A stretch of DNA of 64,000 nucleotides from Caldilineaceae bacterium (GTDB lineage Bacteria; Chloroflexota; Anaerolineae; Caldilineales; Caldilineaceae): assembly GCA_019637645.1 (NCBI GenBank), contig JAHBVH010000034.1, positions 23,172 to 87,171 on the forward strand, read 5' to 3'. Shown here piece after piece: positions 1 through 64,000 of the stretch (the stretch's first letter is position 1; every line of letters starts with the position of its first letter). The position numbers were made by a program, and so were the translations under genes. Below the pieces are notes generated by a model, which saw nothing but the letters and a program-made list of their open reading frames with translations, was not told the DNA's origin and did not search any database.

Positions 1-576
1 CTGCCAAATGGGAGTCTGAATCGTACCAGGGCAAATCACGTTGGCCCGAATGTTGGAGGAGCCATATTTCAGCGCCATATTGCGAGTGAGATTGATGACA
101 CCGGCTTTGGCCGCGCTATACGCCTCTTCGCCCAATCCCGTCAAGCCATTGACGGAAGCAATGTTGATGATGGCACCCCGCCGTTGTTCGAGCATGGTCG
201 GCAAGATCGCTTTAGAACAGAGGTAAACGCTTTTGAGCACAACATTCAGGTTGAGATCCCAAGTTGCTTCATCGAAGGTTAGAATATCATCGCCTTGGGA
301 GATGGCGGCGTTGTTTACCAAAATGTCAAACCGGCCAAACCGAGCATACGCAGTCGTTGCCATTTTTTGAATTGCCTGCGCATCGGTTACATCTAGCGCG
401 ATGGCAAGCGCGGAACGGCCCAAGGCGGTTACTTGAGCGGCAGTGGCTTGGGCGCGTTCGGCGACCCGATCGATGACCACAATATGCGCCCCCTCTTGGG
501 CAAAGCAGAGCGCAATCGCCTGGCCAATCCCAGAGCCACCGCCCGTAATCAAAGCCACTCGATCCTGAAGTCGCAT
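1..576 (-). CDS. SDR-family NAD(P)-dependent oxidoreductase, C-terminus cut by window edge
   Basis: Reading the minus strand from an ATG at 576 gives 192 codons that stay open to the window edge, so the C-terminus is missing. The product is a classical short-chain dehydrogenase/reductase that oxidises or reduces an alcohol/ketone pair with a nicotinamide cofactor in the cytoplasm. Visible landmarks are the cofactor loop TGGGSGIG (residues 11-18), an Asp at 36 after the second strand that suggests NAD(H) preference, NNA at 88-90, and the catalytic Ser141, Tyr153 and Lys157 (motif YSAAK). The CPGTIQTP segment near residue 182 also fits the family. Substrate cannot be told from the sequence. A weak AAGGG lies upstream of the start. 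Confidence 0.93.
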   Translation of the reverse strand, partial: MRLQDRVALITGGGSGIGQAIALCFAQEGAHIVVIDRVAERAQATAAQVTALGRSALAIALDVTDAQAIQKMATTAYARFGRFDILVNNAAISQGDDILTFDEATWDLNLNVVLKSVYLCSKAILPTMLEQRRGAIINIASVNGLTGLGEEAYSAAKAGVINLTRNMALKYGSSNIRANVICPGTIQTPIWQ

Positions 577-750
577 GGAAATTTCCCTTGTTTTAACGCA
601 ATTCAAGCGCCTTGCTTCACCAAAGAGCCAAGCAAGCTAGCCCCTGCCTGAGCCGCCATTGTAGCGCAGAAAGATAGTTCTGCAAAAGTAGCATAGAAGC
701 TAGCGGATAAATGACCGCCACACGATGGCCCTATACGCTAGGCTGATAAT

Positions 751-780
751 AAAAAACCAGGCTACCATGAGCCTGGTTTT
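751..780 (-). terminator. Intrinsic terminator after the split DUF35 genes
   Basis: A perfect 11-bp inverted repeat (753-763 with 770-780) has a 6-nt loop. Read on the minus strand it ends in a run of six T, which fits a rho-independent terminator just downstream of the gene ending at 802. The plus strand also has a short T run, so it may work in both directions. Confidence 0.85.
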
Positions 781-801
781 CTGTCACACAATAAGGGCGG
801 G

Positions 802-1152
802 TTAGGCACTGTCAGACAAAAGAGGCCGGAATTTGTATCCGTAGATGATCTGCCCCTCAGCCCCGTCTTCGCGCAATTTTCGTGTTACCATCTCGACACG
901 CATCCCAATGGCAACCGCAGCGTGATCAAGGTCGGTTAATTGCGCCGTCACCATGGGCCCTTCGTCTAGTTTCACAAGGGCCACAATATAGGGCTTTTGT
1001 TCTTCAAACCCGTGCGGGACATTATACATTTTTGTGAAACTGTAGATTTCACCACGCCCGCTTAGGTTACGGGTGAGGGGTGTCACGGGCTTACCCCCCT
1101 GTACGATTTCCGGTGCTATTTCCGGTGCTACTGTCCCATGTTGGGTACTCAT
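802..1152 (-). CDS. DUF35 OB-fold domain protein (acyl-CoA-associated), OB-fold half
   Basis: A 116-residue protein. From about residue 32 it matches the OB-fold half of DUF35 proteins: GRGEIYSFT, a GFEEQKPYIVALVKLDEGP-type strand pair, TAQLTDLD and a final GYKFRP. These small proteins bridge thiolases or other acyl-CoA enzymes and bind CoA substrates. In the family the OB-fold normally follows an N-terminal zinc ribbon in one chain. Here the zinc ribbon is a separate gene 39 nt upstream with several stop codons between. The first 30 residues contain a short duplicated segment (APEI/APEI) and are not family-like. No thiolase lies nearby, so the partner is unknown. Confidence 0.8.
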   Translation of the reverse strand: MSTQHGTVAPEIAPEIVQGGKPVTPLTRNLSGRGEIYSFTKMYNVPHGFEEQKPYIVALVKLDEGPMVTAQLTDLDHAAVAIGMRVEMVTRKLREDGAEGQIIYGYKFRPLLSDSA

Positions 1153-1191
1153 CTTCGCGTTCCGTGTTCTATCCTAGGCCAATCACAACGA

Positions 1192-1428
1192 TCAATCATC
1201 GCCCGCTACAGGTGAAGCCGTGTTTTGTGACAAATCAAAGACCATAAAATAACGATAGTTGGCGTCATTAGCCCCTTCGTTCGCCCCTTCATTCGTCCTA
1301 TTGGCGGTATGGGTGCAATGGTGACAATGTTTACGCGGTGGGAACATGGTTACTTGGCAAGTAGGACACACGGTTCCTTCTAAGCTGTAACGTTGTTTCT
1401 TTGTACGCCATATATTCGGAATTGCCAT
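1192..1428 (-). CDS. DUF35 zinc-ribbon half (rubredoxin-like)
   Basis: A 78-residue protein whose first half matches the N-terminal rubredoxin-like zinc ribbon of DUF35 proteins: IPNIWR, QRYSLEG, then CPTC (residues 21-24) and CHHC (35-38) as four zinc ligands with FPPRK between. The C-terminal 40 residues are unrelated to the family and contain a duplicated NEGA segment. It is the first gene of a two-gene unit with the OB-fold gene. The usual family member is a single chain of about 130-140 residues, so this is a natural split or a gene broken by insertion. The upstream promoter predicts transcription starting almost at the ATG. Confidence 0.72.
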   Translation of the reverse strand: MAIPNIWRTKKQRYSLEGTVCPTCQVTMFPPRKHCHHCTHTANRTNEGANEGANDANYRYFMVFDLSQNTASPVAGDD

Positions 1429-1435
1429 AATGATT

Positions 1436-1464
1436 ATTATCCTCTACATAAATGCTTATGTAAA
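1436..1464 (-). promoter_or_regulatory. Promoter with palindromic operator for the DUF35 pair
   Basis: On the minus strand a TTTACA -35 box (1464-1459) and a GATAAT -10 box (1441-1436) are 17 bp apart, each matching the sigma-70 consensus at 5 of 6 positions. The -10 ends only 7 nt before the ATG at 1428, so the mRNA would be leaderless or nearly so. A palindrome TACATAA-N4-TTATGTA (1445-1462) covers the spacer and part of the -35, a position typical of a repressor operator. Confidence 0.6.
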
Positions 1465-1856
1465 TTAGTAGACTTACGCTAGCTGGCGAAGTAAGGATAA
1501 GCTAAACGAAATCCTCTGCTAGCCAATGCAGAGCAACCTAAGAAGTCGCTAAGCGCTCTTTGCGGTAGAAGCTTCTACAAACAATGATTTTACCTTGAAC
1601 AAGCTACGCTTCATGGTTACCATCATAACAGATTAAGGCTTTCAAAGACTACCGATAGCATGCTTTTCGGGAATTGAGAGCTTTTGGCAGTTCATTTCTG
1701 GCAATTGACGTTGATATTTTCAACAAACTATAGCATTATTTTGAGCTGTAGGATAGCGGACATTTGCTGCAATCCCCCGTAAAGTACAGGTAAGGTGTTG
1801 TAGTCGGATAGGAATGCGACTACAAATCCAGGCTAGATAGTGATGGGAAAATTCGC
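1465..1856. other. Gene-free stretch with one hairpin
   Basis: No coding signal is apparent in this 390-bp AT-richer stretch between the YfhO gene end and the DUF35 promoter. The only structure I see is an 8-bp inverted repeat (1799-1806 with 1817-1824, 10-nt loop) about 33 nt after the YfhO stop codon. It could end that transcript but has no T run. Confidence 0.4.
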
Positions 1857-4331
1857 CTATTTGACTGTTTGGGCACGCCGTCGACGAACCAACCAGCGTC
1901 CAGCCAGCAGCCATAGGCCAAGCGTCGCCGCAGCAAAAGCCCCCAACCCCCACCGCCAGCTTGTCGGTGCAAAGGTGAGGAAGACGGTTGATTGTCCTGA
2001 CGGAACCGGCACGCCCCGGAGGCTGCTATTGACTTGGAGAACAGGTACACGCTGCTCATCCACGGTTGCACGCCAACCTGGATACCAGATTTCACTAAGC
2101 ACCAGTAAGGCTGGCGCGCTGGCATTGACAGTGAGCGCGATAGAATTACTCCCATACTGGGTAATAGCAACTTGCTCAGCACCGGTTGCTGGCAGCAGCG
2201 TAGGCAGTGGCGCTTGGGTCGTCACCACGGCCTGTTGGCGTGGATCAAAGGTCGGTTCTTGAAGGCGCGCCAGCGCTTGGGCTGGCGTTGGGGCAGTCTC
2301 GGCTTGATGGACAAGCCATGCCCGCGGCAAGGTTGTTAGATTCTGATAAACCGCGAGAGCTCCCGGTGCGTCAAACGCAAGGGTAAATTTGCCTTCTGGC
2401 AGCGGCGTGCCATCTTTTACAATGACATACCCCACATTGAGCATGTCATAGAGCAGTGTCTGTCGCCCCCCCAACGCCGACCAGAAGGTCTGCCAATGCG
2501 CGAGCATTAAAGGATTCGCAATCCCACCCACATCTTGTAAACCGACCAAGGCGGCTGTATCGGGCTGCCAAAGGTCGGCAATATCAGTTAAGGTGTCGAT
2601 CCGCGTAGGCAGCGCGTCCTGCTGCAGAAAGGCGACGATTTCGGAATGGGCAAACCCTTCCGTAGGATCGCGCGGACTAATGTCGGTATAGGCACCGGTG
2701 GCCGATAGATCAAAAAAGAGCAAGGCCACCAAGGCTAGGGCCTGACCACGGCGGCTCAACCAACCGGCGCGCGCACTAACCAGCACGCCCCAAAGCCCCA
2801 GCCAAAAGAGGGTTGCCAACGTCAAGGCCAGGGCAGCGACCGAAGCACGTAAAAAGGCTGTCTCGTTCGCTTGCGTCAAGAGCAGGGCCAAGTAGAGTAG
2901 GGGCAGAACCACGCCCAAGAGGATCTGTGCGCCCCGCTGTAACAGCTGTCGATAGGCTTGCCACAGAAGTTGCATGCTAGCCCTTTTGGCAAGCATCAAG
3001 CCCACCACCTCTACGCCAACCGCGCCCAGCACCGCGACGCTAAAGGTCCAAAGGACCAACGCGCGCGCCGGTGCCCGGAACTGACCAAAGAGCGGCACCA
3101 AGGCTGCCAACCAGCCGTGGGCCAGGGCATAGATACCCAGCGCCGTTGCCACCCCAAAGAGCGCCAGCCCCAGCCAAGGCAGCAAGCGCCGTCGCACCCT
3201 GTTGTTAGCCGTCGCCCCATAGAGCGCGGCAATGGCTAATAATAGGGTTGCCACACCGGCATAAGGAGTCTCGACGCGCGCCCACAAGCTCCAGTGCAAC
3301 GCTGGCCCACGACCAAAAAAGCTGGGCGTGAGTACCCCAATGAGTTGCGTCGGTGCCAAGGAAAAATCTACCGTATCTTGATAGGTAAAGGTGCTCCGCT
3401 CGGTGAAGCGGGTTAACTCGAATGCCGGTAACAAAATGGGCGCGGCCAGGAGGGCCGCCACACCAGAAAAGAAGAGGAGATAGGGCAGCAGTGCCAGAAC
3501 CGTTGCCAGTGACGTTGTACCATAGGAACGAGCCACAGACTTGGCGGCCTGCTCTTCCCACCCTTCGCCAAGTCCATAGCCGATGGTATAGATTGCCACC
3601 GCTATCGCCACATAGAAACTACTCTGGGCATGACCGGCATAGGTCGAAAGGGCAAAAAGAAGCGCAGCAACCGCAGCCCAACCATAGCTTTGCTGGCGTA
3701 GCGCCCGATGATAAGCGGCGAGCGTCCACGGAAGCCAACTCAAGACGGCGATGAGATTCAAATTGCCGAGGTGGATCAGCAGTGGGTCGCTAAACTGAAA
3801 CGCGATCGCGCCAAAGAGCGCGGCTGGACGCGAGAGCACATGGCCGGGTCGCCATTGCCAAGTACGCAGCAAAATGTACATGCCCAGCCCAGCCCAATAC
3901 AGATGCCCAATACTAAGCCACTGCATAACGGAATAGGGAAAATCCGGCCAGAGTAGGAATAAGAGCAAATTAGGCAGGTAGAGAAAACCGGCTTGAATAT
4001 CCCCAATAAACGGCGCGCCGCCATAGAGATGGGGATTCCACAGCGGCAGCGTCCACTGCTGCAATTGGGCGGCGGCGAAGCGATAGGTTGGGTAGAGAAA
4101 GCTAACTAGGTCCCCCCCATCGGCAGGCTGAAAGACATCGCCACTGAGGGTGCGCCAGAAAAAGCCCAGGGTGAGCAGCCACAAGAGCCCCCCAGCCAGC
4201 CAGTCATTGGCCGCGAGCCAGGTCGGTTGGCGACGCTGGGCGCGCCAGCGCAACCAAAAGAAGGGCGTTAGCCAGCCAAGAGCCACAACAAGCCAAACGA
4301 ATGGGGTCGAGAGCAACAACACCGCAATCAC
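1857..4331 (-). CDS. YfhO-family multi-pass membrane protein
   Basis: An 824-residue protein starting with GTG. It has many hydrophobic segments (roughly a dozen transmembrane helices spread over residues 1-520), then a soluble C-terminal region of about 270 residues, and a final hydrophobic helix before the basic end RRRRAQTVK. The pattern GDLVSFLYPTYRF, PLWNPHLYGGAPFIGDIQAG and a later DVGGIANPL region match bacterial YfhO proteins (Pfam YfhO), which resemble GT-C glycosyltransferases and have been linked to glycosylation of cell-wall polymers in Firmicutes. The donor and acceptor here are unknown. It stands alone and is divergent from the cytochrome b5-like gene. Confidence 0.85.
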   Translation of the reverse strand: MIAVLLLSTPFVWLVVALGWLTPFFWLRWRAQRRQPTWLAANDWLAGGLLWLLTLGFFWRTLSGDVFQPADGGDLVSFLYPTYRFAAAQLQQWTLPLWNPHLYGGAPFIGDIQAGFLYLPNLLLFLLWPDFPYSVMQWLSIGHLYWAGLGMYILLRTWQWRPGHVLSRPAALFGAIAFQFSDPLLIHLGNLNLIAVLSWLPWTLAAYHRALRQQSYGWAAVAALLFALSTYAGHAQSSFYVAIAVAIYTIGYGLGEGWEEQAAKSVARSYGTTSLATVLALLPYLLFFSGVAALLAAPILLPAFELTRFTERSTFTYQDTVDFSLAPTQLIGVLTPSFFGRGPALHWSLWARVETPYAGVATLLLAIAALYGATANNRVRRRLLPWLGLALFGVATALGIYALAHGWLAALVPLFGQFRAPARALVLWTFSVAVLGAVGVEVVGLMLAKRASMQLLWQAYRQLLQRGAQILLGVVLPLLYLALLLTQANETAFLRASVAALALTLATLFWLGLWGVLVSARAGWLSRRGQALALVALLFFDLSATGAYTDISPRDPTEGFAHSEIVAFLQQDALPTRIDTLTDIADLWQPDTAALVGLQDVGGIANPLMLAHWQTFWSALGGRQTLLYDMLNVGYVIVKDGTPLPEGKFTLAFDAPGALAVYQNLTTLPRAWLVHQAETAPTPAQALARLQEPTFDPRQQAVVTTQAPLPTLLPATGAEQVAITQYGSNSIALTVNASAPALLVLSEIWYPGWRATVDEQRVPVLQVNSSLRGVPVPSGQSTVFLTFAPTSWRWGLGAFAAATLGLWLLAGRWLVRRRRAQTVK

Positions 4332-4474
4332 TTTCTTTGCATCAAGGTTTCTGTAAATGACCGCGCCCGATCTACAATCAGGGACCGTGCATTGAGTTCA
4401 GATTCTAATTCCATCAAGCTATGCAGTATACAATCCCGCAGAGCACCACGCAAGCAACCTGCGGTACAATCAAA

Positions 4475-4539
4475 CGTACTGTCAAAACGTACTGTCAAAA
4501 CGTACTGTCAAAACGTACTGTCAAAACGTACTGTCAAAA
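4475..4539. repeat. Five exact 13-bp tandem repeats
   Basis: The unit CGTACTGTCAAAA is repeated five times without a mismatch, about 35 bp upstream of the cytochrome b5-like gene and 140 bp from the divergent YfhO gene. Exact copies suggest recent slippage or a binding-site array (iteron-like). The 13-bp period is not a whole number of helical turns, so successive sites would rotate around the helix. Confidence 0.95.
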
Positions 4540-4573
4540 CCCATAATCAAAACAACGAGAGCATCGACCGGCT

Positions 4574-4837
4574 ATGAGTGAAAGTTCCGAACGGGAATTT
4601 ACTGAACAACAGTTACGCCGCTACACAGGTGAACGGGGCTATCCTATGTATATTGCCTATGCGGGCGTTGTCTATGATGTAACCAATTGTCCAAAGTGGC
4701 GGCGGGGCATCCATGAAAATCAGCATTGGCCGGGCCAAGATCTGACCAGTGAACTAGGCGACGCGCCCCATACCGCCTCGGTTTTTGACCATCCTTGTGT
4801 CAAGCGCGTAGGGCGGTTGCGCGGAGACGCGCCATGA
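4574..4837 (+). CDS. Cytochrome b5-like heme/steroid-binding domain protein
   Basis: An 87-residue protein consisting of one cytochrome b5-like domain. It shows the family pattern EFTEQQLRRYTG, YIAYAGVVYDVTNCPKW, then HENQHWPGQDLT with His47 and His51, and APH with His66 before a short tail. Members bind heme or hydrophobic small molecules and often act as electron carriers. It has no signal peptide, so a cytoplasmic location is likely. Its stop codon overlaps the start of the next gene (TGA inside ATGA), so the two are translationally coupled. No strong ribosome-binding site precedes the ATG. Confidence 0.85.
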   Translation: MSESSEREFTEQQLRRYTGERGYPMYIAYAGVVYDVTNCPKWRRGIHENQHWPGQDLTSELGDAPHTASVFDHPCVKRVGRLRGDAP

Positions 4838-5199
4838 TCACCACCATCCACCATGTCCAGATCACCGTTCCCCGCCACGCCGAGAAGACAGCGCGCGCCT
4901 TCTACTGCGATCTACTTGGCTTGCCGGAGCTTGAAAAACCGGCAGCGCTCGCCGCACGCGGCGGTTTTTGGGTACAGGTCGGCCCGTTGCAACTTCATAT
5001 CGGGACCGAAGAGGGCGTGGATCGCGCCGCGACCAAAGCCCATGTCGCCTATCTGGTCACTGATCTAGCGCTCTGGCGAACGCGCTTGGCAACCCACGGC
5101 ATTACGATCTTAGAAAGTATCCCTATCCCAGGCTATGATCGCTTCGAATGTCGCGATCCATTTGACAATCGTCTTGAATTTATCCAGGCTATCGGCTAA
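4834..5199 (+). CDS. VOC (glyoxalase/bleomycin-resistance) superfamily protein
   Basis: A 121-residue protein in the vicinal-oxygen-chelate fold. The first beta-alpha-beta-beta-beta unit begins IHHVQITVP, with AFYCDLLGLPEL following. The second begins HVAYLV and ends with the typical FECRDPFDNRLEF strand that supplies a metal-ligand Glu. I chose the ATG that overlaps the upstream stop codon because family homology begins there; a longer reading from 4795 is only a frame extension. Function within the superfamily (lyase, dioxygenase or resistance protein) cannot be assigned. Confidence 0.85.
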   Translation: MITTIHHVQITVPRHAEKTARAFYCDLLGLPELEKPAALAARGGFWVQVGPLQLHIGTEEGVDRAATKAHVAYLVTDLALWRTRLATHGITILESIPIPGYDRFECRDPFDNRLEFIQAIG

Positions 5200-5376
5200 A
5201 ATAAAAGCATGCGGTCTTGCGCGCCCGATGTAACGCTTTGCCCTGAACACGTGCGCCTGAACACGTTCGTAGAAACAACAGGACGAAACAACTTGGTGCA
5301 ATCAAGCCAAGCGAGCGTTGCACAGCAACCAGTTACGCGTATCTGAAAGACTAGGAGCATCGACGAGGAGCATCCG

Positions 5377-5751
5377 ATGAAGAGTTTCTTAAAGTTTGTC
5401 GCTGTCGTAGCGATTCTTGGTGGTATTCTCTATGCCCTCAAGACCATTCTGGCACCGACAGAGAACGAAAACACGAGTGGCGTTCTGCCCAAAGAGCCGG
5501 TCAAATCGTTAGATGAAGCCCCGCTCGGTGGTGAAATCAGCCAAGAATTACTAAAAATTTTGGTTTGCCCAGAAGACAAAGGCCCGTTAGAATTGGTAGA
5601 GGGTGGCAAATTCTTGTTGAATCCGCGCAATGGCTATAAATACCCCATTCGCAACGGGATTCCGGTCATGCTGATCGAAGAGGGCAAGAAATATCGCGAT
5701 GGTGCATCTGCCAATGGCACCGGGGAACGCGCCAAAGTTGCGGATAGCTAA
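5377..5751 (+). CDS. Membrane-anchored Trm112-like protein
   Basis: A 124-residue protein with an N-terminal hydrophobic helix (about residues 4-25) and a C-terminal Trm112-like domain (about 58-110). The domain shows ELLKILVCPEDKGPLEL, then a strand and turn, then YPIRNGIPVMLIEE, which is the family signature. Trm112 proteins are small activators of methyltransferases. Here only one Cys of the usual zinc pair remains (CPED instead of CPxC), so zinc binding may be lost. The membrane anchor is unusual but recurrent in environmental bacteria. The partner is unknown. An AGGAG lies 8 nt before the ATG. Confidence 0.75.
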   Translation: MKSFLKFVAVVAILGGILYALKTILAPTENENTSGVLPKEPVKSLDEAPLGGEISQELLKILVCPEDKGPLELVEGGKFLLNPRNGYKYPIRNGIPVMLIEEGKKYRDGASANGTGERAKVADS

Positions 5752-5832
5752 ATCACCGCCCAATCCAATTACCCAAACTAGGGACAAATTTAGCATCGCC
5801 GATCCTGCCGGTTATAACCAAGTTGTGATGTC

Positions 5833-7053
5833 GTGAACAGATCTCTCCGTTTTGGCATTGATACCCTGTTGACCCATTCCTTGCCAGCCTTACAAGGGCT
5901 ACGCGTCGGTCTGGTCACCAATGACGTTGCCACAACGGCCTTTTCGTCGCGCCCGCTCACCCCCGTCCGCCAAGCCCTGCAGGCGGCAGGCGTACACCTT
6001 TGTGCGCTCTTTTCCCCCGAACATGGTATGGGTGCGAGTGCAGTCGATGGCGCGGTTGTCGAAGATAGCCGCGACAGCCTGACAAGATTACCGGTTTATA
6101 GCCTCTATGGTGACACTTATCGGCCAACCGCAACAATGTTAGCTGATCTGGATCTGCTTTTGTTTGACATCCCCGATATTGGCGCACGCTTCTACACCTA
6201 TATTTGGACCCTTTCCTATGTCATGGAAGCTTGTGCCGAGGTGGGGCTTCCCCTATGGATCTTAGATCGCCCGAATCCCCTTGGTGGTCAGTTGACACAG
6301 GTGGAAGGCCCCGAGTTGGATGAGGCAAACCTAGCGAGCTTTGTCGGGCGGTGGCAGATGCCCATTCGCCACAGCCTGACCATCGGCGAGTTGGCCCGCT
6401 ATTGGAATGGGGAACGACAACTCGGGGTTGACCTCACCGTGGTGCCGGTCGCAGGCTGGCAACGCGCCCAACAGTGGTCGGCGCTGGGCCTACCCTTTAT
6501 CCCAACCTCCCCCTCCATGCCAAGCTATGAGACCGTCTGCCTCTATCCCGGCACCTGTTTATTCGAGGGGACCAACATCAGCGAAGGACGGGGTACGAGT
6601 ACCCCTTTTCGTAGCGTTGGTGCGCCTTGGCTCGACGCCGACGCCGTCGTCGCGCGCTTTAACCAACAGCAGTTATCCGGCGTCGTTGCCCGGGCCGTAC
6701 AATTCACCCCCACGAGCAACAAATATCATGACCAACTCTGTCATGGCGTTATGTTGCATGTCACGGACGAAGAGACCCTACGCCCTGTAGCGGCTGGGCT
6801 TTGGCTCGTCGCGATCATCCAACAACAACACCCCCAGACCTTTACATGGCTGCCTTATCCAACCGCGGCCAGTGGCCCTGGCTATGGCCACTTTGACCGT
6901 CTCATTGGTAGCCTAACCCTCCGTGAAGCGTTAAGCAAAAAGGTAAGCGAAGCGTCAAGCCAGATCAGCCATGAACTTGGTGCGGCCATTCAGCAGTGGA
7001 CCCAAAGTGGTTCATGGGCCACGCGCGTACAGCCATATTTATTGTACCATTAA
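5833..7053 (+). CDS. NamZ-type exo-beta-N-acetylmuramidase (DUF1343)
   Basis: A 406-residue protein matching DUF1343 along its length: GLRVGLVTNDVA near the N-terminus, LFSPEHGMGASAVDGA, a VYSLYGDTYRPT segment, LLFDIPDIGARFYTYIWTL, a LDRPNPLGG motif and EGTNISEGRGTSTPF. Characterised members (NamZ) remove terminal N-acetylmuramic acid from peptidoglycan fragments, so this is probably a cell-wall recycling or scavenging enzyme. No signal peptide is visible, suggesting cytoplasmic action. The start is GTG; the ATG five bases upstream is out of frame and closes at once. No clear Shine-Dalgarno sequence. Confidence 0.88.
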   Translation: MNRSLRFGIDTLLTHSLPALQGLRVGLVTNDVATTAFSSRPLTPVRQALQAAGVHLCALFSPEHGMGASAVDGAVVEDSRDSLTRLPVYSLYGDTYRPTATMLADLDLLLFDIPDIGARFYTYIWTLSYVMEACAEVGLPLWILDRPNPLGGQLTQVEGPELDEANLASFVGRWQMPIRHSLTIGELARYWNGERQLGVDLTVVPVAGWQRAQQWSALGLPFIPTSPSMPSYETVCLYPGTCLFEGTNISEGRGTSTPFRSVGAPWLDADAVVARFNQQQLSGVVARAVQFTPTSNKYHDQLCHGVMLHVTDEETLRPVAAGLWLVAIIQQQHPQTFTWLPYPTAASGPGYGHFDRLIGSLTLREALSKKVSEASSQISHELGAAIQQWTQSGSWATRVQPYLLYH

Positions 7054-7064
7054 ATCGATTTGGC

Positions 7065-7093
7065 TTTACACACAAATTCGTGTAGACTATCTT
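7065..7093 (+). promoter_or_regulatory. Possible promoter of the chaperonin-like gene
   Basis: TTTACA (7065-7070) and TATCTT (7088-7093) are 17 bp apart, with 5/6 and 4/6 matches to sigma-70 boxes. A TACAC/GTGTA inverted repeat (7067-7071, 7080-7084) overlaps it. This would give a leader of about 175 nt. Weak evidence on its own. I see no CIRCE element. Confidence 0.35.
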
Positions 7094-7189
7094 GCCGACA
7101 GTGCCGTTGCTTTCTCAGCGCGCTGCGGACAAGCAAACCAATTCCAAAATTAACTTTCATTTTAATGGCGGATGGCCAGTGGCATATAG

Positions 7190-7211
7190 CAGGTGGCAAA
7201 TTTGCTACCTG
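7190..7211. promoter_or_regulatory. 22-bp near-perfect palindrome upstream of the chaperonin-like gene
   Basis: Two 11-bp arms (7190-7200 and 7201-7211) meet with no loop and differ from perfect symmetry at one position pair. It lies 63 bp before the ATG at 7275. A palindrome without a loop is more like a protein-binding operator than a terminator. Confidence 0.5.
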
Positions 7212-7274
7212 TGACCGTGCTGCTTTCCACCTGGCTCTGTGCCATCAGTAGCGAAAATAAACCGTTGAACGCAT

Positions 7275-8906
7275 ATGAATAGACCACAAGTTGTCGGTCA
7301 ACCGACTACCCACCGTGATATCATGGTCGGCATCAATTTGATTGCTGACCTTCTGGCACCCACTTTGGGTCCCAATGGCGGCACGGTTGCAAGCGGCCCT
7401 ACCGCCGGCAGCCGTGTTGAATTACTTGATGATGCGTCGACGATTGTGCGGCGTATTATCAGCCTCGGCCACCCGCGCAAAGACATTGGCGCGATGGTCA
7501 TGCGCAGCCTGATCTGGCGCGTCGGCCAGCGGGCAGGTGATGGCGGGGCAACCGCGGCCATAATCGCGCGGGCGATCTATCGCGAAGGCGTGCGCTTGAG
7601 CAATGCTGGCTACAATACCATCCGCATGGCGCGCGGCATTGAGCAAGGGGTTCGCGTGGTGCATGAGACCCTGCGCCAGCAAGCCAAGCCGATTGCGGGC
7701 GAAACCGATCTCGCTTCGGTCGCGCGTACGATTACGAAAGACGATGCGCTGTCATCCGTGCTGGGTGAAATGAGCTACCTGCTGGGTCCCGATGCCCATG
7801 TCGTGATCGAGAAATATGTTGCGCCCTATCTGCAACGCCGGTATATTGCGGGTGCGCACTATGGCGCGGAAATCCGCAGCATGTATTTCTATACGCAACC
7901 AGACCAAAAACGGGCGCTGCTGGTGGCACCGGCTATCGCGCTGGTGGAACAGCGGCTCACCGAAACAGACCAAGTGGTTCCGTTGATGGAAGCGGCTGTC
8001 GCCCAAGGGTTTAAAGCCTTGGTCATTGTGGCTTCCGATGTGAGTGGTGCCGCTTTGGGTGCGTTGGTCGCCAATCAACAAGCACCCGCCGAAAAGAAAA
8101 AGCTCTCGACCTTGGCCGTCAAGCTCAAGCCCGTGGGTGATGAACTGCGCTGGGCCTATGGCGATCTAGCCCTGTTAACGGGTGCCACCTTGCTAGGCGA
8201 CAAACAAGTGCGCACAGCCGCCAAAGCCTTACCCACTGACCTTGGCCGCACCCAACGGGTGGAGTTTGCTAATAACAGTGTGGTTGTGGTCGCCCCCGAA
8301 AATAAACGGAAAGATGTCCAGGTGGAAGTCGCCAACTTGCGGCAACACATTGTTGAACTGCCCCTTGACGACGAAGATCGCCCCAAGCATATTAAGCGGC
8401 TGGGGGCGTTGACCGGGGGCGTTGGCGAATTAAAAATTGGTGCGCATGCCAAGAATGAACGGGCTGTGCGGGAAGCGCAAGCCGAACGTTCCCTCAAAGT
8501 CCTCTCGGCAGCCCAACGTGGTGGTGTGGTTGCCGGGGGTGGCGCGGCGCTCTATCACTGTATTCCAGCCCTCCAGGCCGCGGCGGAACAGGAGAGCGAT
8601 GAGCATGTGGCCCAAGGGATGCGACTCTTGGCTACGGCCCTCGCCGCGCCGCTGGAACAGATCATCATCAATGCAGGGGAGCAAGCGCCCAAAGTCTTTA
8701 TGCAACAGATCCGCGATCAAGGCAGCAGCACCACCTATGATGCCACACAGGGACGTGTGGTCGATGCGTTTACCACTGGGGTGCTCGATGTCGCCGATGT
8801 GGTCGCGCAATTAGTGCACATTGCCGCAAGTGGGGCCATGATGGCGCTCTCGACCGATGCGATTGTCTATCATCGCAAGCCGAAAGAAAGCCTCCAACCC
8901 GATTGA
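7275..8906 (+). CDS. Divergent GroEL-like (Cpn60) chaperonin paralogue
   Basis: A 543-residue protein colinear with bacterial GroEL: LLAPTLGPNGG near residue 27, the nucleotide segment AGDGGATAA (87-95), an apical region, GGVVAGGGAALYH (416-428), and a C-terminal AASGAMMALSTDAIV. It differs at important places. Asp89 (E. coli Asp87) and Asp53 (Asp52) are kept, but the GDGTTT loop is GDGGAT. The catalytic Asp398 position, 12 residues before GVVAGGG, is Arg405. The Gly-Met-rich tail is absent and no groES is adjacent. It probably forms a chaperonin-like ring with altered or no ATP hydrolysis. The BNR gene follows on the same strand after 131 bp. Confidence 0.88.
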   Translation: MNRPQVVGQPTTHRDIMVGINLIADLLAPTLGPNGGTVASGPTAGSRVELLDDASTIVRRIISLGHPRKDIGAMVMRSLIWRVGQRAGDGGATAAIIARAIYREGVRLSNAGYNTIRMARGIEQGVRVVHETLRQQAKPIAGETDLASVARTITKDDALSSVLGEMSYLLGPDAHVVIEKYVAPYLQRRYIAGAHYGAEIRSMYFYTQPDQKRALLVAPAIALVEQRLTETDQVVPLMEAAVAQGFKALVIVASDVSGAALGALVANQQAPAEKKKLSTLAVKLKPVGDELRWAYGDLALLTGATLLGDKQVRTAAKALPTDLGRTQRVEFANNSVVVVAPENKRKDVQVEVANLRQHIVELPLDDEDRPKHIKRLGALTGGVGELKIGAHAKNERAVREAQAERSLKVLSAAQRGGVVAGGGAALYHCIPALQAAAEQESDEHVAQGMRLLATALAAPLEQIIINAGEQAPKVFMQQIRDQGSSTTYDATQGRVVDAFTTGVLDVADVVAQLVHIAASGAMMALSTDAIVYHRKPKESLQPD

Positions 8907-9037
8907 TGCACGATTGTTATGAATTTAACCATAGGCATTACGCCCAGCTAACGCTGACCGGTTTTGAAAAGTAGCCAGGTCGCCCGTCCTATCAGCTCGT
9001 TGCGTAACGCCTCTCAACAGTAAATATCAAATTAACT

Positions 9038-9886
9038 ATGCCTATTATTTTGTCATTTGCCAATATCGAAAATCATTTGTGGGCGGCTGGTCCGGAAGGG
9101 CTCTATCGCTTAAACGGCCATGGGTTGGAACCGGTGCCCCAACCAGAAGTAGAGCTGGCCTGTTGTGGCACCGACGGCGAACGCATCTTAGTAGGTGGTA
9201 TGCCCCACGGTACGGCCTTTAGTCTCGACGCTGGCACCCATTGGCAAGCCTCTTGGATGGATGGTGTGGACACAGGGGTGCTGTGTATTGCCGCTGATCC
9301 TTTGGTGGCGGAGACGGGTGTGCTCTTGGCCGGTAGCGCTGGCGGCGGTATTTTACGCTCGCATAACCGGGGCCATAGTTGGACAGTCTGCAATTTCGGG
9401 CTACAGGATTACACCGTGCTCACCCTGACTTGGGCACCACCGGCTCCGGCGGATCTTTGGCCGCGCTGGGAAGTAGCCTTTGCCGGTACGGAAACGGGTG
9501 TCTATCGCTCGCCCAATGGTGGCCGGGGCTGGAAACGCAGCGAAGGGATCGATGGGGTTGTACAGGTCATTGCCGTGGCCCCCGATTTTCATCAAACGGG
9601 CATTGTCCTGGCTGGCACCGAAGGGATGGGGTTGTGGTATTCGACCGATGGTGGGCGGGCCTTCCAGCCCGTGCCGCAAGGCCCCGAACGGGTCGATGCA
9701 TTGACCAGCACCAGCAAAGGGTGGCTCCTAAGCGACGAAAGCAGCCTATGGCGCTCGACCGATGGCCGCACCTGGACGCCAATCCAAGGCAGCCAACCGG
9801 CGCTCACCCTCTACCGCGCTCCAACCGGCATTTGGGCTGGTGGCGAAGAGGGCGCGACTCGGCTGGATGATGCCCTGCTGGGGTAG
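9038..9886 (+). CDS. BNR/Asp-box repeat beta-propeller protein
   Basis: A 282-residue protein built of repeats ending in Asp-box-like motifs such as SHNRGHSW, SPNGGRGWKR, STDGGRAF and STDGRTW, each preceded by a GTETGVYR or GTEGMGLWY strand. This predicts a small beta-propeller related to sialidase or photosystem-assembly (Ycf48-like) folds. No signal peptide or catalytic sialidase residues are seen, so enzymatic activity is not claimed. It follows the chaperonin-like gene on the same strand and its stop lies only 3 bp from the convergent oligopeptidase gene. A client or partner role with the chaperonin is speculation. Confidence 0.75.
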   Translation: MPIILSFANIENHLWAAGPEGLYRLNGHGLEPVPQPEVELACCGTDGERILVGGMPHGTAFSLDAGTHWQASWMDGVDTGVLCIAADPLVAETGVLLAGSAGGGILRSHNRGHSWTVCNFGLQDYTVLTLTWAPPAPADLWPRWEVAFAGTETGVYRSPNGGRGWKRSEGIDGVVQVIAVAPDFHQTGIVLAGTEGMGLWYSTDGGRAFQPVPQGPERVDALTSTSKGWLLSDESSLWRSTDGRTWTPIQGSQPALTLYRAPTGIWAGGEEGATRLDDALLG

Positions 9887-9889
9887 ACA

Positions 9890-11956
9890 TTACGCCTGAA
9901 TCCCCAGGGCGTCCAACAGAAATGCATATTCAAAGGCCGTCTCCGTGAGATAATCAAAGCGGCCTGATGCGCCGCTATGGCCGCTGCCCATATTGGTTTT
10001 TAGCAAGAGCCGGTTCTGATCTTGTTTAAGGGTGCGCAGCTTGGCTACCCACTTGGCGGGCTCCCAGTATTGGACGCGAGAATCCTGAAAGCCAGCCGTC
10101 GCCAAAATGTGGGGGTAGGTTTTGGCTTCCAGATTATCATAGGGTGAATAGCCACGCATATAGGCATATTCAGCGGGCCGTTGTGGGTTGCCCCACTCTT
10201 CCCACTCGATCACCGTCAGGGGGATGGTGGGGTCTAGCATTGTGTTGATCACATCCACAAAAGGCACCCCAGCAATCACCGCTGTAAAGAGATCCGGGCG
10301 CAAGTTGACCACCGCGCCCATGAGCAAGCCACCCGCGCTCCGCCCCATGGCCGTCAGCCGATCCGGCGCGGTATAGCCTTGATCCACCAAGTATTGTGCA
10401 CAATCAATAAAGTCCGTAAAGGTATTACGCTTGTGGAGCAATTTGCCCTGGAGATACCACGGACGCCCCAGCTCGCCGCCGCCCCGGATATGGGCAATGG
10501 CAAAGGCCACCCCCCGATCTAATAGACTGATCCGGCTGGCATTGAAGGTGGGATCCATCGACGCGCCATACGCGCCGTAGCCATAGAGCAAGAGCGGCTG
10601 GGGTTGATCTTGGGGACGGTCCTTGCGCCGCACCAGAGAAATGGGCACGGCTGTCCCGTCACGCGCCAGGGCATAGAGGCGTACTGTCTCATATTGCGCC
10701 ACGTCGTAGCCGCCCAAGACAGGTTCCTCTTTCTGCAAGGTCTGGGTACGGCTAGCCATGTCATAATCAAAGACGCTCTTCGGCGTGGTGAGCGAAGTGT
10801 AGGTATAGCGTAGCACCGTACTGTGGAAATCAGGGTTGGCATGTCGGCCATAGGTATAGGCACTTTCCGGCGACTTCACGACATGCGCTTGGCCCGAACG
10901 CAGATCGACAACGCGGAGTTGGCGTAGCCCCAACTCGCGTTCATGGAGCACCAGATGATCTTGAAAGGGTTCCACGGCGTCGGTCTTCACACTAGGCCGA
11001 TAGGGAAAGCGTTCTTGCCAGGCGGCTTTGCCAGGAGTAGCCACAGGCGCCGTCATGACCCGAAAGTTCTCAGCCTCCCAGTTGGTGGTGATGAGAAAGT
11101 GACCGCTGTGATGCTCGACGCTGTATTCCAGCTTGTGCTCGCGCGGGTGGACCACGGTCGGCGCGGCCGTTGGTTGATCGGCTGGAATAAACCAGACTTC
11201 TTTGGTGGTAGAGCTATGTAGATCAAGCAGCAGATACTGTTGATCCTTGGTTTTCCCGAGCTGCAACCAATAGGCATCATCCGCCTCGTGCAAGACCAAG
11301 TGATCCTGGCTTGGGTCCTCGCCAAGATGATGACGAAAGACCTTGTAGGGCCGCCATGCGGCATCTTGCTTGTTGTAAAAGAGGGTGCGATTGTCTGCGG
11401 CCCATTCTACACTATAGAAGGTATCGGGGATAGCATCAGCCAAGAGTGTGCCAGTTGTCAGATCTTTCACCCGCAAAACAAAGCGCTCGTTCCCCGCATA
11501 GTCCACGGAAAAAGCCAACAGGCGATGATCCGGGCTGATCTGATAGACGCCCAGCTCACAAAAGGCTTGCCCCGCGGCCAATTCATTTTGGTCGAGCAGA
11601 AGCTCTTCGGGATTGGCCAAGCTGCCTTGTTTCCGGCAGTAGATGGGATATTGCTTGCCTTCTTCGTAGCGATGATAGTAGAAGTACGGCCCGATCTGCT
11701 CCGGCACCGACGCATCGCGCTCTTGGATCCGCCCCCGCATTTCCTGAAAGAGGGTGGCTTGCAGCGCTGCGGTGTGAGCCATGACCGCCGTTGTATAGGC
11801 GTTCTCGGCTTCAACATAGGCGCGCACGGCTGGGTTTTCGCGTTCACGCAGCCAAAAATAGTCATCAATGCGGATATCCCCCTGCGCTTCAATCCGCTGG
11901 GGCTGTCGGGGAGCGATGGGAGGGGCGGGGAACGAATCCAAGTTTGTCATGAGCAT
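9890..11956 (-). CDS. ptrB: Oligopeptidase B (S9A prolyl-oligopeptidase family)
   Basis: A 688-residue cytoplasmic serine peptidase expected to cut small peptides after Arg or Lys. The N-terminal part (about 10-420) is the seven-bladed propeller beginning RIDDYFWLRERENP. The C-terminal alpha/beta-hydrolase carries the nucleophile Ser near residue 540 in GRSAGG, the Asp in the following GFQDSRVQYWEP segment, and the His in GSGHSGASGR. YGYGAYG and AHIRGGGELGR are also family signatures. Length and spacing fit the family. It starts 12 nt after the phosphohexomutase stop, so the two are probably co-transcribed. An in-frame ATG six bases downstream is an alternative start. Confidence 0.93.
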   Translation of the reverse strand: MLMTNLDSFPAPPIAPRQPQRIEAQGDIRIDDYFWLRERENPAVRAYVEAENAYTTAVMAHTAALQATLFQEMRGRIQERDASVPEQIGPYFYYHRYEEGKQYPIYCRKQGSLANPEELLLDQNELAAGQAFCELGVYQISPDHRLLAFSVDYAGNERFVLRVKDLTTGTLLADAIPDTFYSVEWAADNRTLFYNKQDAAWRPYKVFRHHLGEDPSQDHLVLHEADDAYWLQLGKTKDQQYLLLDLHSSTTKEVWFIPADQPTAAPTVVHPREHKLEYSVEHHSGHFLITTNWEAENFRVMTAPVATPGKAAWQERFPYRPSVKTDAVEPFQDHLVLHERELGLRQLRVVDLRSGQAHVVKSPESAYTYGRHANPDFHSTVLRYTYTSLTTPKSVFDYDMASRTQTLQKEEPVLGGYDVAQYETVRLYALARDGTAVPISLVRRKDRPQDQPQPLLLYGYGAYGASMDPTFNASRISLLDRGVAFAIAHIRGGGELGRPWYLQGKLLHKRNTFTDFIDCAQYLVDQGYTAPDRLTAMGRSAGGLLMGAVVNLRPDLFTAVIAGVPFVDVINTMLDPTIPLTVIEWEEWGNPQRPAEYAYMRGYSPYDNLEAKTYPHILATAGFQDSRVQYWEPAKWVAKLRTLKQDQNRLLLKTNMGSGHSGASGRFDYLTETAFEYAFLLDALGIQA

Positions 11957-11968
11957 TTTCTCAACAAA

Positions 11969-13456
11969 TTAGGCGTTTTCTAACACAAGCTGCTGCAACT
12001 GCTGTTGGGCCAAGCTAGCCCCTTGTTTGAGCAAGCTTTGCACCTGGGCTTCGCTGCGGCTTTCGGCATAGATCCGCAAGACCGGCTCGGTGCCGCTGGG
12101 GCGGATCAACAGCCAGCTATTGTCGGCCAGGATATACTTGACGCCATCATTGTCACTGGCTTTCGCAAGGGGCTGATCCGCCAACGAAGCGGGCAGCGCG
12201 CTCATGAGGCCAGCGACCAGGGTCTTCTTCTTAAAGGGTTGCACCGTCTGATCGAGGCGGGCATAGTGGAAAGGCCCCACATCGGGCGCAGCCATGAGAT
12301 CATCCAACAACATTCCCAAGGGTTTGCCCCGCTTGGCGACCATTTCCACCAACAGCAAGCCCATGAGCAGGCCATCGCTTTCGGGAATATGGCCCAAGAT
12401 GCTAATCCCACCACTCTCTTCCCCGCCGAGCAGCACCTGCTCGCTCATCATCCGATCGCAAATGTGGTTAAAGCCGACGGGGGTTTCATGAATGGGCAGA
12501 TCATAGCGGGCGGCCAGCCGATTGAGCATCTGGGTCGTGCTCACCGTTTTGACAATACTGCCACGCAGCCCCCGATCATGAACGAGATATTCGACCATCA
12601 AGGCCATAATACAGTGCGGATCGATAAAATGCCCATTGGGGTCGATGGCCCCGATCCGGTCGCCATCCCCATCCGTTGCCAAGCCGATCTGATATTTCCC
12701 ACTGGACATTTCAAGAAAGAGCGGCTGCAAATGGCGGGCAATCGGTTCGGGATGAATGCCATTAAAGCCGGGGTTCATCTCCCCCCGCAACTCGGTGACG
12801 CGGCAACCGGCGTCTTCCAATAACCGGCGCAAGTAGACCCGCCCCGCGCCATACATGGCGTCCACGACGACACTGATGTTCGCTTTGCGGATCGTATCAA
12901 AGTTGACCAGCGTGCGCAGATGATTTTCATAGGCAGGCAACGGGTTAAAGCGCTGTACCCGCCCTTGGGCCAAAGCATCCTCAATATCCATTTGGATCGC
13001 TTGTTTGCCAGCTGCATCGTTAGCCAAAATGCGTCTTTCAATCTCCTTACAATCTTCCGGACTAGCTGAGCCGCCGTAAGCTGCTTTAAGTTTAATCCCA
13101 CTATAGCGCGGCGGATTATGGCTGGCGGTGATCATGACCCCACCTTGCGCTTGTTTATCCACAATGGCGTAACTGATCATGGGCGTGGGTGCATCGCCCC
13201 GCGCCAACCAGACATGGATCTGATTGGCCGCGAGCACTTCGGCCACGGCGATGGCATAGCGGTCGGAAAGAAAGCGGGTGTCAAAGCCAACAACCATGCT
13301 TGGGCCACTAGGTTGATGACCATTTTGGTGCGGATGCACAGCGGTATCTGCTAGAATTTTATCGGCAATGGCTTGCGCCACTTTGCGAACATTGTCAAAG
13401 GTGAAATCTTCACTAATGACGGCACGCCAGCCGTCGGTGCCAAACTGAATGGACAT
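11969..13456 (-). CDS. Phosphoglucomutase/phosphomannomutase family protein
   Basis: A 495-residue alpha-D-phosphohexomutase that moves phosphate between C1 and C6 of a hexose. The catalytic phosphoserine is Ser112 in MITASHNPP. The metal-binding loop is TDGDGDRIG with Asp262, 264 and 266. The sugar loop is GGEESGG, and the phosphate-binding motif RPSGTEPVLRIY is near the C-terminus. I start at MSIQFGTDGW because an AAGGAG lies 5 nt upstream and homology begins there; an upstream ATG would add six residues. Glucose versus mannose specificity cannot be read. The oligopeptidase gene follows closely. Confidence 0.93.
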   Translation of the reverse strand: MSIQFGTDGWRAVISEDFTFDNVRKVAQAIADKILADTAVHPHQNGHQPSGPSMVVGFDTRFLSDRYAIAVAEVLAANQIHVWLARGDAPTPMISYAIVDKQAQGGVMITASHNPPRYSGIKLKAAYGGSASPEDCKEIERRILANDAAGKQAIQMDIEDALAQGRVQRFNPLPAYENHLRTLVNFDTIRKANISVVVDAMYGAGRVYLRRLLEDAGCRVTELRGEMNPGFNGIHPEPIARHLQPLFLEMSSGKYQIGLATDGDGDRIGAIDPNGHFIDPHCIMALMVEYLVHDRGLRGSIVKTVSTTQMLNRLAARYDLPIHETPVGFNHICDRMMSEQVLLGGEESGGISILGHIPESDGLLMGLLLVEMVAKRGKPLGMLLDDLMAAPDVGPFHYARLDQTVQPFKKKTLVAGLMSALPASLADQPLAKASDNDGVKYILADNSWLLIRPSGTEPVLRIYAESRSEAQVQSLLKQGASLAQQQLQQLVLENA

Positions 13457-13636
13457 GTCTACTCCTTCGGGCAAACCACAAGATCAAGCAAACGAAATTT
13501 CTGCCCGGGTAACGATGCAGGGTGCTGGGGCAACATCGTAAGTCATTTGTCCATTATGCATAAGAAAAGAGCTTTACGCAAAGTCATTGCTAGTAAGTAG
13601 TCAACGCGATGAAAGCTACGCCCTTGGGCCAGCGCG

Positions 13637-15019
13637 CTATTTCACAATCGCCACGTCCAAGGCTTCCCACAGGGTACGGACGCCAACCACTTCTAGCTGG
13701 CCGGGCAAACTCTCATCGCGCTTGCCTTTGAGCGCGCTACGGGGCACCAAAGCGCGGGTAAAGCCGAGTTTGGCCGCTTCGTGCAGCCGCCGCGGCAATT
13801 GGCCCACACTGCGCAACTCACCGCTCAACCCAACTTCGCCGACAATCGCCAGATCAGCCGCCACAGACTTGTTGCGATAGCTGCTCGTAATAGCCGCGGC
13901 AATAGCAAGGTCGGCAGCGGGCTCATCAATATGCATACCCCCCACAATATTGACAAAGACATCTTGGTCGCTCAGATTCAGCCCCACGCGCTTGCTAAGC
14001 ACAGCGGTCAAGAGGAGAAGCCGATTCATATCAACCCCATTCGCCGTGCGCCGTGGCTGGCTAAAGGCCGTGTGGCTGCTCAGGGCCTGCACTTCGACCA
14101 GCAACGGACGTGTCCCTTCCAACGAGACCGCAATGGCACTACCCGCGGCATTGGGCAACCGCTCGGCCAAGAAGAGTTCCGATGGATTCGCGACTTCGCT
14201 CATGCCATCTTCGCTCATCTCAAAGATACCCACTTCATTGGTGCTGCCAAAACGATTCTTTACCGAGCGCAGTAGGCGATAGGCATGAAAGCGTTCACCT
14301 TCCAGTTGTAAGACCACATCGACCATGTGCTCCAACACCTTCGGCCCAGCAATCGACCCTTCTTTGGTCACATGGCCCACCAGAAAAACCGGAATGTTAT
14401 GCTGCTTGCCCGCGCGCAATAGCGCCGCGGCACAATCACGCACTTGGCTCACCGTGCCCGCGGCGCTGGTACTGCCCGCGCTATGAATGGCCTGGACCGA
14501 ATCGACAATCACCAACGCGGGCTTCACGGTTTCAATCTGAGCCAAAATCTGTTCGACTTCAATCTCGGCATAGACCAATAGATTGCTGTCTTGAATATTC
14601 ATCCGCGTGGCGCGGCGACCGACCTGATGGGCGCTCTCTTCGGCGCTGACATAGAGGACGGTGCCGAAGGTGCGCGCCACCTCGGCGGCAACTTGTAACA
14701 AGATCGTACTCTTGCCGATGCCAGGTTCGCCACCCACCAACACACAGCCGCCCGGCACAATCCCGCCACCAAGCACCCGGTTCATCTCTTCCATACGGAG
14801 CGGCAGGCGCGCCATGCTCTCTTTGGGAATATCCGGCAAGGCAATGGGCCGCATGGCCGTCGCGCCACTGATCAAGCCCGCGCCTTGGATCTTTTCGGGG
14901 GCACGCACCACAAACTCTTGCAGCGTATTCCATGCGCCACAATCGGGACACTTGCCCATCCACTTCATCTGAGCGCTGCCACATTCCGAGCAGACATATT
15001 GGGTTTTTGCTTTAGCCAT
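13637..15019 (-). CDS. radA: DNA repair protein RadA (Sms)
   Basis: A 460-residue branch-migration helicase of homologous recombination. It has the zinc finger CSEC/CPDC (Cys10, 13, 24, 27), Walker A GEPGIGKST (97-105), Walker B LVIVDSVQ, the RadA-specific KNRFGSTNEVG motif, and the C-terminal Lon-protease-like domain starting near VEVQALSSH. The start MAKAKTQYV gives the standard family length; the frame is open upstream to another ATG that would add 13 non-family residues. All catalytic motifs are intact. It stands between the phosphohexomutase and ChrA genes, all on the minus strand. Confidence 0.96.
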   Translation of the reverse strand: MAKAKTQYVCSECGSAQMKWMGKCPDCGAWNTLQEFVVRAPEKIQGAGLISGATAMRPIALPDIPKESMARLPLRMEEMNRVLGGGIVPGGCVLVGGEPGIGKSTILLQVAAEVARTFGTVLYVSAEESAHQVGRRATRMNIQDSNLLVYAEIEVEQILAQIETVKPALVIVDSVQAIHSAGSTSAAGTVSQVRDCAAALLRAGKQHNIPVFLVGHVTKEGSIAGPKVLEHMVDVVLQLEGERFHAYRLLRSVKNRFGSTNEVGIFEMSEDGMSEVANPSELFLAERLPNAAGSAIAVSLEGTRPLLVEVQALSSHTAFSQPRRTANGVDMNRLLLLTAVLSKRVGLNLSDQDVFVNIVGGMHIDEPAADLAIAAAITSSYRNKSVAADLAIVGEVGLSGELRSVGQLPRRLHEAAKLGFTRALVPRSALKGKRDESLPGQLEVVGVRTLWEALDVAIVK

Positions 15020-15112
15020 AATGGGTTTTGCATACCTAGCGAACGGCAGAACGAACATTTGTGCGCCTATTGTACTGCAAAAGGCCCTTGATCGTCAATC
15101 AATTGCCAATCG

Positions 15113-16255
15113 CTAGCCAATCACTAGCCCGATCACCGCACCGGCAACCACCAGCCACGCTGAGTTTATTTTGAAGCGGAAGAGGAGAATAGCAGCCCCA
15201 ACCGCCAAGAGGAGTGTTGGCAGATCGATCACGGCGGCGCGGCCCAACTGCCAGGTAACGCCCGCCATCAGCCCCAGCGCCGTGACATTGATGCCATCCA
15301 AAAAGACCGCGCTCCAAGGGGAGCGCCGGATATAGGGCACCAGTCGCGTGAGGAGGGCCACAAAGCAGAACGAGGGCAAGAAGATGGCTATCGTCGCCAC
15401 CACCGCGCCGGGGACACCAGCCAATACATAGCCAATAAAGGTGGCGGTGGTAAAGACTGGCCCTGGCGTAAACTGACCAACCGCCACCGCATCCAGCAAC
15501 TGTTGGTCAGTCAACCAGCCACCGTTGAGCACCAGATCGTTGCGCAAAAAGGCCAGCAGGACATAGCCACTACCATAGAGCAAAGCACCCACTTTGAGGA
15601 AAATGAGAAAGAGGCGGTCGAGCGAAACCACGGGCTCAGCGGCTTGGGGTAACCAACGCGGCAGACTCAACAAAGGCAGCAGCGCGACCACATTCATGGG
15701 GAAACGGCGCACGGCTTGAACGGCGACCACGACGAATGCGCCCCCAAAGAGGACGAGCAATTCATTCACGCCCAGCAAATAAAGCACCAGCGCCGCAATA
15801 CCCACGACACCAAGCAAAGTCCCTTTGAGCGCGGTTGGCACTAAACGGGCCAACGCCTGCACCACAATGGCGATGATGACCGGCTTGATGCCAACCATCA
15901 AGGCATCACCTTGAGGTGTATGGCCATAGGTCGTATAGGCCCAGGCCAAGAGCAGGACAATCACCACCGCGGGCAAAATAAAACAGAGCCCCGCGGCCAG
16001 CAACCCCCGCCAACCGGCCCGCGCATAGCCAATATGAATAGCCATCTCGGTTGAGTTAGGCCCGGGAATCAGGTTGGTTGCGCCCACAAGGTCAAGAAAG
16101 TGCTGTTCAGTCATCCACCGGCGACGGGTGACGACTTCGTCATGCATCATGGCAATATGGGCAGCCGGGCCACCAAAAGCGGTAAAGCCCAAACGGAGAA
16201 AGAGCGTAGTAACTTCGCGCAGCGCCTGACGATTGGGTACTTGCTCAGTGGGCAT
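15113..16255 (-). CDS. chrA: Chromate/anion transporter, two-domain ChrA type
   Basis: A 380-residue integral membrane protein with two homologous halves of about six helices, as in long-chain CHR transporters. Family motifs are FLRLGFTAFGGPAAHIAMM, LDLVGATNLIPGPNSTEMA in the first half, and FLKVGALLYGSGYVLLAFL with AVGQFTPGPVFTTATFIGY in the second. ChrA exports chromate, often as protection. Sulfate or another oxyanion cannot be excluded. I start at MPTEQVPNRQ because AAGGA precedes it by about 8 nt; longer readings add residues without family match. No ChrB regulator is nearby. Confidence 0.9.
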   Translation of the reverse strand: MPTEQVPNRQALREVTTLFLRLGFTAFGGPAAHIAMMHDEVVTRRRWMTEQHFLDLVGATNLIPGPNSTEMAIHIGYARAGWRGLLAAGLCFILPAVVIVLLLAWAYTTYGHTPQGDALMVGIKPVIIAIVVQALARLVPTALKGTLLGVVGIAALVLYLLGVNELLVLFGGAFVVVAVQAVRRFPMNVVALLPLLSLPRWLPQAAEPVVSLDRLFLIFLKVGALLYGSGYVLLAFLRNDLVLNGGWLTDQQLLDAVAVGQFTPGPVFTTATFIGYVLAGVPGAVVATIAIFLPSFCFVALLTRLVPYIRRSPWSAVFLDGINVTALGLMAGVTWQLGRAAVIDLPTLLLAVGAAILLFRFKINSAWLVVAGAVIGLVIG

Positions 16256-16361
16256 CTGCCTATCCTTTCGGTTGAGCGACTGGATCCGCTGTCCCATGGG
16301 TAGGCCCAGTGGGTATCTTCGATTATACGTCAGGGGAAGCCACTGTTCAAAGCTGTTGGTA

Positions 16362-16616
16362 TTATGACTGGGCAAGGGGGGTGCCACAATGAGGACAAAG
16401 CGGATGAGTCCCCATCATCAGCCACGAGTGATTGGTTACTTCATCGGTGAGGAGCCAGACATCGGCTTGGGCCGCAATGCGATGAACCACCAACTCATCG
16501 GTGAGACAGTCTATCTGTGGGCAGAAGAGCCGTACCGGCTGGCGTGACCGAGGCCGACCAGGGGCCGTTGTCGGCTGGGTGCAGCGTTTGTAGGCAAAGG
16601 AGTGGGTCGGATTCAT
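16362..16616 (-). CDS. Small putative zinc-ribbon protein
   Basis: An 84-residue protein I do not recognise. It is probably real because a GGAG lies 7 nt before the ATG and the sequence is not a shadow of a larger gene. It contains a DELVVHRIAAQADVWLL stretch and ends with CPHCGTPLAQS, a half zinc-ribbon knuckle; another Cys pair (FCPQIDC) lies near residue 31 and could complete a four-Cys site. It lies just upstream of chrA on the same strand, 106 bp from its start. Function unknown. Confidence 0.55.
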   Translation of the reverse strand: MNPTHSFAYKRCTQPTTAPGRPRSRQPVRLFCPQIDCLTDELVVHRIAAQADVWLLTDEVTNHSWLMMGTHPLCPHCGTPLAQS

Positions 16617-16938
16617 GGGTTTTCTCCTGTCAATCGCTTGTTAGGCTGATTTACGGTTTTGCTGACCTCAGCATACGCAAACAGCGTTAAAGAAGCGTTG
16701 ACGGGGCGTTATAGCGCTGCGCAGTCGGCATGCGGAGCGGTAAGAAGCGCGTCTACGCATTCAGTGGCAACCGGATGCGTAGACGGACTCGCTGTCAGCA
16801 TTGCCCACGGTGCGATGCTTGAACAGCTTGCAGGAGAAGAAAGCTGTTCCGGCGAACGAGGGATTCGGTGGTGGCAGCGTGCAACCGTTCGACTTGCACC
16901 CTTTTGAACCATCGGGTAAGGAGGCCACGCTGTTTGCC
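16617..16938. other. Gene-free stretch with three successive hairpins
   Basis: No convincing gene in 320 bp. Three inverted repeats follow one another: a perfect 11-bp pair (16750-16760 with 16775-16785), a perfect 9-bp pair (16821-16829 with 16841-16849), and a 6-bp pair (16879-16884 with 16894-16899). Short open frames on both strands overlap them but look like chance. It could be a structured RNA, the 3' end of the glycosidase operon, or a degenerate repeat. Confidence 0.5.
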
Positions 16939-18735
16939 TTAGACGGCGAGTAGTTGGCTACGACGCCCATAGACTTCTTTGATCACCGTCATATCACTAT
17001 GGTTGCCCCCATCGCCATCGCCAATACCAGGAGGGCAAAACCCCCATTGCAAGAAGCCATAGACCGGTGCCATCGCCGAATCGGGCCCCAGGTTGAACCA
17101 ACGATCCATATGGCCTTCGAGATTCGCACGAAAGTCCGCCACCCCCTTATTGACACCACTCTCCTCATTAATCACCGGCATATCCAATGCTTTGGCTAGC
17201 TGCGCATCCAACTCAAAGCCCCGCCGTTCTACCGCTGGTTCGTGGGGATCGACATAGCTGTGGATCGTGACGAAATCGATCAGACGTTCCCCATTGGCGC
17301 GGCGCTTGCCATACAACAATTCCGCTAGATCACGGTGGTCGATCATGTGCGGATGTTGGGTGCTCTTCATGCCGGTGGTCACCAGATGATTGGCATCGGC
17401 CTGCTTCATTCGTTCAGCAACCATATGGTTGAACTGGATAAAATCTTCGCGGCGAATGCTGTCCGAAGGATCAATTTTCAGCTCATTGCCAATCTCCCAG
17501 GCAAAGATCCGGGGCTCGCCCCGAAATTCTGCCACGATATGGTCAACCAGCTGCAAATAGGGTGCGCAGTACGGTGGCTTAAAAAAGGCAGGATTCAAAC
17601 GCCGATAGCCATCGGCCTGGGGTTGAAAATAAAAGCCTTGATCAACATCCGCCTTGGGAAACGGATAGAAACCACGATTGTGGTAAAAGTCAACAAAAGC
17701 AGGTAGTATATACATCTGTTCCGGCAACAGAGCCAAGACCAGCCGTAGCCGCCGCGCGACCTCTTCTTTGGGACAACTATAGTGGGGCAAAAAGAGGCGA
17801 ACCACACGTGCGCCCGCCGCGCGTGCCAGATCGACCGCCTCCTGGCGGTGATTGGCGGTTGAGTGATCAACCACTTTTCGCACATGGCCAGATTCATCGG
17901 TATAGCTTTCGCCATAGTGGAGCAGCCCGGTGATGTTGACGCCGACAAAACGCCGCAAGGGTTGACCATTCTGCATAAATCGCTTGCCGTTGACGCGGAT
18001 GAACCCGTCCATTTGCGCCGCGCCCAGGCGGTCGTATAGGGGAATGTCATGTACGGTAGGCGTGGTAACCGCAAGCGAAGCCGTATATACGACCGTATCG
18101 GCCACGAAGAGCATTATTTGATAGGTGCCGGGAAAGAGCCCATCAAAACGATAGCGCCCCGTCGCCGAGGTCGTTGCGACCACTTCATAGTCGGCCAGGA
18201 ATGGATTGAGCGGCAGCCAATAACTTTTCTGTGCCTGGAAGCGATAGTCATCGGCGACCAATTCCGGATTGTGGTCGCCGACTGTCTGTTGAAAGGTCTG
18301 CCAAGTGACACCGATCACCTTGCCCGCGACGTAGCGTTGCCAACATTGCCAGAGCGTACCAACAAAGCCGCGCAGGGGGCGCGACCACGCCACCGCGACC
18401 CCATTGTCCAGATTCGCGGGCAAGTAATAGTACTGGCCGGGGTCAAAATGATAGTTGCTTTCGGCTAGCGTTGGATTATAGGCAGCAATTTGCGTTTTGA
18501 ACCGCTCATACCCAATCCCAGCCACTTCGCGGGCGACATAGCGGGTATAGGCATGCCAGCGATGGCCAACAACACCCTGTTGGCGTCGCGTCCAAGTGAT
18601 GCCGCTCCGCATCACCACGTTTGCCTGGGGGAGCGTCCCCAATGTTTCTAGATCACTTAGCAAATGAACCGTGGCGTGGCGTAGCGGCTGGCGTTGGGCG
18701 TCGGTCACGGTACCCTGGATCGTTACGGTTGCCAT
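16939..18735 (-). CDS. GH5-like clan-A glycosidase with nested LysM-like repeats
   Basis: A 598-residue protein. Residues 1-35 and 183-232 form one carboxypeptidase-regulatory-like beta-sandwich, interrupted by two copies of a 48-residue motif (60-107 and 129-177) with the pattern YVA..V.G, NP.L, then Y.LP.N, resembling degenerate LysM. The catalytic (beta/alpha)8 domain spans about 240-590. Glu418 in WEIGNEL is the likely acid/base, and Glu524 or 525 in VINEESG the nucleophile. Mannanase/cellulase-type GH5 is the closest guess. No signal peptide is present although such enzymes are usually exported. AGAGGA precedes the ATG. Last gene of a minus-strand block. Confidence 0.78.
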   Translation of the reverse strand: MATVTIQGTVTDAQRQPLRHATVHLLSDLETLGTLPQANVVMRSGITWTRRQQGVVGHRWHAYTRYVAREVAGIGYERFKTQIAAYNPTLAESNYHFDPGQYYYLPANLDNGVAVAWSRPLRGFVGTLWQCWQRYVAGKVIGVTWQTFQQTVGDHNPELVADDYRFQAQKSYWLPLNPFLADYEVVATTSATGRYRFDGLFPGTYQIMLFVADTVVYTASLAVTTPTVHDIPLYDRLGAAQMDGFIRVNGKRFMQNGQPLRRFVGVNITGLLHYGESYTDESGHVRKVVDHSTANHRQEAVDLARAAGARVVRLFLPHYSCPKEEVARRLRLVLALLPEQMYILPAFVDFYHNRGFYPFPKADVDQGFYFQPQADGYRRLNPAFFKPPYCAPYLQLVDHIVAEFRGEPRIFAWEIGNELKIDPSDSIRREDFIQFNHMVAERMKQADANHLVTTGMKSTQHPHMIDHRDLAELLYGKRRANGERLIDFVTIHSYVDPHEPAVERRGFELDAQLAKALDMPVINEESGVNKGVADFRANLEGHMDRWFNLGPDSAMAPVYGFLQWGFCPPGIGDGDGGNHSDMTVIKEVYGRRSQLLAV

Positions 18736-18887
18736 TGATTTTCCTCTTTTCCTATCTCACGCTGTATTGTTTTGGGACTTCCCTACATCTGCGCCCAGCG
18801 CTGCCCCACCGGAACTGCCACCGCAGTCCCGCCGAAAGCAGCGCGTGCCGGTGGAGCGCAACCAGCGCGCTTTAGCCGAAAGTGGCC

Positions 18888-20612
18888 TTACGGGCCAAAT
18901 TGATAGGTCAACTCATACGAAACGTGATGCTTATTGGGCAAGCCCATCCCATCGACGCGATCACCGGGTGCATCTACCAGCGCGGCAAAATTGGTGCCGT
19001 CTTTGTATTCTGGATGCAGATTATTGTAGATGGGATAATTACCTTTCCCATGGCCGTCGGTAGTGACAAACCCTGGGTTTTCGTGGGGCAATCGGCCTAT
19101 CCAATCCACCACAAATTTCACACCCGGCGCGGGCGTCCCATCGGCGCGGCGTGCGACCAGATCCACATGATGGCGATTGCCCGATTCGGTGTGATCCCGA
19201 TAGACGGCTTTGATCAACCGCCAGGCAGGTGAGACCGTTGCCCGCTGTACGCGCACCCCCAACTGTTCAAGCCGCGGATCCCAATCGAGCCCCGGCTCCG
19301 CGGCCGGTGGTAGCGTATCGTCCACAATGGGATTGTTGTTCTCCACTTCTTCAACGGGCGGGGGTGTAACGGTGGAACGCTCCCAACTAAACTGACGGAG
19401 GAAAGGCGGGATGCGCCGTACCGCTTCAATAGTCTCGGTGTGAGTGCCATCGGTGCTCTCCCACCATGACTCCGAGGTATACCAACCACCTAAGATCCAA
19501 GGCGTGACGCTAAAGAGGTAGTCTGGCAGAGGCTCACCGTTCGCCAACACGCCTGTCCGGAACCATTCAAAGAGTTCACGATGATATTGGGCATGGAGCG
19601 GCTGCAAAATTTTGGGGTAGGTTTGGTCATCATGGTTGCCATATTGCCACCCGCCTTCGCCCCCAATAATGGGCAAAACAAAGCCCAAGTGTGCTTGCAT
19701 CCAAACGGCAAAAGCCAAGAAAGAGAGCACGGTGAGTGGATCATCCACCGCGGTTCTACCGCTGGGATAGGGATAGGCGGGCGGATGATTGCCCCCATAG
19801 TTATGGGTGGCAAAGAAGGCCCGTTCCCAGATATCGTGGCGACCCCGCGCCGCGACAGCGGCAAAGATCGCGTCTAACTCCGATTTTCCCATCACCTGAA
19901 AGCCAGGGTAGCCGCCTGCCTCATAGACGGCAATGGCGTGGCCAACCCACCGGCTAGCAAAGACGGCCTGATAGTTGCTAGGACGCCCATGCGCCCATTC
20001 TCTCGGGTCACCTGGCTCATTGTAGATCTGAATATAGGGCGGCGCCCCAACGCTGTTGAGGGCCTTGACATATTCCACTGCGTCAAAGCCCTCATCGATC
20101 TTCTTCCCAATGCGCATCACGGGCATAATGCCAGCCGCCCAACAGGCTTGCGCCGCCCGCTTGGCCTGGAGTTCATCTTGAGCGTAGATCAAGGTCCAGG
20201 TTGCGTTGATGTATTGCAGGCGCGCAACGCTCTTGGCAATACTCTCATCCCGCAGATCGAGGTGAAAGTGTAGGCCGCGGCCATTATCACGCGGGGGCCG
20301 CGGATATTGGCGCAGGCGGGCCAGATTGGCGGGGCTAAGTGCGATTGTGGCGGGCCGGGTGATCGTCCCATCGTTCACACTCGTGCCTTCCACCTCGATG
20401 GTCACAACACGATTGGTGACGGTATTGTCCTGGAGCACAATGTGTAGGTGGTAGCTCATGGTGGCGGCAGGCCAGATCGTGCGGCTCTCATGGCCCGTAA
20501 CGCCTTGACCATCCAAATAAATTGCCCGTACCCCTTCAATATCCCACCGCAAGGTTGCGGACTCGCCCAAACGTACTTTTTCAGGAGTAACCTGAAATGC
20601 AATGGATGCCAT
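18888..20612 (-). CDS. Glycosidase-like TIM-barrel protein with Ig-like ends
   Basis: A 574-residue protein. Residues 1-77 look like an Ig-like domain (QVTPEKVRLGESATLRWDIEG). About 110-400 form a glycosidase-like barrel with a possible acid/base Glu199 in IQIYNEP and nucleophile Glu319 in IIGGEGGW. A proline-rich linker near 425-440 leads to a C-terminal beta-domain (about 455-574) with HVDLVARRADGTPAPGVKF. I start at MASIAFQV because AAGGA lies 9 nt upstream; the upstream ATG overlaps that site. No signal peptide. Substrate unknown, and I cannot place it in a numbered GH family. Confidence 0.65.
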   Translation of the reverse strand: MASIAFQVTPEKVRLGESATLRWDIEGVRAIYLDGQGVTGHESRTIWPAATMSYHLHIVLQDNTVTNRVVTIEVEGTSVNDGTITRPATIALSPANLARLRQYPRPPRDNGRGLHFHLDLRDESIAKSVARLQYINATWTLIYAQDELQAKRAAQACWAAGIMPVMRIGKKIDEGFDAVEYVKALNSVGAPPYIQIYNEPGDPREWAHGRPSNYQAVFASRWVGHAIAVYEAGGYPGFQVMGKSELDAIFAAVAARGRHDIWERAFFATHNYGGNHPPAYPYPSGRTAVDDPLTVLSFLAFAVWMQAHLGFVLPIIGGEGGWQYGNHDDQTYPKILQPLHAQYHRELFEWFRTGVLANGEPLPDYLFSVTPWILGGWYTSESWWESTDGTHTETIEAVRRIPPFLRQFSWERSTVTPPPVEEVENNNPIVDDTLPPAAEPGLDWDPRLEQLGVRVQRATVSPAWRLIKAVYRDHTESGNRHHVDLVARRADGTPAPGVKFVVDWIGRLPHENPGFVTTDGHGKGNYPIYNNLHPEYKDGTNFAALVDAPGDRVDGMGLPNKHHVSYELTYQFGP

Positions 20613-20715
20613 GATGATCAGTTCCTTCTTCTTCACGAGGTCCGCCCTGGGAACGAAGGGCTAGGCAGCAGGCCAGCGCTAGCAGCTTGTTCGCCGGGCG
20701 GAAGTCCGATTTGTT

Positions 20716-23031
20716 CTAGCCAGCGCCATTCATGGGTAGACGAGCAAAGCGCTGGAAAGCCGTATAAGATCCTTTACGCGTGCCATTCGCCTCATGTATC
20801 CCAAAGGGGTTGACCATGCCGCTGGACCAGCAGAACCAAAAGACATGGGAAACAAAGTGGGCGACTTGAGTGTTGATAGCATCAAACATTTGCAGAGGAA
20901 AGAGATCCTGCGCAGGCCCCATGCTGCCATCATCACGCCGCGTTTGGGTCGTAGTATCATCGGTGCCAAATTCGGTGACCCAAATTGGCTTGCCGATCAG
21001 AGTATGGTACCGCTGCAACAGCTCGGCAACGGGGCCAAAGCCCCACTGATCATGGGGCCAGGTGGGAAAGGGCCGCCGCCCATAGGGATGAACCGCCAAT
21101 GCATCGGCAAAGAGCTGGTTCCCCGTGGCGGCCATTGCTTCTTTGACCCACTGTGGATTGCCAGCAGCCATCCCAGCCGTTACGACGGGTGTGGTCGTAA
21201 CGGCTTTAATCGCCTGGTAGGCCTGCTGTAACATCCGGCCATAGAAACGAGCACGCACCGTTGGGGTATAGCGCGGTGGTTCGGGGTTCAAATCCGGCTC
21301 ATTCCAAATTTGAAACGCCGCGACCTGCTCACCATAGTGCTGCGCGACGGCTTGACAGCGTTGGGTATATTGGTCGATATACGGATGCCAGTGCGCGGCA
21401 TCATCTAACGCTTCTAGCCCTGGCCGACCAGGGCATGATTCATTGTTGAGGATCATCAATACCTTGACCCCGGCTTGGCGCATGTCATTGACCACTGCGT
21501 CATATTGGGCAAAACTGGTGCCAAGCGCCTCATCGCGTTCATTTTTAAAGACCAACCGCACCCAACTCGCACCAAGCTCGCTGACCGCCTGTCCCGAGGG
21601 ATTACCAGTACCATTCCGCGGATCGATATTGATGCCACAGTGGATGCGGCGGTGGGTCGAGATCTGCTGAGCGGCCAGCCTAGGCGGCGTACGTTGCAAC
21701 GCCACGGCCAAATCCACAGGTGCACTCAACGAAAAAGCCGTCAAGTAATGCTCTACCAGCGGCGCGGCCACTTCGAGTTGATACTCCCCAGGCGGCAGTT
21801 GTGGAAAGCTAAATTCACCGTTGGCATCGGTTGTCGTCAAGAGGGAATAGACCTGACTTGCGGCAGCAGAGCGAGTCACCACCTGACGGTTGGTCCGCCG
21901 TAAGCGCCGCAGCGTCGCCGGATCGCTCAATAGATAGACCCGCGCCCCGGCGACCGCTTCCCCCTCCAGCGTCACGGTGCCACGGATGGCGACTTTGGGC
22001 GGTGTGTCCCTCCGGCCACTGGACACGGGCACGGCTGGCTGCTGCAAACTCCGCATGCGCTGCATGATCGTCAAGGGGTTGCCCTGGTTATCCTTGCCGA
22101 GATGGCGATGCCCAGCAAAACGACCACTGTGCCCCACTTCATAGAGGCAAGCGCCCAGCACATAGTCATCCTGGTTGATCAACGCGTTGTACCAACGCAG
22201 TGAATCAAAATAAAAGGCTTCGTCCAGGGTTTGGGTATGGTTTAGCCAGCCTAGATCCCCCAACCCATCATCACGCGCATCCCGTTCGAAGGTGTGGTGG
22301 TCGCGATACTCCTTGGTCAACCCCAGTTCGGTGATAATCACCTGATGGCGGTCGCCATAGTGCTGACGAATACCTGTCAGGCAGGTGCGGTAGAGACCAG
22401 CGCCCGACTTGGTCGGCCCATGACGGGCGTCGGGGTTTTGCGGGTTCAGGTGGGGCCAGCCATACTCATGAAAACCCAGATAGGTATAGGTCGCCAGCGT
22501 TTCTGGAAAATAATCCAGGTAGTGCGCTGCCGTGCGGAAGTTACCAGCGGCGAAGTTGAAAGCAATCGCCTCGATCCCCTCTTCCTGGAGCCGCGCCCGA
22601 AAGGCCACTTGAAAGCGATCATAACGACGCAGGCGTTGCTCAAAGTGGGCCGCATTCTCGGCAAATGAGCCCGAAGCCGGGCCCGCAATCGCTTCGTTGA
22701 GCGACATCCAAGCATCAATGAGCAGCCGCCCATTCTCCCCGACCCGCGTGGCTGGCTTGAAAAAGGGATCATGCTTGATGATCGTTTCGGCCAGTTGCCG
22801 CCCATTCACAGCAGGGTCACCGTGATCGAGCAGTTGGTCTTGCTCTTGATTCGTAAGATACCAGCGGCCAATCACAAAGGCATTAGGCCCTTGGGAACGG
22901 CGGTTTAAGGCCAAGAGATCCTTATTGAGACTATTGCTATGCATCAAGATGACAGGCGGCTGTAGCTCACGTAAGGTTGTGTGTAGGCCCGCCACGTTGC
23001 CTACTTCCAGATAAAATCCTAGCTTGTTCAT
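20716..23031 (-). CDS. Protein with two glycosidase-like barrels joined by a CRD module
   Basis: A 771-residue protein. Barrel 1 (about 1-335) has Glu113 in SLNEAIAG and Glu235 in VIITELGLT. A carboxypeptidase-regulatory-like sandwich occupies about 345-447. Barrel 2 (about 460-765) has Glu578 in FQIWNEPDL and Glu687 in IWVTEFGTDD. Both barrels therefore keep an acid/base and nucleophile pair typical of clan GH-A. The middle module (VYLLSDPATL) is clearly related to that of the most downstream gene (VHLLSDLETL), so they share ancestry. No signal peptide. AAAGGAG precedes the ATG. Family number and substrate unknown. Confidence 0.72.
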   Translation of the reverse strand: MNKLGFYLEVGNVAGLHTTLRELQPPVILMHSNSLNKDLLALNRRSQGPNAFVIGRWYLTNQEQDQLLDHGDPAVNGRQLAETIIKHDPFFKPATRVGENGRLLIDAWMSLNEAIAGPASGSFAENAAHFEQRLRRYDRFQVAFRARLQEEGIEAIAFNFAAGNFRTAAHYLDYFPETLATYTYLGFHEYGWPHLNPQNPDARHGPTKSGAGLYRTCLTGIRQHYGDRHQVIITELGLTKEYRDHHTFERDARDDGLGDLGWLNHTQTLDEAFYFDSLRWYNALINQDDYVLGACLYEVGHSGRFAGHRHLGKDNQGNPLTIMQRMRSLQQPAVPVSSGRRDTPPKVAIRGTVTLEGEAVAGARVYLLSDPATLRRLRRTNRQVVTRSAAASQVYSLLTTTDANGEFSFPQLPPGEYQLEVAAPLVEHYLTAFSLSAPVDLAVALQRTPPRLAAQQISTHRRIHCGINIDPRNGTGNPSGQAVSELGASWVRLVFKNERDEALGTSFAQYDAVVNDMRQAGVKVLMILNNESCPGRPGLEALDDAAHWHPYIDQYTQRCQAVAQHYGEQVAAFQIWNEPDLNPEPPRYTPTVRARFYGRMLQQAYQAIKAVTTTPVVTAGMAAGNPQWVKEAMAATGNQLFADALAVHPYGRRPFPTWPHDQWGFGPVAELLQRYHTLIGKPIWVTEFGTDDTTTQTRRDDGSMGPAQDLFPLQMFDAINTQVAHFVSHVFWFCWSSGMVNPFGIHEANGTRKGSYTAFQRFARLPMNGAG

Positions 23032-23144
23032 GGGGAATCTGCTCTCCTTTTATCAGACTTTAAGCCCAATCAAAGTTGCATCAAGGGCCACCCATTGCGG
23101 TGGGTCCCATGTAGCACTTTGCTGGGGGTAGCGCGGCATCGTAC

Positions 23145-24260
23145 TTACGGAGTCGGCATGATCAGTTGCAGCTTCTGTAGTTCACGCCGTACAGCATCCA
23201 AGGCCGACAGTGCATCGACCCGGATAAAGTCCAAATTGGTATGCCCCACCGTGTCGTCTTCATCATCCCCATCCTGGATCGTGACGCCCCCACGACGTAG
23301 ACAGGTCAACAGAAGATCGACCGGTGGCAACGTACCCATCGCGCGTAAGTAGAACTCCTGCACGAGCAAGATAATGCCTACCGTAACCGGGGTTGCTTGG
23401 CTAGTCCCTTGCTGAATCGATTCGCCATGGGCACCGTTGATTCCCGCCGCGGTCGCAAATGAACCTGGGGCAAAGATGCGTGTATAGCTCTGTCGATTAA
23501 CACTTTCATGGAGCCGTTGCGAAAAGGGGGTGATTTGTCCGGCGCGCGTGCGCCGCGCCAGTAGCCCGCCCCCATAGTCAAACTCACCAATATCGGTGTC
23601 ATAGACTGCGCCGACGCTAATACATTCGCGCAAGATAGCAGGATAGGCCATGCCTTGGGCGCTCTGGTGGGTAAAATAATCATTACCAGCAGCAATCACG
23701 ACTGGGACATGGGCGGCGCGCAAGGTGCGGAGCTGGTTGCGGATCGCGTCGTTGCCAAAGTTATCCTGTGTATAATTTTGTCGATCGCCCAACGACATAC
23801 AGACTGCGCTGATGGTATACGCGGCCCGCTGCTCAATGACCCACTGCAAGGCACGGCTAACGGCTTGAAAGGAGCCATCCCCCTCATTAGGAAGGACTTT
23901 CAGCGGGATCACATTGGCGGCAGGCGCAATGCCCACATGATCCCCATTGCCGACAATCAAGCCCGCCACATTGGTGCCATGCCCATCACCATCGGTAGCA
24001 TCGGCGTAGTTACCGCCATTATCATCGGTAAAGTTCACCTGTGTCAGAACGCGGCCAGCAAAGTCTACGTGGTGAGAATTCAAGCCCGTATCTAGCACAG
24101 CTACGGTCAAGCCTTGCCCCGAAACCCGAAACGCCTGCCGTGCCTGATTGACCCAAAGGAATTGGTCTACCTCTAGGTCAAAGCCCAGTTGTGGCCCATC
24201 GAATTGCCGCGGGCTTTTCACTGGCGGGATGTGTGTAGGACTCTTCTGTCTTTTTGCCAT
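23145..24260 (-). CDS. Subtilisin-like S8 serine peptidase without signal peptide
   Basis: A 371-residue peptidase with an intact subtilase site: Asp57 in VAVLDTGLN, His94 in DGDGHGTNVAG, oxyanion Asn193 in AAGND, and Ser287 in GTSQATP. The N-terminus (MAKRQKSPTHIPPV) is basic and short. There is no signal peptide and no room for an inhibitory propeptide of usual size. It therefore either acts inside the cell or leaves by a non-classical route. It starts 19 nt after the stop of the CHAT protein gene with its own AAGGA, so the two are almost certainly co-expressed. It may process or be processed by that protein. Confidence 0.92.
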   Translation of the reverse strand: MAKRQKSPTHIPPVKSPRQFDGPQLGFDLEVDQFLWVNQARQAFRVSGQGLTVAVLDTGLNSHHVDFAGRVLTQVNFTDDNGGNYADATDGDGHGTNVAGLIVGNGDHVGIAPAANVIPLKVLPNEGDGSFQAVSRALQWVIEQRAAYTISAVCMSLGDRQNYTQDNFGNDAIRNQLRTLRAAHVPVVIAAGNDYFTHQSAQGMAYPAILRECISVGAVYDTDIGEFDYGGGLLARRTRAGQITPFSQRLHESVNRQSYTRIFAPGSFATAAGINGAHGESIQQGTSQATPVTVGIILLVQEFYLRAMGTLPPVDLLLTCLRRGGVTIQDGDDEDDTVGHTNLDFIRVDALSALDAVRRELQKLQLIMPTP

Positions 24261-24279
24261 ACCATTTTCCTTTCTCGCA

Positions 24280-27200
24280 TTACTGCAAACGGTCTACCTG
24301 TAGGTGCACCGCCGGATCACCAAGCAGCAGATAGCCTTCGGCGTCGTTGCGAATCAACCAGTCATAGATCATGGCTTCTGATAAAGCTGATTCACCGGCT
24401 TCTAGACGGCTGCTCAGTTCGGTGGATTTCAAGGCGAAGCGGTCGTTAAAGTCCATGAGCGCCAGCCCCACCGGTTTCCCCGTTAGGATCTCGGTGAGCG
24501 CCTGACGAAATGCCGCCAAGCGAGGCTCGCGGTTTCGATTAGAGAATGAGGTCGTAAAGACTTTGTCCACATGACCGATACAGGCCAACGCACCGCCATT
24601 GGGATGGGCCAGCAAGCGTTGCGGCAGCGCGGCCACAAAGGGCTCTGCCGCCAAGCGGGGTGGGGCGCGCCGTTCCAGCAGAAGCTGCTTTTCATCCAGA
24701 AAACGATAGTGGGTAGGTGTGCCAGCCCCATAACAAGCAAAGAAAAACGCGATCAGCCCATGGACTTGGGCCGCATCGGTCAGATCCGCCGCGGCGAAGT
24801 AATCTTGCTCGTGCAAGGGCTGAGCATAGTCAGCGCGCTGACAGACCAACGCACCTTGCGCGGCCAATTGGCGGGGATCTTGCAGCGGCCACTCTGCGCC
24901 GTGAGTGGCCGTAAAGAGGAAAGCCGGAGGCGTAGCCGATTGTTCCGGTGGAATCAAGATCTCTGTCAAGGCCGCCTTGGTGGCGAGTGGCCCCCACAAA
25001 CCACGGCTAGCAAAGCCACAGTGCGCCGCCAGCCCTCCCCTTTGCCCACTGCTATCCTCCAGCAGCGGCTTCACAAGTTGCTCGGCACTGGCCGTAATGA
25101 CCGGATCACGCTCATCTTGGGTCGCAAAGAAGATCGCTTCCTTGCGATTGCGCACCGTGCCGCGTTCATAGGCAATGACACTCTCGACATAGCACGCATA
25201 CTCCTGCGCTGTCGCAAAGTGTAGCCGACCCACGGCATACTGCAGATCAAGCAGATGACCAAAGGCAAAGGGAATCCGCGCCGGGCTTCCCACGATCAAG
25301 AGATAAAAGGGCACACAGGCGGGATCGATGTCCCCCAGATGAACGCCATGGCGATCCAGCCACGCGTCAACCGTTTCCCCACTTCGATAGGTCAACTTAT
25401 GGATCACGGCAGGATTGTCTAACTGCTGCAAACGATGTTGATAGAGTGGCTCCAGCGCAGCCAAGACTTGTGCATCCTCATCTTCATGATAGAGCAGCCC
25501 CCAGCCCACAACGCCGGGATTCGTAATCGCCGCTAATTGGTTGGAGCCCAGCCCACGCTTGGTCTGCACAGCACGCAAGATCGTTGGAATGGGAGGAAGC
25601 GCCGGCGCGCGCCGCGTAACCTGAGGCCCTAAGTCGGCCAACGAAACGGGTGGATGAATGGCACCAGTCACCCCGGCAACGCCATTAAAAAAGACCAACG
25701 CGCGCTTGGCTGCGTCATGTCCGGCGACTGTTGGCGCACCGGCTGCTGCGCTTGGCTGCGGGGTACGTGTGCGCTGGCGCTGGCTAGCCGCTGTAGTGGC
25801 TGGGGTAGCCGCTGCAGCTGGCTTCAAGAGCCGGAAGTAGGGATCGCCATAATGTTGGTACGCGCCCCAGGTACGCACATCATGGGTTGGATTCGCTACA
25901 GCTAAACGCGCCGTGCGCATTGCTTCATACATAGGCAGGGGGGGGACCTGTTGATACATAGCGGGATTGCCCAGCTCACCGTCCTTCGTCCCAATCCCCA
26001 GCAGACAGGCGTATAAAGTTAGGGCGAAGTCCCGCGCCGCGCGATCATCAACGGGCCAGGCCGTGCAGATGAAGTTAGAAACGCCCCGCGCAAAGAAGGC
26101 TTCGGCCAGGCTAGGTGCTAATTTCCCCGAATAGGTTGGTTGGTGGTCACGGATGACCCCTGTCTCGCAGGCGTTGGAAAAGACAAATTTGGGAATCCGG
26201 TCAACGCGCGTAAATTCATGGGCACTCAGGCGTTCACCATTGGAAAAGAGCCAACCAGAGTTAGGTGGATCGGCTTCGTCATACAGACAATGACCACAGT
26301 AATGCAACAGATCATAGCTGCGTAACATCAGTTGGCGCAGCACAGCCGTGCGCGTTGCTTCACGCGGCCCAAAGAGCCGCACCACCTCGATCCGATTCTT
26401 GGTATTTGCGTAGAGGGTATTAAAACGTTCAAAGAGATCGGCCACATAGATCCCCTCCTCTTTTGCACCAATCAAGGGGGCATCCTGCGCCGGATCGGCC
26501 ACGACTAACACTCGGAGAATGCGCTCCACCGGTGGGGGCGGCTCGGGCGGTGGCGCAAAGCTGGTGCGCAATTGCCGCGTAAAGCCACGGCTGGCTCCCC
26601 AATATTGATTGGTTAATTCATCCTGATCTGTTGCCAGCGGCGCACTCGGCCCACTACGTTCGCTCTGTGCGAGTAGCTCCCAATGAATCCGCGCGGTAGT
26701 GGCATCTACCATCATTACAAGAGGGGCGTCAGAATAAAGCGGATTGCGCAGATCTTCGGGGATCAGCAACTTTTCCAGAAATTGTCCTAGCTGCACCTGG
26801 CGCTGCGGATCACGCTCGACCACCAGCTCTTCATTGGCCTGATTGACCAACTGCGGATCAAGGTGGATCTCCCGTTCGGGGATCGAAGCCGTATTGGTGA
26901 TCGCCCCAAAGCGATAGTTGTTCCCGGCAAGGGTAACCGCAATGCGCGTGGCGGCCTTTTCCCCAGCCGCTTCCTCCGGCTGAGACACGGCTGCTTGCAA
27001 CAGGTACAGCCGGGCCTGTTCTTGGTAGACGGTCTTGTCCCCTTCGGTTAGGGGGAGATATTGGATCAGCAGCCGACGCCGGTCGTTGAGCGTGTTAATT
27101 CCTTGCTGCAAGACACGGTCAACCTCAATCAACTTAGCCGGATCATGAATCACCAAAGTGAGATCTTGTAACCAATATTGAGCGCTCGTCAAGGCGTGTT

Positions 27201-29286
27201 TCAGCCCGCGCAGCCAACCAGAGACGGCGATCGGCAAGGAGAGATTGGACCGCCCCGCGCCAATGAGTACCGTGGCAAGATGTTTTTTACCCATACGTCC
27301 CAAGGACCAGCAAAGCTCGCGCACCAGAATCGTCAGCTCCGGCTCATTAAAGCGCCCAGGGGTGCCCATTCCGGCAATGGCAATCACCCGATCGACCCCC
27401 GCCGGCGCGGGCCGCGGATCAGGCAAAAAGAACGGCTGGGCCAATTCGCCCCGGATAATGCCACGCTGCGAGTATTGGTGTAACAGGAGATCCTCATCGG
27501 CTAAGCTAACGGTTGGATCAACGGTGGCTGTACCAGGCTGATAACGGCTGATCGACTGGTCCAGTTGATGCAGCAACCCGTGTGGCCGACTGCCCAGATA
27601 GTGTCCCATGGCAATGGCATCCACGGGGGTCGTTCCTGGCATGGCCGCCTGATGAATCTCCAACAAATCCCCACAGTGCAGATGCAACCGGATTGGCCGT
27701 GGGTCAATAGTAATCGTAAAGGGCAGTGCATCCGGCTGACGATTGCGCCCATAGAGAAAACCGCGCACGAGGGTGTCGCGCACCGCCTGCTCTTCTTCCG
27801 AAAAGTTCCCGCGGTCCAACGGGCGATCACTGCGAAAATGGATACGCCGCACTACGGCAGCCAGCTGTTTCCGATCATTCTGCCACGACGTTTCTAACAG
27901 GCTTTTGGCGATTGCCGGATCAAGCGATGCCTGCTTGCGGGTCGTCGTACTGGTTGTTTGTAAGCCATGGAGTTGGCCGAGGGCCGCTAGGTCCATGGGG
28001 GATAACGGGTGGGTCAGTAGCATCGACAGGGCCGAAAGCACGCCAGCGTTCGCGACCAAACCAGCGTGACTATCGGCAGCATAAAGCGTTGGCACCTTGG
28101 GCAGTAAGCCCAAGTGGTGCGCCACGCTCCCATCACCGGCGTTGCTAATGGCAAAGACTTGGTGAATCGAGCTAGCGTAGGCTTGCGCTTGGCGCGCCCA
28201 TTGGTTCAACTTATGATTTTTGGTAAAGAGTTCAAAAGGATCGTCTTCTGCGGCAAGGCGCGCTAAACCAGCTGGATCGGCAATGTCAACATAGGTTGGC
28301 TGGTTATCCCCGGCGATATAGAGGATCCGCGTGGGATCCAACATTGTCTCAGCCGCGGCGAGCGTGGCATGATCACGTTGCGCCTGGGCCAAATGGGCCG
28401 CTGAAATGGGCACAATCGCGCCATAACTAACTGGCTGATAGAGCGCATTCCGCAGCTTTTTGGATAACTTAGCGGGTGCCGGCAGCAGTTGGTAGACACT
28501 AGGAAATGAATTGACGACCTGCCGAAACACCGCATGATCATGCTGGGCATCCAACATATCGGCCCAATGGATCAGCGCGAGCTGGCCGCTCAGCGCTAGT
28601 GGCGCGCTATAGAGCCCATAGTTGGGTGTACCCAGCATAATGAGGCGCGCCATAGCCTGGTTGCCCGCTTTGCCGGTCACGTTCCAACGCTCAGGATAAT
28701 GGTGGATAAACCAGCGCGCCACTAATCCCCCCGTTGAATGCGCCACCAGATGGACCGGCTCATCATCAGGAAAGCTCTTCAGCGCGGCATGCAGCTCGGC
28801 CGCGGCAATCTTCACGTCTTTGCGCCAATCATAGGCAAAGAGTAAGAGATTCCAGTGTTCGGCCAACGTCAGAATGAGTTCCCCATAATACCGTTTGAGG
28901 ATGCCTGTTGCCGTAATCTTATAGGCTGGATCGGCCTCGCTACGCCCACTTTCATCCAATTGTAGGCGAGAGAGATGACCCGCAATGAGGTGGCGCGGAT
29001 TCAGCCAGATGTGCTCGCGCACCCCCTGTCGATCTTCCGAAGTGAGCTGGCTGCCCAACATCCCCGGGATCAGGACCACATTACCGCGCTGCTGGGTGTT
29101 CCGTAGATTGCGGCTCAGTTCACGGCGAAGCGCCAAACTGTGTAGCCGCTGATAGAGGGGATTCCCCAAATATTTACGCAGGGTATGTTCCTCAGCGGCG
29201 CTCGGCTGTAAAAGCAAATTGCTCAATTCCGCCGCGCCGGCTGCTTCTAGGCGGCCCAGATAGTCATATTCGTTAAGCATAGACAC
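24280..29286 (-). CDS. Giant lipase-like / macro-like / CHAT / C25-like protein
   Basis: A 1668-residue protein. Residues about 60-420 form an LCAT/PGAP1-like alpha/beta-hydrolase: VVLIPGMLGSQL oxyanion strand, Ser184 in VAHSTGGL, Asp385 in GDG, His407 in DSHAGL. About 530-720 looks like a macro-type fold (LHCGDLLEI, VDAIAMG, VIAIAGMG), similar to leucyl-aminopeptidase N-termini. About 850-1155 is a CHAT caspase-fold protease with His999 in HYCGHC and Cys1040 in FSNACETG. About 1255-1665 is a second caspase-like, C25/gingipain-like region with His1462 in TATHGAEW and Cys1518 in FFACYGAG. No signal peptide or membrane helix. AAAGGAG precedes the ATG. The subtilisin gene follows directly. Confidence 0.85.
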   Translation of the reverse strand: MSMLNEYDYLGRLEAAGAAELSNLLLQPSAAEEHTLRKYLGNPLYQRLHSLALRRELSRNLRNTQQRGNVVLIPGMLGSQLTSEDRQGVREHIWLNPRHLIAGHLSRLQLDESGRSEADPAYKITATGILKRYYGELILTLAEHWNLLLFAYDWRKDVKIAAAELHAALKSFPDDEPVHLVAHSTGGLVARWFIHHYPERWNVTGKAGNQAMARLIMLGTPNYGLYSAPLALSGQLALIHWADMLDAQHDHAVFRQVVNSFPSVYQLLPAPAKLSKKLRNALYQPVSYGAIVPISAAHLAQAQRDHATLAAAETMLDPTRILYIAGDNQPTYVDIADPAGLARLAAEDDPFELFTKNHKLNQWARQAQAYASSIHQVFAISNAGDGSVAHHLGLLPKVPTLYAADSHAGLVANAGVLSALSMLLTHPLSPMDLAALGQLHGLQTTSTTTRKQASLDPAIAKSLLETSWQNDRKQLAAVVRRIHFRSDRPLDRGNFSEEEQAVRDTLVRGFLYGRNRQPDALPFTITIDPRPIRLHLHCGDLLEIHQAAMPGTTPVDAIAMGHYLGSRPHGLLHQLDQSISRYQPGTATVDPTVSLADEDLLLHQYSQRGIIRGELAQPFFLPDPRPAPAGVDRVIAIAGMGTPGRFNEPELTILVRELCWSLGRMGKKHLATVLIGAGRSNLSLPIAVSGWLRGLKHALTSAQYWLQDLTLVIHDPAKLIEVDRVLQQGINTLNDRRRLLIQYLPLTEGDKTVYQEQARLYLLQAAVSQPEEAAGEKAATRIAVTLAGNNYRFGAITNTASIPEREIHLDPQLVNQANEELVVERDPQRQVQLGQFLEKLLIPEDLRNPLYSDAPLVMMVDATTARIHWELLAQSERSGPSAPLATDQDELTNQYWGASRGFTRQLRTSFAPPPEPPPPVERILRVLVVADPAQDAPLIGAKEEGIYVADLFERFNTLYANTKNRIEVVRLFGPREATRTAVLRQLMLRSYDLLHYCGHCLYDEADPPNSGWLFSNGERLSAHEFTRVDRIPKFVFSNACETGVIRDHQPTYSGKLAPSLAEAFFARGVSNFICTAWPVDDRAARDFALTLYACLLGIGTKDGELGNPAMYQQVPPLPMYEAMRTARLAVANPTHDVRTWGAYQHYGDPYFRLLKPAAAATPATTAASQRQRTRTPQPSAAAGAPTVAGHDAAKRALVFFNGVAGVTGAIHPPVSLADLGPQVTRRAPALPPIPTILRAVQTKRGLGSNQLAAITNPGVVGWGLLYHEDEDAQVLAALEPLYQHRLQQLDNPAVIHKLTYRSGETVDAWLDRHGVHLGDIDPACVPFYLLIVGSPARIPFAFGHLLDLQYAVGRLHFATAQEYACYVESVIAYERGTVRNRKEAIFFATQDERDPVITASAEQLVKPLLEDSSGQRGGLAAHCGFASRGLWGPLATKAALTEILIPPEQSATPPAFLFTATHGAEWPLQDPRQLAAQGALVCQRADYAQPLHEQDYFAAADLTDAAQVHGLIAFFFACYGAGTPTHYRFLDEKQLLLERRAPPRLAAEPFVAALPQRLLAHPNGGALACIGHVDKVFTTSFSNRNREPRLAAFRQALTEILTGKPVGLALMDFNDRFALKSTELSSRLEAGESALSEAMIYDWLIRNDAEGYLLLGDPAVHLQVDRLQ

Positions 29287-29532
29287 TCTCCTTTAGCGTC
29301 TCTTCCATCCTGTACGGCGACCCGCGAACCTACCCTCAAGCGAGCCCAACCTACGGAACGCGACCACGCAGTATAGGCAGGGGAAGACAAATATACGGTT
29401 TAAGCTTCCTGTGGCGCAGGCAACACCAACGCAGCCGATGTAGAACCGACTGCGCCAGCATGAGTTTATGCCTACGACACCATTGCTACGTGGGTTGAGC
29501 CCATAGCCTAGCAAGACGCAGCCGTACTTTCT

Positions 29533-31332
29533 CTACTCTGTCACCGTTCCTACTGGAGCATGGGTCGTGAGGCTCTCCTCGGCGAGAATGCTGTAGGGGG
29601 TCACGGAAAAGTCACTTAGTGCGGGGTGGTTGAGAATGGTTGCGGCCAACTCACTCTCGGCAAAGGTCTGGACATCTTCCGGTGTATCAAAGAAGAGGAT
29701 ACCGCTGAATTGACTGTTCTCCTCATCCAGCGCCCAGATCTTCCAGCGTAGCCCTTCGGCGGCGGCGAATGCTTCGGCCAGGGGCGAGACTTCAGCGATA
29801 TAATCAGCCGTTGGCACGTTATAGGTGAAGTTGACCTGTAGCAAGGTGCCGATCCCCGCGGCGTCATTCGTGATCGCCGCGCCGACCGGCGCATGGGTGA
29901 TCATGGACTCGGCGGCCATCATGGCATACGCCTGCACCCGGAAGTCACTCAGCGCAGGGTGGCTTTGCACAGTGGCAAACAATTCTCCTTCGAGATAGGC
30001 TTGGCGGGCCGCGGCATTGGTAAAGAGATAGACACCACCCCCGCGACTTTCGGCTTCATCAATGATCCAACTCTTCCAGACCAAGCCCTCGACGGCGAGA
30101 AAAGCTTCCGCCATGCCCGCGGCCAGTGCACGGAATTCATCCGTCTCGACGTTGTAGGTGAAGTCCACTTCCAGGATGACGCCGGTCGCCACCTGATCCA
30201 GCAACACATTGGTCACTTCGATGGGAGCCGCGCGTTCATAGGTCGTGTAGATCGGGCAACGTTGGCGAAAGGCTTCCGCCATCATGGCGGCTTCTTCTTC
30301 GGTGGGGCCACTGACATTCATGGTGACACGGAAAGCCCGAATGCGCGGGTTGACCGGTGCCCCCGCCACGCCGCGGGGATCCAGATCCGCCTCGACGGTG
30401 GCATTGATCGCATTGAGGGCAATGCTCTCTTCGCGGGCCACGGCTTCGTAGATCATGATGCCACAGGCGGGTAGCGCTCCAACCAATGCATCCAGCGGGT
30501 TGACCTCTTCATTGGGTCCATTGATCGGCGGCACCGAGTCGAAGATCCAGTGGTTGCCGCGGGCCGACATGACACTGCGGCCAAATTCGATCATGCGGCC
30601 ACTCCCTGCGGGTTTGGCAAGTTCTGGGGCTTCGCCTTCGCGGTCGTTGTCCACAAGGGGATCGGCGGTGGTCGCAATGGGCTCCTGTGCCTCACCATCG
30701 ACGACGTTCGTCACACTAATGGGGGCCGAGAGGCCGAGCGTCGTGTAGATCGGGCAGCGGGTGCTAAAGGCTGCCGCCATCAGGGCGGCTTCTTCGACGC
30801 TCGGCCCGTCCACCTTCATTGTGACATGAAAAGCGCGCACACGGGGGTTGACATTCGCACCAGCCACACCACGGGGATCAAGTTCCCCCTGCACAGTGGC
30901 CGACAGGTTGTGCGTCGCAATCTCTTGCTCAATACCAACGGCTTCGTAGATGTACATGCCACAGGCGATCAGCGCCGTCAACATACCATCCAGCGGGTTA
31001 ACCTCTTCATTCGGGCCATTGATTGGTGGCACCGAATCGTAGATCCAATGATTACCACGGGCAGACATGAGTACACGCCCCGGCTGCACCAGATCCGCGG
31101 CCACTTTGGCAGTGACGAGTTGTAGATCTTCGGCAGGTTCCTCACTATCAGCCACATCACTATCAGCCACGGCGTCAGCAGAAGCGGTGTCACTTTCGCG
31201 CTCTTCTTCCGGGGCTGGTGTGGGTGTGGCCGTTTGTAAGGTTGGCGCGGCGTGCAAGACGGGTGCCAGTAGGGCAAAGAGCATAGTAAAGACAAACAGA
31301 ACAGCACACAACTTCCATTGCGAGTTCTTCAT
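29533..31332 (-). CDS. Exported protein with two OsmC and two YdhR domains
   Basis: A 599-residue protein with a signal peptide (about 1-28, cut after LHA) and an acidic Glu/Asp/Ala-rich linker to about residue 70. Two OsmC-like peroxidase domains follow (about 85-210 and 250-375), each with both redox Cys positions: Cys124/Cys193 and Cys290/Cys359. Two YdhR-type domains follow (about 383-483 and 495-592) with FTYNV, GLVWKSWIIDE and GGGVYLF. OsmC reduces organic peroxides; YdhR is a ferredoxin-like monooxygenase-type fold of unclear activity. AAGGAG lies 8 nt before the ATG. It precedes the CHAT gene by 246 bp on the same strand. Export of OsmC is unusual. Confidence 0.88.
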   Translation of the reverse strand: MKNSQWKLCAVLFVFTMLFALLAPVLHAAPTLQTATPTPAPEEERESDTASADAVADSDVADSEEPAEDLQLVTAKVAADLVQPGRVLMSARGNHWIYDSVPPINGPNEEVNPLDGMLTALIACGMYIYEAVGIEQEIATHNLSATVQGELDPRGVAGANVNPRVRAFHVTMKVDGPSVEEAALMAAAFSTRCPIYTTLGLSAPISVTNVVDGEAQEPIATTADPLVDNDREGEAPELAKPAGSGRMIEFGRSVMSARGNHWIFDSVPPINGPNEEVNPLDALVGALPACGIMIYEAVAREESIALNAINATVEADLDPRGVAGAPVNPRIRAFRVTMNVSGPTEEEAAMMAEAFRQRCPIYTTYERAAPIEVTNVLLDQVATGVILEVDFTYNVETDEFRALAAGMAEAFLAVEGLVWKSWIIDEAESRGGGVYLFTNAAARQAYLEGELFATVQSHPALSDFRVQAYAMMAAESMITHAPVGAAITNDAAGIGTLLQVNFTYNVPTADYIAEVSPLAEAFAAAEGLRWKIWALDEENSQFSGILFFDTPEDVQTFAESELAATILNHPALSDFSVTPYSILAEESLTTHAPVGTVTE

Positions 31333-31390
31333 ACAGCAGGCTCCTTCTACTTTTCTTTTTTAGAGATGGATTGAAAAGGGATAGGACCAG

Positions 31391-31443
31391 AGCGCTGACC
31401 GGTTTTCCAAACCGGTCAGCGCTTGCCCAAGCGCGTAACTTCT
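31391..31443. repeat. Palindromic interspersed repeat, copy A
   Basis: A perfect 15-bp hairpin (31391-31405 with 31409-31423, loop TCC) is followed by a conserved tail, CCAAGCGCGTAACTTCT. Copies B (35768) and C (60521) share stem, loop position and tail. Copy A lies 59 bp upstream of the OsmC/YdhR gene start. There is no T run, so it is not a standard terminator. Confidence 0.85.
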
Positions 31444-31488
31444 CGCATGTTGAGAGCAACCACCGGTAGCCTATCAAACGCTGAGACC

Positions 31489-31520
31489 AGCATAGCAGGC
31501 AGCGCGTTGCCTAAGCGTTG
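31489..31520. repeat. Dispersed direct repeat, copy 1
   Basis: A 32-bp segment starting AGCATAGCAGGC and containing CCTAA and CGTTG matches the one at 32005-32036 at most positions in the same orientation. The two flank the broken small gene at 31594-31955. Confidence 0.6.
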
Positions 31521-31593
31521 CGTCTGATGTTGTGGGGCGTTTCTTCTTGCCGAACGAACGTTGCCTGTCGATGAGTGGAAGATGGCAAACTGG

Positions 31594-31955
31594 TTACTGA
31601 GCCAGGTGGGCATGCTGCGGCAAATAGCGCTGCCACGCCGCCTCTAGTTCGTCTGCCGAGCGCCCAAAGAGGGCAGGCGCTACCGTCCCCCACTGTTCAT
31701 GGTGAGGCAGAGTGACCACCAATGCCAGCACTTTTGCTGTGTCATATTCGGCCAGTACATATTGGACCAACTGATTGGCCGCGGCAATAACGGCGGCAAC
31801 TAGCTCATAAAGTTTGGTCTGGAAAGCACGCCTAGGTCTTGATTCTCCTGTGGAGGACACTTGTTCGAATGCTACGTTGTGATTCGGTGCCGATGCCCAG
31901 GGATCATCATCCGGATCATTCAGTTGCTGCCATTCAAAATTTTTGGGGGGGTCAT
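31594..31955 (-). pseudogene. Small gene interrupted at a run of seven C
   Basis: An ATG at 31955 has an AGGAG about 8 nt upstream but stops after 11 codons. A one-base shift within a run of seven C (minus strand; 31951-31945) opens a 120-codon frame ending at 31594. The predicted protein starts MTPPKNFEWQQLNDPDDDPW and ends LFGRSADELEAAWQRYL, a tail like that of peptidase-MA-like membrane proteins, but too short to contain the catalytic part. It may be a phase-variable gene, a frameshifted deletion remnant, or a sequencing error in the homopolymer. The part after 31860 reads without interruption from a GTG. Confidence 0.5.
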
Positions 31956-32004
31956 CTTGCCGCTCCTGCTTTATACCATACCTGCCTGACTAGTTATCGC
32001 ATAG

Positions 32005-32036
32005 AGCATAGCAGGCCAAGCGTTCCCTAACCGTTG
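32005..32036. repeat. Dispersed direct repeat, copy 2
   Basis: Same orientation as the segment at 31489-31520. It keeps AGCATAGCAGGC, then a diverged centre, then CCTAA and CGTTGC. The rest of the 31956-32139 gap shows nothing else I can support. Confidence 0.6.
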
Positions 32037-32139
32037 CCGGTAGCACGCAGGGACGCGGTTTTGGCGGGATTCAGTGTTCCTGGCGGGGCAAAGGGAAGTG
32101 GGGCAAAGGGAGGAGGGACGGAAAGGGTGATAGACAAGC

Positions 32140-35100
32140 TCAGTTGGCGGCTTGTTTGCGGATAGCCGTAAGAATCTCCCGGTGGCCGGGCATCGCCTCC
32201 CAGAACAACTGCTGGTGGGTAGGATCAGCGATGGTGGCGGCGCGAGCTTGCAGGTGGGCATACATCGCCTGCAACATCATGGACGAGCGCGAGTCCGCAA
32301 GCGCCTGCAGCACTTGATAGCAAACACGATAGATCTGCAGCGCTTCTTCGGTGCGATCGAGGTTGCGCGTTTCTAGCTGGGAGAGGATTTCTTCGACGAT
32401 CGCGCGTGCTTCGGATAGCTTCCCTTGCTGCAGTGCAATAGCGGCTAATCCGGCCATGGGCTCCAAACTGCGATTGTACTGTTCCATGGCAAACGCAAGC
32501 GCTTTGGCAGCTTGATAGTTCTGCTGGGCCGCGGCGAACTCGTTCAGGCCCAGCCATGCATGCCCCATCAAGGTATGCGCTAGGGCCATGTGACGCCTGT
32601 CTCCCCGCGGTTCAGCCGCCTGCAAGGCTTGCTCGCCATAGGCCAGCGCGACCGCGAATTCGGCGCGGTAGATATGCAACAAACCGAGCCAGTATAGCGC
32701 TATCGTGCGATGGGGCCGCGTCTTTTCTACCGTACGATAGCCCGCTAAAGCACGCTTTAAGAGCTGTTCGGCAGCTTCCCCATGGCCGGATTGCAAAGAA
32801 TAAAAGCCAAGATAAGCATGGGCAGTTGCGGCAAAGGTAACATTGGTTTCCTGTAGGAGGGTAATTGACTGGTGGAGGGCTGCGTCGGCTTTGTTGTAAT
32901 CGCCCGTATAGATATAGAGCCAACCGAGATTGCGCAAGAGCTGCCCACGGTCCACCGGTGTATTTAAGCGGTGGCTCAATGATAATCCCGCCTCAATATG
33001 ATCGATGGCTTGCGCATACCCATCTTCGCCTTGGGCAATCAACGCATAGGCCATCTTATGGTGAATGTTCATCTCGCCCCGCAAGTTGCCGCTATCCCGA
33101 TGAATATCAAGCGCTTCTTGCAGATAGTTGATGATTTCTGCATAAGGCGCGCCGGTGAACATCCCAACCGCACTGAGCCAGTTGAGCGCTTCGGCGATGT
33201 GCATGCGACTGTTAACTGTGCGCGCCGAGGCGAGGGCTTGGCGCAGCACAGCGCGTGCGTTGGGCAGATTACCTTGCTCAAAATAGACGATGCCACAGCG
33301 GCAGAACGCCTCTGATTCTGTCAAGTGGTCGCCATGCGTCCGGGCTAGACGAACCGCGGCTTGTGCAACTTGGACGGCATTGATATAGTCACCGGTAGCG
33401 GCATACCAGTTGGCCATTCGCATGTGGAAAACCGCTAGCAATCTTGCGCTTGGCGAAAATCTGCCTGGATCGCCATCCGCCTTCTCGTCTACAAGCGCCT
33501 GGATCGCCATCAGATCAGCCTGCTGGGCATCCAAGCGGCCAAGGAAATAGTAGACTTGCTCACGCGCCAGCAGCAGTTCCAGTCGTTTGAGAGCATCGGT
33601 TGTTGTCAGCAAGGCAAGCGCCCGTGAGAAATAGTCAATGGCCGCGCTGTTGGCAAATTGCGCCATAGCAAGCTCACCTGCCCGCTGTAAATAATCGACT
33701 GCTTTTGCAAAGAGCTTCGCCTGCTCATAATGTTCGGCCAGTCGGCCACAAACTTCATTGGGCGTCTCCTGATAGATCTGTTCCAGCGCTTCCGCTACCC
33801 GCCGGTGGAGCAGCCGCCGCCGCGTCTGGCTGATCTCGTTGTAGGCCACATCCCGAATACGGTCGTGGCTAAAGTCATAGCACTCTGCACCTTGTTCACG
33901 AATCAGTTGGCGCGCCAATAGCTCATCAAGCGCATCGACCACCGCCTCTTCGATGTCCTCTTCCCCCATCTCTTCCGCTCCTACGGTTGCGGCGAGCAGG
34001 ACAGGATAGGTAAACGAGCGCCCAATCGCCGCGGCAAGATTCACTACTCGCTGGGTTGCTGGCGCTAATTGTGCCAGCCGTTGGCGGATAACACTGTAAA
34101 GCTTGGGCGGTAGCCCGCTCGGGTTGGCGTCGGTAGTCAGAGATGCAATGGCCGCCTGCTGTGCACGCAGCAGCTCAACCACAAAGAGGGGATTGCCCGC
34201 GCTATCGGCATAGAGCTGGGTCAGCGCTGCCGTGGACAGGCTAACGGCCTGGACGGCCTGGGCGAGCGCCTGCACCTCTGCCCGGTCTAAAGGCGCAAGG
34301 GCCAACTCAGTGAGCAGATCATCACGACGCAGCACGGCAAGGAGGGTGGCTAAGGGATGGGTGCGGCTCACCTCACCAGTGCGGATCGTGCCAACGATAA
34401 GCAGGGGCGCGGTGTCGGCCATGCGCAGCAAAAAGTGTAACCACGTCAGCGTCTCGCTATCGGCCCATTGCAAGTCATCAAAGAGCAATACCACCGGCTG
34501 ACGGTCGGCCAAGATGGCGTGACCGAGTGCCGCCAAGAAGTGCTGCTGCTGCCAGCTCTCGGTCAGCGGCTGGGGTGGCGGCAAATTGGGGTGTTCGGCC
34601 AGCAGCGCAGGCAGCAACCGGGCAACATGGCTGAGTTGATTTTCGTTCAAACGCGGCAACCGTTGCCGAATCCCCGCGGCCTGTAATAATTCGACAATGG
34701 GCGCATAGGCCAATGCACCGTGTGTCTGATAGGAGCGTGTGCGCACAGCGAGAATGCCCTGTTGTCCTGCCCAATGGAGCATTTCTTCGGCCAGCCGCGT
34801 CTTCCCAATGCCCGCCTCCCCAGCAATGATGACCAGCCCTGGTTGTCCGCGCCGCGCCCGTTGCCAAGCCAGTTGGAGGAGCTGCCATTCACCGTGACGC
34901 CCAATGAGCGGGATCGGCTCCCCCGGAAACAACGCGGGGCTACCAACGGCAGTGGGCGCGATGGGGTGTCGTAGCTGTTCATAGAGGGCAACCGTCGCTG
35001 GGGCCGGTTCGACCCCCAGTTCTTGCTCCAGTCGCTGTACACACTCTTGGTAGACGCGCAATGCGCCGGTACGGTCGCCCGTGGCCGCCCGCAGCCGCAT

Positions 35101-35688
35101 CAACTGCTGGTAACTCTTCTCTTCTAGTGGATCGAGGAGGAGCAGCCGTTGGGCATAGTGAATGCCTTCCGCATAGGCCCGCTGATTCTCGAGCAGCGGC
35201 ACCAACCGTTCGAGTGCGGCCATCACCGCTTGGTGCAACTCTGTGCGCAGTGGGAGAATCCAGTCATCGTAACAAGTGGGCAACAGCTCGCCGCGGTAGT
35301 GCTCAAACAGGGCGGTGAGCAACGCTTGGTCTAGGGGCTTGGTGCGCAGTTGGGCAAGGATCTGTTCCACCTCAAGTACATCGCAAGTAAAGGGGGCATC
35401 TGTGCGCCAGGTGATCTGCTGGTTATCCGCGATGAGGAATGCCGCGACAGCAGGCAACTGTTGACGCAGTTGAAGGAGGAGCTTGCGTAGGTTGGTGCGC
35501 GCCTGACTTTCGCTCGAAACCGGCCAGAAGTGGAAAGCAAGCTGTTGACGAGAATGGGGCGCCCGGCAGTGAAGCACCAAATAGGCCAGCAGCGCTTGCA
35601 GCCGCGCCGCGGCAAAGCCAGCCACGGGGGCAGAGCCAAACGACAACTGAAAACGCCCTAGTAGGCTAATTTGTAGGTGCGGTGGCAT
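32140..35688 (-). CDS. BTAD-AAA-TPR transcriptional regulator-like protein
   Basis: A 1182-residue cytoplasmic protein. Residues 1-95 form a winged-helix-like DNA-binding domain opening ISLLGRFQLSFG. Residues 100-245 form the bacterial transcriptional activation domain (BTAD) of SARP/AfsR regulators. A LuxR/MalT-type ATPase follows, with Walker A GEAGIGKT (290-297) and Walker B VVLLFDDLQWAD near residue 400. From about 640 to the end there are tetratricopeptide repeats. Such proteins sense a signal through the TPR region and activate nearby genes. No C-terminal LuxR helix-turn-helix is present. The target is not evident; the exported OsmC gene downstream on the same strand is one candidate. 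Confidence 0.88.
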   Translation of the reverse strand: MPPHLQISLLGRFQLSFGSAPVAGFAAARLQALLAYLVLHCRAPHSRQQLAFHFWPVSSESQARTNLRKLLLQLRQQLPAVAAFLIADNQQITWRTDAPFTCDVLEVEQILAQLRTKPLDQALLTALFEHYRGELLPTCYDDWILPLRTELHQAVMAALERLVPLLENQRAYAEGIHYAQRLLLLDPLEEKSYQQLMRLRAATGDRTGALRVYQECVQRLEQELGVEPAPATVALYEQLRHPIAPTAVGSPALFPGEPIPLIGRHGEWQLLQLAWQRARRGQPGLVIIAGEAGIGKTRLAEEMLHWAGQQGILAVRTRSYQTHGALAYAPIVELLQAAGIRQRLPRLNENQLSHVARLLPALLAEHPNLPPPQPLTESWQQQHFLAALGHAILADRQPVVLLFDDLQWADSETLTWLHFLLRMADTAPLLIVGTIRTGEVSRTHPLATLLAVLRRDDLLTELALAPLDRAEVQALAQAVQAVSLSTAALTQLYADSAGNPLFVVELLRAQQAAIASLTTDANPSGLPPKLYSVIRQRLAQLAPATQRVVNLAAAIGRSFTYPVLLAATVGAEEMGEEDIEEAVVDALDELLARQLIREQGAECYDFSHDRIRDVAYNEISQTRRRLLHRRVAEALEQIYQETPNEVCGRLAEHYEQAKLFAKAVDYLQRAGELAMAQFANSAAIDYFSRALALLTTTDALKRLELLLAREQVYYFLGRLDAQQADLMAIQALVDEKADGDPGRFSPSARLLAVFHMRMANWYAATGDYINAVQVAQAAVRLARTHGDHLTESEAFCRCGIVYFEQGNLPNARAVLRQALASARTVNSRMHIAEALNWLSAVGMFTGAPYAEIINYLQEALDIHRDSGNLRGEMNIHHKMAYALIAQGEDGYAQAIDHIEAGLSLSHRLNTPVDRGQLLRNLGWLYIYTGDYNKADAALHQSITLLQETNVTFAATAHAYLGFYSLQSGHGEAAEQLLKRALAGYRTVEKTRPHRTIALYWLGLLHIYRAEFAVALAYGEQALQAAEPRGDRRHMALAHTLMGHAWLGLNEFAAAQQNYQAAKALAFAMEQYNRSLEPMAGLAAIALQQGKLSEARAIVEEILSQLETRNLDRTEEALQIYRVCYQVLQALADSRSSMMLQAMYAHLQARAATIADPTHQQLFWEAMPGHREILTAIRKQAAN

Positions 35689-35767
35689 AAAGATGAACTC
35701 GCAGCAACCATCGACGCCGTACGGTCAGCAGAGAATAGGACTTACGCAGTTGGTTGGTACGACCAGA

Positions 35768-35819
35768 GACCTGACAGGTTTTCCAAACCTGTCAGGTCTT
35801 GTCCAAGTGCGTAACTTCT
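35768..35819. repeat. Palindromic interspersed repeat, copy B
   Basis: A perfect 14-bp hairpin (35768-35781 with 35785-35798, loop TCC) is followed by CCAAGTGCGTAACTTCT. Compared with copy A, several stem bases differ, but each change is matched on the opposite arm, so pairing is preserved. It lies 80 bp upstream of the BTAD gene start at 35688. Confidence 0.88.
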
Positions 35820-35913
35820 AAGAGAATAAAATTATACACCATATAGCCGGAAAGCCGTGTTGTTAATAGAGAGGGAATCGATCATTCAGGGCAAACGCGA
35901 ACCCGAAAAAGCT

Positions 35914-35960
35914 GGGTAAAACCCGCGACTAACAGCGAAAGGCGTGCGCAGGCGCTTCGG
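35914..35960. repeat. Second dispersed repeat family, copy 1
   Basis: The segment contains GACTAACAGCGAAA and GCAGGCGCTTCGG and matches 60414-60461 in the same orientation. A GC-rich hairpin (GCCGGCGG with CCGCCGGC) follows at about 35968-35995. The element sits just beyond the end of the broken oxidoreductase, whose reading frame it disrupts. Confidence 0.7.
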
Positions 35961-36021
35961 TTCGAGTGCCGGCGGTAGGCCCCCTGCCGCCGGCCTTGGC
36001 GGCAGGGGCAGGAGGGGATGT

Positions 36022-36181
36022 GCGCGTTCCCGGCGACTAGATCTGCCCATAAGGCATCATAGGCAACGGGGTCAAGCGGTAAATGCACTGCCCGCTCTTT
36101 GATCGCGGCCCCCATAATGGCGTTGACCAGTTCTACAGTCTGGCGAGCCGATGCGGCGGGAACGAGGAGATCTGCTTCATT
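36022..36181 (-). pseudogene. C-terminal fragment of a Gfo/Idh/MocA-type oxidoreductase
   Basis: About 53 codons read NEADLLVPAASARQTVELVNA, then HLPLDPVAYDALWADLV, which is the usual end of Gfo/Idh/MocA sugar oxidoreductases. The nucleotide-binding N-terminal domain is absent. Downstream the frame runs into the repeat element and becomes meaningless. It is therefore a remnant of a deleted or rearranged gene. I infer the family from the C-terminal pattern alone. Confidence 0.55.
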
Positions 36182-36410
36182 CCGGCAAGCGGACAACGCT
36201 GTCAGCATGCCTATCTTCGATAGCTTTTGCTTTTTCGATCCCACTCAGGTAAAATGACGATGCTCGCTTGGTCGCCAATTGCGACTTTTGACGCAGCTGT
36301 GTTTGCCTGAACGCACCTAGACGGTGTGGAGACGGCGTGAAGACATCGGTGACAAACAACGCCAGCTGCCAACAAAGACCTGTCAACGCCGGAACAACAA
36401 AACATACCTA

Positions 36411-39400
36411 ATGGTCTCTCTTCAGTTAACTCTCTTTGGCACCTTCCAGTTAACCTTGGATGGCGCGCCCATTACGCGGTTTCGTAGTCAGCGAGAAGTG
36501 GCCTTGTTGGTCTACTTGGCGGTGGAAGCCCGCCAAGCCCATCCACGGGAGCGCCTAGCGGGCCTCCTCTGGCCCGATAAGCCCGAAGCGACCGCACGGC
36601 AGAATCTCCGTCAGACGTTGATGAATTTGCGCACGCTGCTGAATGACGATCAGCGCCCCATTCCGCTCCTGCTCACCGAGCGGAATACCGTTCAATGGAA
36701 CGGGAACAGCAGCTACACCCTGGATGTAGAAACCTTTCGCAAGCAGCTAGCCGCTTGTGCTAGCTGTCCGCATTTGGATCTAGCCACCTGTGCGGATTGT
36801 CAGGCGCGCCTGAGCGAGGCGGTCGCCCTCTATCAAGGGCCCTTTTTAAGTAACTTTGCCTTTAGCGATAGTGATCTCTTTGAAGAATGGCTGCTCCTGA
36901 CGCGTGAGCATTTTCAGCAACAAGTGCTACAGACGTTGAGCCTCTTGAGCGCTAGCGCTTTTGCCCAAGGTCATTGGGCCAAGGTAGAGCAATGGGCCCG
37001 GCGGCAGGTAACCCTCGATCCACTGCATGAACCAGCACAACGCTACTTGATCCAAGCATTGACCAACAAAGGCGACCGCGGTGGTGCTCTCAGTCACTTC
37101 GAAAACTTTGCCGCCTACTTGCAGCGCGAATTGGGCGTTGAGCCAAGCCCCGAAACACTCGCCTTGATCGAGCAGCTCCGCACGAATGCCCCTTCTACGC
37201 AACCGGCTAGGCGTGTCAGCCGCGAACTGCCACCCCAAAGCCCATCACCCCAAAGCCCATCACCCCAAAGCCCATCGTCACGGGCTTCGGCGAGTGCCAA
37301 TATCTATCAACTAGCCGCCGGCAAACTCACCGATCTTCTCTCGCCCCCCCCTATCTCAGCCCAATCGGTGGCTGAAGCGCAGACAGCCCCCCCATCAGCC
37401 CATCAGCCCATCAACCCCACTGCGCTGCGCGATTGGGGGGGTACTGCGCCCAATAGCCTATTTGTAGGCCGACAAGCCGAAGAAGGCCAAGTGAGCGGGT
37501 GGCTGCAAAGCGGTGTCCGGGTGATCTGCCTGTGGAACTGGGCTGGCATGGGGAAGACAGCGCTAGCTCAAGCGGTGGCGCGTAGCCAGGCCGACCATTT
37601 TTCAGTGGTCATCTGGCGTTCGGTAGCCAATGCACCATCCTTACCCACCTTGTTGGACGACTGGCTGGCCCGATTGGGTGAGTCCGCGACGGCAGGTGCC
37701 ACGACAACGCTTGATCACCAATTGAACCGGCTCTTTGATCACCTGCGCAGCCGCCGTACTTTGCTGGTGCTAGACAACCTCGAAGCGCTCATGCAGCCAG
37801 GATTGGCCGGGCGCTTTCAACCAGAACATGAAATCTATAACCAGTTCTTACAGCGCTTTGTCCAGAGCGACCACCAAAGTGTGCTCCTGCTGGCCAGCCG
37901 CGAGCAGCTCGAGTTGTTTGCGCGCCTAGAAGAGGAAACCCCGCTGGTCCGTTCATTGGCAGTCGCTGGGCTTGGGGTTACGGCTGGGCAACAGTTGCTA
38001 GCGGCCCATGGGCTCTCTTTGTCTGCCGCGGCGGCGGCACCGCTGATTGCGCGTTTCGATGGCAACCCGACTCTGCTCCAATTTGCCGCTCACTCGATCC
38101 AAGATCTCTTTGGTGGCGATGTAACCGCCTTTTTTAGTCAAGAAGCGCTGATGTATGGCCCGATCCGAGAGCTCTTTGACCACTATCGCGCCCGGCTACC
38201 CTATATTGAAGGTGCGCTTTTGATCTGGCTCGCGCTCGCCTGTGAGCCTGTGCCCCTCGCCCAATTGCGCACGACCCTTGTCCCCCCGATTGCGCCCGAA
38301 CTCGCCACAGAAGGGGCACGCTATTCACCGAATGGTTTTTTCGAAGCGATTCACTCCTTGCAGCGACGTGGCTTGTTAGAGCAAACGCCAGCCGGCTTTA
38401 CCACTGTTGCCACCGTGGTCCAGAATATGAGTAGCTTCATGCTGGAGCTGCTCATGCAGGAGATCCTCGCGGGAAAAGCTGGGGCAGGGCTCTATGAGGT
38501 GGCGCTGGTGAATCCGTTGGCAACCGAGGAGACCCAACAAAAACAACTCGATCGGCTGGTGCGTCCGCTGGTGGCACAGATTGTGCAACAACTGGGCTAC
38601 GCTGGGCTAGCCGCGCGGCTAGCCCAGTTGGAGACGGCCGCGCGGCAGGCCCCCTTGTCAACGCGCAACTACCTCCAGGAAAATCTGGCAACCTTGTCCA
38701 CCTATCTGCGCACGCGCTATGTGGCAGCTGGGCAAACCGAGGTCGTGCAGCTTGAGCCATTGGTCCCTCCGATTGCAGTCTCAGCAGCGCACACCTCTCC
38801 CGCAGAATCGAGTGCGTCCATCCCCGCGGTCCTGCCCGATCAACTGACGCCTATCGTGGGGCGTGAGCGCGAACTCGCCGAATTAATCGAGCGGCTGCGT
38901 CAGCCTGCGGTCCGGCTAATGACCTTGGTTGGCGCGGGTGGCCTGGGTAAAACCACCTTGGCGTTGGCAGTGGCGCAAGCATTATTGGCCGAGGCCCGCG
39001 TCGCCCCCAACACGATCTATGCTGATGGGATCTTCTTTGTGGCCCTTGCCCCGCTGACCAGCGCCGCGGAGTTACCTTCGGCCATCGCGACAGTTCTCGG
39101 GCTGAGCCTACAGGGGAGTGATCTCAGCCAAGCCTTGGCACAGCAGCTACGCCATAAACAGCTCCTGTTGATCTTGGACAATGTGGAACATCTGCTGCAC
39201 GAAGCGCCCCAAACCGCGCCCAGTGATAGTCGCAGTGACAGGCGCAGCATTCATACGATCATCGACGTGGTACAGAGCGCACACGGTGTGCAGATCCTCA
39301 CCACCTCGCGCGAGCGGCTGAATTTGCGCGGTGAACATCTCTACCCCGTGCCGCCCCTCGCTTTTGCCGAGCGGGCGACGCTGGCCGAGGCGAAGACCGC

Positions 39401-41441
39401 GCCCGCGGTACAGCTCTTTGTCCAGAATGCCCAGCGGAGTGATACCAGCTTTGATCTCACGACTGCCGATCTGCCGGCAGTCGTGCGCATCTGTCAGTTG
39501 GTGCAAGGGATGCCCCTAGGCTTGGAATTGGCCGCGGCCCATGTCGGGCTCTTGCCCCTCGCCGCGATCGCCAGTGAGATCGAGCGCAGTGCCGAGTTTC
39601 TAGCCGTAGATTGGCATGATGTCCCCGAGCGCCAACGCAGTCTGCGTGCGGTCTTTGATTGGTCGTGGCAGTTGCTCAATCCAACCGAGCAACATACCCT
39701 GCGCCAACTGGCGATCTTCCGCGGGGGCTTTACACGGGCGGCGGCCCAGCAAATCGCGAATGCCAACTTACCCGCGCTCACGAATTTATGGCGCAAATCA
39801 TTGTTGCAACGGACAGAAGCTAACACAGCTGGCAGTGTAACGGGGGAGCGGTATCAGATCCACGAATTGCTCCGCCAATTTGCCATGGAGCAGCTCGACA
39901 ACGAACCAGCGGCGGAGCAAGCAGTGCACGCTCGTCATGCACTTTATTATTTACAATGGCTGATGGCCCAGCAGGTCGATCTCAGTGGTCCACGCTACCA
40001 AGCCACGCTCCATGCCGTCGAGAGCGAAGTGGGAAACCTAACCGCGGCTTGGGCGTGGGCCATTGCCCAGCGGAACCTGGACTTGCTCGCCGCAGTCATT
40101 CCTAGCCTAAGCGCTTACTATCAGCGGCGCGGGCGCTACCAAGAAGGCTATGCGGCCTGTCAAAACTTAGTCAGCCAACTGGGTCCAACCCCCACCGCAG
40201 ATGACGCGGTATTGGCCGTGGGCCAGGGCCTAGCCTACCAAGGGGCCTTTGCCATTGAATTGAAGCGCCTGACCGAAGCGCGCGCCTTGTTAGAGCACAG
40301 TCTACGCTTGCTTAACCGCCCAGCTTTTCAGGCCGCCTCTGCTTTTGTCTATTACTCGCTAGGGTATACCGCCGCGCTGCAAGGCCAATTAGCACAAGCG
40401 CATAGTTGGCTAGAAAGAGGGCTTACGCTATACCAGGAGCACGGTGATCGGCTTGGCGCAGCGCTCACCCTTCATCGTTTGGGTCGCCTCGCTTGGCTAA
40501 CGGGGGAATACACCCAAGCGCACCATTGGCACAGCAAAAGCCTTGCGCTTTATCGTATGCTCGATGACCGCATGGGGGCCATTCATGCGATCAGCGATCT
40601 GGCAATGGTCAGTGTGTTGGTTGATCGGGTGCTGGAAGCGACGCAGCTCTTTGCCGAAGCGAATACGCTGATCGAACTATTGGATGATCCACTTGAAAGC
40701 GCCGAGGCGCGGCGGCGGTTGGGCTGGCTCCTTGCCCAAGTGGGGTACAATCAGGCCGCGCAGGAGCAGTACGAAATTTGTCTCACCCTCATTACGACGG
40801 CCCAAGAGGAGCATTTTCGCCTGGAAGCCTACTTGATGCTGAGTTATCTCCACCTCATGCAATGTCACTATACGCAAGCCCTTACCCTGAGCCAAGCCTT
40901 GTTCGAGCATGCCTCACCGTTGGGTATCCAGCGTGATGCCGCCTTTGGGTTGATGTTGCAGGGGCTAGCTGGGTTGGGGCAAGGTGACTATCCACAAGCA
41001 CGCACACACTTGCAGCGTGCGCTAGCCCTCTTTCAGGGCATTAGCAACACCGACGACCAAAGCTATGCCTTGCTTGGCTTGAGCTATGCCCAGCGCGCCC
41101 TGGGAGACAGCGCTGGGGCGCGCCAGAGTGTCCTCACCGTCCTGCGCGATGCCGTCACCAGCAGAAGTACGCGCGGGATGCGGCTGGCGTTGGGTGCCTA
41201 TGTTGGCCGCCTGCTTGAAGAGCAGAAAATCGAACAAGCGATCGAGTTAGAAAGCTTATTCATGGCCCACCCCTACCACGGCAATTCCCTCTTTTACCGC
41301 CACTTGATCACGGAACCGGTGCTCGCTCAAGCAGCGACATCCTTGCCCGCGACAGCCATTACGGCGGCCCAACGGCGTGGGCAAACGCGCGATCTGATCG
41401 CGACCATCGATGAACTGTGGGCAGCCACCCAAACCAATTGA
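36411..41441 (+). CDS. BTAD regulator with two NB-ARC-type ATPases and TPR repeats
   Basis: A 1676-residue protein. The N-terminus MVSLQLTLFGTFQL begins a winged-helix plus BTAD region to about residue 265. A linker rich in Ser and Pro carries a PQSPS repeat. ATPase 1 has a P-loop WAGMGKTALAQ near residue 377 and LLVLDNLEALM. ATPase 2 has GAGGLGKTTLA near 843, LLLILDNVEHLL and TTSRERLNLRGEHLYP. TPR repeats fill about 1190-1650. The upstream in-frame reading from 36324 has no family match, so I start at 36411; no clear ribosome-binding site. It faces away from the other BTAD gene across about 720 bp of debris. Two ATPase modules in one such regulator are unusual. Confidence 0.88.
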   Translation: MVSLQLTLFGTFQLTLDGAPITRFRSQREVALLVYLAVEARQAHPRERLAGLLWPDKPEATARQNLRQTLMNLRTLLNDDQRPIPLLLTERNTVQWNGNSSYTLDVETFRKQLAACASCPHLDLATCADCQARLSEAVALYQGPFLSNFAFSDSDLFEEWLLLTREHFQQQVLQTLSLLSASAFAQGHWAKVEQWARRQVTLDPLHEPAQRYLIQALTNKGDRGGALSHFENFAAYLQRELGVEPSPETLALIEQLRTNAPSTQPARRVSRELPPQSPSPQSPSPQSPSSRASASANIYQLAAGKLTDLLSPPPISAQSVAEAQTAPPSAHQPINPTALRDWGGTAPNSLFVGRQAEEGQVSGWLQSGVRVICLWNWAGMGKTALAQAVARSQADHFSVVIWRSVANAPSLPTLLDDWLARLGESATAGATTTLDHQLNRLFDHLRSRRTLLVLDNLEALMQPGLAGRFQPEHEIYNQFLQRFVQSDHQSVLLLASREQLELFARLEEETPLVRSLAVAGLGVTAGQQLLAAHGLSLSAAAAAPLIARFDGNPTLLQFAAHSIQDLFGGDVTAFFSQEALMYGPIRELFDHYRARLPYIEGALLIWLALACEPVPLAQLRTTLVPPIAPELATEGARYSPNGFFEAIHSLQRRGLLEQTPAGFTTVATVVQNMSSFMLELLMQEILAGKAGAGLYEVALVNPLATEETQQKQLDRLVRPLVAQIVQQLGYAGLAARLAQLETAARQAPLSTRNYLQENLATLSTYLRTRYVAAGQTEVVQLEPLVPPIAVSAAHTSPAESSASIPAVLPDQLTPIVGRERELAELIERLRQPAVRLMTLVGAGGLGKTTLALAVAQALLAEARVAPNTIYADGIFFVALAPLTSAAELPSAIATVLGLSLQGSDLSQALAQQLRHKQLLLILDNVEHLLHEAPQTAPSDSRSDRRSIHTIIDVVQSAHGVQILTTSRERLNLRGEHLYPVPPLAFAERATLAEAKTAPAVQLFVQNAQRSDTSFDLTTADLPAVVRICQLVQGMPLGLELAAAHVGLLPLAAIASEIERSAEFLAVDWHDVPERQRSLRAVFDWSWQLLNPTEQHTLRQLAIFRGGFTRAAAQQIANANLPALTNLWRKSLLQRTEANTAGSVTGERYQIHELLRQFAMEQLDNEPAAEQAVHARHALYYLQWLMAQQVDLSGPRYQATLHAVESEVGNLTAAWAWAIAQRNLDLLAAVIPSLSAYYQRRGRYQEGYAACQNLVSQLGPTPTADDAVLAVGQGLAYQGAFAIELKRLTEARALLEHSLRLLNRPAFQAASAFVYYSLGYTAALQGQLAQAHSWLERGLTLYQEHGDRLGAALTLHRLGRLAWLTGEYTQAHHWHSKSLALYRMLDDRMGAIHAISDLAMVSVLVDRVLEATQLFAEANTLIELLDDPLESAEARRRLGWLLAQVGYNQAAQEQYEICLTLITTAQEEHFRLEAYLMLSYLHLMQCHYTQALTLSQALFEHASPLGIQRDAAFGLMLQGLAGLGQGDYPQARTHLQRALALFQGISNTDDQSYALLGLSYAQRALGDSAGARQSVLTVLRDAVTSRSTRGMRLALGAYVGRLLEEQKIEQAIELESLFMAHPYHGNSLFYRHLITEPVLAQAATSLPATAITAAQRRGQTRDLIATIDELWAATQTN
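37231..37275 (+). repeat. Three exact 15-bp tandem repeats inside the regulator gene
   Basis: The unit CACCCCAAAGCCCAT occurs three times in tandem. It is in frame and encodes the PQSPS linker between the BTAD region and the first ATPase. Copy-number change would alter linker length by five residues without a frameshift. Confidence 0.95.
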
Positions 41442-41463
41442 GGAGCAAGCGTGCAGTTAGCGA

Positions 41464-41529
41464 GGACGCGGATTTACGCGGAGGAACGCGGATTTTTTGA
41501 TCCGCGTTCCTCCGCGTAAATCCGCGTCC
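41464..41529. terminator. Perfect 30-bp hairpin after the regulator gene
   Basis: Two perfect 30-bp arms (41464-41493, 41500-41529) enclose a 6-nt loop TTTTTG. It lies 23 bp after the BTAD gene stop and before the convergent AraC gene, so it may end both transcripts. There is no T run after it. A related sequence, GGACGCGGATT with AAATCCGCGTC, recurs at 56765, showing it is a dispersed element. Confidence 0.75.
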
Positions 41530-41610
41530 CCTATTTTCATCTTTAGGGACGTTGCAGAGAGGCTAAAATTGTGTGATCTGGTGCTGTGGCGCGGCTATTG
41601 TGCTCCTGCA

Positions 41611-42525
41611 TCAGCCAAGCTGGCGATATTGCGCGGGCGGGATTCCCATTTCGCGCTTGAACGCCTTGCGAAAGGCGGCTTCAGATTCATAGCCGAGCAA
41701 CGCCGCGATCGTCTCGATACTAACCTCGTTCTTCAGAAGGCGGGTCGCCCGCAGCATCCGCCAGCGGGTCAGGTAGGTCAGCGGGGGTTCACCAACAAGG
41801 GCGGTAAAGCGCGCCGAGAAAGCTGAACGCGAGAGCGCGACCGCTTCTGCCAAGGCCCTGACCGTCCATTTACGTTCGGGTGCTTGGTGAATCAGCCCCA
41901 GTGCTGTGCTGATGGACGGATCGCGCAGTGCGGCAGCCCACCCCACAGCCGCAGCAGCCTGTTGGTCGATCCAGAGGCGTAGCACTTGAATAAAGAGCAG
42001 TTCTGTCAACCGATTAAGAACGACGGCGGCCCCTGGCTGCTGTGCCGCGGCTTCCCGTGCAATCAGTTGGACAAGATCGGCCAGGCGATGGGCCATCTGG
42101 CCCTGTGTGCCGGGGATGTGGATGAGTTTGGGCAGCCGCTGGAGCAACGGAAAGCCAGTGGGATATGCGCAATGGAACGCGCCACAGAGCATCAGCAGCT
42201 TGGGTCCCGCTCCTTCACTAGTAACGGCCTGATAGTCACGTTGCGGATTGTAATCCAACTGGACGCGCCGGGTTAGCGGTGCGCTTGGTTCGTCATAGAG
42301 GGCATGGGAATGGCCGGTTGGGAAGAGCAGTACATCTCCATCCTCAACGCGGATCGGTGTGGCCTCCCCCTCTACCTGTACGTAGGCACCACCATAGCTA
42401 ATCGCATGGAACATGCTGTCCTTGCTGGGGGCAAACTCGTAGCGCCACCGCGGTGCCAACTCTCGCCGTGACGAAAGCCACCCTTTCAATTCCACCGTAT
42501 TGAGAACATCTGCTAGGACATCCAT
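41611..42525 (-). CDS. AraC-family regulator with cupin sensor
   Basis: A 304-residue transcription factor. Residues about 1-185 form an AraC cupin-type sensor (VEDGDVLLFPTGHSHAL). About 205-300 are two helix-turn-helix motifs with WTVRALAEAVALSRSAFSARF and IETIAALLGYESEAAFRKAFKREMG ending PAQYR. Long upstream readings contain no family match and cross the promoter region, so I start at MDVLADVL. It is divergent from the DinB gene with 154 bp between, so it probably controls that gene and itself. The effector is unknown. Confidence 0.9.
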   Translation of the reverse strand: MDVLADVLNTVELKGWLSSRRELAPRWRYEFAPSKDSMFHAISYGGAYVQVEGEATPIRVEDGDVLLFPTGHSHALYDEPSAPLTRRVQLDYNPQRDYQAVTSEGAGPKLLMLCGAFHCAYPTGFPLLQRLPKLIHIPGTQGQMAHRLADLVQLIAREAAAQQPGAAVVLNRLTELLFIQVLRLWIDQQAAAAVGWAAALRDPSISTALGLIHQAPERKWTVRALAEAVALSRSAFSARFTALVGEPPLTYLTRWRMLRATRLLKNEVSIETIAALLGYESEAAFRKAFKREMGIPPAQYRQLG

Positions 42526-42557
42526 CCCGTAGCTCTTCTTTCGCTCCATCTGGACGA

Positions 42558-42637
42558 GCAGACATAGATTCAGGACATTATGGCATAGAACACCCCATCG
42601 AACAAGCCTATAATAGGGCAGACAGAACAAATGTCCT
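42558..42637 (+). promoter_or_regulatory. Regulatory region between araC-type and DinB genes
   Basis: A TATAAT -10 (42609-42614) has only a poor -35 (TAGAAC, 17 bp upstream), as expected for an activator-dependent promoter. Around it are an inverted pair AGGACATT/AATGTCCT (42572-42579, 42630-42637) and a direct repeat GCAGACA (42558-42564, 42618-42624) exactly 60 bp apart. These are plausible AraC-family sites. Confidence 0.5.
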
Positions 42638-42679
42638 AAATCAGAATGCCTCAAGCAAGCGACAAAAGGAAAATTCACC

Positions 42680-43159
42680 ATGAACCAACGGGCCCAAGCC
42701 TTAGCACAACGCTTTACCACAGCCAATGCCGAACTGATCCACTACCTTGACGACTGTTCAGAGCACGATTTAGATCGCGTAACGACCGCGGAAGGATGGC
42801 CTGTGCGCGTGGTTGCCCATCATATTGCCCTCTCCCACGAATCGCTATCCACTTTGGTCCAATTGTTTGCCGATGGCCAACCGCTGCCGCCATTAACAGA
42901 GGAGATGATTCACGCGGCCAACGCCCAGCACGCCGTCGCCTACGCCACGGTTAGCCAAGAGGCGACCCTGGACAAACTCAAGCACGGCGTTAAGCACGCG
43001 AGTGCCATCATCAGCGGGTTGAGCGATGCAGCCTTGGATCGCACCAGCTACTTCGCGCTCTTCAGTGCCGAGATCACACCAGAAGATGTGATCGAACATC
43101 TCTTGATCTTGCATCTGAACGGTCACCTGGAAAGCATCAAGGCCGCCGTTGGGAAGTAA
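42680..43159 (+). CDS. DinB-like four-helix protein
   Basis: A 159-residue protein of the DinB/maleylpyruvate-isomerase-like superfamily. It shows an N-terminal helix, then EGWPVRVVAHHIALSHESL with the metal-ligand type His pair, and HLLILHLNGHLESIKAAV near the end supplying further His ligands. These proteins are metal-dependent thiol transferases or isomerases, and most are of unknown role. AAGGA lies about 10 nt before the ATG. It is divergent from the AraC regulator and followed by a hairpin, so it is probably a single-gene transcript under that regulator. Confidence 0.8.
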   Translation: MNQRAQALAQRFTTANAELIHYLDDCSEHDLDRVTTAEGWPVRVVAHHIALSHESLSTLVQLFADGQPLPPLTEEMIHAANAQHAVAYATVSQEATLDKLKHGVKHASAIISGLSDAALDRTSYFALFSAEITPEDVIEHLLILHLNGHLESIKAAVGK

Positions 43160-43212
43160 GGCCCGCATAATGCCAAGGCTCTAACCGCGTCACGAGCCGC
43201 CATGAAGGGGAG

Positions 43213-43251
43213 ATGTAGCTTTCATAAGTCGCGGGCTTGTGAAAGCTACAT
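43213..43251 (+). terminator. Hairpin after the DinB-like gene
   Basis: Perfect 12-bp arms (43213-43224, 43240-43251) enclose a 15-nt loop. TTTATTGCTTTT follows, a broken T run. It sits 53 nt after the DinB stop and just before the marR promoter, which suits a terminator. Confidence 0.6.
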
Positions 43252-43267
43252 TTATTGCTTTTGTAAT

Positions 43268-43319
43268 TAGACAAATGTTTCCTTAGAAACTATAATTCTC
43301 CCATAGTTTCCAAGGAAAC
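43268..43319 (+). promoter_or_regulatory. marR promoter with two palindromic operators
   Basis: TAGACA (43268-43273) and TATAAT (43291-43296) are 17 bp apart. Two 14-bp sites, GTTTCCTTAGAAAC (43277-43290) and GTTTCCAAGGAAAC (43306-43319), fill the spacer and follow the -10. Together they make a 19-bp inverted repeat with one mismatch. Their starts are 29 bp apart. The layout predicts autorepression by the MarR protein. Confidence 0.8.
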
Positions 43320-43341
43320 ATTTCTAAAAAGGAGCCTTTGT

Positions 43342-43809
43342 ATGAATGATCAGCCAGCCGCCCCTGTCGCTGGGCTGGAAGACCACCTTGGGTACTGGCT
43401 ACGCTTTGTCTCAAATCACGTTTCTGGAGCCTTTGCCCAAGCGCTGCAGACCAAGCAAGTTTCCGTTGCTGAATGGGTGGCCCTACGGCAGCTCTATGAG
43501 CACCAGCCGATGACGCCGGGTGAATTAGCGGCTTTGATCGGCATGACGCGTGGGGCTATCTCGAAAGTGTTGATGAAGCTGGAAAGTAAAGCGTGGATCA
43601 CGCGGGCAATTGATGAGAAAGACAGCCGCGTGCAATGGATTACCTTGACAGTCACCGGCCACCAGATCCTGCCCGAATTGGCACAGCTTGCGGACCAGAA
43701 CGATGCCTATTTTTTCGGCGGCCTCGGCCATGCCGAAGAACAGACTTTGCGTAAGCTACTCAAAAAGCTGGTCCAGATTCACCAGTGGCATAGCGTTCCC
43801 GTTGAGTAG
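43342..43809 (+). CDS. MarR-family transcriptional regulator
   Basis: A 155-residue winged-helix regulator. The N-terminal dimerisation helix begins DHLGYWLRFVSNHVSGAF. The recognition region is MTPGELAALIGMTRGAISKVLMKLESKAWI and the wing is RAIDEKDSRVQWITLT. MarR proteins usually repress until a small phenolic or oxidising ligand binds. AAAGGAG lies 7 nt before the ATG. The two palindromes at its promoter suggest it represses itself together with the DUF1398 gene 33 bp downstream. Confidence 0.92.
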   Translation: MNDQPAAPVAGLEDHLGYWLRFVSNHVSGAFAQALQTKQVSVAEWVALRQLYEHQPMTPGELAALIGMTRGAISKVLMKLESKAWITRAIDEKDSRVQWITLTVTGHQILPELAQLADQNDAYFFGGLGHAEEQTLRKLLKKLVQIHQWHSVPVE

Positions 43810-43842
43810 CGTCATTGAGGACTACGATAGAAAAGGAAAAAA

Positions 43843-44265
43843 ATGAGCAACGCCATTGAAAAGTTACAAGCCGCCCAACAGCGCGCCATGGCCACCAGAC
43901 CAAAGGTGGGCGGCTTTCCCTACTTAGCCGAAACCTTGCGCCAAGCTGGGGTGATGCGCAATCTTTGGACCCTACCCGCCGCGCAAAGCCTCTATCTAAC
44001 CACAGAAGGCCCTGTCGTAGTCCAAGGCCCCCCGCTAGTGAGTGGCTTCGCCGCGGTCCCCCCTTTTGATCAGGACGCGCTGATCACAGCCTTGCGCACC
44101 GACCAAGCTGGCAAGAGCAGCTTTCCCGAGTTTCTCACCGCAGCTTGGCTGGCTGGCGTCATCCGCTACGATGTTGATCTTATCGGTCGGACTGTCACCT
44201 ACTATGGCAGCAACGACGAAGCCTATGTCGAAGCGTATCCAGCCGTTGAAATCGCGGCAGACTAA
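43843..44265 (+). CDS. DUF1398 family protein
   Basis: A 140-residue protein matching DUF1398 (YbcV-like): FPYLAETLRQAGVMRN near residue 25, a central LYLTTEGPVVVQG strand, and FPEFLTAAWLAGVIRYDVDLIGRTVTYYG near the end. The molecular function of the family is unknown. AAGGA precedes the ATG by about 9 nt. It shares a likely transcript with the MarR gene, so it is expected to be induced when that repressor is released. Confidence 0.8.
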   Translation: MSNAIEKLQAAQQRAMATRPKVGGFPYLAETLRQAGVMRNLWTLPAAQSLYLTTEGPVVVQGPPLVSGFAAVPPFDQDALITALRTDQAGKSSFPEFLTAAWLAGVIRYDVDLIGRTVTYYGSNDEAYVEAYPAVEIAAD

Positions 44266-44276
44266 CCCGAAACAGC

Positions 44277-44330
44277 TTGACATTGCCCAGGTCACCACTG
44301 GTTGTCATGGCCGAGGCTGGGCAATGTCAA
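44277..44330. terminator. 14-bp inverted repeat between convergent genes
   Basis: Perfect arms TTGACATTGCCCAG (44277-44290) and its complement (44317-44330) enclose 26 nt. It lies 11 nt after the DUF1398 stop and 6 nt after the hyuB stop, so it probably separates both transcripts, although no T run is present. Confidence 0.6.
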
Positions 44331-44336
44331 CAGATC

Positions 44337-46061
44337 CTAGCGATGGCGCAGTTGTCGCGTCTCGGTCGCGTTGACCGTCCAATTCCCTTCATCGATCACC
44401 ACACCATAGACGCTGCGGGCCCGTTCAAGACTGACTTTGCCCTCACGTACATCACGGAGTACCAGCGCAGGGTCGCGGTCGTAGGGCGCGCCATAGCCGC
44501 CACCGCCACAGGTGCGATAGCTGACAATGTCGCCGGGAGTCAATTGCACGGTTACTTTGGAGCCCAGTTCCACGCTGTTGCCGTGGGCGGTGAGAAGATA
44601 ACGCGCCCGTTGGCCGGCTTCCCCGTCAAAGAGCCCCCACGGCCCCCACCGTTCGCGATCGGCCAGAATGGTAAAGGAGACCTCATGGTCGGGGAAAAGA
44701 TAGTCGCGCCGTAGCCCCAGCCCACCGCGGTGGCGGCCCGCGCCTTCGGAATCTTCCACCAACTCATAGCGCACAATGCGCACTGGATAGTTGATCTCCG
44801 TCTCTTCGACCGGCGCGTTCTCGGTGTTTTGACCGTGCGTCTGGACAGCATCCGGCCCATCGCTCTGTTGCCGTGCGCCATAGCCACCCGCCAACGTTTC
44901 CAGAAAACAGTAGTATTCTTGCCGCCGCGGGTCGATGCCGCCAAAGCCCGCGTGGCAGATCATCGCCTTGGTGCCTGCGGGGATCAAGTGGGGTAGCGCC
45001 GGGGCCAGCGCACGGAGGATCACATCGGTGAGACGGGCGTTGATCTCCCAACCGGCCACCACTGGTGCCGGTGGTCGGCAGTTGACCACGCTGCCCGCGG
45101 GCGCAACGACTTGGACCAGCCGGTAGAAACCCGCATTGACGGGAATATCGGGGTCGATCAGGCATTTGAGCACATACGCACAGGCCGAATAGGTCTGCGA
45201 ATAGGTGGCGTTGACCGGTGCACGGCGTTGCGGATCACAATCGGTCAGATCGAATAAGACTCCTGTTTCGTCAATCACCACGCGGGCCGCCAAGTGGACG
45301 GGCTGCTCCGAGTACCCGTCGCTATCCATCACCCCGGTCGCGGTAAAGACGCCCTTGGGCAGTGCGGCCAGGGCTACGCGGGTGCGGCGTTCGGTGTAGT
45401 TGAGCAGCGCTTCAATCATCTGATTCAGCGTTGCCAACCCCACCTTGTCCACCAGCGCGGTAATACGGCGGATGCCCGTATTATTGGCGGCAATCTGGGC
45501 GCGTAGATCACCGGCTGTCTCCCGTTTGGAACGGATCTGCGCCAACACGAGGCGAAACACATCATCGACAATTTGCCCCTGTTGCACCAATTTGACCGGC
45601 GGAATGATAATCCCTTCTTGGTAAACCTCGCGGAAAGCGCCGACACTGGCAGGCGCGCCGCCCCCCACATCCACATGATGCGCTAGGCTTGCCACATAGC
45701 CCACCAGTTCTGCCCCGTGGTAGATCGGCGAGATGAGGGTAATGTCATTAAGATGAACGCCCCGCAGATAGGGATCGTTGGCTAAAATGGCATCGCCAGG
45801 GCCAAGCTTCTCTGGCCCATAGGCAGCTAGCACATGGGGTACCGAGCGCCCCAGCGATCCCAAATGGTTGGGCTGGGCAAAGGCTTGGGCCACCGGTTGC
45901 ATATTGCGATCAAAGAGCGCGCACGAAAAGTCGGCGCGCGTCTTGATGTTGGTTGAATAGGCGCTACGGCGGAGGGCAATCGCCATCTCCTCCGTCGCTT
46001 CGAGCAGCGCATTGCGAATCACTTCAAACTGGATTGGATCAAATTGGGCGGTTTCGCTCAT
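44337..46061 (-). CDS. hyuB: Hydantoinase B/oxoprolinase-type subunit
   Basis: A 574-residue protein matching HyuB: DPIQFEVIRNALLEATEEMAIALRRSAYSTNIK at the start, AILANDPYLRGVHLNDITLISP, VGYVASLAHHVDVGG with metal-type His residues, then GGGYGAPYDRDP near the end. With HyuA it forms an ATP-dependent hydrolase of the hydantoinase/5-oxoprolinase/acetone-carboxylase superfamily. The substrate cannot be read from sequence. Unusually it is divergent from hyuA, with 353 bp between, rather than in one operon. Neighbouring genes suggest degradation of nitrogen compounds. Confidence 0.92.
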   Translation of the reverse strand: MSETAQFDPIQFEVIRNALLEATEEMAIALRRSAYSTNIKTRADFSCALFDRNMQPVAQAFAQPNHLGSLGRSVPHVLAAYGPEKLGPGDAILANDPYLRGVHLNDITLISPIYHGAELVGYVASLAHHVDVGGGAPASVGAFREVYQEGIIIPPVKLVQQGQIVDDVFRLVLAQIRSKRETAGDLRAQIAANNTGIRRITALVDKVGLATLNQMIEALLNYTERRTRVALAALPKGVFTATGVMDSDGYSEQPVHLAARVVIDETGVLFDLTDCDPQRRAPVNATYSQTYSACAYVLKCLIDPDIPVNAGFYRLVQVVAPAGSVVNCRPPAPVVAGWEINARLTDVILRALAPALPHLIPAGTKAMICHAGFGGIDPRRQEYYCFLETLAGGYGARQQSDGPDAVQTHGQNTENAPVEETEINYPVRIVRYELVEDSEGAGRHRGGLGLRRDYLFPDHEVSFTILADRERWGPWGLFDGEAGQRARYLLTAHGNSVELGSKVTVQLTPGDIVSYRTCGGGGYGAPYDRDPALVLRDVREGKVSLERARSVYGVVIDEGNWTVNATETRQLRHR

Positions 46062-46108
46062 GGTATAGGGTTTCGCTCATGGATCATTAGGGGTCACGAA
46101 CTTCCAAA

Positions 46109-46135
46109 GCTGTCAAGTTTTGAAAACCTGACAGC
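46109..46135. repeat. Palindromic interspersed repeat, copy D
   Basis: 13-bp arms (46109-46121, 46123-46135) with one mismatch and a core GTTTTGAAAAC, in the hyuB-hyuA gap. It resembles copies A-C in stem logic (GTTT..AAAC apex, downstream CTTG) but lacks their conserved tail. Confidence 0.6.
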
Positions 46136-46283
46136 GTCTTGCGTTGGCGGTTGTGGAAACCACAGAGCCAACCAGATGACAAGCTCTTTGACGCCAGCCT
46201 ACCCGAAAGCGGTCACCTTGTCAACCAACGTTGGCTAGCCAGGATGCCTAACATAAGCCCCCTACCTTTCGTCAAAAACGTGG

Positions 46284-46312
46284 TTGACGGCTGCTTACAT
46301 CTCTTTTATAAT
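46284..46312 (+). promoter_or_regulatory. hyuA promoter
   Basis: TTGACG (46284-46289) and TATAAT (46307-46312) are 17 bp apart, an almost ideal sigma-70 promoter pointing at hyuA with a leader of about 95 nt. I see no matching promoter for hyuB on the other strand. The rest of the 353-bp gap contains repeat copy D and nothing else clear. Confidence 0.75.
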
Positions 46313-46414
46313 GCTACGAGCTTGTCACATAACAATGGCTGTTGGCTGACCGGCGATTCCCTGCCTGACATCCATACATAACGCAACGCCCAATCCTGTA
46401 CCAGGAGACCAATT

Positions 46415-48508
46415 ATGGCCTACCGCTTGGGCATTGATATTGGCGGCACCTTTACCGACGCAACCCTCATCAACGAAACAACCGGTGAGATTCATTTAGC
46501 CAAGGTTTCCTCGACCCCCACAGATCCTGCAACCGGTTTTCTGGCTGTCACCCAGCGCATTCTGAGCAACCAAGGGGTGGCACCAGCCGACGTAACCTTT
46601 GTTGTCCATGGGGCGACAGTGGCAACCAATGCCATCATTGAGGGCAAGGTGGCACGCACCGGTTTTGTCACAACCGACGGCTTTCGCGATCTGCTGGAAA
46701 TTGCGCGGCAGATCCGGCCAAGTTTATACGACCTCCGCTTTGAAAAGCCAAAACCATTAGTCCCCCGTTATCTTTGTTTTGGGGTGCCCGAACGGTTGGA
46801 TGCGCGTGGGCAAGTGTTGCTCGCGTTGGATGAAGCCGTTGTCCAAGCGGTGGGCGCGCAGTTACACCAAGAAGGGGTCGAAGCGGTCGCGGTCTGCCTG
46901 CTGCATGCGTATGCGAATCCGATCCACGAAGAACGCGTGGCCGCCTTGTTACAAGCGCAGCTACCCACAATACCGATCTCCTTGTCGTCAGCGGTGGCAC
47001 CGGAGTTTCGCGAATATACGCGTGCTAGCACCACGGTCATCAATGCTTGTATTCAGCCTGTGGTGGCCCGCTACTTGAGTCGCATCGAAGAAGAGTTGCG
47101 AAACGAAGGCATTACCGCCGAGCTGTTGTTAATGCAAAGTAGTGGGGGGGTCTTTACCTTTGCCGAGGCGCGCCACAAGCCGGTCTTTATGGTAGAATCC
47201 GGCCCCGCAGCGGGGGTGATTGCCGCGGCCTATGTGGGGGAAACGCTAGGCTACAAAGAGATCATCTCCTTTGACATGGGTGGCACCACTGCCAAAGCGG
47301 GGCTCATCCAAAATAGGATGCCCAAAGTGACAAAGGAATACGAAGTCGGGGCGGCAGCGGGCGCTGGCGTTGGGGCCCAACGAGGGAAGGGCTATCCCAT
47401 TCGGACGCCCGTGATCGATCTGGTGGAGATCGGTGCGGGGGGTGGTTCGATCGCTTGGGTAGATGCGGGGGGCATTTTACGGGTCGGTCCCCAAAGCGCG
47501 GGCGCTGATCCAGGGCCGGTCTGCTACGGCAAGGGCGGCACCGAACCGACCGTGACCGATGCCAACTTGGTCTTAGGTCGCTTGAATCCCGCTTATTTTT
47601 TGGGGGGCGAGATCCAACTCGATGTGGCCGCCGCCCGTCAAGCCATTCAAGAACGGTGTGCCGATCCCTTGGGCATGGATCTAACCGCGGCAGCCCACGG
47701 CATTGTGGAGATTGCCAACGCGGCCATGGTCAATGCCCTGCGCTTGGTCTCTGTCCAACGGGGCTATGACCCACGCGACTTTGCGCTGGTGGGCTTTGGC
47801 GGCGCGGGGCCAGTCCATGCCAATCGGTTGGCCGCCGAGATCGAGATTCCCACCGTGATCATTCCGCCTGGCCCAGGCGTTGCTTCGGCCTTAGGGCTTT
47901 TGGTGACCGATCTCCAGCACGAATTTGCGACTACGCTGATTGCCCCCGTCCAGCGGTTGGACCTTGCTGCCGTGGAAGCCAGCTATCAGCAGATGATCGG
48001 CCAAGGCCGCCAGACGTTGCAGCGGGAAGGCATTGACGAAAGCGCCATGCGCTTTGTCCGGCAGGTCGATCTACGCTATGTAGGACAGAGCTACGAGTTG
48101 GCTGTCACCCTGCCGGATCAGCCCTTGCGGGAACCCGTCCTAGCCGCGGTGCTGGCTACCTTTCACCGCACCCATGATCGGGCGTATGGCTTTAGCGCCC
48201 CAGGCGAGCCAGTGGAGTTTGTCAACCTGCGCCTATTAGCCATTGGGCAGATTGTCAAGCCGCAGTTACGCACTTGGGCCGCGGCAACCGGGGCGGTTGA
48301 CCAAGCGCAGAAAGCAATTAGGCCGGTCTACTTTGCTGATTTGGGCGGCTATACCGACTGCCCGATCTACGACCGCTATCGCTTGGGTGCGGGGCACGTC
48401 GTGGTAGGGCCAGCCATCATCGAAGAGTTCGACGCCACGACGGTGCTATTGCCCGGCTATGAGGCGCGAGTCGATCCATTTGGGCATTTGGTGATGACGC
48501 GCACCTAA
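46415..48508 (+). CDS. hyuA: Hydantoinase A/oxoprolinase-type ATPase subunit
   Basis: A 697-residue protein of the HyuA family with an actin-like ATPase fold: MAYRLGIDIGGTFTDATLI at the start, then FVVHGATVATNAIIEGK, the central ESGPAAGVIAA and SFDMGGTTAKAGLI, DLVEIGAGGGSIAWVD, and VGFGGAGPVHA. It uses ATP to activate a cyclic amide or ketone for the partner HyuB. AGGAG lies 7 nt before the ATG. Length is normal and all motifs are intact. Hydantoinase, oxoprolinase and carboxylase activities cannot be separated from sequence alone. Confidence 0.94.
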   Translation: MAYRLGIDIGGTFTDATLINETTGEIHLAKVSSTPTDPATGFLAVTQRILSNQGVAPADVTFVVHGATVATNAIIEGKVARTGFVTTDGFRDLLEIARQIRPSLYDLRFEKPKPLVPRYLCFGVPERLDARGQVLLALDEAVVQAVGAQLHQEGVEAVAVCLLHAYANPIHEERVAALLQAQLPTIPISLSSAVAPEFREYTRASTTVINACIQPVVARYLSRIEEELRNEGITAELLLMQSSGGVFTFAEARHKPVFMVESGPAAGVIAAAYVGETLGYKEIISFDMGGTTAKAGLIQNRMPKVTKEYEVGAAAGAGVGAQRGKGYPIRTPVIDLVEIGAGGGSIAWVDAGGILRVGPQSAGADPGPVCYGKGGTEPTVTDANLVLGRLNPAYFLGGEIQLDVAAARQAIQERCADPLGMDLTAAAHGIVEIANAAMVNALRLVSVQRGYDPRDFALVGFGGAGPVHANRLAAEIEIPTVIIPPGPGVASALGLLVTDLQHEFATTLIAPVQRLDLAAVEASYQQMIGQGRQTLQREGIDESAMRFVRQVDLRYVGQSYELAVTLPDQPLREPVLAAVLATFHRTHDRAYGFSAPGEPVEFVNLRLLAIGQIVKPQLRTWAAATGAVDQAQKAIRPVYFADLGGYTDCPIYDRYRLGAGHVVVGPAIIEEFDATTVLLPGYEARVDPFGHLVMTRT

Positions 48509-48563
48509 TTGCGCCGATCAGGTGCTGCTGGAAATTAAGAAAATAAACCGGCAAACCGGCCAT

Positions 48564-48641
48564 GGTTGAAACACCACCTGCTAGCAGCAAGCTGCGCTAA
48601 AGTGCGCCGGGGTGGTAGCCCGCTTGCGCGGGGCTTCAACC
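48564..48641. other. Nested stem-loop element downstream of hyuA
   Basis: An outer stem GGTTGAA/TTCAACC (48564-48570, 48635-48641) encloses ACCACC/GGTGGT (48573-48578, 48611-48616) and a further GC-rich hairpin near 48617-48634. The nested order suggests an RNA or DNA structure in the 186-bp gap before the oxidase gene. It could serve as a terminator or be a repeat; no second copy is seen in this window. Confidence 0.45.
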
Positions 48642-48694
48642 TAGGGCTTTTTGATAATCACCATGCATAGAAGAGCTAAAGGCGATTCACCTGT

Positions 48695-49867
48695 ATGAAA
48701 ACGCACTATGATACGATTGTCTTGGGGTGTGGTGGCATTGGCGCGGCGGCGCTCTATTGGTTGGCGCGGCGGGCGGGGGCAGAGGTCCTGGGGCTGGAAC
48801 AATTTGCCCTCTTTCACCACAATGGCGGCTCGCAAGATCATTCCCGAATTATCCGGCTGAGCTACCACCGGGACGACTATGCCCGTCTGGCGGTCCATGC
48901 GTATGAGGCTTGGGCAACGGTTGAGGAAGAGGCTGGCGTGCAGATTGTCACGCAGACGGGCGAAGTGGTGTTGGCCTACCAGGAAGGTGCCTTCCATGAG
49001 CTATTTGACCAACATGTGGCGGCCATGGACCGCGCCGGGATCGCATACGAGCGCTTTACCAATGATGAATTGCGCTATCGTTATCCACAGTTTACCCCCC
49101 ATGGCGAGGTAGATGTGCTCTATCAACCCCAAGGCGGGATCGCCGCTCCTGCCAAGGGGAATGCCTGTCATGTGGCCTTGGCGCGGGGCTATGGCGCTAC
49201 CGTACTCGAACAAACACCCGTCAAGGCGATTACCCCCACCGCGGAGGGGGCGACTGTCGTCACCGACCAAGGCACCTTTACCTGTCGCCATCTGGTGGTG
49301 ACCGCTGGTGCGTGGCTGAATAATTTGTTAAAGACCCTCGGGATGCAGTTGCCGCTCACCGTCTCGCAGGAACAGGTCACTTATTACGCCACACCCCATC
49401 TCAAAGAGTTTGCCATTGGCCGCTTTCCCGTCTTTCGCTGGAAAGATGCCCTGAGCTATTATGGCTTTCCCATCTATGGGGAAGTAGCAACCAAAGCTGC
49501 CATCGATGCCATTGGCCCCACCGTTACTGCCGAAAGCCGCACCTTTGATGGCAGCCCGGCTATTGAGCAGCAGCTCGATGACTTTCTCAGCAGCCGGATT
49601 CCGCACTTTGTCGGGCCAAAGCTCTATACCAAAACCTGTCTCTATACCATGGCCCCTGACCGTGATTTTATTTTGGATCACCTACCAGAGTACCCGCAGA
49701 TCACCGTGGTCGTCGGCGATGGTCATGCCTATAAGTTTGCCAGTGTGCTGGGCAAAATTTTGAGTGAATTGGCCTTGGATGGGGCAACCGCCTATGACAT
49801 TACGCCCTATTCGTTACAGCGCCCCGCCTTGGCGGCACCGCTATCCGATATCCGCAAACGACTGTAG
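48695..49867 (+). CDS. Monomeric sarcosine oxidase / N-methyltryptophan oxidase-like flavoenzyme
   Basis: A 390-residue FAD amine oxidase, the same length as Bacillus monomeric sarcosine oxidase. The dinucleotide motif is GCGGIG (11-16), followed by an acidic residue at the end of strand 2 and GGSQDHSRIIRLSY. Cys315 in YTKTCLYTM lies at the position of the covalent FAD-linking Cys. The C-terminal VVVGDGHAYKFASVLGKIL is the flavin-binding end. It oxidises an N-methyl or secondary amine, giving formaldehyde or an aldehyde and H2O2. Position between hyuA and an ABC importer suggests use in catabolism of an N-substituted amino acid. Confidence 0.9.
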   Translation: MKTHYDTIVLGCGGIGAAALYWLARRAGAEVLGLEQFALFHHNGGSQDHSRIIRLSYHRDDYARLAVHAYEAWATVEEEAGVQIVTQTGEVVLAYQEGAFHELFDQHVAAMDRAGIAYERFTNDELRYRYPQFTPHGEVDVLYQPQGGIAAPAKGNACHVALARGYGATVLEQTPVKAITPTAEGATVVTDQGTFTCRHLVVTAGAWLNNLLKTLGMQLPLTVSQEQVTYYATPHLKEFAIGRFPVFRWKDALSYYGFPIYGEVATKAAIDAIGPTVTAESRTFDGSPAIEQQLDDFLSSRIPHFVGPKLYTKTCLYTMAPDRDFILDHLPEYPQITVVVGDGHAYKFASVLGKILSELALDGATAYDITPYSLQRPALAAPLSDIRKRL

Positions 49868-49883
49868 TTGAGAAGGGACGCAA

Positions 49884-49916
49884 AGCGGTGCCAACTTTGA
49901 AAAACCTGGCACCGCT
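49884..49916. repeat. Palindromic interspersed repeat, copy E
   Basis: 15-bp arms (49884-49898, 49902-49916) with two mismatches near the apex and a GAA loop, 17 bp after the oxidase stop. Its apex resembles copy D, but the outer stem sequence is different while still paired. Confidence 0.6.
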
Positions 49917-50003
49917 ACAAGCGTCATAGATGAGGTCTATCCATCCTCGGCCCATCTACCATCGTTCTACCTGTAACTTCACGCTAGCAAAGGAGCATCT
50001 TCT

Positions 50004-51677
50004 GTGGCAGATCAACCCATGAATTTTCAACAATTGCAAACCTTGTTGGTGCAAGGTCGTCTGAGCCGGCGGGCTTTTTTGCGCAATGCCATGCTTTTGG
50101 GCCTTTCCCTGAGTGCTGCGCAACTCCTGCTTACGGCCTGTGCCGCACCGGCTGCGCCAGCCGGTGAAGCGCCTGCTGCAGAAGCACCGGCGACCCCAAG
50201 CGAACCCCAATCCGGTGGCGAAGTGACCTGGGCGATCGAATCGGATGTGGTCAATTTGATTCCTTTTGGCGGTGTCAGCGGGGCCAACCACTGGGGCAAA
50301 GAGGGGATCTACGATTCGCTGCTGGAATGGGACAAAGATCTCATCGTGCAGCCAGCCTTGGCCGAAAGTTGGGAAGCCCCCGACGAGAAAACCTGGCTCT
50401 TTCATCTACGTCCCAATGCCAAGTTTCATAACGGCGATCCGGTCACGGTGGAGGATGTCATCTATTCCATGGATCTACAACGTACCCCGCCCGAGCCAGG
50501 CGTGCCAAACTCCTTCTATCCGGCCATTGAAAGCATCGAAGCCGTCGATGAGCGCACCGTCAAGTTCAACATGACTGGCCCTGATCCGAGCGTGGAAGGC
50601 TATCTGGCTTGGTCACGCTATAGTGCGATCATTCCTAAGGATGCCTATACGCGCTGGAATCTGCTGACCGAAGGCATCGGCACAGGTCCCTATAAACTCA
50701 TTCAATATGTGCCCAATGACCGTGTCGAATTTGAGCGCAACCCCGACTTTTGGAAGGAAGGGCTGCCCTATCTGGACAAATTGACCCTTAAGGTCTTGCC
50801 CGATGAAAGTGGCCGCGTGGCGGCGTTGCGCTCCGGCGAAATCCACGGCTGTACCGTTTCGGCGGATACCGCCCTCACCCTTGCCAATGACCCGGATATT
50901 ATCGTCCTCAAGGGGCTCTTCTCCGCGCCACGGGTGTTACAATTTACCATCTTGGGTGACGACAAACCCTGGAATGATGTTCGGGTGCGCCAAGCGATCA
51001 GCAAGGCGATCAACCGCCAACAGATCATCGACAATGTCTTTGGTGGGGAAGCCGTGCTCAGCGGTGCGATTCCCCCCGGTTATGGTGACTGGTTCATCAC
51101 GTCCGAAGAATTGGCCGAAAATTGGTTCAAGCAAGATCTGGATCTGGCCAAACAACTGATGGCGGACGCCGGTTATGCCGATGGCTTTGACATTACCCTC
51201 TATGCCATTGCCAACCATGATGCCACCGCTACCGCCGAAGTCGTACAACAACAACTCAAAGAGATCAACATCAACGTGGAAGTGATTGCCGAGGAGATCG
51301 GCCCCTTTGCTAAACGCGTTGGCGACGGCACCTTCGACTGGTGTTCTACGGGCCGTGGCATGCGCCCCGATGTCACACGCTATGTCAATGACTTTGGTGA
51401 GCCCGCGGTTGGGGTCGCGGCGCGCTGGTTCAATAATGGCGAGGGCTGGCAGAATGAGGAACTCGCTGAAAACTATGCCAAGGCGAAAATCGAACTGAAT
51501 AGCGAAGAACGGCACAAGCAGATCCGCCGTATTCAGGAACTCATTCTCGACGAAGTACCCCATGTGTACATCTGTCAACCCATGAAATTCCACGCCGTAC
51601 GCCGCAATCTAAAAGATATGTACGTCGGCTTTAACGACTTCCACCCTGGCCTGCGTACCGTTTGGCTGGAAAGCTAG
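50004..51677 (+). CDS. ABC transporter substrate-binding lipoprotein, peptide/opine family 5
   Basis: A 557-residue extracytoplasmic binding protein. The N-terminus has SRRAFLR (21-27), a twin-arginine-like motif, a hydrophobic stretch, and a lipobox LLLTAC with Cys46, followed by an Ala/Pro/Glu linker. The mature part shows family 5 features: WAIESDVVNLIPFG, SWEAPDEKTWLFHLRPNAKFHNGDPVTVEDV, and GTGPYKLIQYVPNDRVEFERN. These proteins bind oligopeptides, opines or glutathione-like compounds. The start is GTG with AAGGAG 8 nt upstream. Two permease genes follow, so it is the binding part of one importer. Confidence 0.93.
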   Translation: MADQPMNFQQLQTLLVQGRLSRRAFLRNAMLLGLSLSAAQLLLTACAAPAAPAGEAPAAEAPATPSEPQSGGEVTWAIESDVVNLIPFGGVSGANHWGKEGIYDSLLEWDKDLIVQPALAESWEAPDEKTWLFHLRPNAKFHNGDPVTVEDVIYSMDLQRTPPEPGVPNSFYPAIESIEAVDERTVKFNMTGPDPSVEGYLAWSRYSAIIPKDAYTRWNLLTEGIGTGPYKLIQYVPNDRVEFERNPDFWKEGLPYLDKLTLKVLPDESGRVAALRSGEIHGCTVSADTALTLANDPDIIVLKGLFSAPRVLQFTILGDDKPWNDVRVRQAISKAINRQQIIDNVFGGEAVLSGAIPPGYGDWFITSEELAENWFKQDLDLAKQLMADAGYADGFDITLYAIANHDATATAEVVQQQLKEININVEVIAEEIGPFAKRVGDGTFDWCSTGRGMRPDVTRYVNDFGEPAVGVAARWFNNGEGWQNEELAENYAKAKIELNSEERHKQIRRIQELILDEVPHVYICQPMKFHAVRRNLKDMYVGFNDFHPGLRTVWLES

Positions 51678-51708
51678 GGAGGAGACTAGGGGAGAGAGGG
51701 CAGTAGAC

Positions 51709-51742
51709 AGAAGTCAGAAATCAGAAGTCAGAAATCAGAAGT
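51709..51742. repeat. 14-bp tandem repeat before the permease gene
   Basis: AGAAGTCAGAAATC occurs twice in tandem plus a partial third copy, followed by a CTGTCCT-rich stretch containing TCTGTC. It fills most of the 108-bp gap between the binding-protein and permease genes. Meaning unknown; it may have arisen by slippage. Confidence 0.8.
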
Positions 51743-51785
51743 TGTCTGTCCTCTGTCCTCTCGTCCATTTCTCAACTATATTATT

Positions 51786-52736
51786 ATGAATCGATATCTG
51801 ATCCGTCGTCTTGTTTTGTTGATCCCAACCCTGATTGGCATGTCTTTTCTGATCTTTGCCATGGTGCGCCTTTTGCCAGGGGATATTGTGGATGCTTTGG
51901 TGGGGATGGACCCAACCATCACCGAAGAGCAGAAGTTTGCTCTGCGCGCCAGCTTTGGGCTCAATGATCCCTGGCCGGTGCAGTATGTCAAGTGGATCGG
52001 GGGGATATTCCAGGGTGATTTTGGACTCTCTTTTCGTAGTCGTGAGCCGATTACTGGTCAGTTGATCCGTGCCTTGCCGATTACCATTGAGTTGGCACTC
52101 TTTTCCATTCTCTTATCGCTGGTGGTGGCGGTGCCACTTGGCATTATCTCGGCGGTGCGCCAGAATAGCCAAACCGATCTCTGGGCGCGCGTTGCCGGGT
52201 TGATTGGCCTCTCGGTGCCGAGTTTTTGGTTAGCTACTCTCTTTTTGCTCTTTACGTCCCTAGTCTTTCGCTGGACGCCATCGGTGATCTGGGTGTCGCC
52301 CTTGGATAATCTACCGCGCAATCTGTTACAGATGTTACTACCGGCCTTGGCGCTCTCGGTGCAACTGATGGCCGTCGAGATGCGGATGGTGCGTTCCTCG
52401 CTCTTAGAGGTGTTGCGCCAGGATTATATCCGCACGGCGCGCGCCAAAGGGCTCAGTGAACGGGGGATTCTCATCCGGCATGGCCTGAAGAATGCCTTTA
52501 TCCCGGTGATCACCATTATCGGCATTCAGTTGGGCGCGCTCATGGGTGGGTCGATCATTATTGAACAGATCTTTGGCCTGCCGGGCGTCGGCTGGACGAT
52601 GATCCAGGCCATTTTCAATCGTGATTACCCCGTGGTACAGACGGCCAGTCTTTTCCTGGCCGTGATCTTTGTATTGATCAACCTAGTGGTCGATCTGACC
52701 TACGGTTTTCTCGATCCCCGGATCAAATATCAGTAG
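51786..52736 (+). CDS. ABC transporter permease, DppB type
   Basis: A 316-residue inner-membrane permease with six predicted helices. The N-terminus MNRYLIRRLVLLIPTLIGMSFLIF is the usual DppB signal-anchor. The cytoplasmic coupling motif is around YIRTARAKGLSERGILIRHGLKNAFIP, and the C-terminus ends with LVVDLTYGFLDPRIKY, diagnostic of the family. It pairs with the DppC-type gene that follows. No Shine-Dalgarno sequence is visible before the ATG, so translation may depend on the upstream cistron. Confidence 0.93.
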   Translation: MNRYLIRRLVLLIPTLIGMSFLIFAMVRLLPGDIVDALVGMDPTITEEQKFALRASFGLNDPWPVQYVKWIGGIFQGDFGLSFRSREPITGQLIRALPITIELALFSILLSLVVAVPLGIISAVRQNSQTDLWARVAGLIGLSVPSFWLATLFLLFTSLVFRWTPSVIWVSPLDNLPRNLLQMLLPALALSVQLMAVEMRMVRSSLLEVLRQDYIRTARAKGLSERGILIRHGLKNAFIPVITIIGIQLGALMGGSIIIEQIFGLPGVGWTMIQAIFNRDYPVVQTASLFLAVIFVLINLVVDLTYGFLDPRIKYQ

Positions 52737-52775
52737 ATTCGCGCGGTGTCGCCACCGCAGCTACGAAATCATGCT

Positions 52776-53669
52776 ATGAATCAATCACAAGCTCTTTTGC
52801 AATCGACTACCGCTGACGCGCCGCGCGCCCGCTCCAGTTTTTTGAGGGCAACGCGGCTCCTCCTGCGCCGTCATCCCATTGGTGCGCTCGGCGGACTCAT
52901 CGTCGTCTTAGTTCTGCTCATGGCGATCTTTGCTTCTTCAGTCGCTACCCATGATCCAGCCGCGCAGGAAGCCAAACGGCTCCTGCCCCCAAGCATCGAT
53001 CATTTCATGGGCACCGACGAGTTAGGGCGCGATGTCTTTTCGCGCGTCGTCTTTGCTGCGCGCACATCGCTCTATGTCGGTGTGCTCTCAGTGAGTTTGG
53101 CGATTGTGCTAGGGGTGACAGCCGGTGTGCTGGCTGGCTATTTCGGCGGCAAGGTAGATAGCGTATTAGTCGGAATCATGGATATTCTCTTTGCCTTTCC
53201 CACGCTAGTGCTCGCCATTGTGATCACGGGCCTGCTTGGCCCGAGCTTGACCAATGCCATGTTAGCCATTGGCGTTGTCTATTCACCAACCTTTGCGCGG
53301 GTGGCGCGCGGCTCTGTTCTTAGTGTCAAAAACGAAGCTTACATCGAGGCAGCACATGTGGTCGGCGGCCACCAGCGCCACATCATCCTGCGCCATGTGC
53401 TGCCCAACATTATGGCACCGTTGGTGGTCATGGCAACGCTCTCCCTTTCACTGGCGATTCTGGCCGAGGCCGGGCTCAGCTTCCTTGGGCTGGGCACCCA
53501 GCCGCCCGATGCCGCTTGGGGTTTGATGCTCAGCCAAGGCCGCAAGTTTATGGAGATTTCACCAGGGTTGGCGATTTTCCCGGGCTTGGCGATTATGATC
53601 ACCGTCTTGGCCTTTAACTTCTTGGGCGATGGCCTGCGCGACGCGCTCGACCCGCGACTACGCGAATAG
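52776..53669 (+). CDS. ABC transporter permease, DppC type
   Basis: A 297-residue permease with an N-terminal cytoplasmic stretch, LRRHPIGALGGLIVVLVLLMAIF as first helix, the DppC loop FMGTDELGRDVFSRVVFAARTSL, and the coupling motif around YIEAAHVVGGHQRHIILRHVLPN. It ends with FLGDGLRDALDPRLRE, typical of the family. I prefer the ATG at 52776; a GTG 30 bp upstream in frame is possible. The ATPase subunits DppD and DppF are not next to it, so the importer must use ATPases encoded elsewhere. Confidence 0.92.
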   Translation: MNQSQALLQSTTADAPRARSSFLRATRLLLRRHPIGALGGLIVVLVLLMAIFASSVATHDPAAQEAKRLLPPSIDHFMGTDELGRDVFSRVVFAARTSLYVGVLSVSLAIVLGVTAGVLAGYFGGKVDSVLVGIMDILFAFPTLVLAIVITGLLGPSLTNAMLAIGVVYSPTFARVARGSVLSVKNEAYIEAAHVVGGHQRHIILRHVLPNIMAPLVVMATLSLSLAILAEAGLSFLGLGTQPPDAAWGLMLSQGRKFMEISPGLAIFPGLAIMITVLAFNFLGDGLRDALDPRLRE

Positions 53670-53823
53670 GATTCGCGTACCCACCCTCACCATAACCATG
53701 TTCCACCTGACCTCAAGCATCATCGCGTTCCCGCACCAGGGCTAAGCTTTACCCAGCCGAATCTCCCGCTGCTTATTCAAGAAATTGAAGCATTGATCAC
53801 ACAGTACACGGAACAACCTACCT

Positions 53824-54843
53824 ATGCCCCAAGTTCACACCATCCACGATCCCAGCACGATTGATTTTGACCGACCGGGCAAGACGCTCTACGAAGTTGC
53901 TTTTCACTATGACGGCACGTGGGGCAATGCCCTGGTGCCCTTGGCCGTGATCAACGGGACGGCTGGCCCTGGCCCGGGCGTGGCTTGTTTTGGCGGCACC
54001 CACGGCAATGAATACGAGGGGCAAGTCGCGGTTTGGCGGCTCATGCACGAACTCGATCCAGCGCAGATCAGCGGGCGGGTCATCCTCATGCCCCGGTTGA
54101 ATACACCAGCCTGCGTCAGTGGGACACGCGAATCCCAACGCGATGGGGTCAATATGAATCGCGCCTTTCCCGGCGATCCCCAGGGCTCGCTCACCTATCG
54201 GATTGCGCATTTTGTGACGACGCGTCTGCTGCCCTTGGTCGATGTAGTGCTCGACATTCATGCCGCGGGGCGGGGCGTCCACTTTGCCCTCTGTTCTTCC
54301 TTTCATATGGTCGCTGACCCCCAGCAGTTTGCCGAGATGAAGACAGTGGCCAGCCTCTTTGACACCCCCTTTATCTTTATTTACTCCAGTGCGATGGCCC
54401 GCGGGCTGCTGACCGACCAAGCCGAAGCCATGGGTAAGGTGACGATTGGGGGTGAGTTTGGACATTCCGAAGGCGTCCTCCACCGCGGCGTCCAACATGC
54501 CTATCATGGCATCCAAAATGTGCTGCGTCACTACAAGATGTTGCCGGGGGAGCTGGTCAAGGTCGATCCGGCGCGCGGCACACCACCCCGCTTGGTGGCG
54601 GCCATTCATCTGGACGAGTATGTGCCTGCCCCCATCACAGGCGTCTACGAACCGCTCTACGCAGAAGGCGTAGCCGTGACCCAAGGCCAACAGGTGGGCT
54701 GGCTCTATGACTTTGAACAAGTGGGCAATCCACCCTTAGCGATCCAGGCCCCGTGTGACGGCTACCTGATCTTACAACCTTTCCAAGCACCCATTCACAA
54801 AGGCGACACCATGCTGGTGGTAGCCCAGGAGCTGCATGACTAA
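53824..54843 (+). CDS. Succinylglutamate desuccinylase/aspartoacylase-like deacylase
   Basis: A 339-residue zinc hydrolase of the AstE/AspA subfamily of M14-like peptidases. The zinc site is [12 protein letters not shown] (His and Glu) and [11 protein letters not shown] (His). [10 protein letters not shown] supplies the Arg that binds the substrate carboxylate, and [14 protein letters not shown] the catalytic Glu region. A C-terminal biotinyl-like fold follows. Members cleave the amide bond of N-acyl amino acids or related compounds. It is the first gene of a coupled pair with the CocE-type hydrolase and follows the importer, so it probably acts on the imported substrate. Confidence 0.85.
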
Positions 54844-56755
54844 GATGGCCCACACCGACGAACGCTATGGTTTACTGATTGCCAAAGATATCATGGTCCC
54901 GATGCGCGACGGCGTGCGTTTGGCAACCGATCTCTATCGCCCGGCGCGGGATGGCGAGCCCCTACCCGGCCCCTTCCCCACCATCCTCTGTCGCACGCCC
55001 TATAACAAGAGCGACCGGCGTTATATTGAAATCGCCGAGTTCTTTACCCCGCGCGGCTATGTAACCGTGCTGCAAGATCTGCGCGGCCGCTACCAATCCG
55101 AGGGCATGGGCCAATACTTTCATACCGCCAATCCGCACGATGGTCTGGATGGCTATGACACGGTGGAATGGATCGCGGCCAAGCCTTGGTCCAATGGCAA
55201 AGTGGGGATGGTCGGCAGTTCATTTGCCGCGGTGGTACAGGTGGCCGCGGCGCTCGAACGGCCCCCCCATCTCACGGCGATCTGGCCCGACGTGACGCCG
55301 ACGAACAATTTTTTCCACCAGGCGCGCGAAGGCGGGGCCATGCAGATGCACATGTTCTGGGCGCTCTTTGTCCATGCCCAAGACGAGTTGGAAATCTGGG
55401 ATGATCCAGCCGCCCAACAAGTGGTGTGGGAAGGGTTGCGCCAGATGCGGACATGGATCAAAGCAACACCCTGGCAACCAGGGCAGACGCCCCTGGCCGT
55501 GGTGCCGCGCTTGGAACAGATTCTCTTTGACTATTATACGCGCGGCGAGTACGATGATTTTTGGGCGCAAAAGTGTAACAATTTTGAAGCCTTTTACCAC
55601 GAACATGCCGACATTGCCGGTCTCTTTTCCGGCGGCTGGTTCGATCCCTATGCCACCGCCATGACTGACTATTATGCAGCGCTGGCGCGGCGAACTCAGA
55701 CGCCCCAGCGGCTGATCATGGGGCCGTGGACCCATGTGGGGATGCGGGGCGATTCTTCTTTTGCTGGCGATGTGGACTTTGGCCCAACGAGCGTCTGGGG
55801 CGTGCCGCGCTATTTTGCCGAACAGTTGCGCTACTTTGCCCAGCATTTACAAACAGACAGTGTTGCGTCAACACCAGAAGCGCCGGTGCGAATCTTTGTC
55901 ATGGGGGGCGGCGACGGCCATCGCACGGCACAGGGCAAATTCTTTCATGGGGGGCAATGGCGCGACGAGCAAGAATGGCCCTTGGCGCGCACCCAACAGG
56001 CCAACTATTATCTGCACGCCGATGGCACTCTCCGCCCAGAGCCGCCTACTGTTGCTGAGGCGAGCCGAAGTTATTCTTTCGATCCGGCCCACCCTGTGCC
56101 GACCATTGGGGGAAGTCTGTGTGGGATCATGGAGCTGCCGCCCGATACAGGGGATCTGGATGATATGTGGCTGCGTTTTCTGTCGCCAGTCCTGCGCCTG
56201 CGGCATATCGTTGGCTTGGGCGCGGCCCACCAGAAAGAAGAACCCACCATCTTTGGCGCGGAACCACCCTACCCCTTGCTGGCCGACCGCTCCGATGTCT
56301 TAGTTTTTCAAACCGAACCACTGACCACAGCCATGGAAGTGACCGGCTCGATCACTGTCCACCTGTGGATTGCCTCTTCGGCGCTAGACACCGATTTTAC
56401 CGCCAAGCTGATCGATGTCGCCCCGCCCAATGCCGACTATCCGAATGGCTATCACCTCAACCTCATCGATTCGGTCTTACGCGTGCGGTATCGCAACGGT
56501 TGGACCCAAGCCGAGTTGATGGAGCCGGGGCAGATCTACCCCATTCAGATCACCCTTGCGCCGACCAGCAACCACTTCCAAGCCGGCCATCGCCTTCGTA
56601 TCGATATTTCTAGCAGTAACTTTCCTCGCTTGGATATTAATCCCAATACGGGTGAAGCCGTTGGTAAACATACCCACACGGTGATCGCTCACAATACGGT
56701 CTACTGCGATCAAGAACACCCTTCCTATCTCCGCCTACCCCTCATTGCGACGTAA
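54836..56755 (+). CDS. CocE/NonD-family alpha/beta hydrolase
   Basis: A 639-residue hydrolase of the X-Pro dipeptidyl-peptidase/cocaine esterase family. It begins with VPMRDGVRLATDLYRP, and the nucleophile is probably Ser129 in GSSFAA, where the usual elbow GxSYxG has Phe and Ala. FDPYATAMTDYY supplies the Asp region and GPWTHVGMR the His. The C-terminal part (about 380-620) is the jelly-roll domain with DTDFTAKLIDV. It overlaps the preceding deacylase gene by 8 bp with an AGGAG 4 nt before its ATG, so translation is coupled. An ATG nine bases later is an alternative. Acts on an ester or amide of unknown nature. Confidence 0.88.
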   Translation: MTKMAHTDERYGLLIAKDIMVPMRDGVRLATDLYRPARDGEPLPGPFPTILCRTPYNKSDRRYIEIAEFFTPRGYVTVLQDLRGRYQSEGMGQYFHTANPHDGLDGYDTVEWIAAKPWSNGKVGMVGSSFAAVVQVAAALERPPHLTAIWPDVTPTNNFFHQAREGGAMQMHMFWALFVHAQDELEIWDDPAAQQVVWEGLRQMRTWIKATPWQPGQTPLAVVPRLEQILFDYYTRGEYDDFWAQKCNNFEAFYHEHADIAGLFSGGWFDPYATAMTDYYAALARRTQTPQRLIMGPWTHVGMRGDSSFAGDVDFGPTSVWGVPRYFAEQLRYFAQHLQTDSVASTPEAPVRIFVMGGGDGHRTAQGKFFHGGQWRDEQEWPLARTQQANYYLHADGTLRPEPPTVAEASRSYSFDPAHPVPTIGGSLCGIMELPPDTGDLDDMWLRFLSPVLRLRHIVGLGAAHQKEEPTIFGAEPPYPLLADRSDVLVFQTEPLTTAMEVTGSITVHLWIASSALDTDFTAKLIDVAPPNADYPNGYHLNLIDSVLRVRYRNGWTQAELMEPGQIYPIQITLAPTSNHFQAGHRLRIDISSSNFPRLDINPNTGEAVGKHTHTVIAHNTVYCDQEHPSYLRLPLIAT

Positions 56756-56764
56756 GCTTTACGA

Positions 56765-56815
56765 GGACGCGGATTAGAGCAGTAAATCCGCGTCTCTCCG
56801 CGTCCATCCGCGTCC
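56765..56815. repeat. Degenerate copy of the GGACGCGGATT palindrome
   Basis: GGACGCGGATT (56765-56775) pairs with AATCCGCGTC starting near 56784, and two more TCCGCGTC segments follow. Sequence units match the 30-bp hairpin at 41464-41529, but the arms are shorter and rearranged. It lies right after the CocE stop, before the pseudogene end. Confidence 0.7.
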
Positions 56816-56822
56816 CTTTCTT

Positions 56823-57290
56823 CTAGTTCCGCACCAGTGGCAAGAAGAGGAATTGGGCTGGGTTTTCCCCGGATGCACTAACCTGGAAGCTGCGCGTGAT
56901 GGACGGGGCCGCGTTGAAGGCGGCATTCCCCGCTTGGCTAGCGGTGATCGTGCAAGTGCCCGCGGCGAGCAGCGTAACCGTTGTACCACTGACGGTACAA
57001 ACAGTGGGTGTATCACTAACGAAGCTGGCAGCCAATCCCGAAGAGGCGGTAGCAGCGAGGTTAACCGGCACACTTCCCACCATTTGGTCCGCGGGCGGCG
57101 CAAAGGTAATCGTCTGGTTCTGCTTTACAAGCGCGGGGGTAACAGTGAAGCTTTGGGTGACGGGTGACGCCGCCTTAAAAGTGCTGTTGCCGGCTTGGGT
57201 GGCGGTGATGATACAAAAGCCGGTCTGGAGCAAAGTTACCGTACTGCCAGTGAAGAGATCGAAGACCCGGTCGAGACCATTGCCGTTAAT
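56823..57290 (-). pseudogene. C-terminal fragment of a secreted Ig-like repeat protein
   Basis: About 155 codons encode one and a half bacterial Ig-like repeats, with TVTLLQTGFCIITATQAGN and again TVTLLAAGTCTITASQAGN, followed by a short linker and the end FLFLPLVRN. A hydrophobic LPLVR-type tail is common on secreted Chloroflexota proteins. There is no signal peptide and no proper start; the frame begins at a TTG inside foreign sequence. The fragment is fused to the remains of a regulator gene immediately upstream. It is therefore debris of a larger surface protein. Confidence 0.7.
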
Positions 57291-57298
57291 GATTGTGG

Positions 57299-58170
57299 TC
57301 AAGGACTCACCACGCTAAACCCACCGGCAAAGATGGAAAGACCGCTAAGCAAACGACGATCAGACGCACTCAAGAGGTTATAACTCCAGTCGATCAACGC
57401 TTGAAGGGTCTGCTGGCGCGGTAACGAGTTGCGCTGTGGGTTGATCAACAAGCGAAAACGATCCTGTAGGCGCTGGGCCAATTGGGCTGGGGACAAGACC
57501 TTGATCCGCGCCGCGGCCAATTCAATGGCGAGGGGGATCCCGTCTAATCGTTGGCGGATTTCTAACACATGCCCAACATTCGCGGGCGTTAGCTGAAACT
57601 CCTGGCGCACAGCCCGCTCGACAAAAAGTTGGAGCGCCGCATAGCTGCCCAAAGCAGCAACTGCGTCAGCCGTTGGCGGGTCAGATTATAGGGGAGTGCG
57701 GCAGCAAGCTGGTGTGCTTGTTCGTGCCATTGGCCGAGCCGCAAGAGTGCCTTCAGAAAACATTCGTGATAGTGGGTTTGGAGGGGCAATAGCCACTCAT
57801 CTTGGTGTTCGGGCAGCAAATTAGCGGTGGGCGTTAGCAGATCACCGGCATAGAGGGTGACGGCTTCCTGAAGTGGGGCGCTGGTTGGCTGCCTGTAGAG
57901 CTGGTCAAAGGTCCACACATCAACAGTCAAGGCGGGGTCGGTTGCCAAGCGTAGGCCGTTCCCTGCCGCCACAACCCAATCTTTACCGACAATCTGTTGC
58001 AGCCGATAGAGTACAGTGGCAAAGTTGCGTCCACTACGCTCCGAATCGGTCTCTGGCCAGAGGATCTCGATCAACTTTGCACGGCTGTGAACGGTGGTGG
58101 GATGTAACAGCAGGTAGGCAAAAAGAGTACGTTCTCGCAAACGCGGGATGGTGAGCGACTGTTCGTTATG
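57299..58170 (-). pseudogene. Decayed BTAD/NB-ARC regulator with its ATPase core deleted
   Basis: Two frames belong together. The first (58170 to about 57660) reads a BTAD-type N-terminus: RERTLFAYLLLHPTTVHSR, LWPETDSERSGRNFATVLYRL, then the helical bundle. The second (about 57652 to 57299, different frame) reads AALQLFVERA, then IRQRLDGIPLAIELAAARI and LIDWSYNLLSASDR, the distal part of an NB-ARC ATPase. The P-loop and Walker B region, about 300 residues, is missing at the frameshifted joint near 57655. After LSIFAGGFS the sequence jumps into the Ig-like fragment. No start codon remains at the N-terminus. The TPR part is absent. Confidence 0.75.
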
Positions 58171-58387
58171 AATAATTCATAATCCACCAAACAGTTTAAT
58201 GAGCATGAGGACGATTGTAGCCAAAAATAGATGGCTCGTCAACTGCTGTGGAACAGAGGAAATAGGTTGGCACAGACCAGCCTGGCGGCGTGATCGCTAG
58301 CTTCGGTACGCTGTTCACCAAGTCAGCGCGCGGCTAGACCTGGCAGGCTTGCTAACTCTTGTATCCCGTTGGCACAGAAGTAGAGTT

Positions 58388-59215
58388 TCAGGGGGGTAGC
58401 TGTTGCGTTATATCGACATTCCAACGGATGCCCGTAAAGGTCCAGGTAGACCAAGGCGTGCCCTCACTCGCCCAGGTGACAGAGACTTGGCGTGGCAGTT
58501 GCATGCCATCGATCGTCTGCCATTCAACAATGTCGGCGTACCAAGGCACCTTTTCACCGCTTGCGCCTTGGTAGCGGAGCGCCCAAGTGCGACTCACGAG
58601 GCCACTTTGGGGATCAAAAGAGAAGATCAGCTCACCTTCTCCGGCTCCCGTAGTCCCTGCTTCAACCGCGGTAGGAAAGTACAGACGAGCGGAGTTTTCA
58701 TCAATTGCCTCCCAGCGCAAGCGCGGGTCTGTAATCAAGATCGAGGGATAGAAGGTTGCCTCGGCCCAAAGGATGAGGTTGGCTCCTTGATCAACCTTGG
58801 GCCCACTTTCTAGCTGATTGACAGGGCCAGTCATCCCTTTGCCATTCTGGTAGGAATCTAGCGCATGGAGCACGGGTAGCCCAAACCAGGTCACTTCCAT
58901 CTCTCGTTTGAACGCTTGCCCCGGACGATGATAGAGGCGAAAGCGCAAAGGCATCCACAGCCCAAAGCGAGCCCGGGCCTGCCCCCAAGCCACCAGCGCT
59001 TCAACACGTGGCACGCGCTCGCCAAAGGCCACCTGAAAATAACGACGGACGGGCATGGGTAAAGTTGCAGGAATAGCCACCGTCCCGCTGGCTTTTCCCT
59101 CTTCTGATGGTGGTGGGAAATCGCGTGGCTGGCTCTGTAGGCCCAGCCACCCCAAGCCCCCCAATGTGATAAGCCCACCGACCAAACCCATGACAACTTT
59201 GAGCCAAGTGTTCAT
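58388..59215 (-). CDS. DUF6544-like membrane-anchored protein
   Basis: A 275-residue protein with an N-terminal hydrophobic helix (about 5-27) and a soluble part that opens with LPMPVRRYFQVAFG, the motif I associate with DUF6544 proteins. Later segments, FDPQSGLVSRTWALRYQ and MQLPRQVSVTWASEGTPWSTWTF, predict a beta-rich fold. Function unknown. Its ATG overlaps the stop of the nucleotidyltransferase gene (ATGA), so they are translationally coupled. The 247-bp gap between it and the pseudogene to the left shows nothing clear. Confidence 0.7.
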   Translation of the reverse strand: MNTWLKVVMGLVGGLITLGGLGWLGLQSQPRDFPPPSEEGKASGTVAIPATLPMPVRRYFQVAFGERVPRVEALVAWGQARARFGLWMPLRFRLYHRPGQAFKREMEVTWFGLPVLHALDSYQNGKGMTGPVNQLESGPKVDQGANLILWAEATFYPSILITDPRLRWEAIDENSARLYFPTAVEAGTTGAGEGELIFSFDPQSGLVSRTWALRYQGASGEKVPWYADIVEWQTIDGMQLPRQVSVTWASEGTPWSTWTFTGIRWNVDITQQLPP

Positions 59216-60351
59216 CGCGATTCTTCCGCTGTTTCAGCTTGCAGGGGTTGGGCCAGCTGCTGCCGCAGGTCATCGACAGTGGCGAAGGCGTAGAGCTTTG
59301 CGCCACGCTCGGTTAGGAAGTGGCGCAGGTGCTCATCAAACGCCAAGCACTGGCGGTGCAATTCTTCGAAATCACCCGCGCCCACCAGGGGCAGCAACGC
59401 TGGAAACCCCCGCGCGACAAAATCTTGTTCATAATCGGCGAGGCTGTTGAACGAACTATAGCTGATCCCATGCTCGGCCTTGGTCATAGCCAACGCTAGC
59501 TCATGATAGAGGGAGACGAGTAAACGCTTGAGCGAAAAGAGGTCGCGGCGTTCACAAGCCAGCAGGATATGTTGCAGATCGCCCTTGATCTCTGGATAGC
59601 CCGCGCCAAAGGCGGTGGCATAAGTAACGCCACTGTCGGGAAATTGGCGTTGTGCCGCTAGCAAGCTAGCATGGGTTGCATCGAGGAGCGCTTCGCAGCC
59701 GGCAAGGAGGGTCTCGGGTGCGGTGGCGTGGGTCACTTGGGTTAGCAGATCGGTGAAGTTGGCTGGCAAGTGGGGCAACGCCAAGATTCGATCCAGCTTA
59801 CGCGTGTCCACGACTTGTTGGTTGTAGATCGCAAGGGCATGGGTGACGATACCCACAATGCTCTGTGCCTGTTGCTGGCAAGCGAGTTTATGGCCCGCCG
59901 CGGCCTGCTGGCGTAAGAGATAGTAGGGATACCCAGCCCGCTGCAAATACCCTTGCGCCTTGCGCACCATCAGTGGGCGCGCGGCCGGTTGTAGAGACGT
60001 GCGCAGTTGATCGGCCAGTTGACCGAGCCGCGCTGCCGCCGCCGCCGAGCGTTGGTAGGTAACTTGATAGGTTAACAGGAGCGTGCTACTGACATTTTCA
60101 AAGCGCGCCATACTCTCTAGTTGCGACCAACGGATCGGGTAGAGATCGCAGAGCATCTCTCCCACGGTCACGGTAATATGGTAGCCCGTTTCCTCGTGAA
60201 CGGGGACATAGGAGAGGTCAAGGTCAGAATAGGCGTGAGCATTGCCATTTAGAAACGAGCCATAGCGAAAGATCAGATCGACTTCATCGCCCAACTCGCG
60301 CAATAGGGCGGTGGTCATCACAGCGGTGAGTTCTTGCAAATCAACTGTCAT
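59212..60351 (-). CDS. Nucleotidyltransferase-domain protein
   Basis: A 379-residue protein with a Pol-beta-type nucleotidyltransferase domain at the N-terminus. It has IFRYGSFLNGNAHAYSDLDL with Gly31-Ser32 and the metal-binding Asp43 and Asp45. A mostly helical region of about 270 residues follows and may recognise the substrate. Such proteins transfer AMP or another nucleotide to small molecules, RNA or proteins. The stand-alone layout resembles aminoglycoside-type or MNT-type enzymes, but no HEPN partner is present. It is coupled to the DUF6544 gene by a 4-nt overlap. Confidence 0.75.
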   Translation of the reverse strand: MTVDLQELTAVMTTALLRELGDEVDLIFRYGSFLNGNAHAYSDLDLSYVPVHEETGYHITVTVGEMLCDLYPIRWSQLESMARFENVSSTLLLTYQVTYQRSAAAAARLGQLADQLRTSLQPAARPLMVRKAQGYLQRAGYPYYLLRQQAAAGHKLACQQQAQSIVGIVTHALAIYNQQVVDTRKLDRILALPHLPANFTDLLTQVTHATAPETLLAGCEALLDATHASLLAAQRQFPDSGVTYATAFGAGYPEIKGDLQHILLACERRDLFSLKRLLVSLYHELALAMTKAEHGISYSSFNSLADYEQDFVARGFPALLPLVGAGDFEELHRQCLAFDEHLRHFLTERGAKLYAFATVDDLRQQLAQPLQAETAEESR

Positions 60352-60413
60352 ACCAGTCTATCGTCCTTTACCAATGAGGCATTGCGCAAGCTGTGTGTTT
60401 CACCAAGAAGGCA

Positions 60414-60461
60414 GGGTTAAAACCCTTGACTAACAGCGAAAAGCGCCCGCAGGCGCTTCGG
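60414..60461. repeat. Second dispersed repeat family, copy 2
   Basis: Contains GGGTTAAAACCC, GACTAACAGCGAAAA and GCAGGCGCTTCGG, matching 35914-35960 in the same orientation. Both copies lie near a copy of the palindromic family (B and C), so the two may travel or accumulate together. The 372-bp gap 60352-60723 holds this, repeat copy C and a promoter. Confidence 0.7.
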
Positions 60462-60520
60462 CGGATTTATCCAATGCGATGACGAAGTTCGCGATTGCCA
60501 TCTGTGTTTCACCACAGAAA

Positions 60521-60569
60521 GCTAACCGGCTTTGAGAACCGGTCAGCATTGGGCCAAGTGCGAAACTCC
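60521..60569. repeat. Palindromic interspersed repeat, copy C
   Basis: 12-bp imperfect arms (60521-60532, 60536-60547) with a TGA loop are followed by GGCCAAGTGCGAAACTCCT, matching the tail of copies A and B. The stem carries two non-Watson-Crick pairs, so this copy is more decayed. Confidence 0.75.
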
Positions 60570-60630
60570 TACCCTATCTATCTTCAGAGAACCTACCCGC
60601 GCATCAACCGCGGCATTCACCTTTCGATGG

Positions 60631-60659
60631 ATGACAATCCATTCCTGGCGGGGTATAAA
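60631..60659 (+). promoter_or_regulatory. Promoter of the decarboxylase-like gene
   Basis: ATGACA (60631-60636) and TATAAA (60654-60659) are 17 bp apart, 5/6 matches each to the sigma-70 boxes, giving a leader of roughly 60 nt before the ATG at 60724. Confidence 0.6.
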
Positions 60660-60723
60660 GTAGGTAGTTAATCGAATCGTTACCATCGATCGCACGAGCG
60701 ATCTGACCGAAAGAAGCAGACGT

Positions 60724-61581
60724 ATGAACGCCCAACATTCACTATTTCAACACTTTCCCTTGGAGGGAAGAACAACGATTTCCACCGGAGAAGTTCCCAC
60801 GCCCTATCAGATCTATGATGGGTATGGGGCCTTTCTGGCTGGCACGGCTGATCTGGCCGCGGTACAACGGCTGCTCCAACCCGAAAGCGTCATCCCGCTC
60901 CAGAATCGCGCGGGGCGCGCCTTGATGGGCATCTGGCTCTGTGATTTCACGGAGGCTAGTTTGGGAGCCCACCATGAGTTGCAATTTTCTCTCTTTGTCA
61001 GCCGCCAACCACTACCACCCATTGCGGCCACGCCCGTGAGCTTATTGGCAACGATGCTTACCAATCCCGCGGTAGAGATGCTCTGTCATGGCTTGTGGAA
61101 CAATACGCCAACCGTTGTTGCCTACAACCGAGAGTTGCTCAGTCTTAACGCCCAATTGGCCCAAAGCCAAATCCAGCGCGACACGCAGCAGATGCGCGCT
61201 GAAGTACGCGACGCAACCAGCGGCGAGCCCCTCTTGACAGCAACGCTCACCAAACCGCAGCAAGCCACCCTGCGCGCCAATCTGGCGCTGGCACGCCACC
61301 TAGGCTGGCGCAAGACGCTCGCCGTCGGTCGGCAACCTTGGGTACAGATGAGTGTAGTCAACCCAGTGGGCGTTGGCTTGCCGCGCAATGCCGCTGCCCA
61401 GGCGATGACCAAGAACGCGACGAATACCATCCGCTATTTTGCGCCGAACCAGGACCACTTGACCATCCACGCGTCACGCTATCAGGCGCTAGAGTTCCAA
61501 CCCCAGGTGGTCCAACATATGAGCGGTTTCAAGTTCGTCTATTTGAATCCCACCGAACCAAGGAGCGTGGCTCGCCACTAG
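60724..61581 (+). CDS. Acetoacetate decarboxylase-like fold protein
   Basis: A 285-residue protein resembling the acetoacetate decarboxylase superfamily: TPYQIYDGYGAFLAGTADLAAVQRLL, then AGRALMGIWLCDFTEASLGAHHELQFSLFV, where the Glu in HHEL matches a conserved family position. The remaining half is weakly conserved. I do not see the lysine pair that forms the Schiff base in true decarboxylases, so it may be a non-decarboxylating member. Cytoplasmic, no signal peptide. Its stop overlaps the convergent DUF4389 gene by 4 bp. Confidence 0.6.
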   Translation: MNAQHSLFQHFPLEGRTTISTGEVPTPYQIYDGYGAFLAGTADLAAVQRLLQPESVIPLQNRAGRALMGIWLCDFTEASLGAHHELQFSLFVSRQPLPPIAATPVSLLATMLTNPAVEMLCHGLWNNTPTVVAYNRELLSLNAQLAQSQIQRDTQQMRAEVRDATSGEPLLTATLTKPQQATLRANLALARHLGWRKTLAVGRQPWVQMSVVNPVGVGLPRNAAAQAMTKNATNTIRYFAPNQDHLTIHASRYQALEFQPQVVQHMSGFKFVYLNPTEPRSVARH

Positions 61582-62240
61582 CGTAAGCGAAAAGGCGGGT
61601 ACTCATCCGTTACCAACAGAAACGCATAGGCACTCACCCGGAGCCCCCAACGACCAACGCCGACGACGAAGGCGAAGATCGACCGTGGGTATTGACCAGT
61701 GAAGAGGATCGCCACCCAAGCGGCTATGGTCAAAAAGGCCACGACGATACCCAGACAAAGCAGAATCACAAAGTGGGGCAGGGCCAGTAACCACTTGAGG
61801 AGGGGCAGCCACCGATTGAGATCCTGCTCTACATCTGGGTAGTCGATTTCCAGGTGGACCCCTTGCTCCTCAACTGTTGATGGATAGTGGTCGGTCAGCA
61901 GGAGCAGGTAGGCCCACACGCGGTAGCTAAAGCGGGTCAATTCACGGGCAAAGTCAAACCACCAGCGTGGGTAGCGCTGCCGAAAGACGATCATCAGGGC
62001 AGTCGCTGCCGCCAGGCCAACCGCTAGCCCGCCAACATTTTCGCGCGTCCGCTGCACAACCTCACCGGCTTCATTGAGTTGCAAGGTGTAGGTTACCGTC
62101 TCACCCGCTCCGGCAATGAGCCCCCAAATGATCGCAATGGGAATGATCCAGAGCAGCCGGAAGAAGGTTGTCAGCTTGTCCCGTTGCTCTGCCGGATAGT
62201 CGATTTCCAAACGCGCCGCATAGTCAGATTGCATCGTCAT
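61578..62240 (-). CDS. DUF4389 membrane protein
   Basis: A 220-residue protein with two DUF4389 units. Each has a YAARLEIDYP or GVHLEIDYP strand, two hydrophobic helices, and a RFSYRVWAYLLLLTDHYP or RVSAYAFLLVTDEYPPF end. It therefore has about four transmembrane helices. Function is unknown; the family is common in actinobacteria and Chloroflexota. I start at MTMQSDYAARL because GGAGG lies 8 nt upstream; the frame is open further up without homology. It lies 37 bp downstream of the GH1 gene on the same strand and may share its transcript. Confidence 0.85.
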   Translation of the reverse strand: MTMQSDYAARLEIDYPAEQRDKLTTFFRLLWIIPIAIIWGLIAGAGETVTYTLQLNEAGEVVQRTRENVGGLAVGLAAATALMIVFRQRYPRWWFDFARELTRFSYRVWAYLLLLTDHYPSTVEEQGVHLEIDYPDVEQDLNRWLPLLKWLLALPHFVILLCLGIVVAFLTIAAWVAILFTGQYPRSIFAFVVGVGRWGLRVSAYAFLLVTDEYPPFRLR

Positions 62241-62277
62241 AGGGGATTCCTCCATCAATGTAGCAAAAAATCGTTGC

Positions 62278-64000
<1,723 letters not shown>

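Follow-up and report, generated by a model that had tools for sequence, protein, structure and literature searches.

A predicted four-domain lipase, M17-N, CHAT and C25 protein of a Caldilineaceae bacterium and the second-protease partners of its widespread relatives

Here, we analysed a gene on contig JAHBVH010000034.1 of a Caldilineaceae bacterium within a window of 64,000 nucleotides, by which we mean the whole stretch of DNA under study. A first-pass annotation had described a single long open reading frame joining a lipase-like, a macro-like and two caspase-fold domains (CHAT and C25-like), without giving its strand. The frame was confirmed and lies on the minus strand (Table 1), and all named catalytic residues are in place, the letters having been checked by number: S184 in VAHSTGG, D385 in AGDGS and H407 in DSHA, H999 in YCGHC and C1040 in SNACE, H1462 in ATHG and C1518 in FACYG. 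Residues are numbered throughout from the listed start, GTG 29286. Translation probably starts two codons later, at the ATG at 29280 (codon 3), since an AAGGAG run stands 7 bases ahead of it and the same protein has 1666 residues in its database record (P0002). An assembly artefact is unlikely, because other sources contain three more relatives of full length (83, 68 and 55% identity, each at 100% query coverage). Hydropathy agrees with the earlier statement that the chain has no signal peptide: no 19-residue window has a mean above 1.46 and near the start none exceeds 0.64, so that a signal peptide or membrane helix is unlikely to be present. An NCBIfam search of the four-domain protein returned no family. 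Downstream, a ribosome-binding-like run in the 19-bp gap precedes a subtilase gene, in whose product no signal peptide was seen by sequence and hydropathy.

Table 1 Features of the four-domain gene and its subtilase neighbour in the window.
Feature	Position	Strand	Remark
Gene, four-domain protein	24280..29286	-	1668 codons from GTG 29286; likelier start ATG 29280 (1666 aa)
N-terminal helical segment, residues 6-61, four helices	29104..29271	-	predicted secondary structure
LCAT / group XV phospholipase A2-like alpha/beta hydrolase, residues 66-427	28006..29091	-	
Lipase triad codons	S184 28735-28737; D385 28132-28134; H407 28066-28068	-	
M17-N / macro-like domain, residues 531-736	27079..27696	-	
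CHAT protease, residues 776-1154	25825..26961	-	
CHAT dyad codons	H999 26290-26292; C1040 26167-26169	-	
CHAT-C25 linker, low-confidence, residues about 1155-1195	25702..25824	-	pLDDT mostly <50
C25 (gingipain-type) caspase-fold protease, structured from about residue 1198	24283..25695	-	
C25 dyad codons	H1462 24901-24903; C1518 24733-24735	-	
Subtilase (Peptidase_S8), 371 aa	23145..24260	-	Pfam S8 5.8e-38; 19 bp downstream of four-domain gene

All four fold assignments of the earlier annotation are supported by structure models and fold search, and the models locate each catalytic residue where its fold would put it. Ahead of the lipase, the conserved four-helix segment, which has no Pfam match and includes E14 (at least 95% identical in relatives), could be an adaptor domain. 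In Nitrospira loci, matches to the window protein start only at residues 27-33. The second part is modelled with the alpha/beta-hydrolase fold of LCAT and group XV phospholipase A2 (PF02450), and the Ser-Asp-His triad of that family is complete: S184 lies between strand 178-183 and helix 186-196, D385 just past strand 378-381 in a two-residue bridge, and H407 in the loop after strand 400-403. A profile alignment puts S184 on the serine that is alanine in 4x92 and D385 on GDG, and stops before the histidine. Unlike group XV phospholipase A2 and LCAT, the window protein is bacterial, lacks a signal peptide and is fused to proteases.

The third domain looks, in its model, like the M17-N variety of the macro fold, a fold common to the N-domain of M17 leucyl aminopeptidase and macro domains; PepA was the one macro-type chain among the best 50 VIA rows, and in one relative (L092) Pfam M17_N scored above its cut-off. 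M17 leucyl aminopeptidase carries an aminopeptidase catalytic domain, whereas none was found in the window protein. Judged from its fold, the M17-N/macro-like domain may gate the chain through a ligand. The CHAT domain matches PF12770 at 1.2e-25, and its model has H999 at the end of strand 993-1001 and C1040 at the end of strand 1034-1041; the sole PADLOC match among four window ORF products was a weak one, BovA (0.0017), over this part. C-terminally, the model predicts a caspase-like fold nearest gingipain, with the His/Cys dyad just after strands. The gingipain link comes from the fold, since the C25 profile had no sequence match in the PDB up to E 1; Pfam places the C25 match of the window protein mainly over CHAT. 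Gingipains are secreted proteases, whereas the C25 part of the window protein has no signal peptide and stems from a mostly stand-alone family of about 480 aa. The linker between CHAT and C25 holds Arg or Lys in the four fused proteins compared and is a candidate processing site.

A database search returned 736 relatives at E 1e-3 or better. Of the best 120, 116 cover 64-73% of the query, i.e. about residues 1-1160, and measure 1066-1277 aa, except P0107 (1586 aa). Among the matches listed, the named sources include Chloroflexota, Acidobacteriota and others, and the names are mostly 'CHAT domain-containing protein', 'hypothetical protein' or 'pimeloyl-ACP methyl ester carboxylesterase'; the record P0065, annotated 'CHAT domain/Lecithin:cholesterol acyltransferase', indicates that an annotation pipeline has already met the LCAT-CHAT pair. 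Relatives were found at 62 loci in a scan of species genomes, with Thermomicrobiales, Pyrinomonadaceae, Myxococcaceae, Gemmatimonadaceae, Planctomyces, Verrucomicrobia, Nitrospira, Hymenobacter, Chlorobiota and more among the taxa. Thus, lipase-M17N-CHAT, which we refer to as the core, is a large and widespread family in many phyla. The C25 part has 3832 relatives, and the best 120 listed are mostly proteins of about 480 aa. By sequence comparison, the window chain is a fusion of the core with a member of this separate, larger C25 set. As a side observation, 107 relatives without a fused module carry basic C-terminal tails of at least 15 aa (median 43 aa; mean K+R 23%, D+E 10%).

The family also extends to plasmids: 15 records were found, all below 60% identity and none with 80% coverage. 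The Rhizobium plasmid member has LCAT, M17_N and CHAT above their Pfam cut-offs, with SIR2 beside the core and an endonuclease gene also present, and the Azotobacter plasmid combines the core with transposases, a recombinase, a Fic gene and a DNA methyltransferase. On the Paracoccus plasmid an unannotated 1081-aa gene precedes the core and nitrate-reductase genes follow it; the Ensifer plasmid, a record without annotation, carries a relative, too. Viral contigs gave 13 pattern matches with no relative among them.

Conservation was read from a 170-row alignment that includes the window protein and its own record P0002; three of the 62 loci (L014, L024, L048) have no called core ORF, and 10 of the other 59, below 850 aa, were left out. 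Trees were built with FastTree and midpoint-rooted, the first (168 rows, 1080 columns) without P0002 and L053, the second without P0002. The catalytic assignments, whose model positions fit the folds, are also conserved in homologues: C1040 occurs in 170 of 170 rows and H999 in 169, the remaining row being masked (L010 has masked letters at this position), and the C25 dyad is present in 134 of 134 rows. In the lipase triad, D385 is kept in 169 of 170 rows, H407 in 160 and S184 in 123. The serine is replaced in 46 rows, by Ala in 22, Gly in 23 and Thr in one, and is missing through a gap in another; its state requires 8 parsimony changes on the 168-row tree, and in L021 the motif has diverged so that the alignment is unsure at this position. 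Such replacement, in about a quarter of rows, sets the family apart from group XV phospholipase A2 and LCAT. Some members (L043, L047, L050, L053, L055) have no lipase domain at all.

Would the LCAT-like domain then be a sensor of membranes or lipids, which across much of the family lacks or has lost enzyme activity, and the whole protein a lipid-gated protease? The repeated replacement of the serine next to a nearly constant Asp and His, together with the domain's absence from those five members, speaks for this idea. We nevertheless regard it as rather improbable, as the triad is complete in the window protein and its three nearest relatives and the serine persists in most rows. Moreover, the lipase part of the Ser-less rows is variable (mean entropy 1.67 versus 1.14 for CHAT; 1.59 versus 1.53 in rows with Ser), which fits relaxed constraint rather than conserved sensing. 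Given the replacements and the relatives without the domain, the predicted lipase activity may be optional in the family, with the CHAT protease as its constant element.

The core recurs together with second proteases. A C14 metacaspase gene stands directly upstream, on the same strand and at a gap of at most 222 bp, in 17 of the 62 loci (seven Nitrospira-type, five Hymenobacter and one each from Thermomicrobiales, Caldilineaceae, Bryobacterales, Pyrinomonadaceae and Blastocatellia); at one C14 locus, L042, an overlap results from a long call of the core ORF. Two more loci hold C14 at 1.5 kb (L012) or as a contig-edge fragment (L024). By chance, about 0.004 upstream C14 genes would be expected (127 C14 matches in 255.7 Mb, 49 of these genomes), an estimate that assumes independent loci, whereas 12 of the 17 are Nitrospira-type or Hymenobacter and thus not independent. 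Control genomes contained C14 in 0 of 14 and SIR2_2 in 2 of 14 cases; these genome-search counts are lower bounds, because the search of genome G024 gave no C14, yet its locus L024 has the fragment with both catalytic motifs. Both motifs are kept in 16 of 19 C14 genes, the Cys motif being missing in L046, L058 and L059. At these three Hymenobacter loci the defective upstream caspase adjoins a core without the lipase serine, perhaps a case of joint decay. The Hymenobacter C14 is fused behind an Amidase_2 domain (Pfam, L058), and five of seven scanned C14-bearing neighbours are single-domain proteins of 266-286 aa.

Other second proteases are fused to the core. CHAT-C25 fusions occur in the window clade and in L053; the L053 CHAT falls into another clade than that of the window protein (28 tips, support 1.0; midpoint-rooted tree), and the L053 C25 groups with P0129 (806 aa, C25 as the only Pfam domain listed) outside the window C25 clade; on these sequences, the C25-CHAT fusion apparently arose twice independently. 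L010 and P0107 carry an S8 domain fused to the core, and together they are sister to the window clade in the 1080-column tree (support 0.976); in a CHAT-only tree P0107 does not stand beside the window clade, its nearest neighbour being P0007 (support 0.70). The subtilase encoded downstream of the window gene is 46.6% identical to the S8 domain of L010, the best of four matches among the ORFs of the 62 loci. Two CHAT genes flank a subtilase gene in L060, and one of the two has an M17_N match slightly below the cut-off; in L032 a phospholipase-D-like domain takes the C-terminal position.

Stand-alone C25 genes were also encountered. Four loci (L083-L086), from the class of the L018 genome, have one adjoining a CHAT-HEAT gene of 1242-1306 aa (assigned by Pfam in two and BLAST in the others, with NACHT under the cut-off in one of the two scanned), perhaps a second C25-CHAT system. 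One such gene stands behind CHAT-SIR2 and nSTAND1-WD40 genes in L088, and another 22 bp before an LCAT-like gene in L089. At L065 (2-2832) a C25 ORF is followed on the same strand by a C14 match, i.e. two adjoining caspase-fold proteases. The idea that stand-alone C25 genes routinely lie beside lipase-CHAT genes largely failed, as the window C25 matched only the fusion L053 among the ORFs of the 62 loci. Six of 49 genomes with a core hold any C25 match, as do 8 of the 147 from one class. No C14, C25 or S8 partner was seen to adjoin the core in 40 of the 62 loci, with neighbours annotated in part, Pfam having been run on part of them, and some contigs short. Taken together, the sequence comparison gives good evidence for joint action of core and second protease, as partners that are joined to the core in one lineage sit next to it in a different one. 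The window chain had been called self-contained; with a subtilase gene 19 bases downstream and metacaspase genes upstream in a share of its relatives, it probably is not.

If such proteases act together, where would they do so? A secreted or injected enzyme digesting lipids and proteins outside the cell, be it degradative or antibacterial, has some analogies on its side, since exported effectors can have LCAT-like lipase folds (Tle4 in 4r1d agrees both in fold and in profile) and gingipains leave the cell as well. We consider this highly improbable in view of the missing signal peptide and membrane helix in both the chain and its S8 neighbour, the lack of any secretion-system family among 17 window ORF products searched with Pfam, and the single-domain build of 5 of the 7 C14-bearing neighbours scanned.

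Around the window gene itself, a defence island was not found (17 ORF products by Pfam, 4 by PADLOC), nor did Pfam match CRISPR families or sensor genes among these 17 products. The other neighbours scanned comprise two SARP-type regulators, an OsmC-YdhR fusion and genes of glycosidase-like, chromate-transport, RadA-like, prolyl-oligopeptidase and hydantoinase type. The fusion is unusual: it lies upstream of the four-domain gene on the same strand (29533-31332, minus; 599 aa) and joins OsmC (272-373) to a YdhR-type mono-oxygenase (386-482). The regulators, with BTAD, NTPase and TPR parts, are divergent (32140-35688, minus; 36324-41441, plus), the latter seemingly with two NTPase modules, NB-ARC (388-485) and NACHT (864-999). 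A SARP link between the window and L010 is weak.

The surroundings of relatives are richer in defence-type modules, with C14 in 17 of 62 loci, SIR2_2 in at least four, nSTAND1 in four, patatin in two and DUF4062 in one. SIR2_2 lies within 5 kb of the core in L005, L027, L050 and L054 (0.15 loci expected), and nSTAND1 proteins within 2 kb in L016, L018, L021 and L050. L026 has a patatin with TPR-S upstream and a DUF4062 protein downstream of the core, and L033 a patatin fragment nearby. The Caldilineaceae locus L021 (194-15741) contains three metacaspase-bearing genes, of which one is an nSTAND1-WD40 fusion, and next to its lipase-CHAT core a CHAT-nSTAND1-FGE gene. Ordinary neighbours occur, too: methionine synthase (L015), glutamyl-tRNA synthetase (L041), HMG-CoA synthase (L011), an LpxD-like transferase (L004), glucuronate isomerase (L050) and gluconolactonase (L047). 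Neighbours and fusions of relatives hence support the earlier proposal of an effector in a conflict system, whereas the window itself does not.

CHAT has a separase-like fold, and one CHAT protein, HetF, has been linked to cell division in cyanobacteria. A protease of development or the cell cycle would thus be conceivable, in which CHAT cuts a few regulatory proteins in normal life while lipase and C25 are accessory. This seems unlikely to us, if less so than the sensor and secretion ideas: exchange of the C-terminal module (C25, S8, PLD) as well as the SIR2, patatin-TPR-S, nSTAND1-WD40 and amidase-caspase neighbours fit conflict systems better.

Bacterial caspase-fold proteases are effectors or activators in several defence systems. 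In type III-B CRISPR, a SAVED-CHAT/caspase pair reportedly runs a cascade of proteolytic cleavages, and the window family resembles it in encoding a CHAT protease with a second caspase-fold protease; here, however, the second protease is fused or of C14, S8 or C25 type, and a lipase is added. Unlike in TPR-CHAT (Csx29) of Craspase and in SAVED-CHAT, lipase and M17-N domain precede CHAT, and no CRISPR family was found among the Pfam-scanned window neighbours. Caspase-nuclease (Canu) loci defend against phage (PMC12799240); in these, too, a caspase-family protease activates a partner effector, there a nuclease, whereas the partner proposed here would be another protease or a lipase. DUF4062 is described in PMC13174449 as a TIR-like NADase in phage defence. 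Neither CHAT nor LCAT occurs in the main text of the eLife conflict-systems survey (PMC7159879), as far as that text was available. A title and abstract search of open-access literature, with most subscription papers outside its scope, turned up no lipase-M17N-CHAT protein, leaving the first annotator's remark that no protein of this order is described uncontradicted there. The parts are known; neither their combination nor the second-protease pattern appeared in the same literature.

Why should one chain combine a lipase with two caspase-fold proteases? Folds, dyad conservation, gene order and recurrent partnerships were established computationally. We suggest, at a probability of roughly 0.57, that this protein is the effector core of an apoptosis-like system in the cytoplasm, probably for anti-invader defence by cell suicide. 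In such a system, CHAT would be freed either by a signal, perhaps nucleotide or NAD-derived, that the M17-N/macro-like domain reads, or by a partner that oligomerises; an NAD-derived signal is attractive because NADase genes are among the neighbours of relatives. As initiator, CHAT would cut few targets, including its own C25 linker and/or the neighbouring subtilase and, in relatives, the metacaspase encoded directly upstream, as the fusions and operon-like partnership suggest. The freed second protease would act as executioner (C25 and S8 here, C14 or S8 elsewhere), and the phospholipase-like domain, once unmasked, would attack the membrane; both steps are suggested by fold and residues. In members without the serine, the lipase part may be only a docking or vestigial module.

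More tentatively, and on balance doubtful as a whole, the protein may be a single-chain caspase cascade equipped with a membrane-lysing enzyme of its own. The M17-N/macro-like domain would read an NAD-derived signal, made in some relatives by SIR2 or DUF4062 NADase neighbours, and CHAT would switch on, free C25 and activate the subtilase while the phospholipase breaks the membrane. The core would then represent a new, widespread class of initiator that recruits C14, C25 and S8 executioners in different phyla. What stands out for the family is one conserved core tied by fusion or gene order to three kinds of second protease, which also contains a phospholipase fold resembling that of an enzyme in human lysosomes. 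The idea that bacteria have initiator-executioner protease cascades outside CRISPR thereby comes within reach of a few expression and cleavage assays.
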